50,405 bases of DNA from an uncultured Flavobacteriales bacterium (GTDB taxonomy: Bacteria; Bacteroidota; Bacteroidia; Flavobacteriales_G; Salibacteraceae): NCBI GenBank assembly GCA_937899835.1, contig CALCCE010000286.1, positions 1-50,405 of the forward strand, given 5' to 3'. This document shows, one piece after another, positions 1 to 50,405 of the stretch. Under the pieces are notes generated by a model. It worked only from the letters and a program-made list of their open reading frames with translations. It was not told the origin of the DNA and did no database searches. The translations under genes were made by a program, and so were the position numbers. Position 1 is the stretch's first letter. Every line of letters begins with the position of its first letter.

Positions 1-564
1 GGGATGCAATACAAAAGCCAACTTAGTGCCAAAGGAATGGCCGTAGAGGTGGAAATCGATGTTGGGATAAATCCCTGGGTATACCAGTCGGCCGTAGCCT
101 TTTACCTCTTCAATGCCTCCGGGGTCGCGGCCGTCATAGAAATTGAGGTGGGTGTTAAACTGTTCCGAAGCTTCCGGGGCCACCGTGTTAGCATCCCGAA
201 AGCTAAGGTCTACCCGGTAGGTGGTTTCATCGATCTCAGGTTGGTTTTCGTAGGTGGTGATTTCCCGGTAGACCATGGCTACTTTGCCCTCGATAGCGTA
301 GAGGTGAGGCTGGGCCCCTTTGGAATAGTATTTTACTTCCAGAGCTTTCAGGCCTTCCACCTGTCGGTACAATTGGCCTTTGTTTTCCCAGTAGGCTTGT
401 GAAACCTGGGTCGATTCCTCAAAGAGGTCGGGCGGAAGGTAGGTGGATTGAGCATTGGTGTTGGCGGCAAAGATTCCCCCGAACAGAACCGCCAACAAAA
501 AAGAGCGTTGGGTAGATTTGGGCAAAGCAATTTCAGTGCTGTGCCAGCAAGGTGCTGAACGCAT
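1..564 (-). CDS. Exported DUF7948-type protein, 5' part only
   Basis: This frame stays open from an ATG at 564 to the left edge, giving 188 codons with no stop, so the gene continues outside the window. Residues about 18-35 form a signal peptide (basic QRS, then a hydrophobic run ending in NTNAQS). The following segment has YWENKGQ, VKYYSKGAQPHLYAIEGKV, NTHLNFYDGRDP and VYPGIYPNIDFHLYG. I recognise this pattern from the DUF7948 domain, which opens large Bacteroidota surface proteins that often carry SBBP repeats and a C-terminal sorting tail. The start is chosen because the frame has a TAA three codons upstream and no other ATG before the signal peptide. The function of this family is unknown, and the repeats or sorting domain expected further on cannot be seen. 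Family recognition is from memory of the pattern, not a search. Confidence 0.75.
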   Translation of the reverse strand, partial: MRSAPCWHSTEIALPKSTQRSFLLAVLFGGIFAANTNAQSTYLPPDLFEESTQVSQAYWENKGQLYRQVEGLKALEVKYYSKGAQPHLYAIEGKVAMVYREITTYENQPEIDETTYRVDLSFRDANTVAPEASEQFNTHLNFYDGRDPGGIEEVKGYGRLVYPGIYPNIDFHLYGHSFGTKLAFVLHP

Positions 565-1065
565 TGATATTTAGTTTAAATAATTAGATCACCAGTATGC
601 CTGAAAGGGGCTTAGCTGCCTAGGGGGAGTGACAGCATCGGGCAACTGATACGGGCCTAAAGTAGCCCCATCATTTCAAAAAAACAACGAAATGTGATCA
701 AAATTCGCTTTCAGTTTGAATTATAGCACTTTCTACTAAGTGTTTTCCCCTATATAGCTCTCCCGATAAGTTGGGGGGTGGAGTGGTAGTGGTACTTTGA
801 TCGTCCTGTTTTGTAGGGAGCATTGAGAAGTTCAGGAGTTCAAAATCCATATCCTTTCTTTAGGAAAGCAAAAGCTATTTTCCTCAAGCGTTGCACAACT
901 GCTCAGGCATGCAACACTTCAATGCATCAGTTTGGGGCAACCTGTTTTTTGGGTTCATTTCAGGTGTTGCACGCCAGCTGTATCGTGCAACGTTGCCCAA
1001 TGCGCCATTGGGGCAACACAATTTCAACAAATGGTGCCTTTGTTAGAGGAAAGTAGGGTTAGCGG
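565..1065. other. Intergenic region with clustered GTTGC/GCAAC inverted repeats
   Basis: This 500-base gap lies between the 3' end of the peroxidase gene and the 5' end of the DUF7948-type gene. The left part (565-880) holds the upstream region of the latter, but I could not find a clear -7 box. The right part (890-1017) holds three short inverted repeats built on GTTGC...GCAAC. Short open frames here have no recognisable protein character, so I do not call a gene. Confidence 0.6.
890..1017. repeat. Three GTTGC/GCAAC stem-loops in tandem
   Basis: Arm pairs seen directly are GTTGCA 890-895 with TGCAAC 910-915, GTTGCACG 966-973 with CGTGCAAC 984-991, and GTTGCCCAATG 992-1002 with CATTGGGGCAAC 1006-1017 (one extra G). 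TTGGGGCAAC also occurs twice directly, at 932-941 and 1008-1017. The cluster starts about 50 bases downstream of the peroxidase stop codon, so it may act in transcript 3' ends, but there is no U-tract typical of an intrinsic terminator. Confidence 0.6.
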
Positions 1066-2157
1066 TTACTCTACGGGAGGTCCCCAGCGTTTATCATCGA
1101 GAAAGGAAGGGTCGGTGAGTGCTTCGAGAAATGCTGCGAGGTCGTCTTGCTCTTGCTGGGTCAATTCCAGAGGGTGCAATAACTCGCTTTTGTTGGGATG
1201 GGCCGCTCCACCGCTGTTGTAGTGGGCGATCACATCGGCCAGGGTTTGCATCGAACCGTCGTGCATGTAGGGAGCAGTTACCGCTACGTTGCGCAGCGAT
1301 GGCACTTTGAATACCGATTCGTCCTGGTCGCTCCGGGTAACCCGTCGGCGGCCCTCATCCGGATAGGTGAGGTACAATCCGTTGTTGGCAAAACCGTAGT
1401 TGGTAAAGTTAAAGCCGCTGTGACAAGAGGAACAATTCGTTCGGGCGCTGAAAAATAACTCCATGCCGCGCAATTGGGCCGCATCCAGCGCATCGGGTTG
1501 GCGTTGGTATTGATCATAGGCGCTGTTGCCACTGAGCAATGTACGCTGAAAAACGCCCAGCGCCCGGGTCAAGACAAACGCATCCAAAGGTCGGCCGTAG
1601 GCCGCCTGGCTTCGATTTTGATAGTCCGCATTTTCTTTTAGCTGCTCCACGATGGCCACCATGTTGTGGTCAAATTCATTTTCTTCCTGAATGGGCACCA
1701 GCACCTGCATTTCCAGGGTGGGCACTCCACCTTCACGCAGCAGGTAAGGGTGGTAAGCAATGTTGGCCAAACTGGGAGCGTTGCGCTTCCCGGGACGGTC
1801 GAAGGCTCCCGGAGTAGTGGCTTTATCGTCGGCAAAAGAAAGGGCGGGTGAATGACAACTTGCGCAACTGGTGCTGCGATCCACCGAAAGGGACTTTTCG
1901 TAAAACAACATTTTGCCAAGCTCCCAGCGTTCTTCACTGAACTGGTTGTTTTCTGGAAAAACCGGTTCGGGAAACCCCTCAGGAACTTGTAAAGAACTCA
2001 CGGATACCGCGCCCGGAAAAAATCCTGATCCGGATTGTTCGCGCGCATTCAAACTACCCAGCCCCACAACCAGTACAGCGAGTCCTGCAAATCGAAGAAC
2101 TCGCTGTTGGTACAACGCACGCAGTAAGGAAACGCTATGGTTGATGATGGAAGGCAT
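1066..2157 (-). CDS. Di-heme cytochrome c peroxidase, MauG/MbnH-like
   Basis: The 363-residue product has two c-type heme motifs, CASCH at 98-102 and CSSCH at 242-246, in the spacing of the bacterial di-heme peroxidase/MauG family. A hydrophobic stretch at about 21-37 looks like a Sec signal or anchor, placing the enzyme in the periplasm. The APYMHDGSM segment near 295-303 is the usual second-domain motif. Members either reduce hydrogen peroxide or, as MauG and MbnH, oxidise side chains of a partner protein. The gene lies 108 bases downstream of an MbnP-like gene on the same strand, which favours an MbnH-like role: in the characterised pair MbnH converts an MbnP tryptophan to kynurenine and so builds a copper site. 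Without structural comparison an ordinary cytochrome c peroxidase remains possible. Confidence 0.85.
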   Translation of the reverse strand: MPSIINHSVSLLRALYQQRVLRFAGLAVLVVGLGSLNAREQSGSGFFPGAVSVSSLQVPEGFPEPVFPENNQFSEERWELGKMLFYEKSLSVDRSTSCASCHSPALSFADDKATTPGAFDRPGKRNAPSLANIAYHPYLLREGGVPTLEMQVLVPIQEENEFDHNMVAIVEQLKENADYQNRSQAAYGRPLDAFVLTRALGVFQRTLLSGNSAYDQYQRQPDALDAAQLRGMELFFSARTNCSSCHSGFNFTNYGFANNGLYLTYPDEGRRRVTRSDQDESVFKVPSLRNVAVTAPYMHDGSMQTLADVIAHYNSGGAAHPNKSELLHPLELTQQEQDDLAAFLEALTDPSFLDDKRWGPPVE

Positions 2158-2223
2158 TAATGGTTTGAACCGCAGTTGTATTTGTCATGCTTGAAACAAG
2201 CTTGGACATTAAAATAAAAGAAC

Positions 2224-2251
2224 GGGGAATCAGTACCGATTGCTATTCCCC
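2224..2251 (-). terminator. Hairpin between the mbnP-like and mbnH-like genes
   Basis: GGGGAAT at 2224-2230 pairs with ATTCCCC at 2245-2251. On the minus strand the hairpin is followed by a T-rich run (GTTCTTTTATTTTAATG), so it can act as an intrinsic terminator or attenuator after the MbnP-like gene and before the peroxidase gene. Confidence 0.5.
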
Positions 2252-2265
2252 ATTCCAGAAATTTT

Positions 2266-3237
2266 TTAGAGGATCACGGCCAGTGACTGAGTAAATAGGG
2301 TTTGATCCTGGTGTACCACGGTGACCATAAAAACGCCAGAAGTTTCAGGCTGCCATTCTACTGCACCGTTGGTGGCAATTGGAAAGTCGCCTACCTGGCG
2401 ACCGGAAATATCTACTATCCGGGCCAACGCGCCCGCAGGTAGATCGCCTTTGATGTTGAGCTTGGCGCCAATGTTCAAAGGATTGGGAAACAGCGAAAAG
2501 CGATTGGTTGGAGCGAGGTTGTCGGAAACGCTTACCGGAGTTCCATCGCCTTCGGTGAAGACGTGATCGCGGAAATTTTCGAGCAATACTACTGCGGGGC
2601 CGCTCATGCCGTGACTGTTCACACCGCCTTGGCTCAGGTCGATGTCTTCCAAGGATCTTTCATAGTCGGCATCAAGATCGATCACCAGGTTGCCGTCGAT
2701 CATATAGCCGGGGGTGGTGATCGAGGTTTGAAAGTAATTGGCGTTGCCTAAAGCGTGCACCTGCATCAATTCGTCAAAGTTGGAACCCGAGTAACCTTCT
2801 AAAGCCACAAAACGGTAGCCAGCGGTCCAGCCCCAATGCATGGAGGGCAAATGCAGGGCCAAGGGGTGCCCGGCAACATAGGTAGAAGGATCGAGGTTGT
2901 TGTAGGCCGCTTCTACTCCAATTCCAAACTTAATGCCTTCGAGGGTGGTGATGTTATGTGCACCCAGGTCTTCGTACACCATGTCTTGGGCATCTACCAG
3001 CAGCCAGGTGTTGGGTATTTGAATTTCCTGGCCGCCATCGTGTACCAATCGAATTTCGGCGATGTAGTACTGCAACCGGGTAACTTCAAATGGGTTGCTC
3101 AGGTTGTTGCTGGCCGGTTGGTCAAAGGCAAAACCCTGATTGCCCAATTGGTGGTCAATCTTTAAAAAAACGTTGGTCTGCCCAATGCAGAGGTGCACTA
3201 CAAAGAGTGCCATCAGTGTTGTAAAAATGGATTTCAT
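2266..3237 (-). CDS. MbnP-like copper-associated protein with T9SS sorting domain
   Basis: The 323-residue product starts with a signal peptide (about 1-20). Residues about 23-220 match the MbnP pattern: KIDHQLG at 27-33, RLQYYIAEIRL at 54-64, and the hallmark SMHWGWTAGYRFVALEG at 132-148 with W135 and W137. Histidines at 29, 134 and 161 could serve copper binding, but I cannot assign ligands. Residues about 247-323 are a T9SS type A sorting tail: SLFPNPLN, then VDISGRQV, then GVFMVTVVHQ. This predicts export across the outer membrane, unlike the periplasmic MbnP of methanotrophs. In the known pair a partner di-heme enzyme (MbnH) modifies a tryptophan to kynurenine; such an enzyme is encoded immediately downstream. 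No methanobactin precursor gene is seen nearby. The family call is strong; copper binding is inferred. Confidence 0.85.
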   Translation of the reverse strand: MKSIFTTLMALFVVHLCIGQTNVFLKIDHQLGNQGFAFDQPASNNLSNPFEVTRLQYYIAEIRLVHDGGQEIQIPNTWLLVDAQDMVYEDLGAHNITTLEGIKFGIGVEAAYNNLDPSTYVAGHPLALHLPSMHWGWTAGYRFVALEGYSGSNFDELMQVHALGNANYFQTSITTPGYMIDGNLVIDLDADYERSLEDIDLSQGGVNSHGMSGPAVVLLENFRDHVFTEGDGTPVSVSDNLAPTNRFSLFPNPLNIGAKLNIKGDLPAGALARIVDISGRQVGDFPIATNGAVEWQPETSGVFMVTVVHQDQTLFTQSLAVIL

Positions 3238-3592
3238 AGCGTTCGGATTTGCGTTGGAGTAATGGATGTAGTAGCTCGTTTGTTACAATTGGTTTAGAAA
3301 AGTAACCATCCTATAACACAGACGTGTTAGAGGGCGATTTCGTTGCCTTTTGTGTAGAAGTACATGTGGGGTACGGAGGCTCTTTGCTTCCCTGAAAGGA
3401 AGCATTTGAATGCGATTCTATCAAAATTAAAGAAAAATTGAATTTGATAGGGAAGCCGCAAGGCCACTATTGGCCTGTGCATGCATGGATAGCAATACCC
3501 GAATTCTGAAAAATCTTAACGGCTTTTGTAAACAAAAAGAGGTTGCTCCTATGTGGGAGCAACCTCTTTGGTATCAGTTTCAAAAATGAGGA
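3238..3592. other. Intergenic region upstream of mbnP-like gene and downstream of clpX
   Basis: This 355-base gap contains the clpX terminator (3534-3569), a perfect 7-bp hairpin TGCTTCC/GGAAGCA at 3385-3404, and a 6-bp inverted repeat TAACAC/GTGTTA at 3314-3329 located about 80 bases upstream of the MbnP-like start. The last could be an operator, though nothing proves this. I see no coding frame of believable composition. Confidence 0.5.
3534..3569 (-). terminator. Intrinsic terminator of the tig-clpP-clpX transcript
   Basis: A 14-bp perfect stem (3536-3549 with 3556-3569) carries a 6-base loop. Read on the minus strand it ends in a short T-run. It lies 24 bases beyond the clpX stop codon. 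Confidence 0.85.
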
Positions 3593-4834
3593 TCAGGCTA
3601 CCTTCAGTTTGTTGATGGTAGATTTCTTCATTTTCATTTTTGCGTAGGGTAACGTGACCTTGAATTCTTTCACTTCATCGCCTTTCGATGGCAATTCGTA
3701 CATCGCATCCATCATGATGGCTTCGCAAATCGAGCGCAGGCCACGAGCACCGAGTTTAAACTCTACTGCTTTTTCTACAATGTAATCCAGTACTTTTTTG
3801 TCGAAGGAAAGTTCTATGGTTTCCATCTCAAACAGTTTCACATACTGTTTGATGAGGGAGTTTTTCGGTTCGGTCAAAATCCGACGGAGTGTAGTGTGAT
3901 CGAGTGGGTTGAGGTATGTCAACACCGGGAAACGACCAATCAATTCCGGGATCAAACCGTACTTTTTCAAGTCTTGTGGAGCTACGTATTGCAGCATGTT
4001 GTCTACATCTACCGCAGCTTCTTCTTCGTTTTTCGAGTTGAAACCAATCGCTTGGGTATTCAACCGACGACCGATAATTTTATCAATTCCGTCGAAGGCA
4101 CCTCCGCACACAAACAAGATGTTTTTGGTGTTGAGTTGCACGAGTTTTTGCTCAGGATGCTTGCGGCCACCTTGCGGTGGAACACCTACTACCGAACCTT
4201 CGAGCAATTTCAGCAAGGCTTGCTGTACACCTTCTCCGGATACATCACGGGTGATGGAAGGATTGTCGCTCTTGCGGGTAATCTTGTCGATCTCGTCGAT
4301 GAAAACGATTCCACGTTCAGCAGCAGTAGCATCGTAGTCGGCAGCTTGTAGTAAGCGTGAAAGAATACTTTCCACGTCCTCACCCACATATCCGGCCTCC
4401 GTAAGTACGGTGGCGTCAGCAATGCAAAAAGGTACATTGAGGATGCGGGCAATCGATCGGGCCAGCAAGGTTTTACCGGTTCCGGTTTCGCCCACCAAAA
4501 TCACGTTGGATTTTTCGATTTCTACATCGTCTTCTCCGGTGGCCTTTTGTGTAATACGCTTGTAGTGGTTATAAACCGCTACCGACAGCACTTTTTTAGC
4601 ATCGTCTTGCCCGATAACAAACTCATCGAGGTGTTTTTTGATATCGAAAGGTTTGAGGAGGTTGAGGCTGTTGACAATGTTTTCATTGATTTTGCTCGAC
4701 AGCTCCTCTTGAACGATGTTTTGCGCCTGGGCGATGCACTTGTCGCAAATGTGCCCGGTAATGCCCGCAATGAGCACGAGGGTATCGCGCTTGTCACGGC
4801 CACAAAAAGAGCACTTGATGTTGTCTTTGTCCAT
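3593..4834 (-). CDS. clpX: ATP-dependent Clp protease ATP-binding subunit ClpX
   Basis: The 413-residue protein has the full ClpX layout. A C4 zinc-binding domain has C8, C11, C30 and C33. The Walker A motif GETGTGKT is at 115-122, the pore loop GYVG at 148-151, and Walker B (IVFIDEID) ends near 183. The RKH loop lies at 224-226 and the IGF tripeptide that docks on ClpP at 263-265. A sensor-2 GARGLR follows in the small domain. ClpX unfolds tagged substrates and feeds them to ClpP in the cytoplasm. The gene is the last of a tig-clpP-clpX run, 53 bases after clpP, and is followed by a strong terminator. Length and motifs are normal. Confidence 0.98.
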
Positions 4835-4887
4835 AGGTCTCGCCTTTGTTACGGAGATGGGTCGGTGGAGGTTCCGTTTGGCGGCAA

Positions 4888-5571
4888 TTATTCAGCTTTG
4901 GATAACACTTCGTCGATCATGCCATAGGCATGGGCTTCGTCGGAAGTCATCCAATAATCGCGGTCGCTGTCTTCCCAAACTTTGTCGTAGGTCTGACCGG
5001 AATGTTCTGCGATAATCTCGTAAAGTTCTTTTTTGAGTTTTTGAATCTCCTTTGCGGTGATCTCAATGTCGGAGGCTTGTCCTCGGGCTCCGCCCATTGG
5101 TTGGTGAATCATCACGCGGGAGTGCTTGAGGCCGGTGCGTTTGCCTTTGGCGCCAGCACACAACAACACGGCAGCCATCGAAGCAGCCATACCCGTACAA
5201 ATGGTGGCTACATCAGGAGTGATGAACTGAATGGTGTCGTAAATGCCAAGGCCGGCATAAACCGAACCGCCTGGACTATTGATGTAAATATGAATATCAC
5301 TTTTAGGGTCGGCCGATTGCAAAAACAGCAATTGGGCCTGGATGATGTTGGCAATGAAATCATCCACTGGTGTTCCCAGGAAGATGATGCGGTCCATCAT
5401 CAAACGGGAAAAAACGTCTACTTCCCGGAAAGGCATCGGGCGCTCTTCAATGACCGTGCGGGTCATGTTTTGAGGGCCATAGGTGCTGGTGATGTAGTGG
5501 TCGAGCGAAAGGCTGCTGATACCTGCATGCTTCACTGCATACTTTTGGAACTCTTTTCCGTCCATTTCCAT
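4888..5571 (-). CDS. clpP: ATP-dependent Clp protease proteolytic subunit ClpP
   Basis: The 227-residue serine peptidase has its catalytic triad at S131 (GMAASMAA), H156 (MIHQPMGG) and D205 (DSDRDYW). The spacing matches E. coli ClpP (25 and 49 residues between members). About 30 extra N-terminal residues precede the usual start of the mature chain, consistent with a processed propeptide or a Bacteroidota-specific leader. ClpP forms the double-heptamer chamber that works with ClpX from the next gene. The ORF begins 11 bases after the tig stop codon, so translation is likely linked. An internal Met start near residue 3 or 36 cannot be excluded, but the chosen ATG gives the tightest spacing. 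Confidence 0.98.
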
Positions 5572-5582
5572 GCTTCGCTTCC

Positions 5583-6983
5583 TTAAAATTTGATCAGGTT
5601 ATTCAGGTTATCGAGTAAACCCTTTTTAGCGGGCTTACCAGTGGCTAATTTAACAAATTCGTCGAAGCCTACCTCTTTGTCTTTCAACTTCAAACGCTCT
5701 TTGAAGAGGGTCAGTATCTTTTCATCAAACAATTGAGTGTAGATGTTTTTAGCATCTTCTTCCTTGGCCAACAATTGTTTAGCGGCATTCTCGAGCATTT
5801 CGTCGTCAAATTCCGTCTGTCCGTATTGCATTAGCTGACGGGCGAGCAATTCTTTGGCACGAGCAAGGGCCTCTTCGGGCTCCACTTTTACCTCGTTTTC
5901 TTTGATGATTTTATTTTCAATCAATTGCCATTTTAATCCCTTAGCGTAGTTCTCGTAGTCGGCATCCAACTCCTCGCGGCTAAATTTTTCTTCTGAGGTG
6001 GCCATCAACCAACGCTTCAGAAAATCGTCTGGCAAGTCGAGTTTTAATTTCTCAATGAGGGTATCAGAAACATCCCGACGAAGTTTTTTGTCAGCATCCT
6101 GATCCAGCATTTGGCTCAATTGCTCCGATACTTTTTGTCGGAAAGCCTCTTCAGAATCCACTGTTCCGGGGCCAAATACTTTATCGAAAAACTCTTGATT
6201 CAATTCGTGGGGAGTCATGGTGTTGATCTCCTTCACCTTGAAATTGAATTGATTGCTTACGTTTTCAGCAGCAGCTTTGTCAACTCCCAACATGGCAGCC
6301 TTGTCGGCTGGACCACGGCTTACTTTGTCTGGGTCGAGTAGTACTACGTCTTCTACACCTTTGCCAAGCAAAGCAGCTTTGGATTTTTCGTCTTCCACAT
6401 ACTCGATAGAAACGGTGGAAGTGTGGAAGATACCTCCTTCTTTTACCTCGCCCTTTTCATTCAACTCTACAAACTCTCCGCGTACCAAATCGGTTTCGCC
6501 CACTTTGTCGGTGGAGCCAACGGCACCATAGCGCTTGGCAAGGTCGTTGGTGTATTTATCTACCAAGGCATCGTCTACCTGAATGCGGTAGTAATCGAAT
6601 TTGTCTTTTTCCGAAAGGTTTACCTCGAATTGGGGCGCCAAACCAAGTTCGTAGCTAAAGCTGAAGGCCTCTCCCAGGTCGAGTTCTGTCGGATGGCTGT
6701 CGGCCTTGGGCAAGGGGTTGCCCAGCACTTCCAATTGGTTTTCGGTGATGTATCCATTGATGCTCGAAGCCAGCAATTGATTTACTTCTTCGGCCAATAC
6801 TGATTTTCCATACATTTTCTTCACCATGCCGAAAGGCACTTTTCCAGGCCGGAAACCGGGCATGGTCACATTTTTCCGGTGGTTTTTCAAAACCTCGGTC
6901 ACCTTGCTCTCATAGTCTTCGGGAGCAATCTCAACGGTCAACACTGCGTTGAGCGAATCAACGTCTTCTTTGGTAATGTTCAT
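5583..6983 (-). CDS. tig: Trigger factor, ribosome-associated chaperone
   Basis: The 466-residue protein starts with the trigger factor ribosome-binding domain, including the GFRPGKVP signature near residue 43, the loop that docks at the ribosome exit tunnel. The C-terminal half is charged and helical, as expected for the chaperone arms. The middle part where the FKBP-type prolyl isomerase domain should sit (about 150-250) is hard to recognise, and I do not see a clear active-site pattern; a degenerate PPIase is my inference. Trigger factor shields nascent chains, and genes for it commonly precede clpP-clpX as here. The tRNA-Leu gene lies 55 bases upstream on the same strand with no terminator between, so cotranscription is possible. 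Confidence 0.95.
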   Translation of the reverse strand: MNITKEDVDSLNAVLTVEIAPEDYESKVTEVLKNHRKNVTMPGFRPGKVPFGMVKKMYGKSVLAEEVNQLLASSINGYITENQLEVLGNPLPKADSHPTELDLGEAFSFSYELGLAPQFEVNLSEKDKFDYYRIQVDDALVDKYTNDLAKRYGAVGSTDKVGETDLVRGEFVELNEKGEVKEGGIFHTSTVSIEYVEDEKSKAALLGKGVEDVVLLDPDKVSRGPADKAAMLGVDKAAAENVSNQFNFKVKEINTMTPHELNQEFFDKVFGPGTVDSEEAFRQKVSEQLSQMLDQDADKKLRRDVSDTLIEKLKLDLPDDFLKRWLMATSEEKFSREELDADYENYAKGLKWQLIENKIIKENEVKVEPEEALARAKELLARQLMQYGQTEFDDEMLENAAKQLLAKEEDAKNIYTQLFDEKILTLFKERLKLKDKEVGFDEFVKLATGKPAKKGLLDNLNNLIKF

Positions 6984-7038
6984 GTAGGGTTGATTTTGGT
7001 CTTAGACCTGTTTCCGGAGAGATGTTTTTTGAAAGTAG

Positions 7039-7120
7039 TGCGGATGAAGGGACTCGAACCCCCACGCCTTGCGGCACCAGATCCTAAATCTGGCGCGTCT
7101 ACCAATTTCGCCACATCCGC
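7039..7120 (-). tRNA. tRNA-Leu (anticodon TAG)
   Basis: The minus strand folds as a class II tRNA. The acceptor stem is GCGGATG/CATCCGC with discriminator A at 7039. The anticodon stem is CCAGA/TCTGG around the loop TTTAGGA (anticodon TAG at 7086-7084). A variable arm TGCCGCAAGGCGT and a T-arm with GTTCGAGTC follow. CCA is not encoded. Confidence 0.97.
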
Positions 7121-7146
7121 AGGTTTTCCCTCCGGAAAAAGGACTG

Positions 7147-7154
7147 CAAAGATA
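7147..7154 (-). promoter_or_regulatory. -7 box upstream of tRNA-Leu
   Basis: The minus strand reads TATCTTTG, a perfect match to the Bacteroidota TAnnTTTG box, 26 bases before the tRNA 5' end. No clear -33 TTG is seen. It may also serve tig-clpP-clpX. Confidence 0.55.
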
Positions 7155-7239
7155 CTTAAATATTTCCATCGCCTAAACCCCCTTTTGCCGGGTGTGGAAT
7201 GTTTTTCTAACAGGCGGGCTTAGCGGTCATAAATTATCC

Positions 7240-7247
7240 TAATTTTG
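7240..7247 (+). promoter_or_regulatory. -7 box upstream of the flavin reductase gene
   Basis: TAATTTTG matches TAnnTTTG exactly and lies 33 bases before the ATG at 7281. It covers an in-frame TTG at 7245, which argues that this TTG is not the translation start. Confidence 0.6.
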
Positions 7248-7280
7248 CGCTACAAAAGGCCAGGAAATCCTTTATTCACA

Positions 7281-8174
7281 ATGCTTAGTCTTGATCCGAA
7301 AACCATTTCGATGCCCCGCGTGCACGGCTACTTGTTAGGTGCCATTGCTCCGCGTCCTATCGCTTTTGCCAGTACCGTCAACGCAGAAGGAACTCCTAAC
7401 CTGAGTCCCTTCAGTTATTTCAATGTATTTAGCGCCAAGCCTCCTGTGCTGATCTTTTCACCCGCACGGTCGGGCCGCGACAATACCACCAAAAATACCC
7501 TCGACAATGCACTGGCTACCCGTGAGGTGGTCATCAACATTGTGAGCTACCCCATTGTGCAGCAAATGTCGCTTTCGAGCACGGCTTATCCCGAAGGAGT
7601 AGATGAGTTTGTGAAGTCGGGTTTAACGCCGATTGCTTCTGAAACCGTAAAACCTTTTCGGGTAAAGGAATCGCCGGTGCAGTTTGAGTGTAAGGTGAAC
7701 GAAGTAGTTGCCCTGGGCCAGGAAGGTGGAGCCGGGAACCTCATTATTTGTGAAGTACAGCGTATCCACCTCTCTGAAGAAATTCTGGACGAAAACCAGC
7801 ACATCGTTCCCCAAAAACTGGACGCTGTAGGCCGCATGGGCGGCAACTGGTATTGCCGGGCCAATGGCGATGCACTTTTTGAAGTCACCAAACCCCTGGC
7901 CACCCTCGGCATTGGCGTAGATCAAATTCCCAAAGACATTCGCAACAGCCGGGTGCTCACAGGAAATAACCTCGGCCAATTGGGCAATGTAGAGCAGCTG
8001 CCCGACGAAACCGATGTGAACGAATACAAACTCTTGGAGTTGAGTGATCTTTTCCAAGATTTTATCGACGATGCCAGCCGTCTGGAGCAGGAACTCCACA
8101 AGCGAGCCCACGAATTATTGAACGACAACCAGGTAGAGGATGCCTGGAAAACCCTTTTAGCATTCAACAATTAA
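7281..8174 (+). CDS. Flavin reductase-like FMN-binding protein
   Basis: The 297-residue protein has a flavin-reductase-like split beta-barrel at its N-terminal two thirds: GAIAPRPIAFASTV, then LSPFSYFNVFSAKPPVLIFSPARS, then the DNTTKNTL segment. Family members bind FMN and use NAD(P)H to reduce flavin or act as flavin-linked oxidoreductases; the substrate cannot be told. The C-terminal 90 residues (after about 205) are predicted to be helical and charged, longer than minimal members. The start is set at ATG 7281 because the longer TTG start at 7245 falls inside the promoter box. The next gene follows after 17 bases. Confidence 0.85.
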   Translation: MLSLDPKTISMPRVHGYLLGAIAPRPIAFASTVNAEGTPNLSPFSYFNVFSAKPPVLIFSPARSGRDNTTKNTLDNALATREVVINIVSYPIVQQMSLSSTAYPEGVDEFVKSGLTPIASETVKPFRVKESPVQFECKVNEVVALGQEGGAGNLIICEVQRIHLSEEILDENQHIVPQKLDAVGRMGGNWYCRANGDALFEVTKPLATLGIGVDQIPKDIRNSRVLTGNNLGQLGNVEQLPDETDVNEYKLLELSDLFQDFIDDASRLEQELHKRAHELLNDNQVEDAWKTLLAFNN

Positions 8175-8191
8175 TTAATCTTATCAGCCAC

Positions 8192-8557
8192 ATGGAACTT
8201 ACCGGTCGCATCAAAGTCATTCTTGATACTCAAACCTTTGACAGTGGTTTTCAAAAACGTGAGTTTGTCGTCACTACTCAGGAGCAGTATCCACAAGACA
8301 TCAAATTCGAATTGATTCGTGATAAAATCACCCTTCTGGACGGGATGAACCCAGGTGAGGAGATTACCGTTCAATTCAACATTCGAGGCAACGAATACAA
8401 CGGGCGTTATTACGTCAACCTTCAAGCCTGGCGGGTGCAGAAAAGTGCTCCTGCTGCTGGAGGAGCCGCAGCGCCTCCGGCCGATGGTGGCTTCCCGCAA
8501 GAAGCACCGCCCGCTGCCCCAGTTTCCAACGCTGGTGACGACGACCTCCCTTTCTAA
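8192..8557 (+). CDS. DUF3127 protein with SSB-like acidic C-terminus
   Basis: The 121-residue product is a DUF3127 member: MELTGRIKVILDTQTFDSGF at the start, KREFVVTT, and YNGRYYVNLQAWRV near 75. This pattern is compatible with a small OB-like beta barrel. A low-complexity Ala/Pro/Gly linker (about 90-113) leads to the tip DDDLPF. Canonical bacterial SSB ends in DDDIPF, the peptide that recruits replication and repair proteins. The barrel-linker-tip layout thus copies SSB, and I infer a nucleic-acid-binding or SSB-partner-recruiting role. No such function is established to my knowledge. The downstream transporter gene starts directly at the stop codon. Confidence 0.85.
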   Translation: MELTGRIKVILDTQTFDSGFQKREFVVTTQEQYPQDIKFELIRDKITLLDGMNPGEEITVQFNIRGNEYNGRYYVNLQAWRVQKSAPAAGGAAAPPADGGFPQEAPPAAPVSNAGDDDLPF

Positions 8558-9976
8558 TTGAGGCCCGTGAGGAGTACTGACCGTTTGTTTTCGGTTTTGC
8601 GGAAGCTTTTGCCCGCACCGTTTACCATTGCGGTCCTCCTTTCCTTATTTACATTTTTTGGCGCCTTTGTCTTCACCAAAGAAGAAGACAAAGGCGCTTT
8701 TGCTTACCTCTACACCCTAATGGGGTATTGGGAGGGCGGCTTGTGGAAATCAAGCCTGCTGGTTTTTGCCGTGCAAATGATGCTCATGCTGGTATTGGGT
8801 CATGTATTGGCCCTCACCAAACCGGTGGCCCTGGTGATCGATAGTTTTGCCGCCCGGTGTACCTCTACTGCTAAGGCCGCCTATTGGGTTACTTTGCTTA
8901 CCATTTTGGTGAGCCTTTTCAATTGGGGCCTGGGTCTTATTTTCGGTGCCATCTTTGCCCGGAAGGTGGGTGAATTTGCCCAGGCAACGGGCCGAAAGCT
9001 CAACTATCCACTCATTGGAGCCGCGGGCTACGTAGGCCTCATGGTGTGGCACGGAGGAATGTCCGGTTCTGCACTGATCAAAGCCGCAGAGCCGGGAAAC
9101 CTGCGTCAAATGATGGAGGGAGCATGGTCAAAAAAACAACTGGCGGGCCTGCCCGAAGTATTGAGTTTTGATGCCACCGTTTTTTCCGGTCTCAATTTAG
9201 TGGTTACCTTGCTGTTGTTGGCAGTGCTGCCCCTGGCCATGTATTTTATGGGCAAGAACGACCATTCTGAAGTCCCTCAGCTTTCGAAAAATACTTTTCA
9301 GGAAAATCCAACCACCGCGGAGCAACCGGCAGTTCAAGGAGCCGAACGCCTTGATGTATCCCGATGGTTTGGCCCGGTTTTCGGGTTGGTCCTCTTGGTC
9401 TTTGTGGGATTGAAAATGGCCAATTTGGTGAGCGAAGGGCAATCGGTATTTCGCTTTTTTGTGCCCAATAACATCAATTTACTGCTGCTTGGCTTGGGCT
9501 TATCGTTTCACCGCAACATTGCAACATTCTTAAAAGCGGTGGACGAAGCCATCAGTGGGGCCGCGGGTATTCTCATCCAATTCCCCTTGTATTTTGGCAT
9601 CATGGGGCTGGTTTCGGCTTCAGGCTTGGTGAATCAGTTGGCCACTTCTTTGGCGGAGAATGCCAGTTCTACCAGCTTTCCGGTCATCACCTTTTTTAGC
9701 GCAGGTCTTGTTAACATCTTCGTACCGAGTGGAGGAGGGCAGTGGGTCATTCAAGGTCCGATTGTGATTGAAGCGGCCACCAGTCTGGGCATTCCACTGG
9801 GAAAAAGTGTCTTGGCTTTGGCTTATGGGGATCAACTCACCAACATGTTGCAGCCGTTTTGGGCCTTGCCCTTACTGGGCATTACCGGTTTAAAAGCGAA
9901 GGAGATATTGCCTTACACCCTATACCTGATGGTGATAGGAGCGGTAATTTTCATCGGTTGTTTGCTGATTTTTTAG
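8558..9976 (+). CDS. Short-chain fatty acid transporter, AtoE family
   Basis: The 472-residue, strongly hydrophobic protein has roughly 10-12 membrane segments and AtoE-family patterns: FNWGLGLIFGAIFARKVG, LMVWHGGMSGSALIKAAEPG near 165-184, and IFVPSGGGQWVIQGPIVIEA near 390-410. AtoE carries short-chain fatty acids such as acetoacetate or butyrate through the inner membrane; the substrate here is unknown. No ATG is available in front of the first membrane segment. I take TTG 8558, directly after the DUF3127 stop, but GTG 8567 is equally possible. The gene ends convergently, its stop overlapping that of the OppC-like gene by 4 bases. Confidence 0.85.
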   Translation: MRPVRSTDRLFSVLRKLLPAPFTIAVLLSLFTFFGAFVFTKEEDKGAFAYLYTLMGYWEGGLWKSSLLVFAVQMMLMLVLGHVLALTKPVALVIDSFAARCTSTAKAAYWVTLLTILVSLFNWGLGLIFGAIFARKVGEFAQATGRKLNYPLIGAAGYVGLMVWHGGMSGSALIKAAEPGNLRQMMEGAWSKKQLAGLPEVLSFDATVFSGLNLVVTLLLLAVLPLAMYFMGKNDHSEVPQLSKNTFQENPTTAEQPAVQGAERLDVSRWFGPVFGLVLLVFVGLKMANLVSEGQSVFRFFVPNNINLLLLGLGLSFHRNIATFLKAVDEAISGAAGILIQFPLYFGIMGLVSASGLVNQLATSLAENASSTSFPVITFFSAGLVNIFVPSGGGQWVIQGPIVIEAATSLGIPLGKSVLALAYGDQLTNMLQPFWALPLLGITGLKAKEILPYTLYLMVIGAVIFIGCLLIF

Positions 9977-11250
9977 CCGGAGGTGATGCGGCCTAAACCA
10001 TGGCCACCAACGGATCGGGAATCCAGGGCATCGCGCAGGCCATTTCCTACCAACATAAATGACAATACCAGGAGCATGATGGCGATGCCCGGCGAAATGG
10101 CCAGGTAGGCACCATCGGTCATGATAAATCCATAATGTTCCTTGATCATCCGTCCCCAGGAGGTCATAGGAGGTTGCAAACCGATGCCCAAAAAGCTAAG
10201 CCCGGCTTCCATCAAAATGGCGTAGGCAAAGTTCGAGGCGGCAATCACGATGACTGGTCCTGAAAGGTTGGGCAACAAGTGGCGGTAAATGATCCGAAAA
10301 CTATTGAATCCCATGGCTTTGCCTGCTTCTACATACTCTTGTTGCCGCAAGCTGAGCACCTGGCCGCGCACCATGCGTGCCACTTCTACCCACATCGTGA
10401 GGCCCACCGCCACAAAAATTTGCCAGAAGCCTTTGCCCAATACAAATGTGATGGCAATGACTAAAAGTAAGGTAGGAATGGACCATACGACATTGATGAG
10501 CCATAACACTACATCGTCTACCCATCCACGAAAATACCCGGCAATGGCCCCTAAGGTAATTCCAATAAGCAAGGAGATGGCCACCGCAATGAGTCCCACT
10601 GCTAGCGAAATCACCGTGCCGGCCATCAGTCGGCTGAGCATATCACGGCCAAATTGATCGGTTCCAAACCAGTAGGTGCGTTTTTCGAGGGCTTTTCGTT
10701 CAATGGCTTTTCGTAAGCTGCCAATGCTCGCTTCCATGATCTGGCCATCGAGCAGGGTAAAGTTGATTTTACGGTGTTCATCACCAGGAAATTCCCGCCC
10801 TGGAATAGTACGAGCGGGCGCCCTTTCCAATGCGTGGACTACATCGGCAATGGCAAAAACGCGTTTATTGCCCGGTTGTTCCGTATTTCGGCCGTTGAAT
10901 TCTTCCACAATCAATGAACTGCCTCTGAATTCGTGGCTCCAGATAGGCACCGTTTCGTGCGATTTTTCTTGTCCCCCGTTGAGTAGTCGGTTCCAAAAGG
11001 CTGTGGTTTCTACTTCTTTGTTTTTGCGGATGTGAAGCAGCGTGATGGTAAAGCCCGGTTCCTGCTTTTTGATAGAGAGCAGTATGTCGTTGGCATTTCT
11101 CGTACCGTCTGGCCGAATTAGCGAACCCAGAAAGGCAACCACCACGGCCAACAAAATGAGCACCAGGCCAAACATAGCGAGGTGGTTTTGGGTAAACTTA
11201 TGCCAGGTAATTCTTCCCGGGCGTACTCCTGAAATGGATTTTCGGGTCAT
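9973..11250 (-). CDS. OppC/DppC-like ABC transporter permease with large periplasmic insert
   Basis: The 425-residue protein has a first membrane segment at about 25-45, then a long polar stretch (about 50-190). The permease domain follows: FGTDQFGRDML at 195-205, five membrane segments, and the EAA loop EYVEAGKAMGFNSF at 305-318 that contacts the ATPase. Typical OppC proteins are near 300 residues, and the excess lies in the segment between helix 1 and the core. It would form half of a peptide or nickel-type importer channel, but no permease partner, ATPase or binding protein is encoded next to it. The frame stays open upstream to 11637, but ATG 11250 overlaps the glycosyltransferase TGA (ATGA) and begins family-like sequence, so I use it. 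Confidence 0.88.
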   Translation of the reverse strand: MTRKSISGVRPGRITWHKFTQNHLAMFGLVLILLAVVVAFLGSLIRPDGTRNANDILLSIKKQEPGFTITLLHIRKNKEVETTAFWNRLLNGGQEKSHETVPIWSHEFRGSSLIVEEFNGRNTEQPGNKRVFAIADVVHALERAPARTIPGREFPGDEHRKINFTLLDGQIMEASIGSLRKAIERKALEKRTYWFGTDQFGRDMLSRLMAGTVISLAVGLIAVAISLLIGITLGAIAGYFRGWVDDVVLWLINVVWSIPTLLLVIAITFVLGKGFWQIFVAVGLTMWVEVARMVRGQVLSLRQQEYVEAGKAMGFNSFRIIYRHLLPNLSGPVIVIAASNFAYAILMEAGLSFLGIGLQPPMTSWGRMIKEHYGFIMTDGAYLAISPGIAIMLLVLSFMLVGNGLRDALDSRSVGGHGLGRITSG

Positions 11251-12371
11251 GCGCGGTGCTTGCGGCCTTTCCAATAGAAGCCTCCTCCTATACTCCGAAT
11301 TCCTACAAAGGTTATATACAAGGGGTTGAAAATTTGAAAGGGAAAGGCCCAACCCAATAAAGCAACTTGTTTCCAGTGGTAGGCCATCGGAAATATAAAA
11401 AGGATTTCGGCGGACAGTTTGATTCCCAGTATTCCAGCAATGTAAGGCCAGGGATAGGCCACAATGGGCCAGCACAGCACCAATAACACGAGCAAAACGT
11501 TGAACAGTGCCAGGAAGCCACCCATTACCAGTGCCATGCGGTTGCGGTAGTATTTTGATTTGCTGGCCCAGCGAATGCGCTGTTGCCAGAATTGTTGCCA
11601 CGAAGTTGCTGGTGGGGTCGCGACCATAGCTGCGCAATCGCTGGCATACCGCACTGAATTGGGATAGGCTTTTTGCATCCGATGCAACAGCAACACATCA
11701 TCTCCTGACGCCAGAGGGTCGTCACCATATCCACCTAAAGCCAAAAAAGTTGCCCGCTCAAAGGCAAGGTTTGCCCCATTGGCCAATATCGGATGTCCAT
11801 GGCCTATAGCACTGGCCGTAAAGCCGATGAGACTCAAAAATTCAAAGGCTTGCAATTGCCCAAAGCCAAAACTGGCAGGAGCCACCTTTACGGGCCCTAA
11901 CAGCATTCGGGTACTGGCCTTGCGAAAGCCCATGAGGGTACGTAGCCAGTTTTTAGGGAACCGGCAATCCCCGTCGGTAGTGACGATCCAGGCGCTTCTC
12001 GAATGTTGAATTCCAATACTCAATGCGGCCTTTTTGCCTTCTGCCGGGTTATCGTGTAGGTAAATGGGAATGTTGCCGGGGTAGTGTTTCAAATAGTGGT
12101 TGATCTGTTCTACGGTGTTGTCGGTAGAATGGTCATTTACCAGGCGAATCTCCAAGTCTCCTTCCGGGTAGTTTTGTTGACAAAGATCGGTGAGTAATGC
12201 GCTGATGTTGTGACCTTCATTTCGGAGGGCTACTACAACAGTGATCGAAAGCAGTTCTTCAGCCCCTTTTTTTTGAAACAAACGAAGCCTCCACCAACCG
12301 GTGTAGAGATAGGCGATCAAAAGAATGTAAACGAGAAGAAACCCGCTGGTGATAAGTAGCAGAGGGGTCAT
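11247..12371 (-). CDS. GT2-family membrane glycosyltransferase
   Basis: The 374-residue protein has an N-terminal membrane helix (3-25) and then a GT-A domain. Motifs include VVVALRNEG at 45-53, the metal-binding TDGDC at 132-136, the acceptor-site SGDD at 222-225 and QQRIRW at 263-268. Several membrane helices follow from about 280. This is the layout of processive or lipid-acceptor inverting glycosyltransferases such as those for polysaccharides or glycolipids; donor and acceptor are unknown. The start ATG 12371 overlaps the TGA of the upstream gene by 4 bases, and its own TGA overlaps the next start in the same way, so the three genes are translationally coupled. Confidence 0.88.
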   Translation of the reverse strand: MTPLLLITSGFLLVYILLIAYLYTGWWRLRLFQKKGAEELLSITVVVALRNEGHNISALLTDLCQQNYPEGDLEIRLVNDHSTDNTVEQINHYLKHYPGNIPIYLHDNPAEGKKAALSIGIQHSRSAWIVTTDGDCRFPKNWLRTLMGFRKASTRMLLGPVKVAPASFGFGQLQAFEFLSLIGFTASAIGHGHPILANGANLAFERATFLALGGYGDDPLASGDDVLLLHRMQKAYPNSVRYASDCAAMVATPPATSWQQFWQQRIRWASKSKYYRNRMALVMGGFLALFNVLLVLLVLCWPIVAYPWPYIAGILGIKLSAEILFIFPMAYHWKQVALLGWAFPFQIFNPLYITFVGIRSIGGGFYWKGRKHRA

Positions 12372-13405
12372 TCGTTGGGGGTGGTTGGAAAAATACGGGT
12401 GCGAAACAACAATAGGCTCCCAACCAATGCAGGTACCGCAAGGTTGATGGCCCAAATGGAGAGTGTAGCCAGTAAAACACTGACTGACGATCCATAGAGG
12501 TCACCGACGATGCCCATGGCCACTGCACCCCTCAACCCAGGCTCCGCCAAGGCAATGGTAGGCAGCAGTGTCATTCCGAGATAAATAAAAGGAATGAGCA
12601 AATAGCCCATGAAAAGTGGTAGCTCAACACCCATGGCCCGAAATACCAACCAGTATTGAAAAACAAAAATGGAGTAGCGGAGAACACTCAACAGAAAAAC
12701 CCCAATTAGTTCTCGCTTGCGGTAATAGCCGAAAACTCGAAAATACCGGTGAAATTTTTGAAGGCTACCTACGCGTTTGAGCCAGCCGGATAGTTTGGGC
12801 AAACGAAAATAGGCCAGCGCTAAACTGGCTACCAAAGTGCCCAATATCCAATAGATAGGCCAGCTGGAGGCAAACGTTAGATAATCGAACAAAAATAGCT
12901 GTCCATTAAATCCAGGCGTAAGGTTGCTATTGAGCAGGTAAAAAGCAGTAGTGCCAGCGAGCAGGGTGACCAAGAGTTGCGACCAACTGGCAATCACGTT
13001 GATGAGTGCTCCCTGCACCCGATGTTCCGGTTCCAGGTAGAGTACGCGGCCCGCAAATTCACCGGTACGATTGGGTGTGAAAATGCCTACCGTGACTCCC
13101 GATAGTACTCCGCCTAAAGCTCTAAAAAAAGTGAAAGGCTGGATTTTTTTGGCCAAAATGAGCCATTTTATACTTTCTACTCCCCAATTGACGGGCATAA
13201 GTGCTATGCTGAGCAAAAGTAATCCCCAAGCTCCGGGTTGCTTCAATGCCGACTGAAATTCAGACCAACTGATTTCTGCACCAGGCTTTTCAAAAAGCTC
13301 GTAGTAAATGAAGCCCAGAGCAAGCCCTGCGATCAACAGTTTGATGTGCAAGGAAAGCAGTTTTTTCCAACTGCCGGTCGTTGTATTTATCTTTACTTTG
13401 ATCAC
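12368..13405 (-). CDS. UPF0104/lysylphosphatidylglycerol synthase-type membrane protein
   Basis: The 345-residue integral membrane protein has about eight hydrophobic segments and matches the flippase-like part of the LPG synthase membrane family: GVLSGVTVGIFTPNRTGEFAGRVLYL near 105-130 and LLPTIALAEPGLRGAVAMGI near 280-300. It lacks the soluble aminoacyl-transferase domain of MprF. Stand-alone members are often found with lipid glycosyltransferases, and that is the case here, with the coupled GT2 gene downstream. A role in moving or modifying a lipid is inferred. The best start is GTG 13405; only 22 bases separate it from the divergent ruvC start, so one or both starts may be misplaced. Confidence 0.8.
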   Translation of the reverse strand: MIKVKINTTTGSWKKLLSLHIKLLIAGLALGFIYYELFEKPGAEISWSEFQSALKQPGAWGLLLLSIALMPVNWGVESIKWLILAKKIQPFTFFRALGGVLSGVTVGIFTPNRTGEFAGRVLYLEPEHRVQGALINVIASWSQLLVTLLAGTTAFYLLNSNLTPGFNGQLFLFDYLTFASSWPIYWILGTLVASLALAYFRLPKLSGWLKRVGSLQKFHRYFRVFGYYRKRELIGVFLLSVLRYSIFVFQYWLVFRAMGVELPLFMGYLLIPFIYLGMTLLPTIALAEPGLRGAVAMGIVGDLYGSSVSVLLATLSIWAINLAVPALVGSLLLFRTRIFPTTPNE

Positions 13406-13427
13406 TCAGTCGAAGCAAATTTAAGCA

Positions 13428-13997
13428 TTGAATACAGACCGAATTATTTTAGGAATTGACCCAGGTACAACTGTGATGGGTTATGGTATTTTAGGAGTAG
13501 AAGGGAGGAAGTTGCACATGATTTCCATGGGGGTAGTACAGCTACACAAGTACAACGATCATGCCCTCAAACTCAAACGCATTTTTGAGCGAAGCCTTTA
13601 CTTGGTAGATGAGTTCCATCCGGATGAATTGGCCATTGAAGCCCCTTTTTATGGTAAGAATGTGCAATCGATGCTGAAGCTGGGCCGTGCACAAGGTATT
13701 GCCATGGCGGCTGCACTCTACCGTGAGGTTCCAATCCACGAATATTCCCCCAAAAAAATTAAGCAAGCCATCACCGGCAACGGAAATGCCTCCAAAGAGC
13801 AGGTAGCCGAAATGTTGCAACGACTTCTCAATATCCCTCAGATGCCTACTCAATTGGATGCTACTGATGGTTTAGCAGCAGCAGTATGCCACTATTTTCA
13901 ACGTGATGGTGGAGCAGGCGTAGGCAAAAAAAAATCCGGAAGTTACTCCGGATGGAAATCGTTTATCAACGAAAATCCCGATCGCAAAAAGCGTTAG
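13428..13997 (+). CDS. ruvC: Crossover junction endodeoxyribonuclease RuvC
   Basis: The 189-residue Holliday junction resolvase carries the four catalytic acids: D11 (LGIDPGTT), E70 ([11 protein letters not shown]), D143 and D146 ([11 protein letters not shown]). The spacing matches E. coli RuvC (D7, E66, D138, D141). A basic C-terminal extension of about 35 residues follows. RuvC cuts four-way junctions made during recombination, with RuvAB, which are not in this window. There is no ATG near the N-terminus; TTG 13428 fits the usual distance to the first motif. The gene ends in a 4-base overlap with the convergent HIT gene. Confidence 0.96.
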
Positions 13998-14386
13998 ATC
14001 GCAGCAGCTATTTCGGCTGCAAGGGCTTCCATCTCATCCGGTGGAAACGATAATTTTTCTTTTGAAAAATCCATGTCGCTTACCGAGTTCATCGGAATGA
14101 GGTGAACGTGTGCGTGCGGAACTTCCAAACCAATGACCGACACTCCAATACGCTTACAAGGCACCACTTTATCAATTCCTTTGGCTACTTTCTTGGCGAA
14201 AACATGCAAAGCTGCCAATGCAGCGTCTTCCAGGTCGAAAATGTAATCCGTCTCTTGTTTAGGAATAACGAGTGTATGGCCTTTGGCCAAGGGAAAGACA
14301 TCTAAAAAAGCCAGGTGGTTTTCGTCCTCTGCTATTTTGTAACAGGGAATTTCACCGTCAACGATCTTGGTAAAAAGGCTGGCCAA
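13994..14386 (-). CDS. HIT-family nucleotide-binding protein
   Basis: The 130-residue histidine-triad protein has the motif HAHVHLIP at 91-98 and the N-terminal family pattern [18 protein letters not shown]. Members hydrolyse or transfer nucleotidyl groups, for example from adenosine phosphoramidates; the physiological substrate is usually unclear. The gene follows greA with a 3-base gap and is almost certainly in the same operon. Confidence 0.95.
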
Positions 14387-14389
14387 AGC

Positions 14390-14863
14390 TTAGCGGGAGA
14401 TTTCGAGCAGTTCGAATTTCAGAGTACCGTTAGGCACCTTGATTTCGGCAATTTCACCTACTTCTTTGCCCAAAAGGCCTTTGCCGATTGGAGACTCAAC
14501 AGAGATTTTTCCAGCTTTTAAATCCGCCTCATTTTCCGAAACCAAGGTGTAAGACAACTCCCTATCATTGGCTATATTTTTGATTTTTACCTTCGATAGA
14601 ATGAAAGCCTTACTGGAATCGACTTGGCTTTCGTCCACAATCCGGGCGTTCCCAATGATGTCTTCCAGCTTTGAAATTTTCAATTCCAAAAGCCCTTGAG
14701 CTTCTTTGGCAGCATCGTACTCAGCATTTTCAGAGAGGTCACCCTTGTCGCGCGCTTCGGCAATTTGTCGGGAAATGGAGGGGCGTTGCACCGCTTTCAT
14801 GTCGTGCAATTCATCCTTTAGCTTTTGCAAACCTTCCTCTGTATAGTATCTAATCTGCGCCAT
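14390..14863 (-). CDS. greA: Transcription elongation factor GreA
   Basis: The 157-residue protein has an N-terminal coiled coil whose acidic tip (D42 and E45 in KGDLSENAEYDAAKE) inserts in the RNA polymerase secondary channel, and a C-terminal FKBP-like domain with SPIGKGLLGKEVGE. It rescues backtracked polymerase by stimulating transcript cleavage. The start ATG 14863 is preceded by a good promoter, and the HIT gene follows directly. Confidence 0.97.
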   Translation of the reverse strand: MAQIRYYTEEGLQKLKDELHDMKAVQRPSISRQIAEARDKGDLSENAEYDAAKEAQGLLELKISKLEDIIGNARIVDESQVDSSKAFILSKVKIKNIANDRELSYTLVSENEADLKAGKISVESPIGKGLLGKEVGEIAEIKVPNGTLKFELLEISR

Positions 14864-14884
14864 AAGTCAACAATTTTGAATGGG

Positions 14885-14913
14885 CAAATTTAGTTCATTG
14901 CCCTATAAAACAA
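14885..14913 (-). promoter_or_regulatory. greA-HIT promoter
   Basis: On the minus strand TTTTG (TTG at 14913-14911) and TAAATTTG (14892-14885) are 18 bases apart, close to the Bacteroidota TTG-N19-TAnnTTTG consensus. The box lies 22 bases upstream of the greA ATG. The -33 part overlaps the T-run of the preceding terminator. Confidence 0.65.
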
Positions 14914-14943
14914 AAGGAATCCTACGCTCAGCGTAGGATTCCT
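14911..14943 (-). terminator. Terminator after the PorV/PorQ-like gene
   Basis: A perfect 13-bp stem (14915-14927 with 14931-14943) with a 3-base loop is followed on the minus strand by TTTTGTTTTATA. It ends the TonB receptor/giant protein/PorV-like transcript. Confidence 0.88.
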
Positions 14944-14971
14944 CCTATGAAATATTAAGGTGTATTCTATC

Positions 14972-16096
14972 TTAGATGTTCAGCCGCAGGCCAATGCTGT
15001 TGGTGCCATCAAATGGGTTGGTTACCCGATAGGAATAATCGATGTCAATGGTACCGCCTTTATCATTGAGCGGAATTTGCAAGGTAACCCCGGCTGCGGG
15101 TCCTGAAAAAGCAGTGTTGCGCTCATCGGTATTTACCAGCAATCCGTCTTCCCATACATATCCTCCGCGAATCATGATCAGGTTGCGGAAACCGTACTCA
15201 GCACCGAAATGGAGTTGATCTTTTCCGAAAGAGTTGGAGGTGAAAGAGAAGGCACCCGTAATGCGGTGATCAGATACCATGCCACTACCAGAAGAATCAG
15301 CTTTTGCAAACAAATAGTAATCGTAAGCTATACCGATATTCAACAGCGCTGGCAATTCAAAACCTTCGGTACGTTGAGACAGAGTAATCTCCTCATCGTT
15401 CAAGGAAACTTTGGTAGCAAACCCATCGCCTCTGAATTGCATCTTAGGTCCAACGTTGCGGAGCGCAATCCCGAATTTCAGGTTATCTTTTTCACCCGTC
15501 ACGTAACGGATTCCGGCATCGAAGGCCACACCCAAGGCGTTTGCATCAGCAATTGACTCGGAAATGGTTTTCAGTGTTGCACCACCATAGATACTGTTAG
15601 AGAACTCACGTGCGTAGGACACTCCAACGTTGAGGTATTGTGGAGAGAATGTTCCCGAACCGCCTTCTGGCAAGTTTTCAGTGGTAACATTAAGATCTCC
15701 AAAGTCCATAGACATCACACCGATACCTAAAACTGAGGTTTCGCTCAAGCGTTGACTCAGCCCGAAAGCGTTGATGTTTGTTTCAGAACCTACCAGATAG
15801 GCCGTCCGCGAAAACAGCAACTCGGTTTTATTGGTAAAGGCAAGTCCTGCCACATTCAAGTGCATGGATTCGAGGCCCTGTGAAGCTGCGGTATTGGCGG
15901 AGCCAAACCCATTGCTTCGAGTCCAGGGATTGATCAACAGCTCAGAGGCACCAGCCTGACCGATTCGGTCTTTGTTGCCCGCTTGTAGATGAGTACTGCT
16001 TGCTAGGAATACAACTAACATCATCCAGCCTGCAAACTCAAGTTTGATCAATGATTTTCTCATGGTATGCTTTTTAATTAGCTTCATTTGGTCCAT
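14972..16096 (-). CDS. PorV/PorQ-family outer membrane barrel protein
   Basis: The 374-residue protein has a signal peptide (hydrophobic core about 20-38, ending HLQAG) and then RIGQAGASELLINPWTRSNGFGSANTA and LESMHLNVAGLAF. These are the opening patterns of the PorV/PorQ (UPF0164) family. Alternating strands and a terminal aromatic-poor strand (SIGLRLNI) fit a 14-strand FadL-like barrel. PorV escorts T9SS cargo to the attachment complex at the outer membrane, and paralogues such as this often sit beside one large cargo. The preceding gene encodes a 1424-residue exported protein, so this may be its dedicated shuttle; that is inference. ATG 16096 or ATG 16063 could be the start; the latter gives a more normal signal peptide. 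Confidence 0.85.
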   Translation of the reverse strand: MDQMKLIKKHTMRKSLIKLEFAGWMMLVVFLASSTHLQAGNKDRIGQAGASELLINPWTRSNGFGSANTAASQGLESMHLNVAGLAFTNKTELLFSRTAYLVGSETNINAFGLSQRLSETSVLGIGVMSMDFGDLNVTTENLPEGGSGTFSPQYLNVGVSYAREFSNSIYGGATLKTISESIADANALGVAFDAGIRYVTGEKDNLKFGIALRNVGPKMQFRGDGFATKVSLNDEEITLSQRTEGFELPALLNIGIAYDYYLFAKADSSGSGMVSDHRITGAFSFTSNSFGKDQLHFGAEYGFRNLIMIRGGYVWEDGLLVNTDERNTAFSGPAAGVTLQIPLNDKGGTIDIDYSYRVTNPFDGTNSIGLRLNI

Positions 16097-16123
16097 TGGT
16101 AGCGACTTTTCTGTTCGTTGAGA

Positions 16124-19100
16124 TTAGAAAGAGTCGAGATCGACAGGTCGGGTTGCTCCGAACCATTTGATCACAGTTTCACCCACTCCAGGCACATCAA
16201 TGTGTATGATGTAAGTACCACCGGCGATAGGCGTATTGGCAAAGTTTTTCAGATCCCAATCCAGTGACGTGATGGTAGGATCGTCCTTCTTAAAGGTACG
16301 TACCAATGTTCCGTTAAGGGTATAGATTTTCACCTCACAGGTTTGTGGCAGGTTAATGATCTTCACCCGATTATCATTTTTATTGTCCTCGTAAGTCGAG
16401 TAGGCATAATAAGGGTTAGGCACCACGTTGATGTCGTCCAGGGCATCTTTTGCAATGGCCAACACGTTTTTGGTAGCTGCCAGGTCTGATGTATTGAAGT
16501 TGTAAAGTGGTTGACCACCGTTTACAGTTTCGTACAACAAGTTTTCAAGGTCACCACTACCACCTGAGGCAGTGAAATCGGTGTTCCGTGCAATAAAATA
16601 CTCACCGCGGTTAAACGTCCGACCGTCGTGTACAATTGGTCCGAGATTTACCAGGTAGGTGTTTCCAGTTACGAGGTTATCTCCTTGATTCAACACGGTT
16701 CCGGTTCCATATCCTACATAAGGTGTGGAGACACGTAGGCGGATGGTCACATTATTTACAATGCCCTTATCATCGTAGATAGGATTGGTAAACCCTTCTT
16801 CGAGCAGTGGGAAACCTACCCACATGGCTGCCTTAAACACATTCCGAAACTGTTCTGACGATACCTGAGGAGCGACTCTCAGAGAGTTCACCATGAATTC
16901 TCCAGCATCATACATCGGCATGCGACTGTTTGGATTGGTAGCCGTTCCACGTCCATCTTCAACATCGTTGTTGCGGAAAACGTAGATGTAGTGTTTACCA
17001 CCGTAACGTACATTGTTGAAAGGACCTTCGGTAATTTGATCGGTTGGGTTCCACAACATATCACGTCCGTTCTCGGCTTGCAGCCAAGAGTCTTCACCGA
17101 AGGCCATGTTGAGGCGTTCACCAGTTTCTACATTGATCGCATAACCAGGGAACCATCCCATACCGAAGGCGGAGATGTAGTTTGGACTATTGATATCATC
17201 ACTTGGCAAGGTGTCGTTGTCTGCGCCAATTACCCCGTTTTGATCCACCGAGCGAGCTACCCGTACAAATCCTTTGGGCACACCACCTTCACTTTGAGTG
17301 GCATCATCGTGCATTTCCAATACAGGACAGCGGGTCCATTTGGTGCGATCGTTGGTAATAACCACGTTCACACTCTGCAGGTAGTTCATCTCGTTCAAGA
17401 TGTTCAACAGGTTGTTTGGCGATGGACCGTGAACCTGAGGAGTGGTAAGGCGGAAAGGTGCCCAGGTACCACCCAGTACATCTTCATACACCTCCGTATC
17501 GTCGAGGCCTAAGAAGTCGTCAAATTCAGGGGCATCCGGATCACTACTTACACCACTACGGATCCAGTTTGATGGATCGGAGCCTTCAGCATCAGCGAGA
17601 CCAGTTAACCAACGATTCGATTCGTCGTCGAAAGAAATCGTGGCACCAAGAAAACCGTTATTCACCGAACCTTCGGTGGTTGGTTCCTCTACCTGACCCA
17701 TAACAATGGAAATACCTTGATCGAACAGCAATTGCTCATTTTCTACGGCAATGGAACGTGGAGATTCAATAAACTCAGCAAGGTCATTGCTTTCGAGACG
17801 CCAGGTTGCCGTGGTAAGTTCTGGCAGTGAAATAGAATCAATTACCCGCAAGGTGTAGGGAGAACCTTTCACATTCAATGGGTCGATTACCTGAATTTGA
17901 ACAGGCCCGGCACCGCGCTGGTAGGTGATGTTTGCCTCTTTCCAAGGCTCACCGTCCATAATGGCTTCAACACTCTCGTCGGTTAGCAAGAGGAAGTTTC
18001 CACCGTTACCCGAACCTTCTACCCTGGTAAGTTCAACACCATCACCATATTCGGAGTTGATGACAGTACCACCGGATTCTACATTGGTGTTGTGAGGAAT
18101 ACCCGAGAACACACGAATACCACCGGTAGCCGCTTTACGTGAGCCCAGGTAGGGCTCTAACTGACCACCCAGTTTAAGTGGATCGTTTGGATCGTATTCT
18201 TCTTCAACGAAGGCAAGTGCACCTACATCACCACCGTAATTGTTGAAAGCGTAAGCTATAGCGATGAAATAGTAGGTTTTGTGGTTTACTAAACGGTTAT
18301 CCCCTTCAGCAAATTTATCCTCAATGACGCGGAAGGAACGACGAATGCCTTGATCCGCTCCATTTACTTTTTCTTCGGGTACATTACCGTTCAACTCAGG
18401 ATCGAAGGTGAAATTGACCAATTGATCAACACCATCTGCAATATCACACTGATATACCAATCGAGAAAGATCAGGGTTGGCAAGGTCAGCGGTAGATACT
18501 GAGGCATCTTTAACCTGATACACTTGATATCCTTGGAAACGATAAGTAGAGAACAATACTTTTTCAGCATCCGTGAGTGCAAGATCTACATTACCATCAC
18601 TGTTGGTGTCAACAGAATCAGGAGCAATCAAGAAAGGATTAACTTCTGCGTACTCTTCATTGAAGTTGTTGCTAACTGAACGGTTGCTCAAATAGATAAT
18701 CAACTCTTTGTCTAGTTCTTGAATCGACATGTCTGGTGCATCAGGACCGTTCAAGATCCGGAAACAGTTGTCGAAGAGCGCCTGGGTTTTATCATCAGCA
18801 CGACGAAGCGCCTGAACCGACTCGAAAGCACCACCAGAAGTAGCACGTGCCCAAACAACACCTACTGTAATGTTATTAACGGCTCCTGGTGACAAGGTGA
18901 AGGGTCCAGCCGATTGCATAAATCGACGGTCAAAAGGAGGGTTACCAGAGTTTACCTCGTTCCATGGTGGTTGTGGTACTCCGTCAGTTCCCCATCCTAA
19001 TGGATCAGTATTATCAGGGAACATAAAATCAGCTTCAATTGCGGTAGGATCTCCTGGGTTGTAACCAGTTCCACCATAACTCATGCGGTTACCATCTCTC

Positions 19101-20398
19101 CAAATACTACGGAGGTAGTTGTAATACTCGGCACCAGCAGTAGGGTCGCCAGTAGGTTGGGTATTCCGGTTATGGTAGAGGAATCTACGCATTCCGAAAC
19201 GCTCATTGTCGATAATTCCATCGCCATAACCAACACCGTTCAAAGCTTCGTTATCGCCGATACCGACTGCATTGTCAATTCCGTCATTATCCTGGAATGG
19301 ACCTTGGAAGAAGTCAACACCAATAGCAGGAGGCTGCTCACCGTATCCCAACGCTCCAGAAGCATCTTCGTCAAATTCATCTCCGTTGTAGCAGTAGCCC
19401 AAACCACGAACCACATCACAACCAACGTAATCATCTTGAGGACCGCCCAAATCAGCATCTACCCATTGTCCAAAATAAGTTTCGGTTAGGGTAAAAGTAG
19501 ACCGGTTCACCAACTCGTAGTTGTAGAAGGTCATGTTGTTGACCTCATCGTTGGTGGTAAAGGCAAAAGCCTGAGCCCGGATTTCCATACCGATGGCTTC
19601 AGAACCAGTCTCGGTGTGTACGTTTCCTTTGTCGTTAAATACCCACCAAAGGTTTTGGTCACCGTAAATGTCAGTAATCCGCTGAGCACATTCTGCTTCA
19701 CCTTTTAAATCATAAGCAGGATAGTCTCCTACCAATGGGTTGTAGGCACCATCCCCGTCCCGATCTACAAAAGGAGCGAGGTAAAAGTCCTCATCGTAGG
19801 GAGGAAAATTACGACCGTGGGCTGGCCAGTTTAGAATAATGTCTGGAATCTGATAATTAGGAAAGTCGTCCTGCTGAGTAGTGGTTCCATTTTCAGAGTC
19901 AAATACTCCGGCATCAAACCAGGCAACAAAGTTGTTTACCTGATCACGGGTACTCACAAAGTGACGGTCCCATTCAGTACAAGTCGCAGCATCAATTTCT
20001 GAATTAACGGTGCTTAGAGGACCCGTCCAGTAGTCATTACCTGAACTACGGAAGCGGAGGGCAGCTACTTTAAGCTGACCAGAAACGTCCTGACCACCTA
20101 ACCAAAGTGAGCCTGCAAACAATGAGGTACGTCCTGAATTCTTGGGAATCTCATAACGAGCGTCCCCTTGAAGGTCCCACCACATGTCGCCACCCGCCTG
20201 AATCAGGGCACGAGTATTGTTAATATCAAGTTCAGTTGCCGCAGTAGCGGGAGCACAGTTGGCCGCCAACCCTTGGTTGGGGTTGGTATTTTTGCGTTTG
20301 GACTGAGTGTACTCCGACTCCCGTGCGAGGGAATCGCTGATCGGAACCAGAAGTATGGCTGCGAGCGCAAAGAGAAAAATGCGGTTCATCCTGTTCAT
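16124..20398 (-). CDS. Giant exported protein (1424 residues), putative T9SS cargo
   Basis: The protein begins with a signal peptide (about 6-25, ending DSLARES). The body is rich in Asp, Asn, Gly and aromatic residues. It has at least two calcium-loop-like stretches, DRDGDGAYNP at 212-221 and DTNSDGNVD near 600, plus many short Asp-rich turns, as in extracellular beta-rich proteins. The last 104 residues (from DDINVVPNPYYAYSTYE at about 1317) look like a FlgD-type or divergent T9SS sorting fold: VKIYTLNGTLVRTF, then AGGTYIIHIDVPG. They do not end like a standard type A tail. No enzymatic domain is recognised. It sits between a TonB receptor gene (58 bases upstream) and a PorV/PorQ-like gene (27 bases downstream), which suggests one surface system. 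Confidence 0.75.
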   Translation of the reverse strand: MNRMNRIFLFALAAILLVPISDSLARESEYTQSKRKNTNPNQGLAANCAPATAATELDINNTRALIQAGGDMWWDLQGDARYEIPKNSGRTSLFAGSLWLGGQDVSGQLKVAALRFRSSGNDYWTGPLSTVNSEIDAATCTEWDRHFVSTRDQVNNFVAWFDAGVFDSENGTTTQQDDFPNYQIPDIILNWPAHGRNFPPYDEDFYLAPFVDRDGDGAYNPLVGDYPAYDLKGEAECAQRITDIYGDQNLWWVFNDKGNVHTETGSEAIGMEIRAQAFAFTTNDEVNNMTFYNYELVNRSTFTLTETYFGQWVDADLGGPQDDYVGCDVVRGLGYCYNGDEFDEDASGALGYGEQPPAIGVDFFQGPFQDNDGIDNAVGIGDNEALNGVGYGDGIIDNERFGMRRFLYHNRNTQPTGDPTAGAEYYNYLRSIWRDGNRMSYGGTGYNPGDPTAIEADFMFPDNTDPLGWGTDGVPQPPWNEVNSGNPPFDRRFMQSAGPFTLSPGAVNNITVGVVWARATSGGAFESVQALRRADDKTQALFDNCFRILNGPDAPDMSIQELDKELIIYLSNRSVSNNFNEEYAEVNPFLIAPDSVDTNSDGNVDLALTDAEKVLFSTYRFQGYQVYQVKDASVSTADLANPDLSRLVYQCDIADGVDQLVNFTFDPELNGNVPEEKVNGADQGIRRSFRVIEDKFAEGDNRLVNHKTYYFIAIAYAFNNYGGDVGALAFVEEEYDPNDPLKLGGQLEPYLGSRKAATGGIRVFSGIPHNTNVESGGTVINSEYGDGVELTRVEGSGNGGNFLLLTDESVEAIMDGEPWKEANITYQRGAGPVQIQVIDPLNVKGSPYTLRVIDSISLPELTTATWRLESNDLAEFIESPRSIAVENEQLLFDQGISIVMGQVEEPTTEGSVNNGFLGATISFDDESNRWLTGLADAEGSDPSNWIRSGVSSDPDAPEFDDFLGLDDTEVYEDVLGGTWAPFRLTTPQVHGPSPNNLLNILNEMNYLQSVNVVITNDRTKWTRCPVLEMHDDATQSEGGVPKGFVRVARSVDQNGVIGADNDTLPSDDINSPNYISAFGMGWFPGYAINVETGERLNMAFGEDSWLQAENGRDMLWNPTDQITEGPFNNVRYGGKHYIYVFRNNDVEDGRGTATNPNSRMPMYDAGEFMVNSLRVAPQVSSEQFRNVFKAAMWVGFPLLEEGFTNPIYDDKGIVNNVTIRLRVSTPYVGYGTGTVLNQGDNLVTGNTYLVNLGPIVHDGRTFNRGEYFIARNTDFTASGGSGDLENLLYETVNGGQPLYNFNTSDLAATKNVLAIAKDALDDINVVPNPYYAYSTYEDNKNDNRVKIINLPQTCEVKIYTLNGTLVRTFKKDDPTITSLDWDLKNFANTPIAGGTYIIHIDVPGVGETVIKWFGATRPVDLDSF

Positions 20399-20456
20399 AT
20401 CCGGTTAATTATTTCGAACGGTTTTTATTGATTCGTGAATCTAACAGCAACATCAC

Positions 20457-23400
20457 TTAGAAGTTAACCAGCACTCCAAGACGCATCCGACGTGGAAGGT
20501 TGTAGTTGCTGGGATTGTTCACTTTCAAGCTATACAATTCACGAAGTGAAGTCTCGTTGGTTGAGTTGATGATGTCATTTTGCCAAATAGCCGACTGAAG
20601 GTACCCATCGTCATCAGGGTTGCCGGTTGCTCCGTAAACACCGATAACATTTTTGGTGTTCAACAGGTTAAGAATTTGTAGATAGACGTTCACCTGGATG
20701 GGCTTTTTCTGCTCATCATCTTTACCAAGGTTTACTTCGATGTCTTTGTCGATTCGAGCATCAATACGGAACTGCCATGGAAGACGTGAGCCGTTAATTC
20801 CTCCGTCAAGCAGTCCTTGTTGTGGGCCAATGTAGGCCCGACCAGTCACGTTGCTACGTGCACTGTAAGGTTCCCCCGAACCTCCGTTGAATACCAGGTT
20901 GGTACCAGTATTAGCAAAAATTTGCTTACCAAACCAAATTGGACCATTGTAGTCACGACCACTTCCGTAGCGGTAATCGATAGTAGCAGTAATGGTATGG
21001 CGTTGATCGTAGGTGAGTGCGTTGGTATTCCGAATGTTGTTCAATCCAGCTCGAGCCAGCGTCAATCCGGTAGTAGCGGTTGATCCGGTTCCCTCAGCGA
21101 ATTGGAGGGTGTAGGCAGCGCGCATCCAAATGTTTCCAGTACGACGGAGGTCATAAGAAACGGTCATACCCTTTACGGTACCGAAGTCGATATTCTCATA
21201 AGTAAGGTAGGTACGCGGGTAAGCTTCTACCCGGTTTACTACCTGTACCATATCGCGCAGCTCACGGTAGAATCCAGAAATTTTGATCGAAGAACTGTTG
21301 GTTAGCTTTTGCTGGAAACCAACTTCGTAATCAATGGTTCTTTCTGGTTTCAGGTCTGGGTTGTTTCTTGGCGTGTTTGGATTCGCATTAATGAAGTAGT
21401 AATCGGTAGGATCAAGACGAGCACCAGTGGTAGGACGCTTGGTCAATACATCATAGTGAGCGAAGAAAAGTGCCTCATCAGAGATTGGGAAAGAGAAGGC
21501 GATACGTGGCATCACGTTGATTTGTGGCTGATAATCTTCAAAAGCAGAAGAGGTGATATCCTGGCTGCTAGTATTTTCTTTATCTACTAACAAAGGAGCG
21601 ATGCCAGAAGCAGACCGAAGAATACTTGGATCGTCAATCTCAGTACCTTCTGAGTTGAACCATGTATCTCCATCGCGGTAACCAACGATAGAAGAAGGAT
21701 TCTCTACGTTGTCTACATAAACTACGTAGTCGTTGCCAACATTGGTTGGATGTGCACCAGTTTCTGTCAAAGCCAGTGCTTCGGCTTCGCCAGCACGAAC
21801 CGTTGGGAACAATACGAAAGGATCGCGTAATACTTGTTGGTTAGCATCGAAACGGTCAATACGAACCCCGATGTTAAATACCAAATCGTCGAAACTAAAC
21901 TTGTCTTGAATGTAACCTGCGATATAAATCGGACGGTAAGCATCAATCGGACGGGTAAAGTTTCCAAACTCATCTGTCTCCGTAAAGAAATCATCGAAAG
22001 ATGGACTTCCATTTTGACGACCACCAGTGTGATCGTATCCGTAGTAACTTACGTAAGAAGAACCATTGTTCAACAATTCATCAGCACTAAAGAAGTCCAA
22101 TTTCAAACGATCAGGATCGTAAGAATCGAAATCAATAAAATCTACACCGTCAGGATCAAGTCCCAATTCATTCCGAAGATTGAAATCAAAGAAAGACTGT
22201 GGATCTCCTCCCTGGTAAGCCCCAGGCGCAGCGTTTTGCCGCTCGTAGTTAATAATTGGGAAAGTTCCGAAGTACTGAATGTCTGGATTTTCAAAGTCCA
22301 GGTTTTGGATGTGGTTGTTGGTCAACTGACGACCGATGGTCCACAATCCTACAGGGCTAACGGCAAACCGGCGGTCTACACGCTGTTCGTATTCGAAACC
22401 AACTGAGATCGCGTGGTTTTTGATGTCGGCAGAACCAGTAGCGGTAACCCGAAACTGGTTTTGTGACCGACGATCATACAGGTTAAACTGGTAAGCATTA
22501 CTGCGGAACAGACCATAAATGTCACGTGGAAAGTCACCGTTAACGTAACCACCAGCAGTACGAATGTTTACAAAGTTGTCGACTACCTCAGAATCGTAAA
22601 TCGGATTGCCTTCATCGTCAAAACCAATGATGTTGAGGTCGTAGAAACGCTGGGTGTATGCAGCACCTTCCGGATTGTCAGTACCTGGGGTAAATACTAC
22701 GAGGGTATCTACAAAGGTTTGCTGAATCAATCCTGGAATTCCGGTCAGGGAATCTACACCGGGAGCATAGTCCCGAGACTGAAGGGTTTGAAATCTGCCG
22801 TAATAACCGTAACGGAAGAAATTGTCCTTGTGAGAGTCGTCCCACTCCAAAAAGTTGAATTGCGAATAGTCGGCTTGAATGCTATAGTAAGCGTTTTTAA
22901 TGGTGGCAGCAGAGCGTTCTTCCTCACTTGGAGTTGCAGAATTGAAGCGCTGGGTGAATCGGGCAAATACCCGCCAGGTAGTTTCTCTACGCTCAGGGTT
23001 GTTGTGCGAGTTGAACATCGAGTAGTCGTACAACCACCGGTGCCGCTGTGAGTAGTTTAAGTTACCACCTACCGTAAAATTGGTAGTAGAGCTGGTGCTA
23101 AAGTCTAATTTACCGGCAATGTTCATGCCTCGACGGGCCGCGTTTTGCTTGAACCGTACTTTTTCAACGTTGTTCAACCGAGTAAACTCAGCGTTTTGTA
23201 GTGCAGCACCAGAACCACTAAAAGAGGCACGAAGTGGGTCAGCATCCAATTGATCTTGAAACTCATCTTTGGTGCGCCAAACTCCAATGGCTGAAGGACT
23301 GGCATCAACGATGGAGGTTGCATTACCGGAAAGGAAGAATCCTACCAGTGGCTTGGTCTTGTTGCCAGCGGTGTCTTTTTTCATCCATAATGGACCAGAC

Positions 23401-24191
23401 AAACTGAACTCTAAAAGGTTGTATCCGTAATTGTCGAGACCATATACATTGTCTCCAAACTTGTATCCGGAAGTAACGTATTCGAATTGTCCAAAGTAAG
23501 TACTGGAAGGACCACGGGTAGTAATACTAATTACCCCACCAGTAATGTCTCCGTATTGGGCCGGAAGACCACCAGTAATTACTGTTACCTGCTCAATAGC
23601 AGACTGAGGAAGAGAGTTTGAACCCCGTACCTTGATACCGTCAATAAAGTAGTAGTTGGCATCATCCCGGGAACCCCGAATGTTAAGATCGCTGCTGCCG
23701 TCGTCTTTGGAATAGACCCCTCCTACTGTTTGCGCTATGGAAGCAGCACTCCGACCAGGCATTCTTTGAATGTCTTCAGAAGTAATGGTTCCTCCTGAGG
23801 CGGTATTGTCTTTAGAAATGAGGGGGACGGTGTATTCGATAACTTCGAATTCTTCCAACTGCTCCACAGAAGACGACATTTTAATATCGTAAAAAGTGGT
23901 TTTGTCGGAATTGACCGTAATACCATTTACCTGTACTGGCTTGTATCCAGTAAAGGTGGCTTTAATAGTGTAAGCACCGGGTGTAATCGGTTTAATGGAA
24001 TATTTTCCATCAAAATCTGAAGAAGCACCGGTAACCAGTACACCATTTCGTTCAACAATCACGTTAACAAAGGGAAGTGGCTCTCCGGTTCCGGCATCGA
24101 CCACCTTGCCCTGAAGGGCACCTTGTTGTGCAAGCGATGTTAAAGAAAGAGTAAAGAGAGCCCCAATAGTCAAGAGTAACTTTCTTAACAT
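20457..24191 (-). CDS. TonB-dependent receptor with carboxypeptidase-regulatory-like domain
   Basis: The 1244-residue outer membrane receptor has a signal peptide (1-21), a carboxypeptidase-regulatory-like beta domain (about 25-110, GKVVDAGTGEPLPFVNVIVE), a plug domain (about 125-230, with DLNIRGSRDDANYYFIDGIKV and PAQYGDITGGVISITT) and a long beta-barrel ending MRLGVLVNF. No SusD-like partner is encoded nearby, and no TPP, B12 or other riboswitch is seen upstream, so a transported substrate cannot be named. It is the first of three probable co-transcribed genes with the giant exported protein and the PorV-like barrel. In such settings these receptors may act in surface assembly rather than nutrient uptake, which is my inference. 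Confidence 0.9.
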   Translation of the reverse strand: MLRKLLLTIGALFTLSLTSLAQQGALQGKVVDAGTGEPLPFVNVIVERNGVLVTGASSDFDGKYSIKPITPGAYTIKATFTGYKPVQVNGITVNSDKTTFYDIKMSSSVEQLEEFEVIEYTVPLISKDNTASGGTITSEDIQRMPGRSAASIAQTVGGVYSKDDGSSDLNIRGSRDDANYYFIDGIKVRGSNSLPQSAIEQVTVITGGLPAQYGDITGGVISITTRGPSSTYFGQFEYVTSGYKFGDNVYGLDNYGYNLLEFSLSGPLWMKKDTAGNKTKPLVGFFLSGNATSIVDASPSAIGVWRTKDEFQDQLDADPLRASFSGSGAALQNAEFTRLNNVEKVRFKQNAARRGMNIAGKLDFSTSSTTNFTVGGNLNYSQRHRWLYDYSMFNSHNNPERRETTWRVFARFTQRFNSATPSEEERSAATIKNAYYSIQADYSQFNFLEWDDSHKDNFFRYGYYGRFQTLQSRDYAPGVDSLTGIPGLIQQTFVDTLVVFTPGTDNPEGAAYTQRFYDLNIIGFDDEGNPIYDSEVVDNFVNIRTAGGYVNGDFPRDIYGLFRSNAYQFNLYDRRSQNQFRVTATGSADIKNHAISVGFEYEQRVDRRFAVSPVGLWTIGRQLTNNHIQNLDFENPDIQYFGTFPIINYERQNAAPGAYQGGDPQSFFDFNLRNELGLDPDGVDFIDFDSYDPDRLKLDFFSADELLNNGSSYVSYYGYDHTGGRQNGSPSFDDFFTETDEFGNFTRPIDAYRPIYIAGYIQDKFSFDDLVFNIGVRIDRFDANQQVLRDPFVLFPTVRAGEAEALALTETGAHPTNVGNDYVVYVDNVENPSSIVGYRDGDTWFNSEGTEIDDPSILRSASGIAPLLVDKENTSSQDITSSAFEDYQPQINVMPRIAFSFPISDEALFFAHYDVLTKRPTTGARLDPTDYYFINANPNTPRNNPDLKPERTIDYEVGFQQKLTNSSSIKISGFYRELRDMVQVVNRVEAYPRTYLTYENIDFGTVKGMTVSYDLRRTGNIWMRAAYTLQFAEGTGSTATTGLTLARAGLNNIRNTNALTYDQRHTITATIDYRYGSGRDYNGPIWFGKQIFANTGTNLVFNGGSGEPYSARSNVTGRAYIGPQQGLLDGGINGSRLPWQFRIDARIDKDIEVNLGKDDEQKKPIQVNVYLQILNLLNTKNVIGVYGATGNPDDDGYLQSAIWQNDIINSTNETSLRELYSLKVNNPSNYNLPRRMRLGVLVNF

Positions 24192-24478
24192 ACTAATTAG
24201 ATTATGTTAGGTTTGAATTAAGCGAAACAGTTAAGGCGGGTAAAGATATGAAAATTACCACACGACAAAATGAGTCAATATTGGACGAACCAAGTAAACC
24301 CAATGCTGCTTTAGCAGCAGTTACTCTTTAAAGTTCCAGAACGATTTTTTGCAGGCATAAAAGTGGAAATTTATGATCAACAGGTCAACCCGTAATGAGT
24401 CAGTGGTGCATCTCGTCAAAAGAGTGGTACCTTCTGAAGGATTAATGGTTGGCTTCAGTTGCTCGGTTGAATACTATA

Positions 24479-25225
24479 TTATATGTTGCTAAAGACTTTC
24501 AGAAATGGCTCCTTCTTTCGGCGTGAAACCATTATGGTAGAACCATCCGACATGATGGTGTACCCACCTTCCCCCTTCACATATTTTTGAATGTGACTCA
24601 AATTGATGAGATGCGAACGGTGCACCCGAAAAAAGTGATGACCGCTTAGCAGTTCTTCAAAATGCTTGATGGTTTTCGAAACCAGGATTTTCTTCCCGGT
24701 CTTTAAAAAGAAACGCGTGTAATTGTCGAGTGATTCGGCTTGAATAATGTCATCCAATTGAATGAAAATCAAGCCTTCTTCGGTGGGGAGTGCAATTTTA
24801 TTGATTGAACTTTTCGGACGAAGGTTCTGCAATAAAACGTCTAACTTATCCTTGGTTTGATGTTTGGCTTTCCGCCGAACTACCCGTTTTACGGCACTTT
24901 GTAGTTCTAAAATGTTGATGGGTTTGAGCAGATAATCAACTGCGCTGAACTTGAAAGCTTTTATGGCATATTGGTGGTAGGCAGTGATAAAAATCAGCTC
25001 AAAATCAATATCACCCAACTGCTCTAAAAGCTCAAATCCGTTGGCTTCCGGCATTTCGATATCCAGAAAAACCAAATCGGGGCGGTAGTTCGCCACCATC
25101 TTTTTAGCATCGGCGAGAGTGCTGGCCATTCCAGCTATTTCTACATCGGGACAAAACTCACCAAGGAGGCTGGCTAAGTTTTTCACGGCTTTTTCTTCAT
25201 CGTCGATTAGTAGAGCTCGGATCAT
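24479..25225 (-). CDS. LytTR-family response regulator
   Basis: The 248-residue protein joins a receiver domain (1-120; acidic pocket D8-D9, phospho-acceptor D55 in LVFLDIEMPE, K102 in LLKPI) to a LytTR DNA-binding domain (about 140-245; FFRVHRSHLINLSHI). Such regulators normally pair with a histidine kinase of the LytS/YehU type. None is adjacent, so the partner must be elsewhere. It lies downstream of two small genes of unknown function on the same strand, about 120 bases away. Confidence 0.95.
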   Translation of the reverse strand: MIRALLIDDEEKAVKNLASLLGEFCPDVEIAGMASTLADAKKMVANYRPDLVFLDIEMPEANGFELLEQLGDIDFELIFITAYHQYAIKAFKFSAVDYLLKPINILELQSAVKRVVRRKAKHQTKDKLDVLLQNLRPKSSINKIALPTEEGLIFIQLDDIIQAESLDNYTRFFLKTGKKILVSKTIKHFEELLSGHHFFRVHRSHLINLSHIQKYVKGEGGYTIMSDGSTIMVSRRKKEPFLKVFSNI

Positions 25226-25346
25226 AGAGGTGAGATTCGTTGAGTGATGATAAACTTAACCAATTACACAGGTAAACGTTTCTCTAGAACTCGTAAACGG
25301 TAGGAACGAATTAGAAATTGGAGTGAAACCCGCCTTGAGTGGAAAA

Positions 25347-25787
25347 TCAGTATTCGGGCCTTTTTAGTATCTCAGAATAAAGGACGGCTTGCCTCAAATT
25401 GAATTGAAAATCAGCCGCTTCTTCTTCCGTTTCGATGTCGAAAGGGGAGGAGGAGGAGGTTCTGGAGGCTTTCCTTTTATTATCCTGCATCTCTTTTTTC
25501 CGGGCCTCTGCCTTCTGGTGGTGAGAGTCAGCAGAAATATAGTAGTCGTCTTTGGAGGTATGAATTGATTCAGGTTCGGCTGGTTGGCTAACCGGAGCTG
25601 GTGAGGGCTGTTCGCGTGGACGAAGTATATCTCCTAAAATGGTTTCTACATCCCGGGTAGCAGGTTCGTCAACCTCGTCTCTAATCGGACCGGTTGAAGT
25701 TGTCTTCTTTTTTTTCTTTTTTCCCAGTAAGCTCACCAGGATGCTGCCAATAATAATGGCATAGTACATCAAATCTTCTATATCCAT
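25347..25787 (-). CDS. Small membrane-anchored hypothetical protein
   Basis: The 146-residue product has one N-terminal membrane helix (about 7-22, MYYAIIIGSILVSLLG), followed by a run of six lysines and then a polar, Ser/Glu/Pro-rich segment that is probably disordered. It ends with a short conserved-looking helix, FQFNLRQAVLYSEILKRPEY. I have seen this N-helix/linker/C-helix layout in Bacteroidota proteins of unknown function; the C-terminal helix may be a binding motif. The upstream small gene ends 27 bases before it, so the two are probably cotranscribed. Confidence 0.75.
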   Translation of the reverse strand: MDIEDLMYYAIIIGSILVSLLGKKKKKKTTSTGPIRDEVDEPATRDVETILGDILRPREQPSPAPVSQPAEPESIHTSKDDYYISADSHHQKAEARKKEMQDNKRKASRTSSSSPFDIETEEEAADFQFNLRQAVLYSEILKRPEY

Positions 25788-25814
25788 AGAGGGCCTTTGT
25801 AGAGTAGGATCAGA

Positions 25815-26099
25815 TTATTTTCTAAAAATTCTAACAAGGAAAAATTCCCGTTTATTATTGTTGAGGCGCTTGGATTTCTTCTTGGTTTTACGCATGCGCT
25901 TTCGGGTAGCCTTATCCTGATTCTTTTGGTGCTTTTTAATGAGCGCTTGCAGGTCTTTTTCACTGTCTTGCTCTTGGCTTTCTTTCTTTTCGGCCAACTC
26001 CTTTTTACGCTTGCGCAAGTTTCGACTTTCCTTCTGTGCCGTGGCAAAGACCGGTAGCAGCACAATAATCATTATTATGAGTGGTTTAAGGAAACGCAT
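25815..26099 (-). CDS. Small secreted, very basic hypothetical protein
   Basis: The 94-residue product has a clear signal peptide (1-21, ending FATAQ). The mature part is dominated by Lys, Arg, Glu and Gln, predicted helical, and ends KREFFLVRIFRK. The strong positive charge suggests binding to an acidic partner such as the envelope or nucleic acid, but no function is known to me. It precedes the membrane-anchored hypothetical gene. Confidence 0.7.
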   Translation of the reverse strand: MRFLKPLIIMIIVLLPVFATAQKESRNLRKRKKELAEKKESQEQDSEKDLQALIKKHQKNQDKATRKRMRKTKKKSKRLNNNKREFFLVRIFRK

Positions 26100-26148
26100 C
26101 TAATGGACTATCTTTATCGGACGAAAGACAAGCTAATAACTCGAATGT

Positions 26149-26577
26149 ATGAATTTATCGAAGAAGCTGGGTTGGGTTTTGTTGCTTTGTTTGACGGTTT
26201 GGGCTTGTAGGAAAGACGATTCCAACATCACTGGAATCCCTTTGGTCAACGTCAATATCCAATTGTTTACCAACGATCCGGCCTTTATTAACCTGCAAGT
26301 ACCCGGTGGATTCGATTACATCACTGGTGGATCCCGAGGTATTGTGGTGTATCGACTTTCAAACGATCAGTTTATGGCTTACGACCGGCATTGTCCTTAT
26401 CAGGTAGAAGATGCCTGCCAGGTAGCTGTAGATTCCTCTGGTGTTATCCTGGAGGATGCCTGTTGCGGATCGCGTTATATTATAACCGACGGTTCGGTTG
26501 TAAGGGGCCCATCGGCTGCTCAACTTCAGATGTATCAAACTGAATTTAATGGCTCCGTTTTACGGATTTTTAACTGA
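26149..26577 (+). CDS. Rieske-like lipoprotein lacking the histidine ligands
   Basis: The 142-residue product has a lipoprotein signal (LTVWAC, lipidated C20). The body resembles a Rieske fold: YDRHCPYQVEDAC at 78-90, then EDACCGSRYIITDGSVVRGPS at 102-122. Canonical Rieske proteins bind 2Fe-2S with C-x-H and C-x2-H. Here the positions read C82-P-Y84 and C106-x2-R109, so both histidines are missing, while C82, C90, C105 and C106 remain. Either the cluster is lost, or a different ligand set or a disulfide is used. The gene runs divergently from the small basic protein gene and ends before a bidirectional terminator. Confidence 0.75.
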   Translation: MNLSKKLGWVLLLCLTVWACRKDDSNITGIPLVNVNIQLFTNDPAFINLQVPGGFDYITGGSRGIVVYRLSNDQFMAYDRHCPYQVEDACQVAVDSSGVILEDACCGSRYIITDGSVVRGPSAAQLQMYQTEFNGSVLRIFN

Positions 26578-26597
26578 TCTATACATTATATAATAGA

Positions 26598-26629
26598 AAA
26601 CCCCTTTTTGCCAATGCAAAAAGGGGTTT
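26598..26629. terminator. Bidirectional terminator between the Rieske-like gene and ahcY
   Basis: A perfect 14-bp stem (26598-26611 with 26616-26629) with the loop CAAT has A/T tracts on both sides and lies between two convergent genes. Confidence 0.88.
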
Positions 26630-26652
26630 CGTTTGCTTGAGTATTCTTTTGC

Positions 26653-27972
26653 TTAATAGCGGTAGTGCTCTGGCTTGTAAGGGCCGGCTACTGTCACGCC
26701 AATGTAGCTTGCTTGATCTTCAGAAAGTTGTTCCAATTCCACTCCAATTTTGGAAAGGTGCAAACGGGCAACTTTTTCATCGAGGTGCTTAGGAAGCGTG
26801 TAAACTTCGTTCCCGTAACGGTCGGAATGGTTCCACAATTCCAATTGAGCAAGGGTTTGATTGGTGAAGGAGTTGGACATTACAAAAGATGGGTGGCCAG
26901 TAGCACAGCCCAAGTTTACCAAGCGGCCTTCTGCCAATACAATCACATGTTTACCATCAATGGAATACAGGTCTACCTGTGGCTTGATGACATCTTTGGT
27001 GGATCCGTAGTTCTCATTCAACCAAGCCATATCGATTTCGTTGTCGAAGTGGCCAATGTTGCAGAGAATGGCTTTGTCCTTCATGGCTTGGAAGTGGCGG
27101 CCTACAATAATGTCTTTGTTTCCGGTAGCGGTTACAATAATGTCGGCTTCAGAAATTGCCTTGTCCATTGGTTTTACTTCAAAGCCGTCCATTGCTGCCT
27201 GAAGTGCACAGATTGGATCAATCTCAGTTACCATCACGCGGGCACCAGCTCCACGCAAAGATTCTGCTGAACCTTTACCCACATCACCATATCCCGCAAC
27301 TACAGCTACTTTTCCAGCCATCATTACGTCAGTTGCCCGGCGAATACCATCTACCAACGATTCGCGGCAACCGTACTTGTTGTCGAATTTCGACTTGGTT
27401 ACTGAGTCGTTTACGTTGATGGCAGGCATAGGAAGGGTACCGTTCTTCATCCGCTCGTACAAACGGTGAACGCCGGTAGTGGTTTCTTCTGAAAGTCCTT
27501 TGATGTTTTCAACCAATTCAGGATAGCGGTCGAGTACCATGTTGGTGAGGTCGCCTCCATCGTCAAGAATCATGTTGAGTGGCTCACCGTCTTTAAAAGT
27601 AGTCAGCGTTTGTTCGATGCACCAATCGAATTCCTCGTCGGTCATGCCTTTCCAGGCAAACACAGGAATGCCAGCAGCGGCAATAGCAGCGGCAGCATGA
27701 TCCTGAGTAGAGAAAATATTGCAAGAAGACCAGGTTACGTCTGCTCCCAATTCTACCAGTGTTTCAATCAGCACGGCAGTTTGAATGGTCATGTGCAAAC
27801 AACCTGCAATGCGCGCACCGGCAAGTGGCTTGCTGTCTCCGTATTCTTCCCGGAGCGACATCAATCCAGGCATTTCTGCTTCAGCCAAAGAAATCTCTTT
27901 ACGGCCCCATTCGGCCAGGGAGATGTCCTTTACTTTATACTTAACTTGGTTTTCCACAGCGGAACTGTCCAT
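26653..27972 (-). CDS. ahcY: Adenosylhomocysteinase
   Basis: The 439-residue enzyme splits S-adenosylhomocysteine to homocysteine and adenosine with bound NAD, removing the inhibitor left by methyltransferases. It shows the NAD-binding [17 protein letters not shown] near 225 and the C-terminal KPEHYRY that reaches into the partner subunit. Also seen are the substrate-domain segment [16 protein letters not shown] near 82 and [10 protein letters not shown] near 196. It belongs to the activated-methyl cycle with metK, which lies in this window at 45479-46735. Length and motifs are normal. Confidence 0.98.
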
Positions 27973-28013
27973 TATTATTGATTTTAAGGTTCTTGTTCAA
28001 GCCAAAAGGCGTG

Positions 28014-28021
28014 CAAATGTA
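28014..28021 (-). promoter_or_regulatory. -7 box upstream of ahcY
   Basis: The minus strand reads TACATTTG, a perfect TAnnTTTG match 42 bases upstream of the ahcY ATG. No good -33 TTG is visible at the usual distance. Confidence 0.45.
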
Positions 28022-28134
28022 CGAATATTTCAAGGTATCCAGGGAAAGTCGCACGGCGGAAATCACCACTTGGCGAGTGGTTCGGCAGCTTGCTTGGACT
28101 TATCTTCGTATTGAAGTTGTTTTGGATTCAAGGA

Positions 28135-28773
28135 ATGGCAATTATCAAACAGCGTGTTTTAAAAGACGGTAGCCACCTCGGGATTTGGCAAGTTGACGAA
28201 TCGGTGGAGCAACTGCGGTCAATGCTTACTCTTTCCCCCGAAGAGGAGAGCCGCTTTTCAGATTTGATCAACGAACAGCGCCAAAAAGAATGGCTTACGG
28301 CGAGAGTATTGCTCAATCAACTGTCGGGTGAAACCGAACTGGTAGTCTATGATGCATTTCGGAAGCCGCATTTGGAATCCGGTCGATTTCATATTTCTAT
28401 TTCGCACAGTGGAGGTAAGGTGGCTGTTATAATGCATCCAACTGGTGCCACTGGCATCGATATCCAGCAAATTACCACTAAAGTTTGGCGCATTCGCCAT
28501 AAATTTTTGTCGGCCTCAGAGCTTGAAGCCTGTGAGGAAGGTGAAGACCTGGAACGATTGGTTCTTTATTGGAGCGCTAAAGAGGCGATTTATAAATGTT
28601 ACGGTCGCAAACAGTTGATTTTTGCTACCGAAATGGCAGTTCAACCTTTTGGATCAATTGAAAGTGAAGGCCACTTTTATGGTAAATTACTTTTAGCTGG
28701 CACAGAAAAAGTGATGCACCTGGGGTATGAAAAAAGCGGTACCTGTTTCTTGGTGTATGTTTTGAATACCTAA
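28135..28773 (+). CDS. 4'-phosphopantetheinyl transferase superfamily protein
   Basis: The 212-residue protein has the Sfp/AcpT hallmarks GIDIQ near 110 and WSAKEAIYKCYG near 150, which bind magnesium and coenzyme A. Such enzymes transfer the phosphopantetheine arm from CoA to acyl or peptidyl carrier proteins. No carrier protein or synthase is nearby, so it may serve a general ACP or a pathway elsewhere. The start is set at ATG 28135; the frame is open further upstream to a TTG at 28090, which adds an atypical hydrophobic leader. The GGGPS-family gene follows after 9 bases. Confidence 0.9.
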   Translation: MAIIKQRVLKDGSHLGIWQVDESVEQLRSMLTLSPEEESRFSDLINEQRQKEWLTARVLLNQLSGETELVVYDAFRKPHLESGRFHISISHSGGKVAVIMHPTGATGIDIQQITTKVWRIRHKFLSASELEACEEGEDLERLVLYWSAKEAIYKCYGRKQLIFATEMAVQPFGSIESEGHFYGKLLLAGTEKVMHLGYEKSGTCFLVYVLNT

Positions 28774-28782
28774 TATTGTATC

Positions 28783-29514
28783 ATGGTTTTGCCCTGGTTA
28801 GAAGCTGGTGCCAAAGCAGGGAAAAAGCGCTTAGCGGTGCTGATTGACCCCGACAAAACACCTCCAAACCGTCTTTCTTCCACAATTGTTGCCATTCACG
28901 AAAGTGATGTGGACCTAATTTTGGTAGGCGGTAGCTTGTTGGTTTCTGATGCAATGGAAGCTACGGTGCAACACCTCAAAGCTCAATGCAATGTGCCGGT
29001 GGTGATCTTCCCGGGAAGTCCTCACCAAATTAGTGCCAGTGCAGATGCGTTGTTGCTGCTGTCTTTGATCTCTGGCAGAAATCCTGACTTGTTGATCGGG
29101 CAACATGTGCAGGCGGCTCCGGCTTTAAAGCGGTCGGGTTTAGAATTGTTACCCACCGGATACCTATTGATCAACGGAGGGCGTGCTACCACCGTATCCT
29201 ATATTTCTAATACTGAACCCATCCCCGCTGATAAACCAGAAATTGCCGCAGTAACTGCTTTGGCAGGTACTCAATTGGGGCTTCGGCTTATTTACCTGGA
29301 TGCTGGCAGTGGAGCGATGAATGCAGTGGCTCCGGAAACGGTAACAATGGTTCGGCAACAAACCCACCTGCCTTTGATTATTGGAGGTGGTATCCGCAAT
29401 GTGGATACTGCTTTGGCGCTTGCCAATGCCGGTGCCGACATGATAGTGGTAGGCAATGCCATCGAAGATCGCCCCCAATTTTTGCCAGAACTCTCAAGCG
29501 CTCTAAAGGCCTGA
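28783..29514 (+). CDS. GGGPS/PcrB-family prenylglyceryl phosphate synthase
   Basis: The 243-residue TIM-barrel protein matches the geranylgeranylglyceryl phosphate synthase family: VLIDPDKTPP near 19, LILVGGSLL near 45, LLPTGYLLINGGRAT near 127, YLDAGSGA near 171, and the phosphate-binding IIGGGIRNVDTA near 202 and VVGNAIEDRP near 224. The archaeal enzyme joins an isoprenoid to glycerol-1-phosphate in the first ether-lipid step. Bacterial members include PcrB, which uses heptaprenyl diphosphate. Bacteroidota members belong to a group whose product in the cell is not settled. The gene is probably in one operon with the phosphopantetheinyl transferase gene. Confidence 0.92.
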   Translation: MVLPWLEAGAKAGKKRLAVLIDPDKTPPNRLSSTIVAIHESDVDLILVGGSLLVSDAMEATVQHLKAQCNVPVVIFPGSPHQISASADALLLLSLISGRNPDLLIGQHVQAAPALKRSGLELLPTGYLLINGGRATTVSYISNTEPIPADKPEIAAVTALAGTQLGLRLIYLDAGSGAMNAVAPETVTMVRQQTHLPLIIGGGIRNVDTALALANAGADMIVVGNAIEDRPQFLPELSSALKA

Positions 29515-29685
29515 TTTATTGTAGCACAGTACCAAGTTGCTGAAGGTCATCGGGAAATCTGATCCGTTGATCGATTTTTCCTAGGCCAAATTTGGTTTTT
29601 CGCCTTTCCTTGTTAATCTTAGGGTCCCTACCATGACACTTGGGTAAGAATGTTTTAATTTTTAGGTCAAAACCTGTTCCTCTCC

Positions 29686-30363
29686 ATGAAGTTGATTCTT
29701 GTTACCAGCCCCGATAAGTTTAAATCAGAAGTGGATACTGTTATTGAGCTTTTCGAGAAAGACTTGGAGCTGTTGCACTTGAGAAAGCCGGGTTTTTCAG
29801 AGAAAAGAATGACAGAGTACCTGCGGGCCATTCCTAAAAAGTACCACAACCGTATTGTGATTCATTCCCATTACAAACTCCTGGGAAAATTCAAGTTAAA
29901 AGGAATACACCTGAGCAGAAAGGAACGGAAGGTAAGCTTCTCTAATCGAATGAAGCTGGCGTGGATTCGATTGCGTCATCGCAACATCACCGTCTCTACC
30001 ACCTTTCACAACCTAATCAGCCTTACCGAAGATCAGCGAACCTTCTCTTACGTGTTTCTAAGTCCCATTTTCGATGGGATTTCAAAGCAAAGTCACGGGG
30101 GAGGTTTCAATGCCGATCAGTTGAAGAAAGCCTTGCGACATACTACCCAGCGAGTAGTTGGCATGGGAGGAATCAATTTACAACGCATTCCCTATATAAA
30201 GGAAACAGGATTTTATGGGGCTGCGCTATTGGGATCGGTGTGGAGCTCAGAAACGCCACCCGTAAAGGCCTACCTTGAAATGCATGACCTTTATTACAAT
30301 GGAGGCAACGCAACAGGAAGGATGGATATAAAGCCAGTCAAGATAGATCTGAAAGCGATCTGA
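29686..30363 (+). CDS. ThiE-like (thiamine phosphate synthase-family) protein
   Basis: The 225-residue product follows the TIM-barrel pattern of thiamine phosphate synthase and TenI: KLILVTSPD at the start, LELLHLRKPGFSEKRM near 28, RIVIHSHY near 56, FSYVFLSPIFDGISKQSHGG near 121, VVGMGGI near 156. ThiE couples the hydroxymethylpyrimidine and thiazole moieties to thiamine phosphate. Some expected polar active-site residues look changed and it carries a divergent C-terminal tail, so a TenI-like or other role is possible. It lies convergent to the riboswitch-controlled TonB receptor gene. That context supports a thiamine role, but catalysis is not proven. Confidence 0.75.
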   Translation: MKLILVTSPDKFKSEVDTVIELFEKDLELLHLRKPGFSEKRMTEYLRAIPKKYHNRIVIHSHYKLLGKFKLKGIHLSRKERKVSFSNRMKLAWIRLRHRNITVSTTFHNLISLTEDQRTFSYVFLSPIFDGISKQSHGGGFNADQLKKALRHTTQRVVGMGGINLQRIPYIKETGFYGAALLGSVWSSETPPVKAYLEMHDLYYNGGNATGRMDIKPVKIDLKAI

Positions 30364-30390
30364 TCTACCTCAACCAGCCTTTTCTTCTTT

Positions 30391-32784
30391 TTAAAACTTT
30401 AGGTTTAAGCCCAGCATGTAGTTGCGTCCGGCTTGTGGATAGTATCCCGAATCGGTAGTGATTTGATCGTTCAGGCTAAACCGGTAAGACCACGCGTTGG
30501 TTTCGTACTCTTCATCCAACACATTACGAATCATACCAATCACCTCGATTTCTTTGAAAATCAAGTTTTTGTAGCGGAATGTCAAACGCAAATCCTGAAC
30601 CAAATAGGGATCAATCACATGGTTAGAGTTTGAGGTATTGTCGATGAACTGTTCTCCAACGTATTTGGTCAATGCGGCTACTTCGAGCATTTTGTTTTCG
30701 GTAGAAGCGTTTAGCAAACGCATCACATCCAGCGTAATGGTGCTGGCCCCGATCACCGAAGGAGAAAATGCGATATCGGTATTGTTGTGTTGCACTTCTA
30801 CCTTGCCACCATTGTCAAAATCATCTACGAATTCGGTGAAACTCTCAATCTCGTTTTGGCTGAAGGTAGCATTCGCCGTCCAGCGCAAGCTGCTGGTAAA
30901 CTGGTATCCTCCTTCAATTTCAATGCCCCGTCGAAAGCTGTTGGGAATATTTACCCGGGTAGAAGCACCTACATCGTTGATGGCACCGGTGAGCACCAGC
31001 TGATTGTCGTATTGCATGTAGTACAAATTGACACCAATACGAGCACGGGTGAATTTTTGCTGAAAGCCCAATTCATAGTCGTATAACGTTTCGTGCTCCG
31101 GACGGCTGTCTGGCGATGACTCAGTAAAATCATCGCGATTGGGCTCCTTGTTGCCTACGGCAAAGGAGCCAAAAATGCGGGTATGGGCACCCAGGTCGTA
31201 GCTCAAACCAGCTTTTGGATTGAAAAAGTTCAGGTTAGCAGTTTGGGTAGCATCAGTTCCTTGAGCCGTCAACCCCAGGAAGGTATATTCGATGGTACGG
31301 TACTGCATGTCAGCAAAAAGGTTCAACTCTTTTGTCAACTGGTAGTTGGCTTTTGCATACGTGTTAAAGTCTGTTTTTTCTGCATCGTTGTCGTAGTAGA
31401 CGTACTCTGGAGTAGGAAACTGAGCACTCTGCGCCCAAATGACCTCGCCAAAATGGCGGCCCTCGTAGCGGTTCCAGCCCCCACCTACGATCAGTTGGAG
31501 TTTTTTGCCTGCATTGTAGGTAAAACTGTAAGTGGCTCCATAAAAATCGTTGTCCAACCACCGACGGCGAACGAGATCGGCCGTTTGCTCACTGGCAGTT
31601 AACCCGGTAGTGTCGATGCCATAATCCACAATGTCATCTGCTTCCCTGAATTGCTCAAAAAAGCCGCGTCCTTCGGTGTAGTGCAGTGCGGCTGAAAAAG
31701 TTAAGGGCTCTGCTAACTGCCGGGTAAACAACAACTGGTAATGACTTTGGGTATAATCGTCTACTTCGTTTTCGTAATCGTAAATGTTGTAGGTACGATT
31801 CGTGGCCAAAGAATCTTTGGGCACACCACCCCAAGCCTGGAAGGTGCGTTCCTGACCACCAAAGATGTTTACCCGAATGGAAGTTTTATCGTCAGAATAT
31901 GCTCCGGAAGTATAGAAAGACTGCAAGTCGGCACTGGCGCGGTCGATGTAACCATCCGAAGTAATGCTGGAAAGCCGTCCTTCGACCGTGAAGTGCTCAT
32001 TGAGCAAGCCTGAGCCGAAACTTACTGTGTTGCGCATGGTGTTGAATGAACCCACCGTATTGAGGATTTCTCCATAACTCTCTGGTTTCAGCTGGTTGGT
32101 TTGCAAGTTGATGGAACCCCCAAAAGCTCCCGCTCCATTGGTGGAGGTTCCCACACCGCGCTGAATCTGAATGTTGTCAGTAGAGGTAGCAAAGTCGGGC
32201 ATGTTGACCCAAAATACCCCATGCGATTCGGCATCGTTGAGTGGAATACCGTTGATGGTGATGTTGATGCGGGTAGGGTCGGTTCCCCGAATACGCAAGC
32301 CGGTATACCCAATACCGGTTCCGGCATCAGAAGTCACTACCAATGAAGGAGTTTGATCCAGCAAAAAAGGCAAATCTACACCTACGTTATTGGCTTCAAT
32401 GGCCTCTTTGTTGAGGTCGGTGTAGGCCATCGGAGTGTTTTCGTTGGCCCTGGTGGCAGAAACCACTACTTCATCGGTGACGAAGGCATCTGCTGGAAGT
32501 TGAAAATCGAGGGTTTGTTCTCCCCCCTCTAATTGTACCACTGCCTCCTGGGTTTGATAGCCCAAAAAGCGCGCAACCACAACGAATTCGCCAGCAGGTA
32601 AAGACCGCAATTGGTAATTTCCCTCGGCATTGACGGTGGTACCAATAATGGTTCCTTTAAGAAATACAACGGCTCCGGGCAACGGATTGCCTTGGTCATC
32701 CATCACCTTGCCAGAAAGACTCGCCTGGGCAAAAGAATAACTTGCCAATAAAATCAGCGCGAGCGAACTAATGAATCGAAACAT
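30391..32784 (-). CDS. TonB-dependent receptor under TPP riboswitch control (predicted thiamine uptake)
   Basis: The 797-residue receptor has a signal peptide (1-20, ASYSFAQ), a carboxypeptidase-regulatory-like domain (about 21-105, SGKVMDDQGNPLPGAVVFLK), a plug (about 115-225, with GLRIRGTDPTRINITINGIPLND) and a beta-barrel ending YMLGLNLKF. The regulatory region upstream is a TPP riboswitch, and TPP-controlled TonB receptors in Bacteroidota are predicted thiamine transporters of the outer membrane. I use ATG 32784 because it gives a normal signal peptide; the longer frame to 32823 adds 13 atypical residues. Substrate is inferred from the riboswitch, not from the protein sequence. Confidence 0.92.
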   Translation of the reverse strand: MFRFISSLALILLASYSFAQASLSGKVMDDQGNPLPGAVVFLKGTIIGTTVNAEGNYQLRSLPAGEFVVVARFLGYQTQEAVVQLEGGEQTLDFQLPADAFVTDEVVVSATRANENTPMAYTDLNKEAIEANNVGVDLPFLLDQTPSLVVTSDAGTGIGYTGLRIRGTDPTRINITINGIPLNDAESHGVFWVNMPDFATSTDNIQIQRGVGTSTNGAGAFGGSINLQTNQLKPESYGEILNTVGSFNTMRNTVSFGSGLLNEHFTVEGRLSSITSDGYIDRASADLQSFYTSGAYSDDKTSIRVNIFGGQERTFQAWGGVPKDSLATNRTYNIYDYENEVDDYTQSHYQLLFTRQLAEPLTFSAALHYTEGRGFFEQFREADDIVDYGIDTTGLTASEQTADLVRRRWLDNDFYGATYSFTYNAGKKLQLIVGGGWNRYEGRHFGEVIWAQSAQFPTPEYVYYDNDAEKTDFNTYAKANYQLTKELNLFADMQYRTIEYTFLGLTAQGTDATQTANLNFFNPKAGLSYDLGAHTRIFGSFAVGNKEPNRDDFTESSPDSRPEHETLYDYELGFQQKFTRARIGVNLYYMQYDNQLVLTGAINDVGASTRVNIPNSFRRGIEIEGGYQFTSSLRWTANATFSQNEIESFTEFVDDFDNGGKVEVQHNNTDIAFSPSVIGASTITLDVMRLLNASTENKMLEVAALTKYVGEQFIDNTSNSNHVIDPYLVQDLRLTFRYKNLIFKEIEVIGMIRNVLDEEYETNAWSYRFSLNDQITTDSGYYPQAGRNYMLGLNLKF

Positions 32785-32852
32785 AAAAAAATGATAAATA
32801 CAGGTTAAACCCAACCAGAACAAGGGGCTCGCCCTGGCTATTCTTGGTAACC

Positions 32853-32935
32853 TCTCCTCTCCCTTCCCGGCATTACCCGGGCAGGTTCGATGGGTATAAT
32901 CTCAGCCCTTATTTTGGGGCACCCCGTTGAGATGC
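32853..32935 (-). promoter_or_regulatory. TPP (THI-box) riboswitch
   Basis: Read on the minus strand the region has the conserved elements in the right order. These are GGGGTGCC (at 32925-32918), CTGAGAT (32905-32899), GAACCTG (32888-32882) and GGGTAATGCC (32878-32869), closed by a P1 helix with TCTC at the 5' and GAGA at the 3' side. The aptamer ends 68 bases before the receptor ATG. Bound TPP would lower expression of the TonB receptor, by a platform I cannot define with certainty. Confidence 0.96.
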
Positions 32936-32937
32936 GG

Positions 32938-32945
32938 CAAAAGTA
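32938..32945 (-). promoter_or_regulatory. -7 box just upstream of the TPP riboswitch
   Basis: The minus strand reads TACTTTTG, a perfect TAnnTTTG match. Transcription would begin near 32932, at the first base of the riboswitch P1 helix, so the receptor gene has its own promoter separate from the upstream kinase gene. Confidence 0.65.
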
Positions 32946-32956
32946 GAAATTCTTAC

Positions 32957-33475
32957 TTAGGAGAAAAACTGCTCCAAGGCCAATAATGCATTTTTCAGGC
33001 GTTCAGGCCCATTACCTGAAATTTTAGAGAAGGGGAACTGACGTTGTTGCAATTCATTATGGTATAATTCGTAAAGCTCTTTTCGATCTTTCGGGTTTTC
33101 GCGCAAGGGATCGGCTTCCCAGGGTAGGTCGATGTCGCACAGCAAGTAGTAATCGTAGGTATGTGCATCAACTAAATCAGCAACTTTAGGGTCGCTTTTC
33201 CCGAATTGAAATTCAGACCAAACTTTTACAACCAATGGGCCTGTATCACAAAAAAGCCAGTTTTTAGCTTGATTGAGTTGTAGTGTCTCTAGCTCTAACT
33301 GCTTTTCGGCAATGGGCAGTAGATCGTTGTAGTTATACGGCCGGCCCAATTGTGGAAGGAGTTCGCGTGCTATTTCGGCCACCCAACTGGTATTGAAATA
33401 CGTTGCCAGTTCTTTTGCCAGGGTTGTTTTGCCGGTTGATTCTGGGCCGGTCAATACTATTCTGCGTATGCTCAT
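32957..33475 (-). CDS. NadR-like P-loop kinase, candidate thiamine or nucleoside kinase
   Basis: The 172-residue protein has a P-loop GPESTGKTTLAKELA (9-23) and the pattern of the NadR C-terminal ribosylnicotinamide kinase domain: WVAEIARELLPQLGRPYNYND, LFCDTGPLVVKVWSEFQFG, YDYYLLCDIDLPWEADPLREN. It lacks the N-terminal adenylyltransferase domain of full NadR. NadR-type kinases phosphorylate nicotinamide riboside after import by PnuC. Here the gene follows a PnuC-like gene by 16 bases, but the surroundings (TPP riboswitch, YkoF-like and ThiE-like genes) point to thiamine. I infer a kinase that traps an imported vitamin; whether thiamine or nicotinamide riboside is open. Confidence 0.85.
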   Translation of the reverse strand: MSIRRIVLTGPESTGKTTLAKELATYFNTSWVAEIARELLPQLGRPYNYNDLLPIAEKQLELETLQLNQAKNWLFCDTGPLVVKVWSEFQFGKSDPKVADLVDAHTYDYYLLCDIDLPWEADPLRENPKDRKELYELYHNELQQRQFPFSKISGNGPERLKNALLALEQFFS

Positions 33476-33491
33476 TGTCGCTCTACTCTAC

Positions 33492-34082
33492 TCAAACCTG
33501 AGGTGCCAACTTCATTTGCTGGTTCCACCGCCACCATGCTACGAAGGCCAAAAAGAAATACGCTACAAAGAGCACCATGGTGAAAGGCAAGCCTTTTAAA
33601 TAATACACATAGGCGGCCACTGCATCAATCACCATCCAGTAAAGCCAGTTTTCTACTACTTTTTGAATCAGCATGAAAGTGGTGATAACACTAAATACAG
33701 TGGTGAAGGCATCCCAGTATGGGAGGGCATTTCCAAACTTTTCGGAGGCCATGCCCGCCAGAAGGGTAAGCAATGCTCCGCCTCCCAGTACCGTAAGGTG
33801 AAACTTCCAGCCTTTGCTTTTGATCGGGCCAGCAGTGTCTTTTTTATGCCAACGAACCCAACCAACGATGCCCATTACTACATAAAAGAGGTTGAGCACT
33901 GAATCGAGGTACAGTTGAACGTTTCCCAATACAATGGCGAAAATAAGCGAGCTAAGTATGCCTGCTGACCAACACCAAATAGAAGGTATAGCGGCTAATA
34001 CAATGTAGGCTACTGCCAATGCCACCGCTACCACTTCAAACCAACGGTAGGCAGTAAATTCTTTAAGAACGGCTTCCAGCAC
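33492..34082 (-). CDS. PnuC-family vitamin transporter (PnuT-like)
   Basis: The 196-residue membrane protein has about seven hydrophobic segments and the PnuC hallmark in its second half, ENWLYWMVIDAVAAYVYYLKGL near 144-165, with earlier LNLFYVVMGIVGWVRWHK near 63-80. PnuC proteins carry nicotinamide riboside by facilitated diffusion and rely on phosphorylation inside the cell; the PnuT subgroup is linked to thiamine. Subgroup cannot be fixed by eye, but the neighbours (YkoF-like gene 10 bases upstream, TPP riboswitch downstream) favour thiamine. The downstream kinase gene would provide the trapping step. Confidence 0.9.
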   Translation of the reverse strand: MLEAVLKEFTAYRWFEVVAVALAVAYIVLAAIPSIWCWSAGILSSLIFAIVLGNVQLYLDSVLNLFYVVMGIVGWVRWHKKDTAGPIKSKGWKFHLTVLGGGALLTLLAGMASEKFGNALPYWDAFTTVFSVITTFMLIQKVVENWLYWMVIDAVAAYVYYLKGLPFTMVLFVAYFFLAFVAWWRWNQQMKLAPQV

Positions 34083-34092
34083 GACTGCGTAA

Positions 34093-34347
34093 TTAATCGG
34101 TGGGACGAAGGTCGTTGTTGATGAATTTCATCACCATGATGCTGTGAGGGATTTCTTCGAACGTTGCGCCCATCGATTCGGTGATGGCTTGCATTAATGC
34201 ACCATATTCTCCGAAAACCTGGGTGCTCATGGTGTTTGTGATCACCTGTAGGTCAGGGTATCGGTTCAGGCGTTCAATGAATGCCAGAATGGGTCCTTCG
34301 TAAGCTTCACGCAGCGGATACATGCTAATTTCCACAGAGGTTTTCAT
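34093..34347 (-). CDS. Single-domain YkoF/MTH1187-like thiamine-binding protein
   Basis: The 84-residue product fits the ferredoxin-like fold of the YkoF/MTH1187 families: VEISMYPLREAYEGPILAFI at the start, then VITNTMSTQVFGEYGALMQAI and a final strand IMVMKFINND. YkoF of Bacillus binds thiamine or hydroxymethylpyrimidine with a duplicated domain; this protein carries a single copy and may form dimers. It is the first gene of a tight run with the PnuC-like and NadR-like genes, so it may present or sense the imported vitamin in the cytoplasm. Family assignment is moderate because these domains are short. Confidence 0.7.
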   Translation of the reverse strand: MKTSVEISMYPLREAYEGPILAFIERLNRYPDLQVITNTMSTQVFGEYGALMQAITESMGATFEEIPHSIMVMKFINNDLRPTD

Positions 34348-34434
34348 GGCCAGGAAAGTCGAATTGAAGATTCGGTTGTCGCCAAAAACGGCAAAGTGGG
34401 CAAAGAAAATAAATTCTGGGAAAGGAAAATGCGA

Positions 34435-34899
34435 CTACATGTTGTCGCGCAACTCCATCAGATTGCTGTTGATCAACGGCTTTTCGATGAAGCGTACAAT
34501 TCGAGGGTGTTTTTTGCCAAGCTTGTGAGATACTTCTTCACTGATAAAATTGCTCAGAATAACTACCCGCACATTTTGAATGTATTCTTTCGGAAGGCGT
34601 TCAAAGTGTTCCAAAAATTCTGGTCCATTCATGGAAGGCATATTGAGATCGAGAAAAATAACTTCAGGAAAATTCTCAATGTCCTTCGCTTCAATGATCT
34701 CATTCAAAAAATTAAGTGCCAGTTTGGAACGTTTAAAGACGTGCACCTCCTTGGAAAACTGGTTGGTGTTGATGGCTTTAACATTGATAAAGTTATCCAC
34801 TCGACTATCGTCTACCAGAAGGACGGTAGAGAGGAAATAGTCTGCCTGTGTTTCTTCAATGACCTTTTCGCGGGTCGCCACTTTAAAATCCAATCGCAC
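34435..34899 (-). CDS. Single-domain response regulator
   Basis: The 154-residue protein is a CheY-like receiver with no output domain. The acidic pocket is D30-D31 (VLLVDDS), the phospho-acceptor D84 (VIFLDLNMP) and the conserved lysine K140 (IEKPL). About 24 polar residues precede the domain. It uses GTG 34899, the first possible start after an in-frame TAG. No kinase is adjacent; it may pass phosphate or regulate by protein contact. Confidence 0.9.
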   Translation of the reverse strand: MRLDFKVATREKVIEETQADYFLSTVLLVDDSRVDNFINVKAINTNQFSKEVHVFKRSKLALNFLNEIIEAKDIENFPEVIFLDLNMPSMNGPEFLEHFERLPKEYIQNVRVVILSNFISEEVSHKLGKKHPRIVRFIEKPLINSNLMELRDNM

Positions 34900-35006
34900 T
34901 ATCTAAGAAAAGTTTCAATGTTCTCATTGCAGGTGGGGTCGTCTACGACAGGAGTCCAGTAGATGTTTCGCGAATTCGGATTTTTTTGAAGAAATATCCT
35001 GCAATA

Positions 35007-35609
35007 TCAATTGCAATTGCAGGCGGGCTCCATACGAAGCCTTACGTTGGGGAACTGACTGCGAAGAATGTCTTGCTGTTCTTTATTAAGGTTGATGACC
35101 CTTAAATCGATTTCTTTCAGCTGCTTGCACTGTTGCAGGGATTGGGGCAGAAAGCTTATAAAATTACCCCAGAGGTTAAGGTATTGCAGGTGCTTCAATT
35201 CTCCGATGTCGTCGGGTATGGAATTGAGGGAGTTGTGCCCCAGGTCGAGGGACCGAAGGGCCGGAAATTGGCCGATACCGGGCGGAATAGTGTCGATTTG
35301 GTTGCGGGCAAGGTTCACTTCCTGCAGGTAGGGAAGCCGGGCCAATTCTATCGGAAATTGGGTGAGTCGGTTCCGGGGCAACTCTAAGCGGTTGAGGTTC
35401 TGAAGTTTTAAAATTTCCGGAGGTAGCTGTTGCAGTTTCGACCGGCGAAGACGAAGGACGTAAACCGATTCCGGGTTTTTGAGCGCTTCCTCAAGGTCGG
35501 TATATACCTTAGCACTATCCAATGCTGCGGCAGAAAGCAGTTGAGCGTGAGCCGACATGCATTCGGAACCTAAAAAAAGCAGGAGCCAAAAGAAGTACAG
35601 CAGTCTCAT
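35007..35609 (-). CDS. Exported leucine-rich-repeat protein
   Basis: The 200-residue product has a signal peptide (1-23, ending SAHAQ) and about five leucine-rich repeats between about 45 and 180 in the form LxxLxLxxNxLxxIPxxIGxL (for example LRSLDLGHNSLNSIPDDIG). The C-terminus is CNCN. Such repeats make a curved protein-binding surface; the partner is unknown. It sits 15 bases downstream of ribF on the same strand and is probably cotranscribed, although no functional link is obvious. Confidence 0.88.
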   Translation of the reverse strand: MRLLYFFWLLLFLGSECMSAHAQLLSAAALDSAKVYTDLEEALKNPESVYVLRLRRSKLQQLPPEILKLQNLNRLELPRNRLTQFPIELARLPYLQEVNLARNQIDTIPPGIGQFPALRSLDLGHNSLNSIPDDIGELKHLQYLNLWGNFISFLPQSLQQCKQLKEIDLRVINLNKEQQDILRSQFPNVRLRMEPACNCN

Positions 35610-35624
35610 TGCCGGAAGAATTGA

Positions 35625-36554
35625 TCAGGATAACAGGTCCAGTGCTTTTTTCTGGTCTTGTTGTAATTGCGTTTTTAAGTCTTCCATAGAGGAAAACGCT
35701 TTTTCATCGCGCAGGCGTTGAATGAGCCAAACCTTCAACTTTTTATCGTAAAGGTCGCCTTCGAAGTCGAAAAGGTGCACCTCAATGCTGCGATCTAACG
35801 CATCAGAAACGGTAGGGCGAACCCCAATATTGAGCATGCCTTTTAAAATTTGGCCTTCCAGCGCTACTCTTACTGCGTAAACCCCATTTCCGGGAATAAG
35901 CTTGGTTGATTCTCCCACCTGTAGGTTGGCAGTAGGAAATCCGATTTCACGCCCTTTGCGATGCCCCTCTATTACTTCACCTACCAATTGATAGGGGTAA
36001 TCCAGGTAAGTGTTGGCCGTTTCTACATCGCCTTCGAGTAGGGCATTTCTGATTTTGGTAGAACTAACGTTTACGTGGTCGATGTCCTGAGCAGGGATTT
36101 CTTCTACATCAAAGCCGTAAACCGGACCGTATTCCTTCAAGTGTTCGAAAGAGCCTTCCCGGTTGCGACCGAAATGATGGTTGTACCCGATGACTAACTT
36201 GGAAGTGCCAATGGCATTGACCAAGATGTTTCGTACGTATTCTAAGGAGGTTTGCCGGGAGAAATCCTTAGTAAAGGTGAGAATTACCAAGTGATCGATG
36301 CCTGCCTTGGCAAGGCGTTCGATTTTTTCCTCTTGTGTGTTGAGCAATTGCAAGCCATGGTCGTCTGGGTGCAGCACCATACGAGGGTGTGGATGAAAGG
36401 TGATGAGCACCGTCTCGCCCTTGTGCTTTTGGGCCAATTCACTCAAACGATCGATGATGGTTTGATGCCCGATGTGGACGCCGTCGAAGGTTCCGGTAGT
36501 GACCACCGCATTCGGCACTGCGGTGTACTCGTTTAATCCAAAATAGACTTCCAA
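35625..36554 (-). CDS. ribF: Bifunctional riboflavin kinase/FAD synthetase
   Basis: The 309-residue enzyme joins an N-terminal FMN adenylyltransferase domain (GTFDGVHIGHQTII at 21-34, TFHPHPRMVL near 53, VIGYNHHFGRNREGS near 122) to a C-terminal riboflavin kinase domain (GHRKGREIGFPTANL near 195, with the PTAN motif). It turns riboflavin into FMN and then FAD. It has a promoter back-to-back with that of atpD and is followed by the leucine-rich-repeat gene. Confidence 0.97.
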   Translation of the reverse strand: MEVYFGLNEYTAVPNAVVTTGTFDGVHIGHQTIIDRLSELAQKHKGETVLITFHPHPRMVLHPDDHGLQLLNTQEEKIERLAKAGIDHLVILTFTKDFSRQTSLEYVRNILVNAIGTSKLVIGYNHHFGRNREGSFEHLKEYGPVYGFDVEEIPAQDIDHVNVSSTKIRNALLEGDVETANTYLDYPYQLVGEVIEGHRKGREIGFPTANLQVGESTKLIPGNGVYAVRVALEGQILKGMLNIGVRPTVSDALDRSIEVHLFDFEGDLYDKKLKVWLIQRLRDEKAFSSMEDLKTQLQQDQKKALDLLS

Positions 36555-36631
36555 CCGAAGCGTAGATGAATAAGGTGAAAAATGTCGGTTTTAGCAGAAA
36601 TGAAGGGTTTTTTAAGCCCCCTCGGAGCCTT

Positions 36632-36661
36632 CAAAAGTAGGAAATTAAATATTATCAACAA
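36632..36661 (-). promoter_or_regulatory. ribF promoter
   Basis: On the minus strand TTG (36661-36659) and TACTTTTG (36639-36632) are 19 bases apart, an ideal Bacteroidota promoter spacing, 77 bases upstream of the ribF ATG. Confidence 0.7.
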
Positions 36662-36666
36662 TCCAG

Positions 36667-36696
36667 TTGTTTTCTTAGTAGAAACGCTTAGTTTTG
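36667..36696 (+). promoter_or_regulatory. atpD-atpC promoter
   Basis: TTG (36667-36669), 19 bases, then TAGTTTTG (36689-36696) matches TTG-N19-TAnnTTTG fully, 57 bases upstream of the atpD ATG. Its -33 box lies only 5 bases from the divergent ribF -33 box. Confidence 0.8.
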
Positions 36697-36735
36697 CAGC
36701 GCAATTTCAGCCTTTTTAAGGCGCTAAATACCTAA

Positions 36736-38262
<1,527 letters not shown>

Positions 38263-38273
38263 TCTTTTGAACG

Positions 38274-38510
38274 ATGAAAATCGAAATTCTAAGTCCCAGC
38301 AAAAGCCTTTTTGAAGGAGAAGTAACTTCGGTTACGGTTCCTGGTAAAGATGGCTCTATGGGCTTTCTCAACAACCATGCTCCACTCATCACGGTGCTCA
38401 AAGCCGGTGACGTGAAATTGAAAACCGAATCTGGCGAAGAAAAGTCCTTTGCGGTGAAAGGTGGCGTGGTTGAAGTGCAGAACAACAAGGTGATTATTCT
38501 GGCTGACTAA
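38274..38510 (+). CDS. atpC: F1 ATP synthase subunit epsilon, short form
   Basis: The 78-residue product has the N-terminal beta-sandwich of epsilon only: MKIEILSPSKSLFEGEVTSV, GSMGFLNNHAPLITVL, FAVKGGVVEVQNNKVIILAD. The C-terminal helical hairpin, about 50 residues in E. coli epsilon and the part that inhibits ATP hydrolysis, is absent. The frame stops cleanly and is followed by a terminator, so this is a natural short form and not a truncation. It starts 11 bases after atpD. Confidence 0.95.
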   Translation: MKIEILSPSKSLFEGEVTSVTVPGKDGSMGFLNNHAPLITVLKAGDVKLKTESGEEKSFAVKGGVVEVQNNKVIILAD

Positions 38511-38540
38511 GAACAGCACGTACTACATACACAGAAAAAG

Positions 38541-38575
38541 AATGCGGGTCCATTGGGTCCGCATTTTTTATTTTT
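38541..38575 (+). terminator. Terminator after atpC
   Basis: AATGCGG (38541-38547) pairs with CCGCATT (38559-38565), with weaker pairing inside the loop, followed by TTTTTTATTTTTA. It lies 30 bases beyond the atpC stop. Confidence 0.8.
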
Positions 38576-38582
38576 ATCCACC

Positions 38583-38590
38583 TATATTTG
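38583..38590 (+). promoter_or_regulatory. -7 box upstream of the TMTC-like gene
   Basis: TATATTTG matches TAnnTTTG exactly, 19 bases before the ATG at 38610, giving a very short untranslated leader. No -33 TTG at proper spacing is seen. Confidence 0.5.
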
Positions 38591-38609
38591 TCCCCTTACC
38601 CGCCGATTG

Positions 38610-40577
38610 ATGGCCAAACGCAAACCGACGAAAGGACCAAAGGCTTTAAAAAAGCCACCGCAACCAGCACCCCAATCTGGCCGGTCTCGGCGAAAGTCGA
38701 ACCAACCGGTGTCCCCCTGGTGGATCAAGTATTTTCCCCTGGTTTTGTTGGCATTGTCCCTTTTGCTGTACGGAAATACCTTCAACCACGAATTCGCACT
38801 CGATGATGATGTGGTCTATCTGAAAAATGAGCACGTACAAAAAGGAGTGGACGGTCTCGGGGATATCTTGAGCCATGGATTTCTGCACGGTTTCACCAAA
38901 ACGGAGGACCTAAGCTACCGACCGCTGGTCTTGGTCTCTTTTGCCCTTGAGCGTCAGGCTTTCAACAATAATCCCAAGGCGTTGCACATTATCAATGTGC
39001 TCTGGTACTTTCTGTGCGGCTGGATGGTATGGTTAACCATGCGGGTGATGCTGCGCAAACACCATCCCATCTATCCTATCCTCATCGCCGTATTGTTTTT
39101 GGCCCACCCAGTACACACCGAAGTAGTTGCGAACATCAAAGGTCGTGACGACCTGTTGCATTTTTTCTTTTTCATGAGCAGTTTGTGGTTGCTGTTTCGC
39201 TACCTCAGTGAACGAAAGCTTACTTTGTTGGTCTGGAGCCTGGTATGCTACTTCGGAGCCTTGTTGTGCAAAGAAGTAGCGGTAACATTTGTGGCCATTG
39301 TGCCCCTGGCAGCTTACTTTTTTGCACCTGCACCACGGCAACTACCCGGGGAAGAGGTACAGGGTGCTCCTGTCTTGCAAGTAGAAGCCGTTCGGGCAGT
39401 GAAACTAATGGCGCCCTATGTGCTGGTTTTCGTCATATATTTTGTTTTACGTGCTTCCATTCTTTCCGATGTTACTTTCGAGGAGCCGATGTCTATCCTC
39501 AACAATGCTTTAGCGGCTGCCCAATCAGAAGCCGATCGTATTGCTTCAGTTTTGTGGATGCAGGTAGAATATTTACGATTGATGGTATTTCCACATCCTC
39601 TTTCCTGGGATTATTCCTTCAACCAGGTGCCGCTCACCTCTTTTGGAGAAATGAGAGGTGTGGCCGCTGTTTTGGTCCTTCTTGCCCTTGGTGTATTTGC
39701 CCTGCTGGGCCTAAGAAAGAAAGATCCGGTCGCTTTTGGCATCTTGTTCTATTTCATCACCATGTCGGTGGTGAGCAATTTGTTTATACTAATTGGTGCC
39801 ACCATGGCTGAACGCTTCCTGTTTGTGCCTTCGGTAGGTTTCATCATGGCCATCGTTGTATTGGGAGGTCGACTATTGGGTGGAAAACAGGCCGTAGAAA
39901 GGCCTCAAATCAAAATATTGGTGGGAGTAGTGGCAGTGTTGTTGGTTCTCATGGCAGCTAAAACCATTACCCGAAATGCTGATTGGAAAAACAACGATAC
40001 CCTTTACCTTGCCAGTGAAACTACCTCTGCTAATAGTTCGCGTGTTCAGGATGCTTTGGGAGCAGTTTACCGGTTGAAAGGGGAAAAACTGCCACCCAAT
40101 GACCCCGCTCGAGCCGGCTATTTTCAAAAGGCCATAGGGTACTACGATCAGAGCCTCAAAATCCTGGATTCCAATTTTGGCTCCTGGTATAACATTGGTG
40201 TATGTTACTTTGCACTTGGACAAGTAGAAAAAGCAGAAAATGCTTATAACCAGACCCTTGCGCACTCGCCCAATCACCAAAGTGCCCTCAACAACCTGGG
40301 GGTTATCCATTTCAATCGGCGAGATTATCTACAGGCACGGACCTACTTTTTACGCATTATAGAAAACAACCCCGTCAACCTCGATGGCTTGCTCAACCTG
40401 GGAGCTACTTCGGAAAACATGGGCGACTATGTGAACGCTGAAACCTATTACAAACAGGCTTTAGAGGTAAACCCAAACATTAAGAATGCCCTCCTCGGCA
40501 TGGCCCGTATTTACCGGGCAAGAGGAGACAACAAAACTGCAGACTACTATTCTCAACTGGGCAACAGTCTTCCCTGA
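38610..40577 (+). CDS. TMTC-like membrane protein with TPR domain (putative GT-C glycosyltransferase)
   Basis: The 655-residue protein starts with a basic cytoplasmic tail (1-35), then about ten membrane helices up to residue 450, then at least three or four TPR units (about 480-650). The first outside loop has FALDDDVVYLKNEHV (62-76), the acidic motif expected of GT-C enzymes. The loop continues with SYRPLVLVSFALE. This membrane-plus-TPR plan is that of eukaryotic TMTC1-4 O-mannosyltransferases. I infer transfer of a sugar from a lipid carrier to exported proteins; acceptor and sugar are unknown. ATG 38610 is chosen over an earlier frame at 38553, which lies in the terminator. A GT9 gene follows after 6 bases. 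Confidence 0.8.
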   Translation: MAKRKPTKGPKALKKPPQPAPQSGRSRRKSNQPVSPWWIKYFPLVLLALSLLLYGNTFNHEFALDDDVVYLKNEHVQKGVDGLGDILSHGFLHGFTKTEDLSYRPLVLVSFALERQAFNNNPKALHIINVLWYFLCGWMVWLTMRVMLRKHHPIYPILIAVLFLAHPVHTEVVANIKGRDDLLHFFFFMSSLWLLFRYLSERKLTLLVWSLVCYFGALLCKEVAVTFVAIVPLAAYFFAPAPRQLPGEEVQGAPVLQVEAVRAVKLMAPYVLVFVIYFVLRASILSDVTFEEPMSILNNALAAAQSEADRIASVLWMQVEYLRLMVFPHPLSWDYSFNQVPLTSFGEMRGVAAVLVLLALGVFALLGLRKKDPVAFGILFYFITMSVVSNLFILIGATMAERFLFVPSVGFIMAIVVLGGRLLGGKQAVERPQIKILVGVVAVLLVLMAAKTITRNADWKNNDTLYLASETTSANSSRVQDALGAVYRLKGEKLPPNDPARAGYFQKAIGYYDQSLKILDSNFGSWYNIGVCYFALGQVEKAENAYNQTLAHSPNHQSALNNLGVIHFNRRDYLQARTYFLRIIENNPVNLDGLLNLGATSENMGDYVNAETYYKQALEVNPNIKNALLGMARIYRARGDNKTADYYSQLGNSLP

Positions 40578-40583
40578 TCGATT

Positions 40584-41819
40584 ATGAATCCAAATACCAT
40601 TCGGTGGATCGATGTGAATGTGGGAAGGCTAATTTGTTGGTTTCTCAGCCTTTGGCGATCGGTAATGGGTTTGTTTGCCGGAGAATTCAAGCCTCGGGCT
40701 CCTCAAAAAATTGTCTTCATCAAATTCATCGAGCAAGGTGCTACCGTCCTGGCCAACAGTGCGATCCAAAAGGCAGTAGACAAGGTTGGCAAGGAGAACG
40801 TTTATTTCTGTGTTTTTAAAGAAAATGCTCCGGTAATAGAGGTATTGGAACTGCTTCCGAGAGCGAACATCTTGGTGCTGAACAATGACAGCCTTTTCCA
40901 GTTTTTGGGGGAAGTATTAAAAACGCTTTGGAAGATTCGCAAATTGGGGATCGATACGACTATAGACATGGAGTTCTTCTCCCGGGCTTCAGCCATTTTT
41001 GCTTATTTGTCGGGCGCCCGTAACCGGGTAGGCTTGCACCGTTTTACCAGTGAATTTCCTTATCGGGGAGATTTGATGACCCATCGGGTGCAACACAGCC
41101 CCTATTTTCATACGGCTGTTGCTTACATGATGTTGGTAGAAGCATTGTATGAGCCTTTTGGCGAAAGGCCACCGCTCAAAGTGCCGGCGGATAATTTTCA
41201 TCCGGAGGTGCCACAATTTCTGCCGCTTCCGGAGGAATTACAAACCGTAAAAACCAAGCTTAGGACAGAGGCTCCCGGGCAGAATTATTCCCGAATTGTT
41301 TTGCTCAATCCCAACGCCAGCGACATGCTGCCTTTACGGAAATGGCCCACCGACCGTTTTGTAGAGTTGGCCAGGCGTTTGCTGGCAGAAACTGACGATA
41401 CGCTGATTGTGTTGACCGGAGCTCCCGGAGAGCGCCCCAAGGCCGAGGAAATTTGCACCAACATTGGTTCGCCCCGATTGATTAGCATGGCAGGTAAAAC
41501 CACCTTGCGAGAACTTTTTGTATTGTACACCTTGTCGGATTTGCTGGTGACCAACGATAGTGGTCCGGCCCATTTTGCCTCCACTACCGATGTGCGCATT
41601 GTGGTGCTTTTTGGCCCTGAAACGCCTCAACTTTTCGGCCCATTGGGCGATGGGGTGGAAGTGATCTGGAAAGGACTTGGGTGCAGCCCTTGCGTCAATG
41701 CCATGAATCACCGTTTTTCGCCCTGTAATAATAACCTTTGCATGCAAACCATCACCACCGACGAAGTATGGCAAAAAGTGGTGAGTTCTTTGCAGCAACC
41801 CAGTTTTGCCAAACTATGA
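40584..41819 (+). CDS. GT9-family (heptosyltransferase-like) glycosyltransferase
   Basis: The 411-residue GT-B protein has GT9 patterns: IVFIKFIEQGATVLANSAI near 43, IDTTIDMEFFSRASAIFAYLSGARNRVGL near 120-150 read in pieces, IVLLNPNASDMLPLRKWP near 238, and DLLVTNDSGPAHFASTTDVRIVVLFGPETPQ near 312-342, the donor-binding site. A cysteine-rich segment near 368-390 (CSPC, SPCNNNLCM) is typical of heptosyltransferases. It would add a heptose or other sugar to a surface glycan on the cytoplasmic side; no lipopolysaccharide core cluster is nearby. A hydrophobic N-terminal helix (about 12-30) may anchor it. The downstream hydrolase start overlaps its TGA (ATGA). Confidence 0.88.
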   Translation: MNPNTIRWIDVNVGRLICWFLSLWRSVMGLFAGEFKPRAPQKIVFIKFIEQGATVLANSAIQKAVDKVGKENVYFCVFKENAPVIEVLELLPRANILVLNNDSLFQFLGEVLKTLWKIRKLGIDTTIDMEFFSRASAIFAYLSGARNRVGLHRFTSEFPYRGDLMTHRVQHSPYFHTAVAYMMLVEALYEPFGERPPLKVPADNFHPEVPQFLPLPEELQTVKTKLRTEAPGQNYSRIVLLNPNASDMLPLRKWPTDRFVELARRLLAETDDTLIVLTGAPGERPKAEEICTNIGSPRLISMAGKTTLRELFVLYTLSDLLVTNDSGPAHFASTTDVRIVVLFGPETPQLFGPLGDGVEVIWKGLGCSPCVNAMNHRFSPCNNNLCMQTITTDEVWQKVVSSLQQPSFAKL

Positions 41820-42547
41820 AACAATACTTCCTTCTGAGCCTTACCTGCTTTCTGTTGCTATGTTGTCAAAACGCCAGCAGGCCACCGTTCGAAAAGCTTT
41901 CATTCCCTTCCCAAGACGGTTTGATCATCACGGCCGATTGGTTCGAGAAAGACCCTGCAAAACCTGCGATTTTACTGTGCCATCAAGCTGGTTATAGCCG
42001 GGGTGAATACCGCAAAACAGCTCGTGAGCTCAATGAGGCCGGTTACAATTGCCTGGCGATCGATCAACGATCGGGCGATGGCGTTACCGGCATTATCAAC
42101 GAAACTGCCACGAGGGCGCGTGAAAAAGGTTTGCCCAATAGCTACCTGGATGCTGAACCCGATATTCGCGCAGCCATTGATTACCTGCATGCCCGCACCG
42201 GGCAGAAAATCATTTTGTGGGGAAGCAGTTACTCTGCATCATTGGCTTTAAAAGTGGCGGTAGGCAATGATAAAGTGAGCAAAGTGGTAGCCTTTAGCCC
42301 CGGAGAGTATTTAAAAGGCGTTAAACTGTCCCAGGAAATAGGCGACCTTGCCAAGCCCACTTTCGTTACCTCTTCAGCCAAAGAGGCTAATGATGTGCGG
42401 AAATTGATGAAAGGGGTGAAACCCAAATACGTTATCCAATTTGCGCCTGAAGAAGGTGGAATTCACGGTTCGCGGGCACTTTGGGAAAGCAATACCAACA
42501 AAGACGACTATTGGGAAGCGTTGTTGTCGTTTTTATCTGAGGCTTAA
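41816..42547 (+). CDS. Exported alpha/beta hydrolase
   Basis: The 243-residue product has an N-terminal signal (1-17), possibly a lipoprotein signal with C16 or C17, though the lipobox is weak. The alpha/beta-hydrolase core has oxyanion-region LLCHQAGYSRGEYR near 53-66, nucleophile S138 in GSSYSA (the usual second Gly is replaced by Ser), and probable catalytic H217 in GGIHGSR. It resembles dienelactone-hydrolase-type esterases; substrate unknown. Start 41816 is fixed by the 4-base overlap with the GT9 stop. Confidence 0.85.
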   Translation: MKQYFLLSLTCFLLLCCQNASRPPFEKLSFPSQDGLIITADWFEKDPAKPAILLCHQAGYSRGEYRKTARELNEAGYNCLAIDQRSGDGVTGIINETATRAREKGLPNSYLDAEPDIRAAIDYLHARTGQKIILWGSSYSASLALKVAVGNDKVSKVVAFSPGEYLKGVKLSQEIGDLAKPTFVTSSAKEANDVRKLMKGVKPKYVIQFAPEEGGIHGSRALWESNTNKDDYWEALLSFLSEA

Positions 42548-42549
42548 CC

Positions 42550-42876
42550 TCAATGTAGCTTTTCGTTTTGCTGGTGACGGTCGTGGTCGCGTTTGGTCTT
42601 TTTGTCCAGGTTTTTTTGCAACGCAGCGGTGAGGTCTACTCCAGTTTGGTTCGCCAAACAAATCACCACAAACAGCACATCCGCCAACTCATCGGCCAGT
42701 ACTTTTTCTTTGTCTGATTTCTTAAAGGATTGTTCGCCGTATTGACGGGCGATGATGCGGGCTACTTCACCCACCTCTTCGGTGAGCATAGCCATGTTGG
42801 TCAGTTCGTTAAAGTAGCGTACCCCGTGGTCTTTGATCCACTGGTCCACAGTTGCTTGGGCTTCTTCTAAAGTCAT
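42550..42876 (-). CDS. MazG-like nucleotide pyrophosphohydrolase
   Basis: The 108-residue all-alpha protein has the metal-binding pattern LTEEVGEVARII (31-42) and ELADVLFVVICLAN (63-76), i.e. EExxE followed by ExxD. Members hydrolyse NTP or dNTP to the monophosphate, often as house-cleaning enzymes. It is last in a run rsgA-dtd-mazG-like, 9 bases after dtd, and ends next to the convergent hydrolase gene. Confidence 0.93.
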   Translation of the reverse strand: MTLEEAQATVDQWIKDHGVRYFNELTNMAMLTEEVGEVARIIARQYGEQSFKKSDKEKVLADELADVLFVVICLANQTGVDLTAALQKNLDKKTKRDHDRHQQNEKLH

Positions 42877-42885
42877 ATTCCTGGC

Positions 42886-43338
42886 TTATTCTCGGTTTCG
42901 GGAATCGATGGTAATGGTAACTGGTCCGTCGTTGGTGAGGGCTACTTGCATGTTGGCCCCAAATTCTCCCGCTCCCACTTCTTGTTGAATGGTTTGCGAC
43001 AAACGGGTTAGGAAAGTTTCGTATAACGGAATGGCTTGCGCTGGACGAGCCGCGCGAATGTAGGATGGGCGGTTGCCTTTTTTCGTACTGGCATGCAAAG
43101 TGAATTGGCTGATGACCAGTGCTTTACCGCCAACATCAGTTAAGGATAGGTTCATTTTGCCCTCCGCATCGTTGAAAATGCGCATCCGGGCGATTTTGCC
43201 GCAAAGCCAGTCTACGTCTTCAATGGTGTCTTCTGTTTCGATGCCGAGTAAGACCAACACCCCTTGGCCAATGCTGGATTTTACTTCTCCTTCAATGCTC
43301 ACCGAGGCATCACTAACGCGTTGCACCACTATCCTCAT
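42886..43338 (-). CDS. dtd: D-aminoacyl-tRNA deacylase
   Basis: The 150-residue protein shows the DTD signatures MRIVVQRVSDASVSI, ALVISQFTLHAST near 72-84 and ALTNDGPVTITIDS near 133-146. It removes D-amino acids (and glycine from tRNA-Ala) mis-attached to tRNA. ATG 43338 is used: the longer frame to 43431 lies inside rsgA, and this ATG overlaps the rsgA TGA (ATGA), so translation is coupled. Confidence 0.97.
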   Translation of the reverse strand: MRIVVQRVSDASVSIEGEVKSSIGQGVLVLLGIETEDTIEDVDWLCGKIARMRIFNDAEGKMNLSLTDVGGKALVISQFTLHASTKKGNRPSYIRAARPAQAIPLYETFLTRLSQTIQQEVGAGEFGANMQVALTNDGPVTITIDSRNRE

Positions 43339-44255
43339 GACTCGTAATCTTCGTCGTGATACAGGTAGTAATAACTTTGGTAGCGCGAGGCCGGGATACT
43401 TCCTTCTTCTACGGCCGTCTTTACTGCACAACCCGGTTCATTGATGTGCACGCAATTGTGGAAACGGCAGTCTTCAGCCGCTGCAAACAGCTCGGGAAAA
43501 AAGTGAAATAATTCTTCTTTTTCCAACTCCACCAAACCAAAGCTTCGGATACCCGGCGTATCGATGATGTGTCCTCCAAAACTGAGGTCAAACATTTCGG
43601 CAAAGGTGGTAGTGTGTTTCCCTTTTTCATTGAACTCCGATATGTCGGCGGTGCGCAACTCAAGACCAGGTTCTAAGGCATTCACCAACGTAGATTTGCC
43701 TACTCCCGATTGACCGGAAACCAAGGAGGTTTTGCCTTTTAGTAATTCTCGAATACCTTCCACTCCTTTGCCATCAAGGGCGGAAGCCGCCTTGCAGGTA
43801 ATGCCAATGTTTTCGTAAATCATGCCCAACTCGGCTAACTTGTCCCAATCAGCATCCGTGTAGAGGTCGGCTTTGCTAAAAACCAAAAGGGCAGGTATCG
43901 AGTAGGCTTCGGCCATGGCCAGAAAACGATCGATGAAGCCTGTTTTTACCGCTGGTGACACAATAGAGCAGACCAGAACCACCTGATCGAGGTTGGCCGC
44001 AATAATTTGTACCGCTTTAGAAAGTTTGGTGGATTTACGGATCAGGTAGTTTTGACGGTCTTCCAATTCGTAAATGACCGGGGTATCGTCCTGGTCGGCT
44101 GCTACTTCTACCCAGTCTCCAACCGCTACTGGATTAGTTGCCCTTAGCCCCGATTTGAGACGGAACTTTCCTTTGATCTTACACTCCATCACTTGTTGGT
44201 TCACTGTTTTTACAGTGTACCAACTGCCGGTTGATCGTATAACGCGTCCTCGCAT
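43335..44255 (-). CDS. rsgA: Ribosome small-subunit-dependent GTPase A
   Basis: The 306-residue circularly permuted GTPase has an N-terminal OB domain (about 1-70), then G4 SKAD (127-130) ahead of G1 GQSGVGKS (181-188) and G3 DTPG (232-235), and a C-terminal zinc finger with C263, C268, H270 and C276. It checks the late maturation of the 30S subunit. ATG 44255 (MRGRVIRSTGSWY) is chosen as it begins family-like sequence; the frame is open 14 codons further up. It heads an operon with dtd. Confidence 0.96.
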   Translation of the reverse strand: MRGRVIRSTGSWYTVKTVNQQVMECKIKGKFRLKSGLRATNPVAVGDWVEVAADQDDTPVIYELEDRQNYLIRKSTKLSKAVQIIAANLDQVVLVCSIVSPAVKTGFIDRFLAMAEAYSIPALLVFSKADLYTDADWDKLAELGMIYENIGITCKAASALDGKGVEGIRELLKGKTSLVSGQSGVGKSTLVNALEPGLELRTADISEFNEKGKHTTTFAEMFDLSFGGHIIDTPGIRSFGLVELEKEELFHFFPELFAAAEDCRFHNCVHINEPGCAVKTAVEEGSIPASRYQSYYYLYHDEDYES

Positions 44256-44461
44256 GGTGTTAACAATGGGAAAGAAACTGAAACAGCCCGGTTGCAAAAC
44301 AACTGAAACTGCTCCGAACCGAAGGTATGATCAATGATTTTCAGCCGTTTATTCTTTAGGTCGTCCGAATACCCACTCATTGGAGCCTCTTGCTAAACCT
44401 TTGGGCAAGAGCGATTGCCGGCCCCATTATTTGAGTAATTTCGTAACAAGCCTAATATTTC

Positions 44462-45373
44462 ATGTCCATTTCTGTTCAAAAGGTTACCAAGCTCTACGGC
44501 GAACAACGCGCTCTAAACGATGTGAGCTTTGATATTCAACCCGGTGAAATTGTCGGATTTTTGGGCCCCAACGGTGCCGGCAAATCTACGATGATGAAGA
44601 TCATCACTTGCTACTTGCCACAGTCCATGGGCAAAGTGTCGGTATGTGGTTTTGATGTTGGTGAGAAAAGTATGCGGGTGCGCGAAAAAGTCGGCTACCT
44701 GCCGGAGCACAATCCGCTTTACCTTGAAATGTACGTGAAAGAATACCTCGCGTTTATTGCCGGATTGCATGGGATCAGCAAACCGAAGCGAAAGGTGGAA
44801 GAAATGATAGCGTTGGTGGGTTTAACGGTAGAGCAACGCAAACCCATTCGAGCGCTTTCCAAAGGTTACCGGCAGCGGGTAGGCCTGGCTCAGGCCATGA
44901 TTCACGACCCCGATGTGCTCATTTTAGATGAGCCTACCACAGGCCTGGACCCCAACCAAATTGAAGAAATTCGCAGCCTGATTAAAAACCTTGGTGAACA
45001 AAAAACCGTGATGATGTCTACCCACATCATGCAAGAAGTAGAAGCCATTTGTGATCGGGTGATGATCATCAACAAGGGCAGCATTGTGGCCGATGATTCT
45101 GCAGCCAACCTTCGACAAATGCGGAAACAGAGCCAAACGGTTGAAGTAGAATTCGACGGAAAAATTGCCGCTTCAGAGTTGCGCAAAATCAAAGGGGTAC
45201 GGCAGGTAGAGCCACTCGAAGGCCAGCGTTGGCTGGTTCGGGCTGATACTGAAGGTGACATTAGGGCTACCTTGTTTCAATTTGCGGTGAATTCAAACCG
45301 ATCGGTATTGACCCTGAAAGTTGCTGAACAACGTCTGGAAGATGTTTTCAGGGAACTGACCACCAACGAATAA
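44462..45373 (+). CDS. gldA: Gliding-motility-associated ABC transporter ATP-binding protein GldA
   Basis: The 303-residue ABC ATPase has Walker A GPNGAGKST (near 36), a Q-loop region VGYLPEHNPLYLEMYVKEYL, the signature LSKGYRQRVGLAQAM (typical of GldA instead of LSGGQ), Walker B VLILDEPTTGLDP and a C-terminal GldA-like tail. With GldF and GldG it forms an ABC complex required for gliding in Flavobacterium. gldF and gldG are not next to it here, so the assignment rests on sequence pattern. A possible promoter is TTG 44415-44417 and TAATTTCG 44436-44443. metK follows about 100 bases later. Confidence 0.87.
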   Translation: MSISVQKVTKLYGEQRALNDVSFDIQPGEIVGFLGPNGAGKSTMMKIITCYLPQSMGKVSVCGFDVGEKSMRVREKVGYLPEHNPLYLEMYVKEYLAFIAGLHGISKPKRKVEEMIALVGLTVEQRKPIRALSKGYRQRVGLAQAMIHDPDVLILDEPTTGLDPNQIEEIRSLIKNLGEQKTVMMSTHIMQEVEAICDRVMIINKGSIVADDSAANLRQMRKQSQTVEVEFDGKIAASELRKIKGVRQVEPLEGQRWLVRADTEGDIRATLFQFAVNSNRSVLTLKVAEQRLEDVFRELTTNE

Positions 45374-45478
45374 AAGGAAGCTAAAGCCTGTCATGACTTT
45401 GGGGATTTGTGCCTGGTAAATACCATTCGGTTTCTGCCTAAATGCCTAATTTAGCGTCCCTAAATCAAATCCTAATAC

Positions 45479-46735
45479 ATGCCGTACTTGTTTACCTCCG
45501 AGTCTGTTTCGGAAGGTCATCCGGATAAAGTGGCCGATCAAATTTCGGACGCACTGATTGATAATTTTCTTGCATTTGATGCAAATTCGAAAGTGGCTTG
45601 TGAAACCCTGGTAACCACCGGACAGGTGGTACTGGCAGGTGAAGTAAAGTCCAATACCTACTTGGATGTCCAAAAGATTGCCCGGGACGTCATCAACCGC
45701 ATTGGTTACACCAAAAGCGAATACATGTTCGACGGCAATTCTTGTGGTGTTTTCTCAGCTATTCACGAACAGTCAGACGATATCAACCGAGGTGTAGACC
45801 GCGCAACCCCCGAAGAGCAGGGTGCTGGTGACCAGGGGATGATGTTTGGCTATGCCAGCCGGGAAACGGAAAGTTACATGCCTCTTTCCCTGGATCTTGC
45901 GCATAAAATTCTTGTTGAATTGGCGGATATTCGTCGTGAAAATAATGCCATCACCTATTTGCGACCTGATTCTAAGTCGCAGGTAACCATCGAGTATTCC
46001 GACGACAATCAACCACAACGCATTGATGCCATTGTGGTTTCTACCCAGCACGATCCCTTTTTGGAAGACGATGATGCCATGTTGGCCAAAATCAAATCCG
46101 ACATTATCGAAATCCTGATCCCTCGGGTGAAGGCAAAGTGCAGCCCTGAGGTGCAAGCATTGTTTACCGATCACATTACCTATCACATCAATCCAACTGG
46201 GAAATTTGTCATTGGTGGGCCTCATGGAGATACTGGCCTCACTGGTCGTAAGATCATTGTAGATACTTATGGAGGCAAAGGAGCCCATGGTGGTGGCGCC
46301 TTTAGCGGAAAAGATCCCAGCAAGGTAGACCGCAGTGCCGCTTATGCTACCCGCCACATTGCCAAAAACCTGGTTGCCGCAGGAGTGTGTGATGAAATTC
46401 TTGTTCAGGTTTCTTATGCCATTGGAGTGGTAGAGCCCATGGGCATTTTCGTTGATACCTACGGTACTTCCAAGGTAGACCTGAGTGATGGAGCCATTGC
46501 TGCCAAAGTGAGCGAGGTATTCGATATGCGCCCTTCAGCCATTGAAAGTCGCCTCAAATTGCGCACGCCTATTTATCAGGAAACTGCCGCTTACGGACAC
46601 ATGGGGCGTTCCCCAGAAATCAAAACGATGACCTTCACTGCGCCTAATGGCGATACTGTGACCCATGAGGTAGAAACCTTCACCTGGGAAAAAACAGATT
46701 ACGTTGATCGAGTAAAGACCGCATTTGGTTTGTAA
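45479..46735 (+). CDS. metK: S-adenosylmethionine synthetase
   Basis: The 418-residue enzyme makes S-adenosylmethionine from methionine and ATP. Signatures are [18 protein letters not shown] at 6-23, [12 protein letters not shown] near 117, and [19 protein letters not shown] near 266, the phosphate- and metal-binding parts. It supplies the methyl cycle in which AhcY also works. I found no SAM riboswitch in the 105 bases upstream. A terminator follows. Confidence 0.99.
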
Positions 46736-46760
46736 TACTTGATTGCACACATCAGCTTAA

Positions 46761-46790
46761 AAGCCAATCCGATTCGGGTTGGCTTTTTTT
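46761..46790 (+). terminator. Terminator after metK
   Basis: AAGCCAATCCG (46761-46771) pairs with CGGGTTGGCTT (46775-46785) with one G-T pair, 3-base loop, followed by a T-run to 46790. Confidence 0.88.
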
Positions 46791-46836
46791 ATGGATTTCG
46801 GCCTAAATTAGAAGCAATCAAGTACACCACTCAAGC

Positions 46837-48003
46837 ATGGAAAAAGACCTCTCCCACATTCTAAATCACCTGGGCGAAGACCGTGAGTTGTATTTCAACT
46901 CGGTGAGTCCGCCATTGATGCAATCCAGTAACTTTCATTTTCCTACTGTGGCCGACATGCGAGCGGCCTGGCCCAGGGAATTTGATGCCCCGCTTTATTC
47001 ACGAGGGGTGAATCCTACGGTCAGCATCTTGCGCAAAAAGCTGGCGGCTTTGGAAGGCGCTGAAGACGCCTTGGTTTTTTCCAGTGGCAGCGGAGCGATT
47101 GCCGCTGCGGTCATGTCGCAGGTAAAAGCAGGCGACCACTTGATATGTGTGCAAAAGCCTTACAGTTGGACTGGAAAGTTGATTGAAAACACCTTATCCC
47201 AATATGGTATTACCTACAGCATGGTGGACGGTACTGCTTTGTCGGCCATCGAGGAAGCCATCTGCGCAAACACCAAACTGATCCTACTCGAAAGTCCTCT
47301 GAGCATGACATTTGAGCTGCAGGACTTGCGTGGGGTAGCAGCAATAGCTCAAAAAAGGGGAATTACCACCATTGTTGACAATAGCTATTCCACACCGCTC
47401 TATCAGCGACCGTTGGAAATGGGCATTGATTTGGTGATCCATTCAGCATCTAAATACCTGAACGGACATAGTGATTTGGTGGCGGGTGTCATTGCTGGTC
47501 CTAAGCACCTGGTGCGGTCCATTATGAAAACCGAATTCATGACTTTCGGTGCCTGTATCGCACCCAATGATGCCTGGTTGATCTTGCGCGGCTTGCGAAC
47601 ACTCCCGGTGCGCATGGAACGCATTTCGAAAAACGGGGTAGCCATTGCCCAATTTTTGAATGATCACCCCAGAGTAGAGCGCGTCAGTTATCCGATGTCG
47701 CCATCACACCAACAACACGCATTGGCTTTGCGCCAAATGACGGGGGCTGGTGGATTGATGGGCTTGTGGCTCAAAGCGGAAACCATCCAGGAAGTAGAAC
47801 GGTTTTGCGATGCTTTGACGCGCTTCCTCATTGCGGTGTCCTGGGGTGGCCACGAAAGCCTCATTTGGCCAGTCTGTGCGTGGTACGAAGACGAACAAAA
47901 CGGCAGCTCCCACTATCCGTGGAACCTCATTCGGGTTTCGATTGGTTTAGAAGATAGCGAAGCATTGGTGGAAGACCTAAGCCAAGCTTTGGATAGCATG
48001 TAA
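46837..48003 (+). CDS. PLP-dependent trans-sulfuration-family enzyme (Cys/Met metabolism)
   Basis: The 388-residue protein is in the cystathionine gamma-synthase/lyase family. PLP is bound by K206 in HSASKYLNGHSD, D181 (IVDNSYSTPL) contacts the ring nitrogen, and YSRGVNPTVSILRKKLAALEG (54-74) includes the phosphate-contacting Tyr and Arg of the neighbouring subunit. SSGSGAIAA near 82 is the cofactor-phosphate loop. It could be cystathionine gamma-synthase, gamma- or beta-lyase, methionine gamma-lyase or an O-acyl sulfhydrylase; eye inspection does not settle this. Neighbouring metK suggests methionine metabolism but the terminator between them argues for separate transcripts. Confidence 0.9.
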   Translation: MEKDLSHILNHLGEDRELYFNSVSPPLMQSSNFHFPTVADMRAAWPREFDAPLYSRGVNPTVSILRKKLAALEGAEDALVFSSGSGAIAAAVMSQVKAGDHLICVQKPYSWTGKLIENTLSQYGITYSMVDGTALSAIEEAICANTKLILLESPLSMTFELQDLRGVAAIAQKRGITTIVDNSYSTPLYQRPLEMGIDLVIHSASKYLNGHSDLVAGVIAGPKHLVRSIMKTEFMTFGACIAPNDAWLILRGLRTLPVRMERISKNGVAIAQFLNDHPRVERVSYPMSPSHQQHALALRQMTGAGGLMGLWLKAETIQEVERFCDALTRFLIAVSWGGHESLIWPVCAWYEDEQNGSSHYPWNLIRVSIGLEDSEALVEDLSQALDSM

Positions 48004-48005
48004 GC

Positions 48006-49313
48006 CTACTTTTGCCTGAAGAAAATCGAGATGGGAACCCCTTCGAAATCAAAAAGCTCGCGCAGCTTATTTTCCATAAATCGCCGGTAGCTCTCCTTTA
48101 CCTGGGTAGGGTGATTGCAAAAGAAGGCAAACGATGGAGCGTGCGTAGGCAACTGGGTAATGAATTTGATTTTGATGTAGCGACCGCGCGTAGAAGGAGG
48201 AGGGGTGCGTTGGATGATGGGCAACAACTTCTCGTTGAGCTCTGAAGTCTTTATTTTCTTGGTGCGGTTGTGGTAAACCTTGACGGCCAGTTCAAGAGCT
48301 TTGTAGATCCGTTGCTTGTTTAAGACTGAAACAAAAAGGACTGGAACATCGGAAAAAGGGGCAATTTTTTCGCGAATCTGTTCTTCAAACCGCTTGGTCG
48401 TATGGTTGTCTTTTTCAATCAGGTCCCACTTGTTGACCAGAATAACCACCCCTTTTTTGTTCCGGTCGATGAGGTGAAAGATGTTGACATCCTGTGCAGC
48501 AAAACCCGCTTCCGCATCTACCATGAGCAGACATACATCAGCCGTTTCAATGGAACGAATGGCCCGCAGTACCGAATAAAACTCCAGATCTTCATTGACC
48601 TTGGCCTTTTTGCGCACTCCTGCAGTATCCACGAGATTGAAGTCAAAACCAAAAGCCTTGTAGCGAGTGTCAACCGCATCTCGGGTAGTGCCGGCAATGT
48701 TGGTTACAATGTTGCGATCTTGTCCGATCAATGCATTAATGAGGGAAGATTTACCGGCGTTTGGCCGGCCCACTACCGCTAATCGAGGTAATTCGGAGAG
48801 GTCTTCCGCTTCTACGTCTTCTTTGAGGTGTTGCACCACCTCATCCAGCAGTTCTCCGGTACCAGCACCGTTGATGCTGGAAATGGAATAAATCTCGCCC
48901 ATGCCCAAACTGTAAAACTCCATGGAATCCAGTTGGCGGGCATTGTTATCAACCTTGTTCACCACCACAAATACCTTGGTCGGGTTTCGGCGAAGCACCT
49001 CCGCCACTGCCTCATCCAGGTCGGTGATGCCACTTTCCACATCTACCACAAACAGCACAATCGTGGCTTCTTCCAACGCAATTTCCACCTGTTTGCGGAT
49101 TTCACCTTCGAACACATCGTCCGAACCGGAGACGTAACCTCCTGTATCGATCACGGTAAATTCGCGGCCTCCCCATTCGGTTCGGCCATAGTGCCGGTCG
49201 CGGGTTACTCCGCTGTGTTCATCCACAATGGCATTTCTACCGCCAATCAAACGGTTGAAAAGGGTCGATTTGCCCACATTGGGACGACCTACGATGGCTA
49301 CAAGATTGGACAT
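48006..49313 (-). CDS. der: Ribosome biogenesis GTPase Der (EngA)
   Basis: The 435-residue protein has two tandem GTPase domains, GRPNVGKST at 8-16 and GRPNAGKSS near 181, each with DT(A/G)G and NKxD motifs (VNKVDN, VNKWDL), and a C-terminal KH-like domain. It acts in 50S ribosome subunit assembly. It is 63 bases after era on the same strand, a common pairing. Its stop lies 2 bases from the convergent PLP-enzyme stop. Confidence 0.98.
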
Positions 49314-49376
49314 AGAGCTGCTGGTTTGAACCCGCGAAATTACTGCTTTGCCCTAAGAAGACCTAACCTTTAGAAT

Positions 49377-50276
49377 TTAGTGGAAATAGCCGAAGCGTTT
49401 GAGTTGGCGTTCGTTTTCCCGCCAGTCTTTGCTCACTTTTACATGGAGGTCTAAAAACACCTTCTTGCCTACAAATGCTTCGATTTCTTTGCGGGCTTCG
49501 GTTCCGGTTTTTTTGAGCATACTTCCTTTGTGGCCGATTAAAATGCCTTTCTGCGAATTGCGGGCGACATGTATTTCGGCCCGAATGCGGTCCAGTTTTT
49601 CGCCCTCTTCGTAGGCTTCGATCACTACTTCACAAGAGTAGGGCACCTCTTTTTGGTAGTTGAGGAAGATTTTTTCGCGTATGATTTCAGAAACAAAAAA
49701 CCGCAACGGTCGATCGGTGAGTTCTTCTTTAGAAAAATAGGGGGGAGAAGGCGGAAGCATGCGCAGGATGGCCTTGATCACCTGCTCTGTGTTCACCTTG
49801 CCCAAGGCCGAAACCGGTAAGATGGTGGCTTCAGGAAACTGTCCATGCCAAAAATCTACCTTTTCTTCCAGGATTTCCTGGTTTCCCAAATCTATTTTGT
49901 TGATCACCAACACCACGGGTGTGTCGCTCTTTTGAATGCGCTTCAATACGGCTTCATTGCGAAAGCCCTGCTCGCCCAATTCTACCACGAGCAGCAACAC
50001 GTCTGCATCATTGAGGGCAGTGTGCACAAATTGCATCATGCCTTCGTGCATCTTGTAGGCCGGTTCAAGAATACCAGGAGTATCCGAATAGACGATTTGA
50101 AAGTCTTCGCCATTCACAATGCCGTGAATGCGGTGGCGCGTAGTCTGTGCCTTTGAAGTGATGATAGACAAACGCTCCCCAACCAGGGCGTTCATTAAGG
50201 TCGATTTTCCCACGTTGGGGTTACCGATGATGTTGACAAATCCAGCCCTGTGCTGTGTTTCGGGTTTTTCTTCCAT
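49377..50276 (-). CDS. era: GTPase Era
   Basis: The 299-residue protein has a GTPase domain (GNPNVGKST near 17, DTPGI near 61, NKIDL near 126) and a C-terminal KH domain with GHKGSMLKKTGTEAR near 250 that binds the 3' end of 16S rRNA. It checks 30S maturation and links it to cell-cycle progress. It heads the era-der pair. Confidence 0.98.
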   Translation of the reverse strand: MEEKPETQHRAGFVNIIGNPNVGKSTLMNALVGERLSIITSKAQTTRHRIHGIVNGEDFQIVYSDTPGILEPAYKMHEGMMQFVHTALNDADVLLLVVELGEQGFRNEAVLKRIQKSDTPVVLVINKIDLGNQEILEEKVDFWHGQFPEATILPVSALGKVNTEQVIKAILRMLPPSPPYFSKEELTDRPLRFFVSEIIREKIFLNYQKEVPYSCEVVIEAYEEGEKLDRIRAEIHVARNSQKGILIGHKGSMLKKTGTEARKEIEAFVGKKVFLDLHVKVSKDWRENERQLKRFGYFH

Positions 50277-50280
50277 GCGC

Positions 50281-50312
50281 TTGCAAAGAAACCAAAATTT
50301 ATTGTAGATTTG
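50281..50312 (+). promoter_or_regulatory. Promoter of the initiator tRNA gene
   Basis: TTG (50281-50283), 21 bases, then TAGATTTG (50305-50312) matches the Bacteroidota consensus and lies 10 bases before the tRNA 5' end. Confidence 0.7.
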
Positions 50313-50322
50313 CCGTCCACAT

Positions 50323-50395
<73 letters not shown>

Positions 50396-50405
50396 CTAAG
50401 AAGAA

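Follow-up and report, generated by a model that had tools for sequence, protein, structure and literature searches.

Which enzyme brings thiamine into metabolism in a bacterium that appears to import it, but whose genome contains no match to the TPK family (PF04263)? The question is raised by a locus in the window, i.e. the whole stretch of 50,405 nucleotides analyzed here, in which a TPP riboswitch and a TonB-dependent receptor lie beside a PnuC-family carrier, a YkoF-like protein and a stand-alone kinase related to NadR. Judging from sequence comparison and predicted structure, we consider it likely that the locus serves thiamine salvage and that the kinase makes TMP from imported thiamine in place of TPK, thus trapping the vitamin. 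According to this model, the TonB receptor, turned off by TPP via the riboswitch, would carry thiamine over the outer membrane, the carrier (PnuT) would equilibrate it across the inner membrane, and the NadR-like kinase would convert it to TMP, which would be unable to leave the cell. ThiL, encoded elsewhere in the genome, would then make TPP from TMP. The one-domain YkoF-like protein probably binds cytoplasmic thiamine, and may pass it to the kinase.

Organization of the locus

All parts that the earlier note had assigned to this locus were found where it had placed them (Table 1), and the spacing of 10-16 bases described for the cluster of YkoF-like, carrier and kinase genes corresponds to gaps of 10 and 16 bases. 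The cluster is seen again in relatives, which rules out a chance grouping.

Table 1. Features of the locus in window coordinates
Feature	Position	Strand	Remarks
YkoF/MTH1187-type (Thiamine_BP-like) one-domain protein, 84 aa	34093..34347	-	weak Pfam match, predicted fold
PnuC-family carrier, interpreted as the thiamine facilitator PnuT	33492..34082	-	GTG start; PF04973
Stand-alone P-loop kinase (NadR-RNK-like, 172 aa); a predicted thiamine kinase	32957..33475	-	AAA_28
Bacteroidota-type -7 promoter element (TAnnTTTG), TACTTTTG	32938..32945	-	directly 5' of riboswitch
TPP riboswitch, leader of the TonB receptor	32842..32936	-	RF00059
TonB-dependent receptor (OMthi/Omr1-like)	about 30391..32787	-	CarboxypepD_reg, plug, barrel
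TenI-like protein (TMP-TENI family)	29686..30363	+	convergent to TonB receptor; PF02581

The riboswitch is the sole match to RF00059 in the 6.9-Mb genome (50.4 bits, E 1.7e-8). This score is under the Rfam gathering score of 54.3, which is why a default scan of the window passed over the riboswitch; we call it a TPP riboswitch because of its E-value, the full length of the match, its position and the 17 others with which it recurs, and not on the curated score. A covariance model (R1), whose training sequences include the window, yields 87.9 bits at 32853-32937. In 28 out of 36 riboswitches, a TAnnTTTG element stands 20-110 bases 5' of the CTGAGA core, as against 2.0 expected from letter shuffling; general scans, which were set aside, returned 6 sigma-70 promoters (7.3 expected) and 8 terminators (5.6 expected). 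Since the riboswitch is situated 3' of the kinase gene and 5' of the receptor gene and has a promoter-like element of its own, it precedes the receptor only, and its control is probably restricted to this gene. The riboswitch control proposed in the earlier note is retained for the receptor, but the three-gene cluster, upstream of the riboswitch, was rejected as a likely target. The receptor itself, whose start was set at the signal-peptide ATG, contains the Pfam domains CarbopepD_reg_2, Plug and TonB_dep_Rec_b-barrel, and recurs together with the riboswitch in relatives.

The YkoF-like protein (alignment of 26 sequences) scores 17.5 bits against Pfam Thiamine_BP (PF01910), under the cut-off of 24.9. 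Its AlphaFold model (mean pLDDT 91) displays the ferredoxin-like fold of the PF01910 family over the whole chain and matches MJ1052, TM0486 and MTH1187 (Foldseek: 2eky, E 3.7e-7; 1vk8; 1lxn), with a VIA Z of 11.6 for TM0486 (1vk8) and a weaker Foldseek match to thiamin-bound YkoF (1sbr, E 0.006). The predicted fold is thus that of the YkoF/TM0486/MTH1187 family, but the protein is a single short domain.

Relationship of the kinase to NadR

The kinase is assigned to AAA_28 by the Pfam scan (134 bits). NadR models match it over their kinase half alone and far under cut-off; TIGR01526 aligns only at model positions 163-320 of 325, with 86.7 bits. The cut-off of this model, 341, is no test by itself, as the two-half proteins L180, L188 and L190 score 181-235; the NMNAT half is not matched, however, so that the window kinase lacks the two-domain architecture of NadR. 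Its P-loop kinase half is equipped with Walker A (GPESTGKT) and Walker B (FCDT) motifs, and invariant residues were found in an alignment of 29 sequences. The structure model (pLDDT 95) matches NadR 8x7f, and the nearest PDB chains are NadR. The kinase belongs to a clade separate from NadR. A simple residue signature that distinguishes the two was sought and rejected: the lid stretch D-x-x-R-E/D is common to some NadR proteins too.

Phyletic distribution and product of the kinase

Among 99 genomes from 62 genera, 66 possess the stand-alone kinase and 20 possess TPK, and the two never occur together. TPK is likewise absent from 46 further kinase genomes, whose completeness is unknown (L102, L104 and L105 left out). 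Kinases fused to DUF4301 coexist with TPK in 11 of 12 cases; the line between stand-alone and fused forms was drawn with knowledge of the data, and with fused forms counted, TPK is found in 11 of 78 kinase genomes versus 9 of 21 others (p 0.01). When independent pairs were compared for kinase versus TPK-or-ThiC over all branches of the ThiL tree, 9-12 pairs were opposite and none was the same (300 pairings); the corresponding figures with fused kinases counted are 8-11 and 0, and the starred branches alone provide 5 pairs, too few to reach 0.05. Five genomes from outside the class (G207, G247, G255, G223 and G136, from searches of 63 genomes) were dropped from the 99, their kinase domains lying outside the clade. 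TPK and ThiC were not found in any of the five; had these genomes been retained, the number of kinase-like genomes without TPK would have risen.

ThiC occurs in only 5 of the 66 stand-alone-kinase genomes, in line with an association with loss of thiamine synthesis genes, for which the earlier note had proposed a check; in the other 61, ThiC and TPK are both absent. ThiE is missing from 34 of these, weak or partial (<60 bits) in 17, and scores at least 85 bits in 10. Hence, of the TMP sources that were searched for, 51 out of 61 genomes would possess none unless the NadR-like kinase is one; the search did not extend to YjbQ or, outside the window's genome, to ThiD, ThiM, TenA and Thi5. YjbQ is named beside ThiE in PMC5613172. 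ThiK (TIGR02721) was over its cut-off in none of 80 genomes, with weak matches in 13 (at most 55.7 versus 299 bits). The window's genome also encodes ThiM-ThiE-ThiD, and TMP can therefore be made from precursors there. From this distribution we infer that the NadR-like kinase probably replaces the usual thiamine-activating enzyme in many relatives unable to make thiamine.

The mutual exclusion with TPK would equally be expected if the kinase were a one-step thiamine pyrophosphokinase, i.e. a functional TPK substitute that converts thiamine to TPP, with ThiL left over or employed for TMP from other sources. ThiL is present in all 99 genomes, those with TPK included, and is hence silent on the product; for the same reason we discarded its retention as proof that TMP is formed. 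Three TPK genomes (G040, G182 and G258) even keep ThiL without ThiC and without any ThiE match. Yet if TPP were the product, ThiL would be dispensable in the 51 kinase genomes that have no ThiE of at least 85 bits, and all of them keep it. Moreover, the kinase half of NadR yields a monophosphate, converting NR to NMN (PMC7221760). We regard the one-step reaction as unlikely and continue to prefer TMP as the product.

The carrier and the gene neighbourhoods

More challenging is the interpretation of the carrier. It belongs to PF04973 (151 bits), matches 4qtn in the PDB (E 3e-5) and exceeds the cut-off of TIGR01528 (65.7 versus 42.45 bits), a model that names PnuC, the NR transporter; no ABC or ECF transporter part was found among the nine window proteins scanned. 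With both carrier and kinase matching NR-named models, and with no full NadR found in the window's genome, the two genes could serve nicotinamide riboside salvage, as PnuC and a NadR with the kinase alone, and lie beside a thiamine receptor by chance. The carrier tree accords with this idea in that the window carrier and all 13 that are linked to NadR belong to a single starred set of 42 rows; within a smaller starred set of 15, the window carrier groups with kinase-linked carriers alone, on a long branch. A clean split between thiamine and nicotinamide riboside carriers was not found.

Gene neighbourhoods were counted at 113 loci (L105 left out), including the set nearest to the window (n=28, window included) and a genome-contig set (n=48). 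In the nearest set, a riboswitch lies near the kinase in 21 loci and a TonB receptor in 20, a PnuC-family gene adjoins it in 14, and YkoF is at most 1.5 kb away in 9. In eleven of these 28 loci, one of which (L034) breaks off 131 bases upstream, the kinase is accompanied by a riboswitch or YkoF and the stretch contains no PnuC. The link to thiamine is thus independent of the name PnuC. The genome-contig set presents another picture, which would suit nicotinamide riboside salvage: PnuC-kinase pairs occur in 33 of 48 loci, but a riboswitch near the kinase in only one. In 11 of the 48, among them the NadR locus L102 and the fragment L104, there is no PnuC within 300 bases, no YkoF and no riboswitch nearby. 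At NadR loci, a PnuC-family gene stands beside 13 of 14, and a TPP riboswitch was found at none of the 14, ten of which have only about 2.5 kb of flank.

What a nicotinamide riboside pair does not explain is the exclusion with TPK and ThiC, nor does it account for YkoF within 1.5 kb of the kinase at 31 of the 113 loci or for the separate kinase clade. Furthermore, six genomes contain both the NadR-like stand-alone kinase and a true NadR, and in five of them NadR and an adjoining PnuC constitute a second cassette. Nicotinamide riboside salvage thus seems quite improbable to us. The earlier note had named grouping of the pair with nicotinamide riboside systems, together with its occurrence apart from thiamine genes in relatives, as evidence against a thiamine role; such grouping is seen for the carrier in the starred set of 42 and not for the kinase. 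Of the checks that the note proposed, co-occurrence with TPP riboswitches is borne out in the nearest set and by the NadR loci, but not in the genome-contig set, whose 11 loci without PnuC, YkoF or riboswitch count against the reading. The central proposal of a locus for thiamine uptake and trapping is supported by the riboswitches of the nearest set and by the distribution of TPK and ThiC.

The TenI-like gene

The convergent gene had been described as ThiE-like. Its product scores 58.6 bits against PF02581, but only 40.3 bits against the ThiE model TIGR00693 (cut-off 145.1); in the PDB it matches 3ceu best (E 6e-30) and TenI next. The ThiE of the genome (219 bits, over cut-off) is encoded on another contig. 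The locus protein is therefore TenI-like, and ThiE was ruled out. The gene is present in 10 of the 28 nearest-set loci, in two of them directly 5' of the PnuT-kinase pair. YkoF-type proteins bind thiamine or HMP, and a TMP-TENI family gene at the locus could suggest that the kinase acts on a precursor, hydroxyethylthiazole or HMP, the halves being joined by the TenI/ThiE-like protein; this is very doubtful, given that ThiM and ThiD, both over their cut-offs, are already in the genome, that a ThiE of at least 85 bits is lacking in most kinase genomes without ThiC and TPK (51 of 61), and that the genome's own ThiE has QLREK and ND stretches which the locus protein lacks.

Comparison with known systems and implications

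Tnr3 is a member of the TPK family. In the OMthi-PnuT-Tnr3 system of Bacteroides thetaiotaomicron, TPP riboswitches accompany a TonB receptor and a PnuC-family carrier, and an enzyme that phosphorylates thiamine is encoded beside the carrier (PMC5613172). The window resembles this arrangement in its riboswitch-led receptor and in its carrier with an adjoining kinase gene, but a NadR-RNK-like P-loop kinase occupies the place of Tnr3 in a genome without a TPK match, a YkoF-type protein is added, and the riboswitch precedes the receptor only. We therefore interpret the locus as a probable variant of OMthi-PnuT-Tnr3, which would be new in using a NadR-like kinase. With the NadR-PnuC system for nicotinamide riboside it shares the fold of kinase and carrier and the principle of phosphorylation as metabolic trapping (PMC7221760). 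The window kinase differs in having no NMN-adenylyltransferase half, in belonging to a separate clade, and in the ties of its family to the TPP riboswitch and YkoF and its exclusion with TPK. The proposed reaction is that of ThiK, which, by its fold, we take to be another family. A description of a NadR-like thiamine kinase was not found in the openly licensed papers searched; an earlier printed prediction is possible.

Somewhat more cautiously, we hypothesize that the clade of kinase-only NadR relatives represents a third thiamine-activating family besides TPK/ThiN and ThiK, and the main one in thiamine auxotrophs of this bacterial class, where it would supply the step that is missing between thiamine import and ThiL. 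The fusion in one lineage would then tie DUF4301 to thiamine metabolism.

Microbial communities are shaped by the exchange of vitamin B1, and to predict which members need the vitamin and which can use it, one has to know the enzymes. If the proposal is true, many genomes of this class would gain a full route from imported thiamine to TPP, and proteins that are now matched by nicotinamide riboside models would gain a testable function. The scheme of trapping by a carrier and a kinase would then turn out to have drawn on one kinase fold again, for a second vitamin.

Organization of the locus

The locus that the earlier note had described is borne out by coordinates and profile matches. Three genes stand in a tight row, separated by 10 and 16 bases, and a riboswitch starts 20 bases past the end of the kinase gene, followed by a receptor gene. 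This riboswitch is the sole match in the window's genome (6.9 Mb in 307 contigs, 98% complete).

Features of the thiamine-linked locus in the window
Feature	Position	Strand	Remarks
YkoF/MTH1187-type protein, 84 aa	34347-34093	-	First of three-gene row
PnuC-family carrier	34082-33492	-	Second of three-gene row
P-loop kinase, 172 aa	33475-32957	-	Third of three-gene row; Pfam AAA_28
TAnnTTTG element, TACTTTTG	32945-32938	-	No TTG at 17-21 bases
TPP riboswitch	32936-32842	-	50.4 bits, E 1.7e-8; below the gathering score of 54.3
TonB receptor	about 32787-30391	-	Downstream of riboswitch
TMP-TENI family protein	29686-30363	+	Convergent to TonB receptor

The motif TAnnTTTG, which we take to be the -7 box of Bacteroidota, was found at a distance of 20-110 bases upstream of the CTGAGA core for 28 of the 36 riboswitches, several of which are closely related to one another, against 2.0 expected from letter shuffling; nine of the 36 also carry TTG 17-21 bases further upstream (0.16 expected). 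Because a promoter-like element precedes the riboswitch, riboswitch and receptor look like a transcription unit of their own, and the three-gene unit looks, from these motifs, to lie outside it.

The convergently encoded protein was labelled ThiE-like in the earlier note, a label that we replace by TenI-like. Among known structures it comes closest to 3ceu (E 6e-30), presumably the tenI product of B. thetaiotaomicron, followed by TenI 1yad, and the motifs QLREK and LIND of the genome's own ThiE are replaced by HLRKP and VIHS. The TenI-like gene is kept beside the thiamine receptor, though ThiC was not found in the window's genome; in B. thetaiotaomicron, tenI closes the synthesis operon (PMC5613172). 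The YkoF-like protein scores 17.5 bits, below the Pfam cut-off of 24.9. An AlphaFold model built from 26 family members (mean pLDDT 91) predicts a fold that resembles MJ1052, SP2199, TM0486 and MTH1187 in structure comparison and matches the thiamin complex of YkoF at E 0.006; such predicted kinship does not by itself demonstrate function.

Distribution of the kinase, TPK and ThiC

The phylogenetic profile comprises the window's genome, 40 relatives and 58 other genomes of its class from a phylum sample. Among these 99 genomes from 62 genera, a stand-alone kinase is present in 66, a kinase fused to DUF4301 in 12, thiamine pyrophosphokinase (TPK) in 20, ThiC in 30 and ThiL in all. Fusions are defined by an open frame of 733-800 aa, the 498-aa frame of genome G112 being counted as stand-alone; the data were already known when this split was drawn. 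Stand-alone kinase and TPK never occur together (0/99), but apart in 66 and 20 genomes, with neither in 13 (Fisher's test, descent ignored: p 1e-12 by genome, 3e-5 by genus). Of the 66 genomes with a stand-alone kinase, 61 have neither ThiC nor TPK, and five (G001, G014, G042, G128, G222) combine the kinase with ThiC. When fused forms are counted as well, TPK occurs in 11/78 kinase genomes versus 9/21 others (p 0.01), and ThiC in 14/78 versus 16/21 (p 1e-6). Kinase, fusion, TPK and ThiC were all not found in G019, G020 and G022 (83, 91 and 83% complete). Nor was TPK found in any of 46 further kinase genomes behind named loci, which were searched for TPK only and whose completeness is not stated; 13 of their kinases entered the kinase tree, all inside its largest group.

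Shared descent was considered on a ThiL tree of 60 genomes, made up of 57 genera (five left out) and G028, G124 and G182, which were added because their states differ from those of their genus-mates, a choice that favours finding switches. On this tree the kinase changes 13 times, TPK six times and ThiC 14 times. Starred branches alone yield five independent pairs, too few for any test to reach 0.05; TPK runs opposite to the kinase in two or three of them and the same way in none. When all branches of the best tree are paired with a purpose-written script, the stand-alone kinase and TPK give 0 same and 6 opposite pairs (p 0.03), kinase and ThiC mostly 0 and 9 (1 same in some pairings), and kinase and TPK-or-ThiC 0 and 9-12 (p at or below about 0.001 in the most frequent outcomes). 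With fusions counted as kinase, the corresponding results are 0 and 5 (p 0.06), mostly 0 and 9, and 0 and 8-11. A clear switch separates G026 (kinase, no ThiC) from G028 (ThiC, no kinase), two members of one genus with nearly identical ThiL.

Phylogeny of kinase and carrier

NCBIfam NadR models match the window's kinase with their kinase half only, and among PDB entries NadR proteins come closest to it in both sequence and fold. The loci yielded 129 kinase domains, of which 78 were picked for a quick, unrooted tree: the window's kinase, all fused and NadR-type ones and 55 further stand-alone ones. One starred group (98) unites 49 of the 56 stand-alone rows, including the window's, and a second (99) holds three stand-alone and seven fused rows, all of family f16. 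The four remaining stand-alone rows belong to G207, G223, G247 and G255, which lie outside the class; they group with NadR and are left out of the membership count. The kinase halves of NadR occupy other groups, including a starred one made up of four such halves alone, and the stand-alone label requires five changes. Since the branching order of the 49-row, f16 and four-row NadR groups is not settled, the tree does not establish that the thiamine-linked kinases all arose once.

Within f16, the kinase is either fused to DUF4301 (L145-L148, L183) or directly followed by a separate DUF4301 gene (L152, L169, L176, L184); Pfam PF14134 scores 669 bits in L146 and 730 in L176. Judging by the length of its open frame, L197 may carry the fusion as well. 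DUF4301 is mentioned in one paper of the literature searched. In L102, on a contig titled Candidatus Buchananbacteria, a NadR-like protein 608 bases from a PnuC-family match bears the D-x-x-R-E lid stretch of the kinase group.

In the carrier tree (90 rows), the place of the window's carrier is unsure owing to a long branch (1.46). It falls into a starred set of 15 rows, every one kinase-linked; this set is nested in a larger starred one (42 rows) to which all 13 NadR-linked carriers belong as well, and the remaining 48 rows are kinase-linked. Some kinase-linked carriers (f13, f17, f21, L070) fall within groups of NadR-linked ones, and three such carriers (L154, L157, L166) have a TPP riboswitch nearby. 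Specificity therefore cannot be read off this tree. Clustering with nicotinamide riboside (NR) systems, which the earlier note named as evidence against its reading, is thus not seen for the kinase, whose 49-row group stands apart from NadR, but is seen in part for the carrier.

Gene neighbourhoods

Three sets of loci with unequal flank lengths were compared, using a riboswitch model made from 18 such sequences, the window's own among them. In the nearest set (window plus 27 loci), the kinase has an adjacent PnuC-family gene in 14/28, YkoF within 1.5 kb in 9/28, a receptor in 20/28 and a TenI-like gene in 10/28; a riboswitch lies at most 400 bases downstream in 19/28 and anywhere in the stretch in 21/28, which, together with the mutual exclusion of stand-alone kinase and TPK, supports the thiamine reading of the locus. 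Riboswitch or YkoF occurs without any PnuC in 11/28. In the class set, whose 37 loci include six fused ones and two from outside the clade, PnuC occurs in 28, YkoF in 7, a riboswitch in 14 and a receptor in 15. In the genome-contig set (48 of 49 named loci, including the NadR locus L102 and the fragment L104), the counts are 33, 15, 1 and 1, and PnuC, YkoF and riboswitch are all absent in 11 loci, L102 and L104 among them. Close to the window, then, the kinase is strongly linked to the riboswitch; in the genome-contig set this link is weak, and it is YkoF and the lack of TPK that indicate thiamine there. The named loci with kinase relatives come mostly from Bacteroidota (26/49 labelled Bacteroidales).

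The NadR-type loci (L178-L181, L185-L194) represent a second cassette from the same two folds. A PnuC-family gene adjoins the NadR-type gene in 13 of these 14 loci and a TPP riboswitch was found in none, with only about 2.5 kb of flank in ten. Both NadR halves were model-tested in four loci and judged from length in the others; in L178 the adenylyltransferase half is largely missing. NadR-type protein and kinase co-occur in G089, G112, G186, G222, G226 and G242 (fused in the last). Full NadR was not found in the window's genome, where the kinase was.

Source of TMP and function of the kinase

ThiL converts thiamine monophosphate (TMP) to TPP, and TMP is supplied either by ThiE, which joins the precursors, or by a thiamine kinase. 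Of the 61 genomes that have a stand-alone kinase but neither ThiC nor TPK, 10 show a ThiE match of at least 85 bits, 17 only weak or partial ones (below 60 bits) and 34 none. No ThiK above the cut-off of 299 bits was found in 80 genomes, of which 66 have a kinase but neither ThiC nor TPK (one fused and four non-clade included) and 14 are others; 13 of the 80 show weak matches of 21-56 bits. As one of 14 named control genomes passes the cut-off, this test detects close ThiK only. Among the sources searched for, these results leave 51 genomes without a feed of ThiL unless the kinase supplies it; PMC5613172 mentions YjbQ beside ThiE.

The window's genome, in which TPK, like ThiC, was not found, is a less stringent case, because ThiM-ThiE-ThiD in a row on another contig (C87; L201:8787-11066) could salvage precursors too. 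No TPP riboswitch was found in the 19.9-kb stretch around this row. The presence of ThiM and ThiD speaks against a role of the kinase in their reactions. ThiL is retained in TPK genomes as well and cannot decide between TMP and TPP as the product. Judging from gene content, we consider thiamine kinase the probable function.

TPP-riboswitch operons with OMthi, PnuT and Tnr3 are described for B. thetaiotaomicron (PMC5613172); in the window, the gene behind the riboswitch is that of the receptor and not that of the carrier. NR entering via PnuC is trapped by NadR (PMC7221760). In PMC6593275, Table 1 gives ThiL/ThiN for the last step and the text assigns ThiK, ThiM and ThiN to salvage. Given the OMthi-PnuT-Tnr3 and NadR-PnuC precedents, the scheme is known and the kinase is the new part; no published report of a NadR-like thiamine kinase was found in the openly licensed literature searched. 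Taken together, the locus represents a variant of an already described salvage system, and its point of interest is the kinase family.
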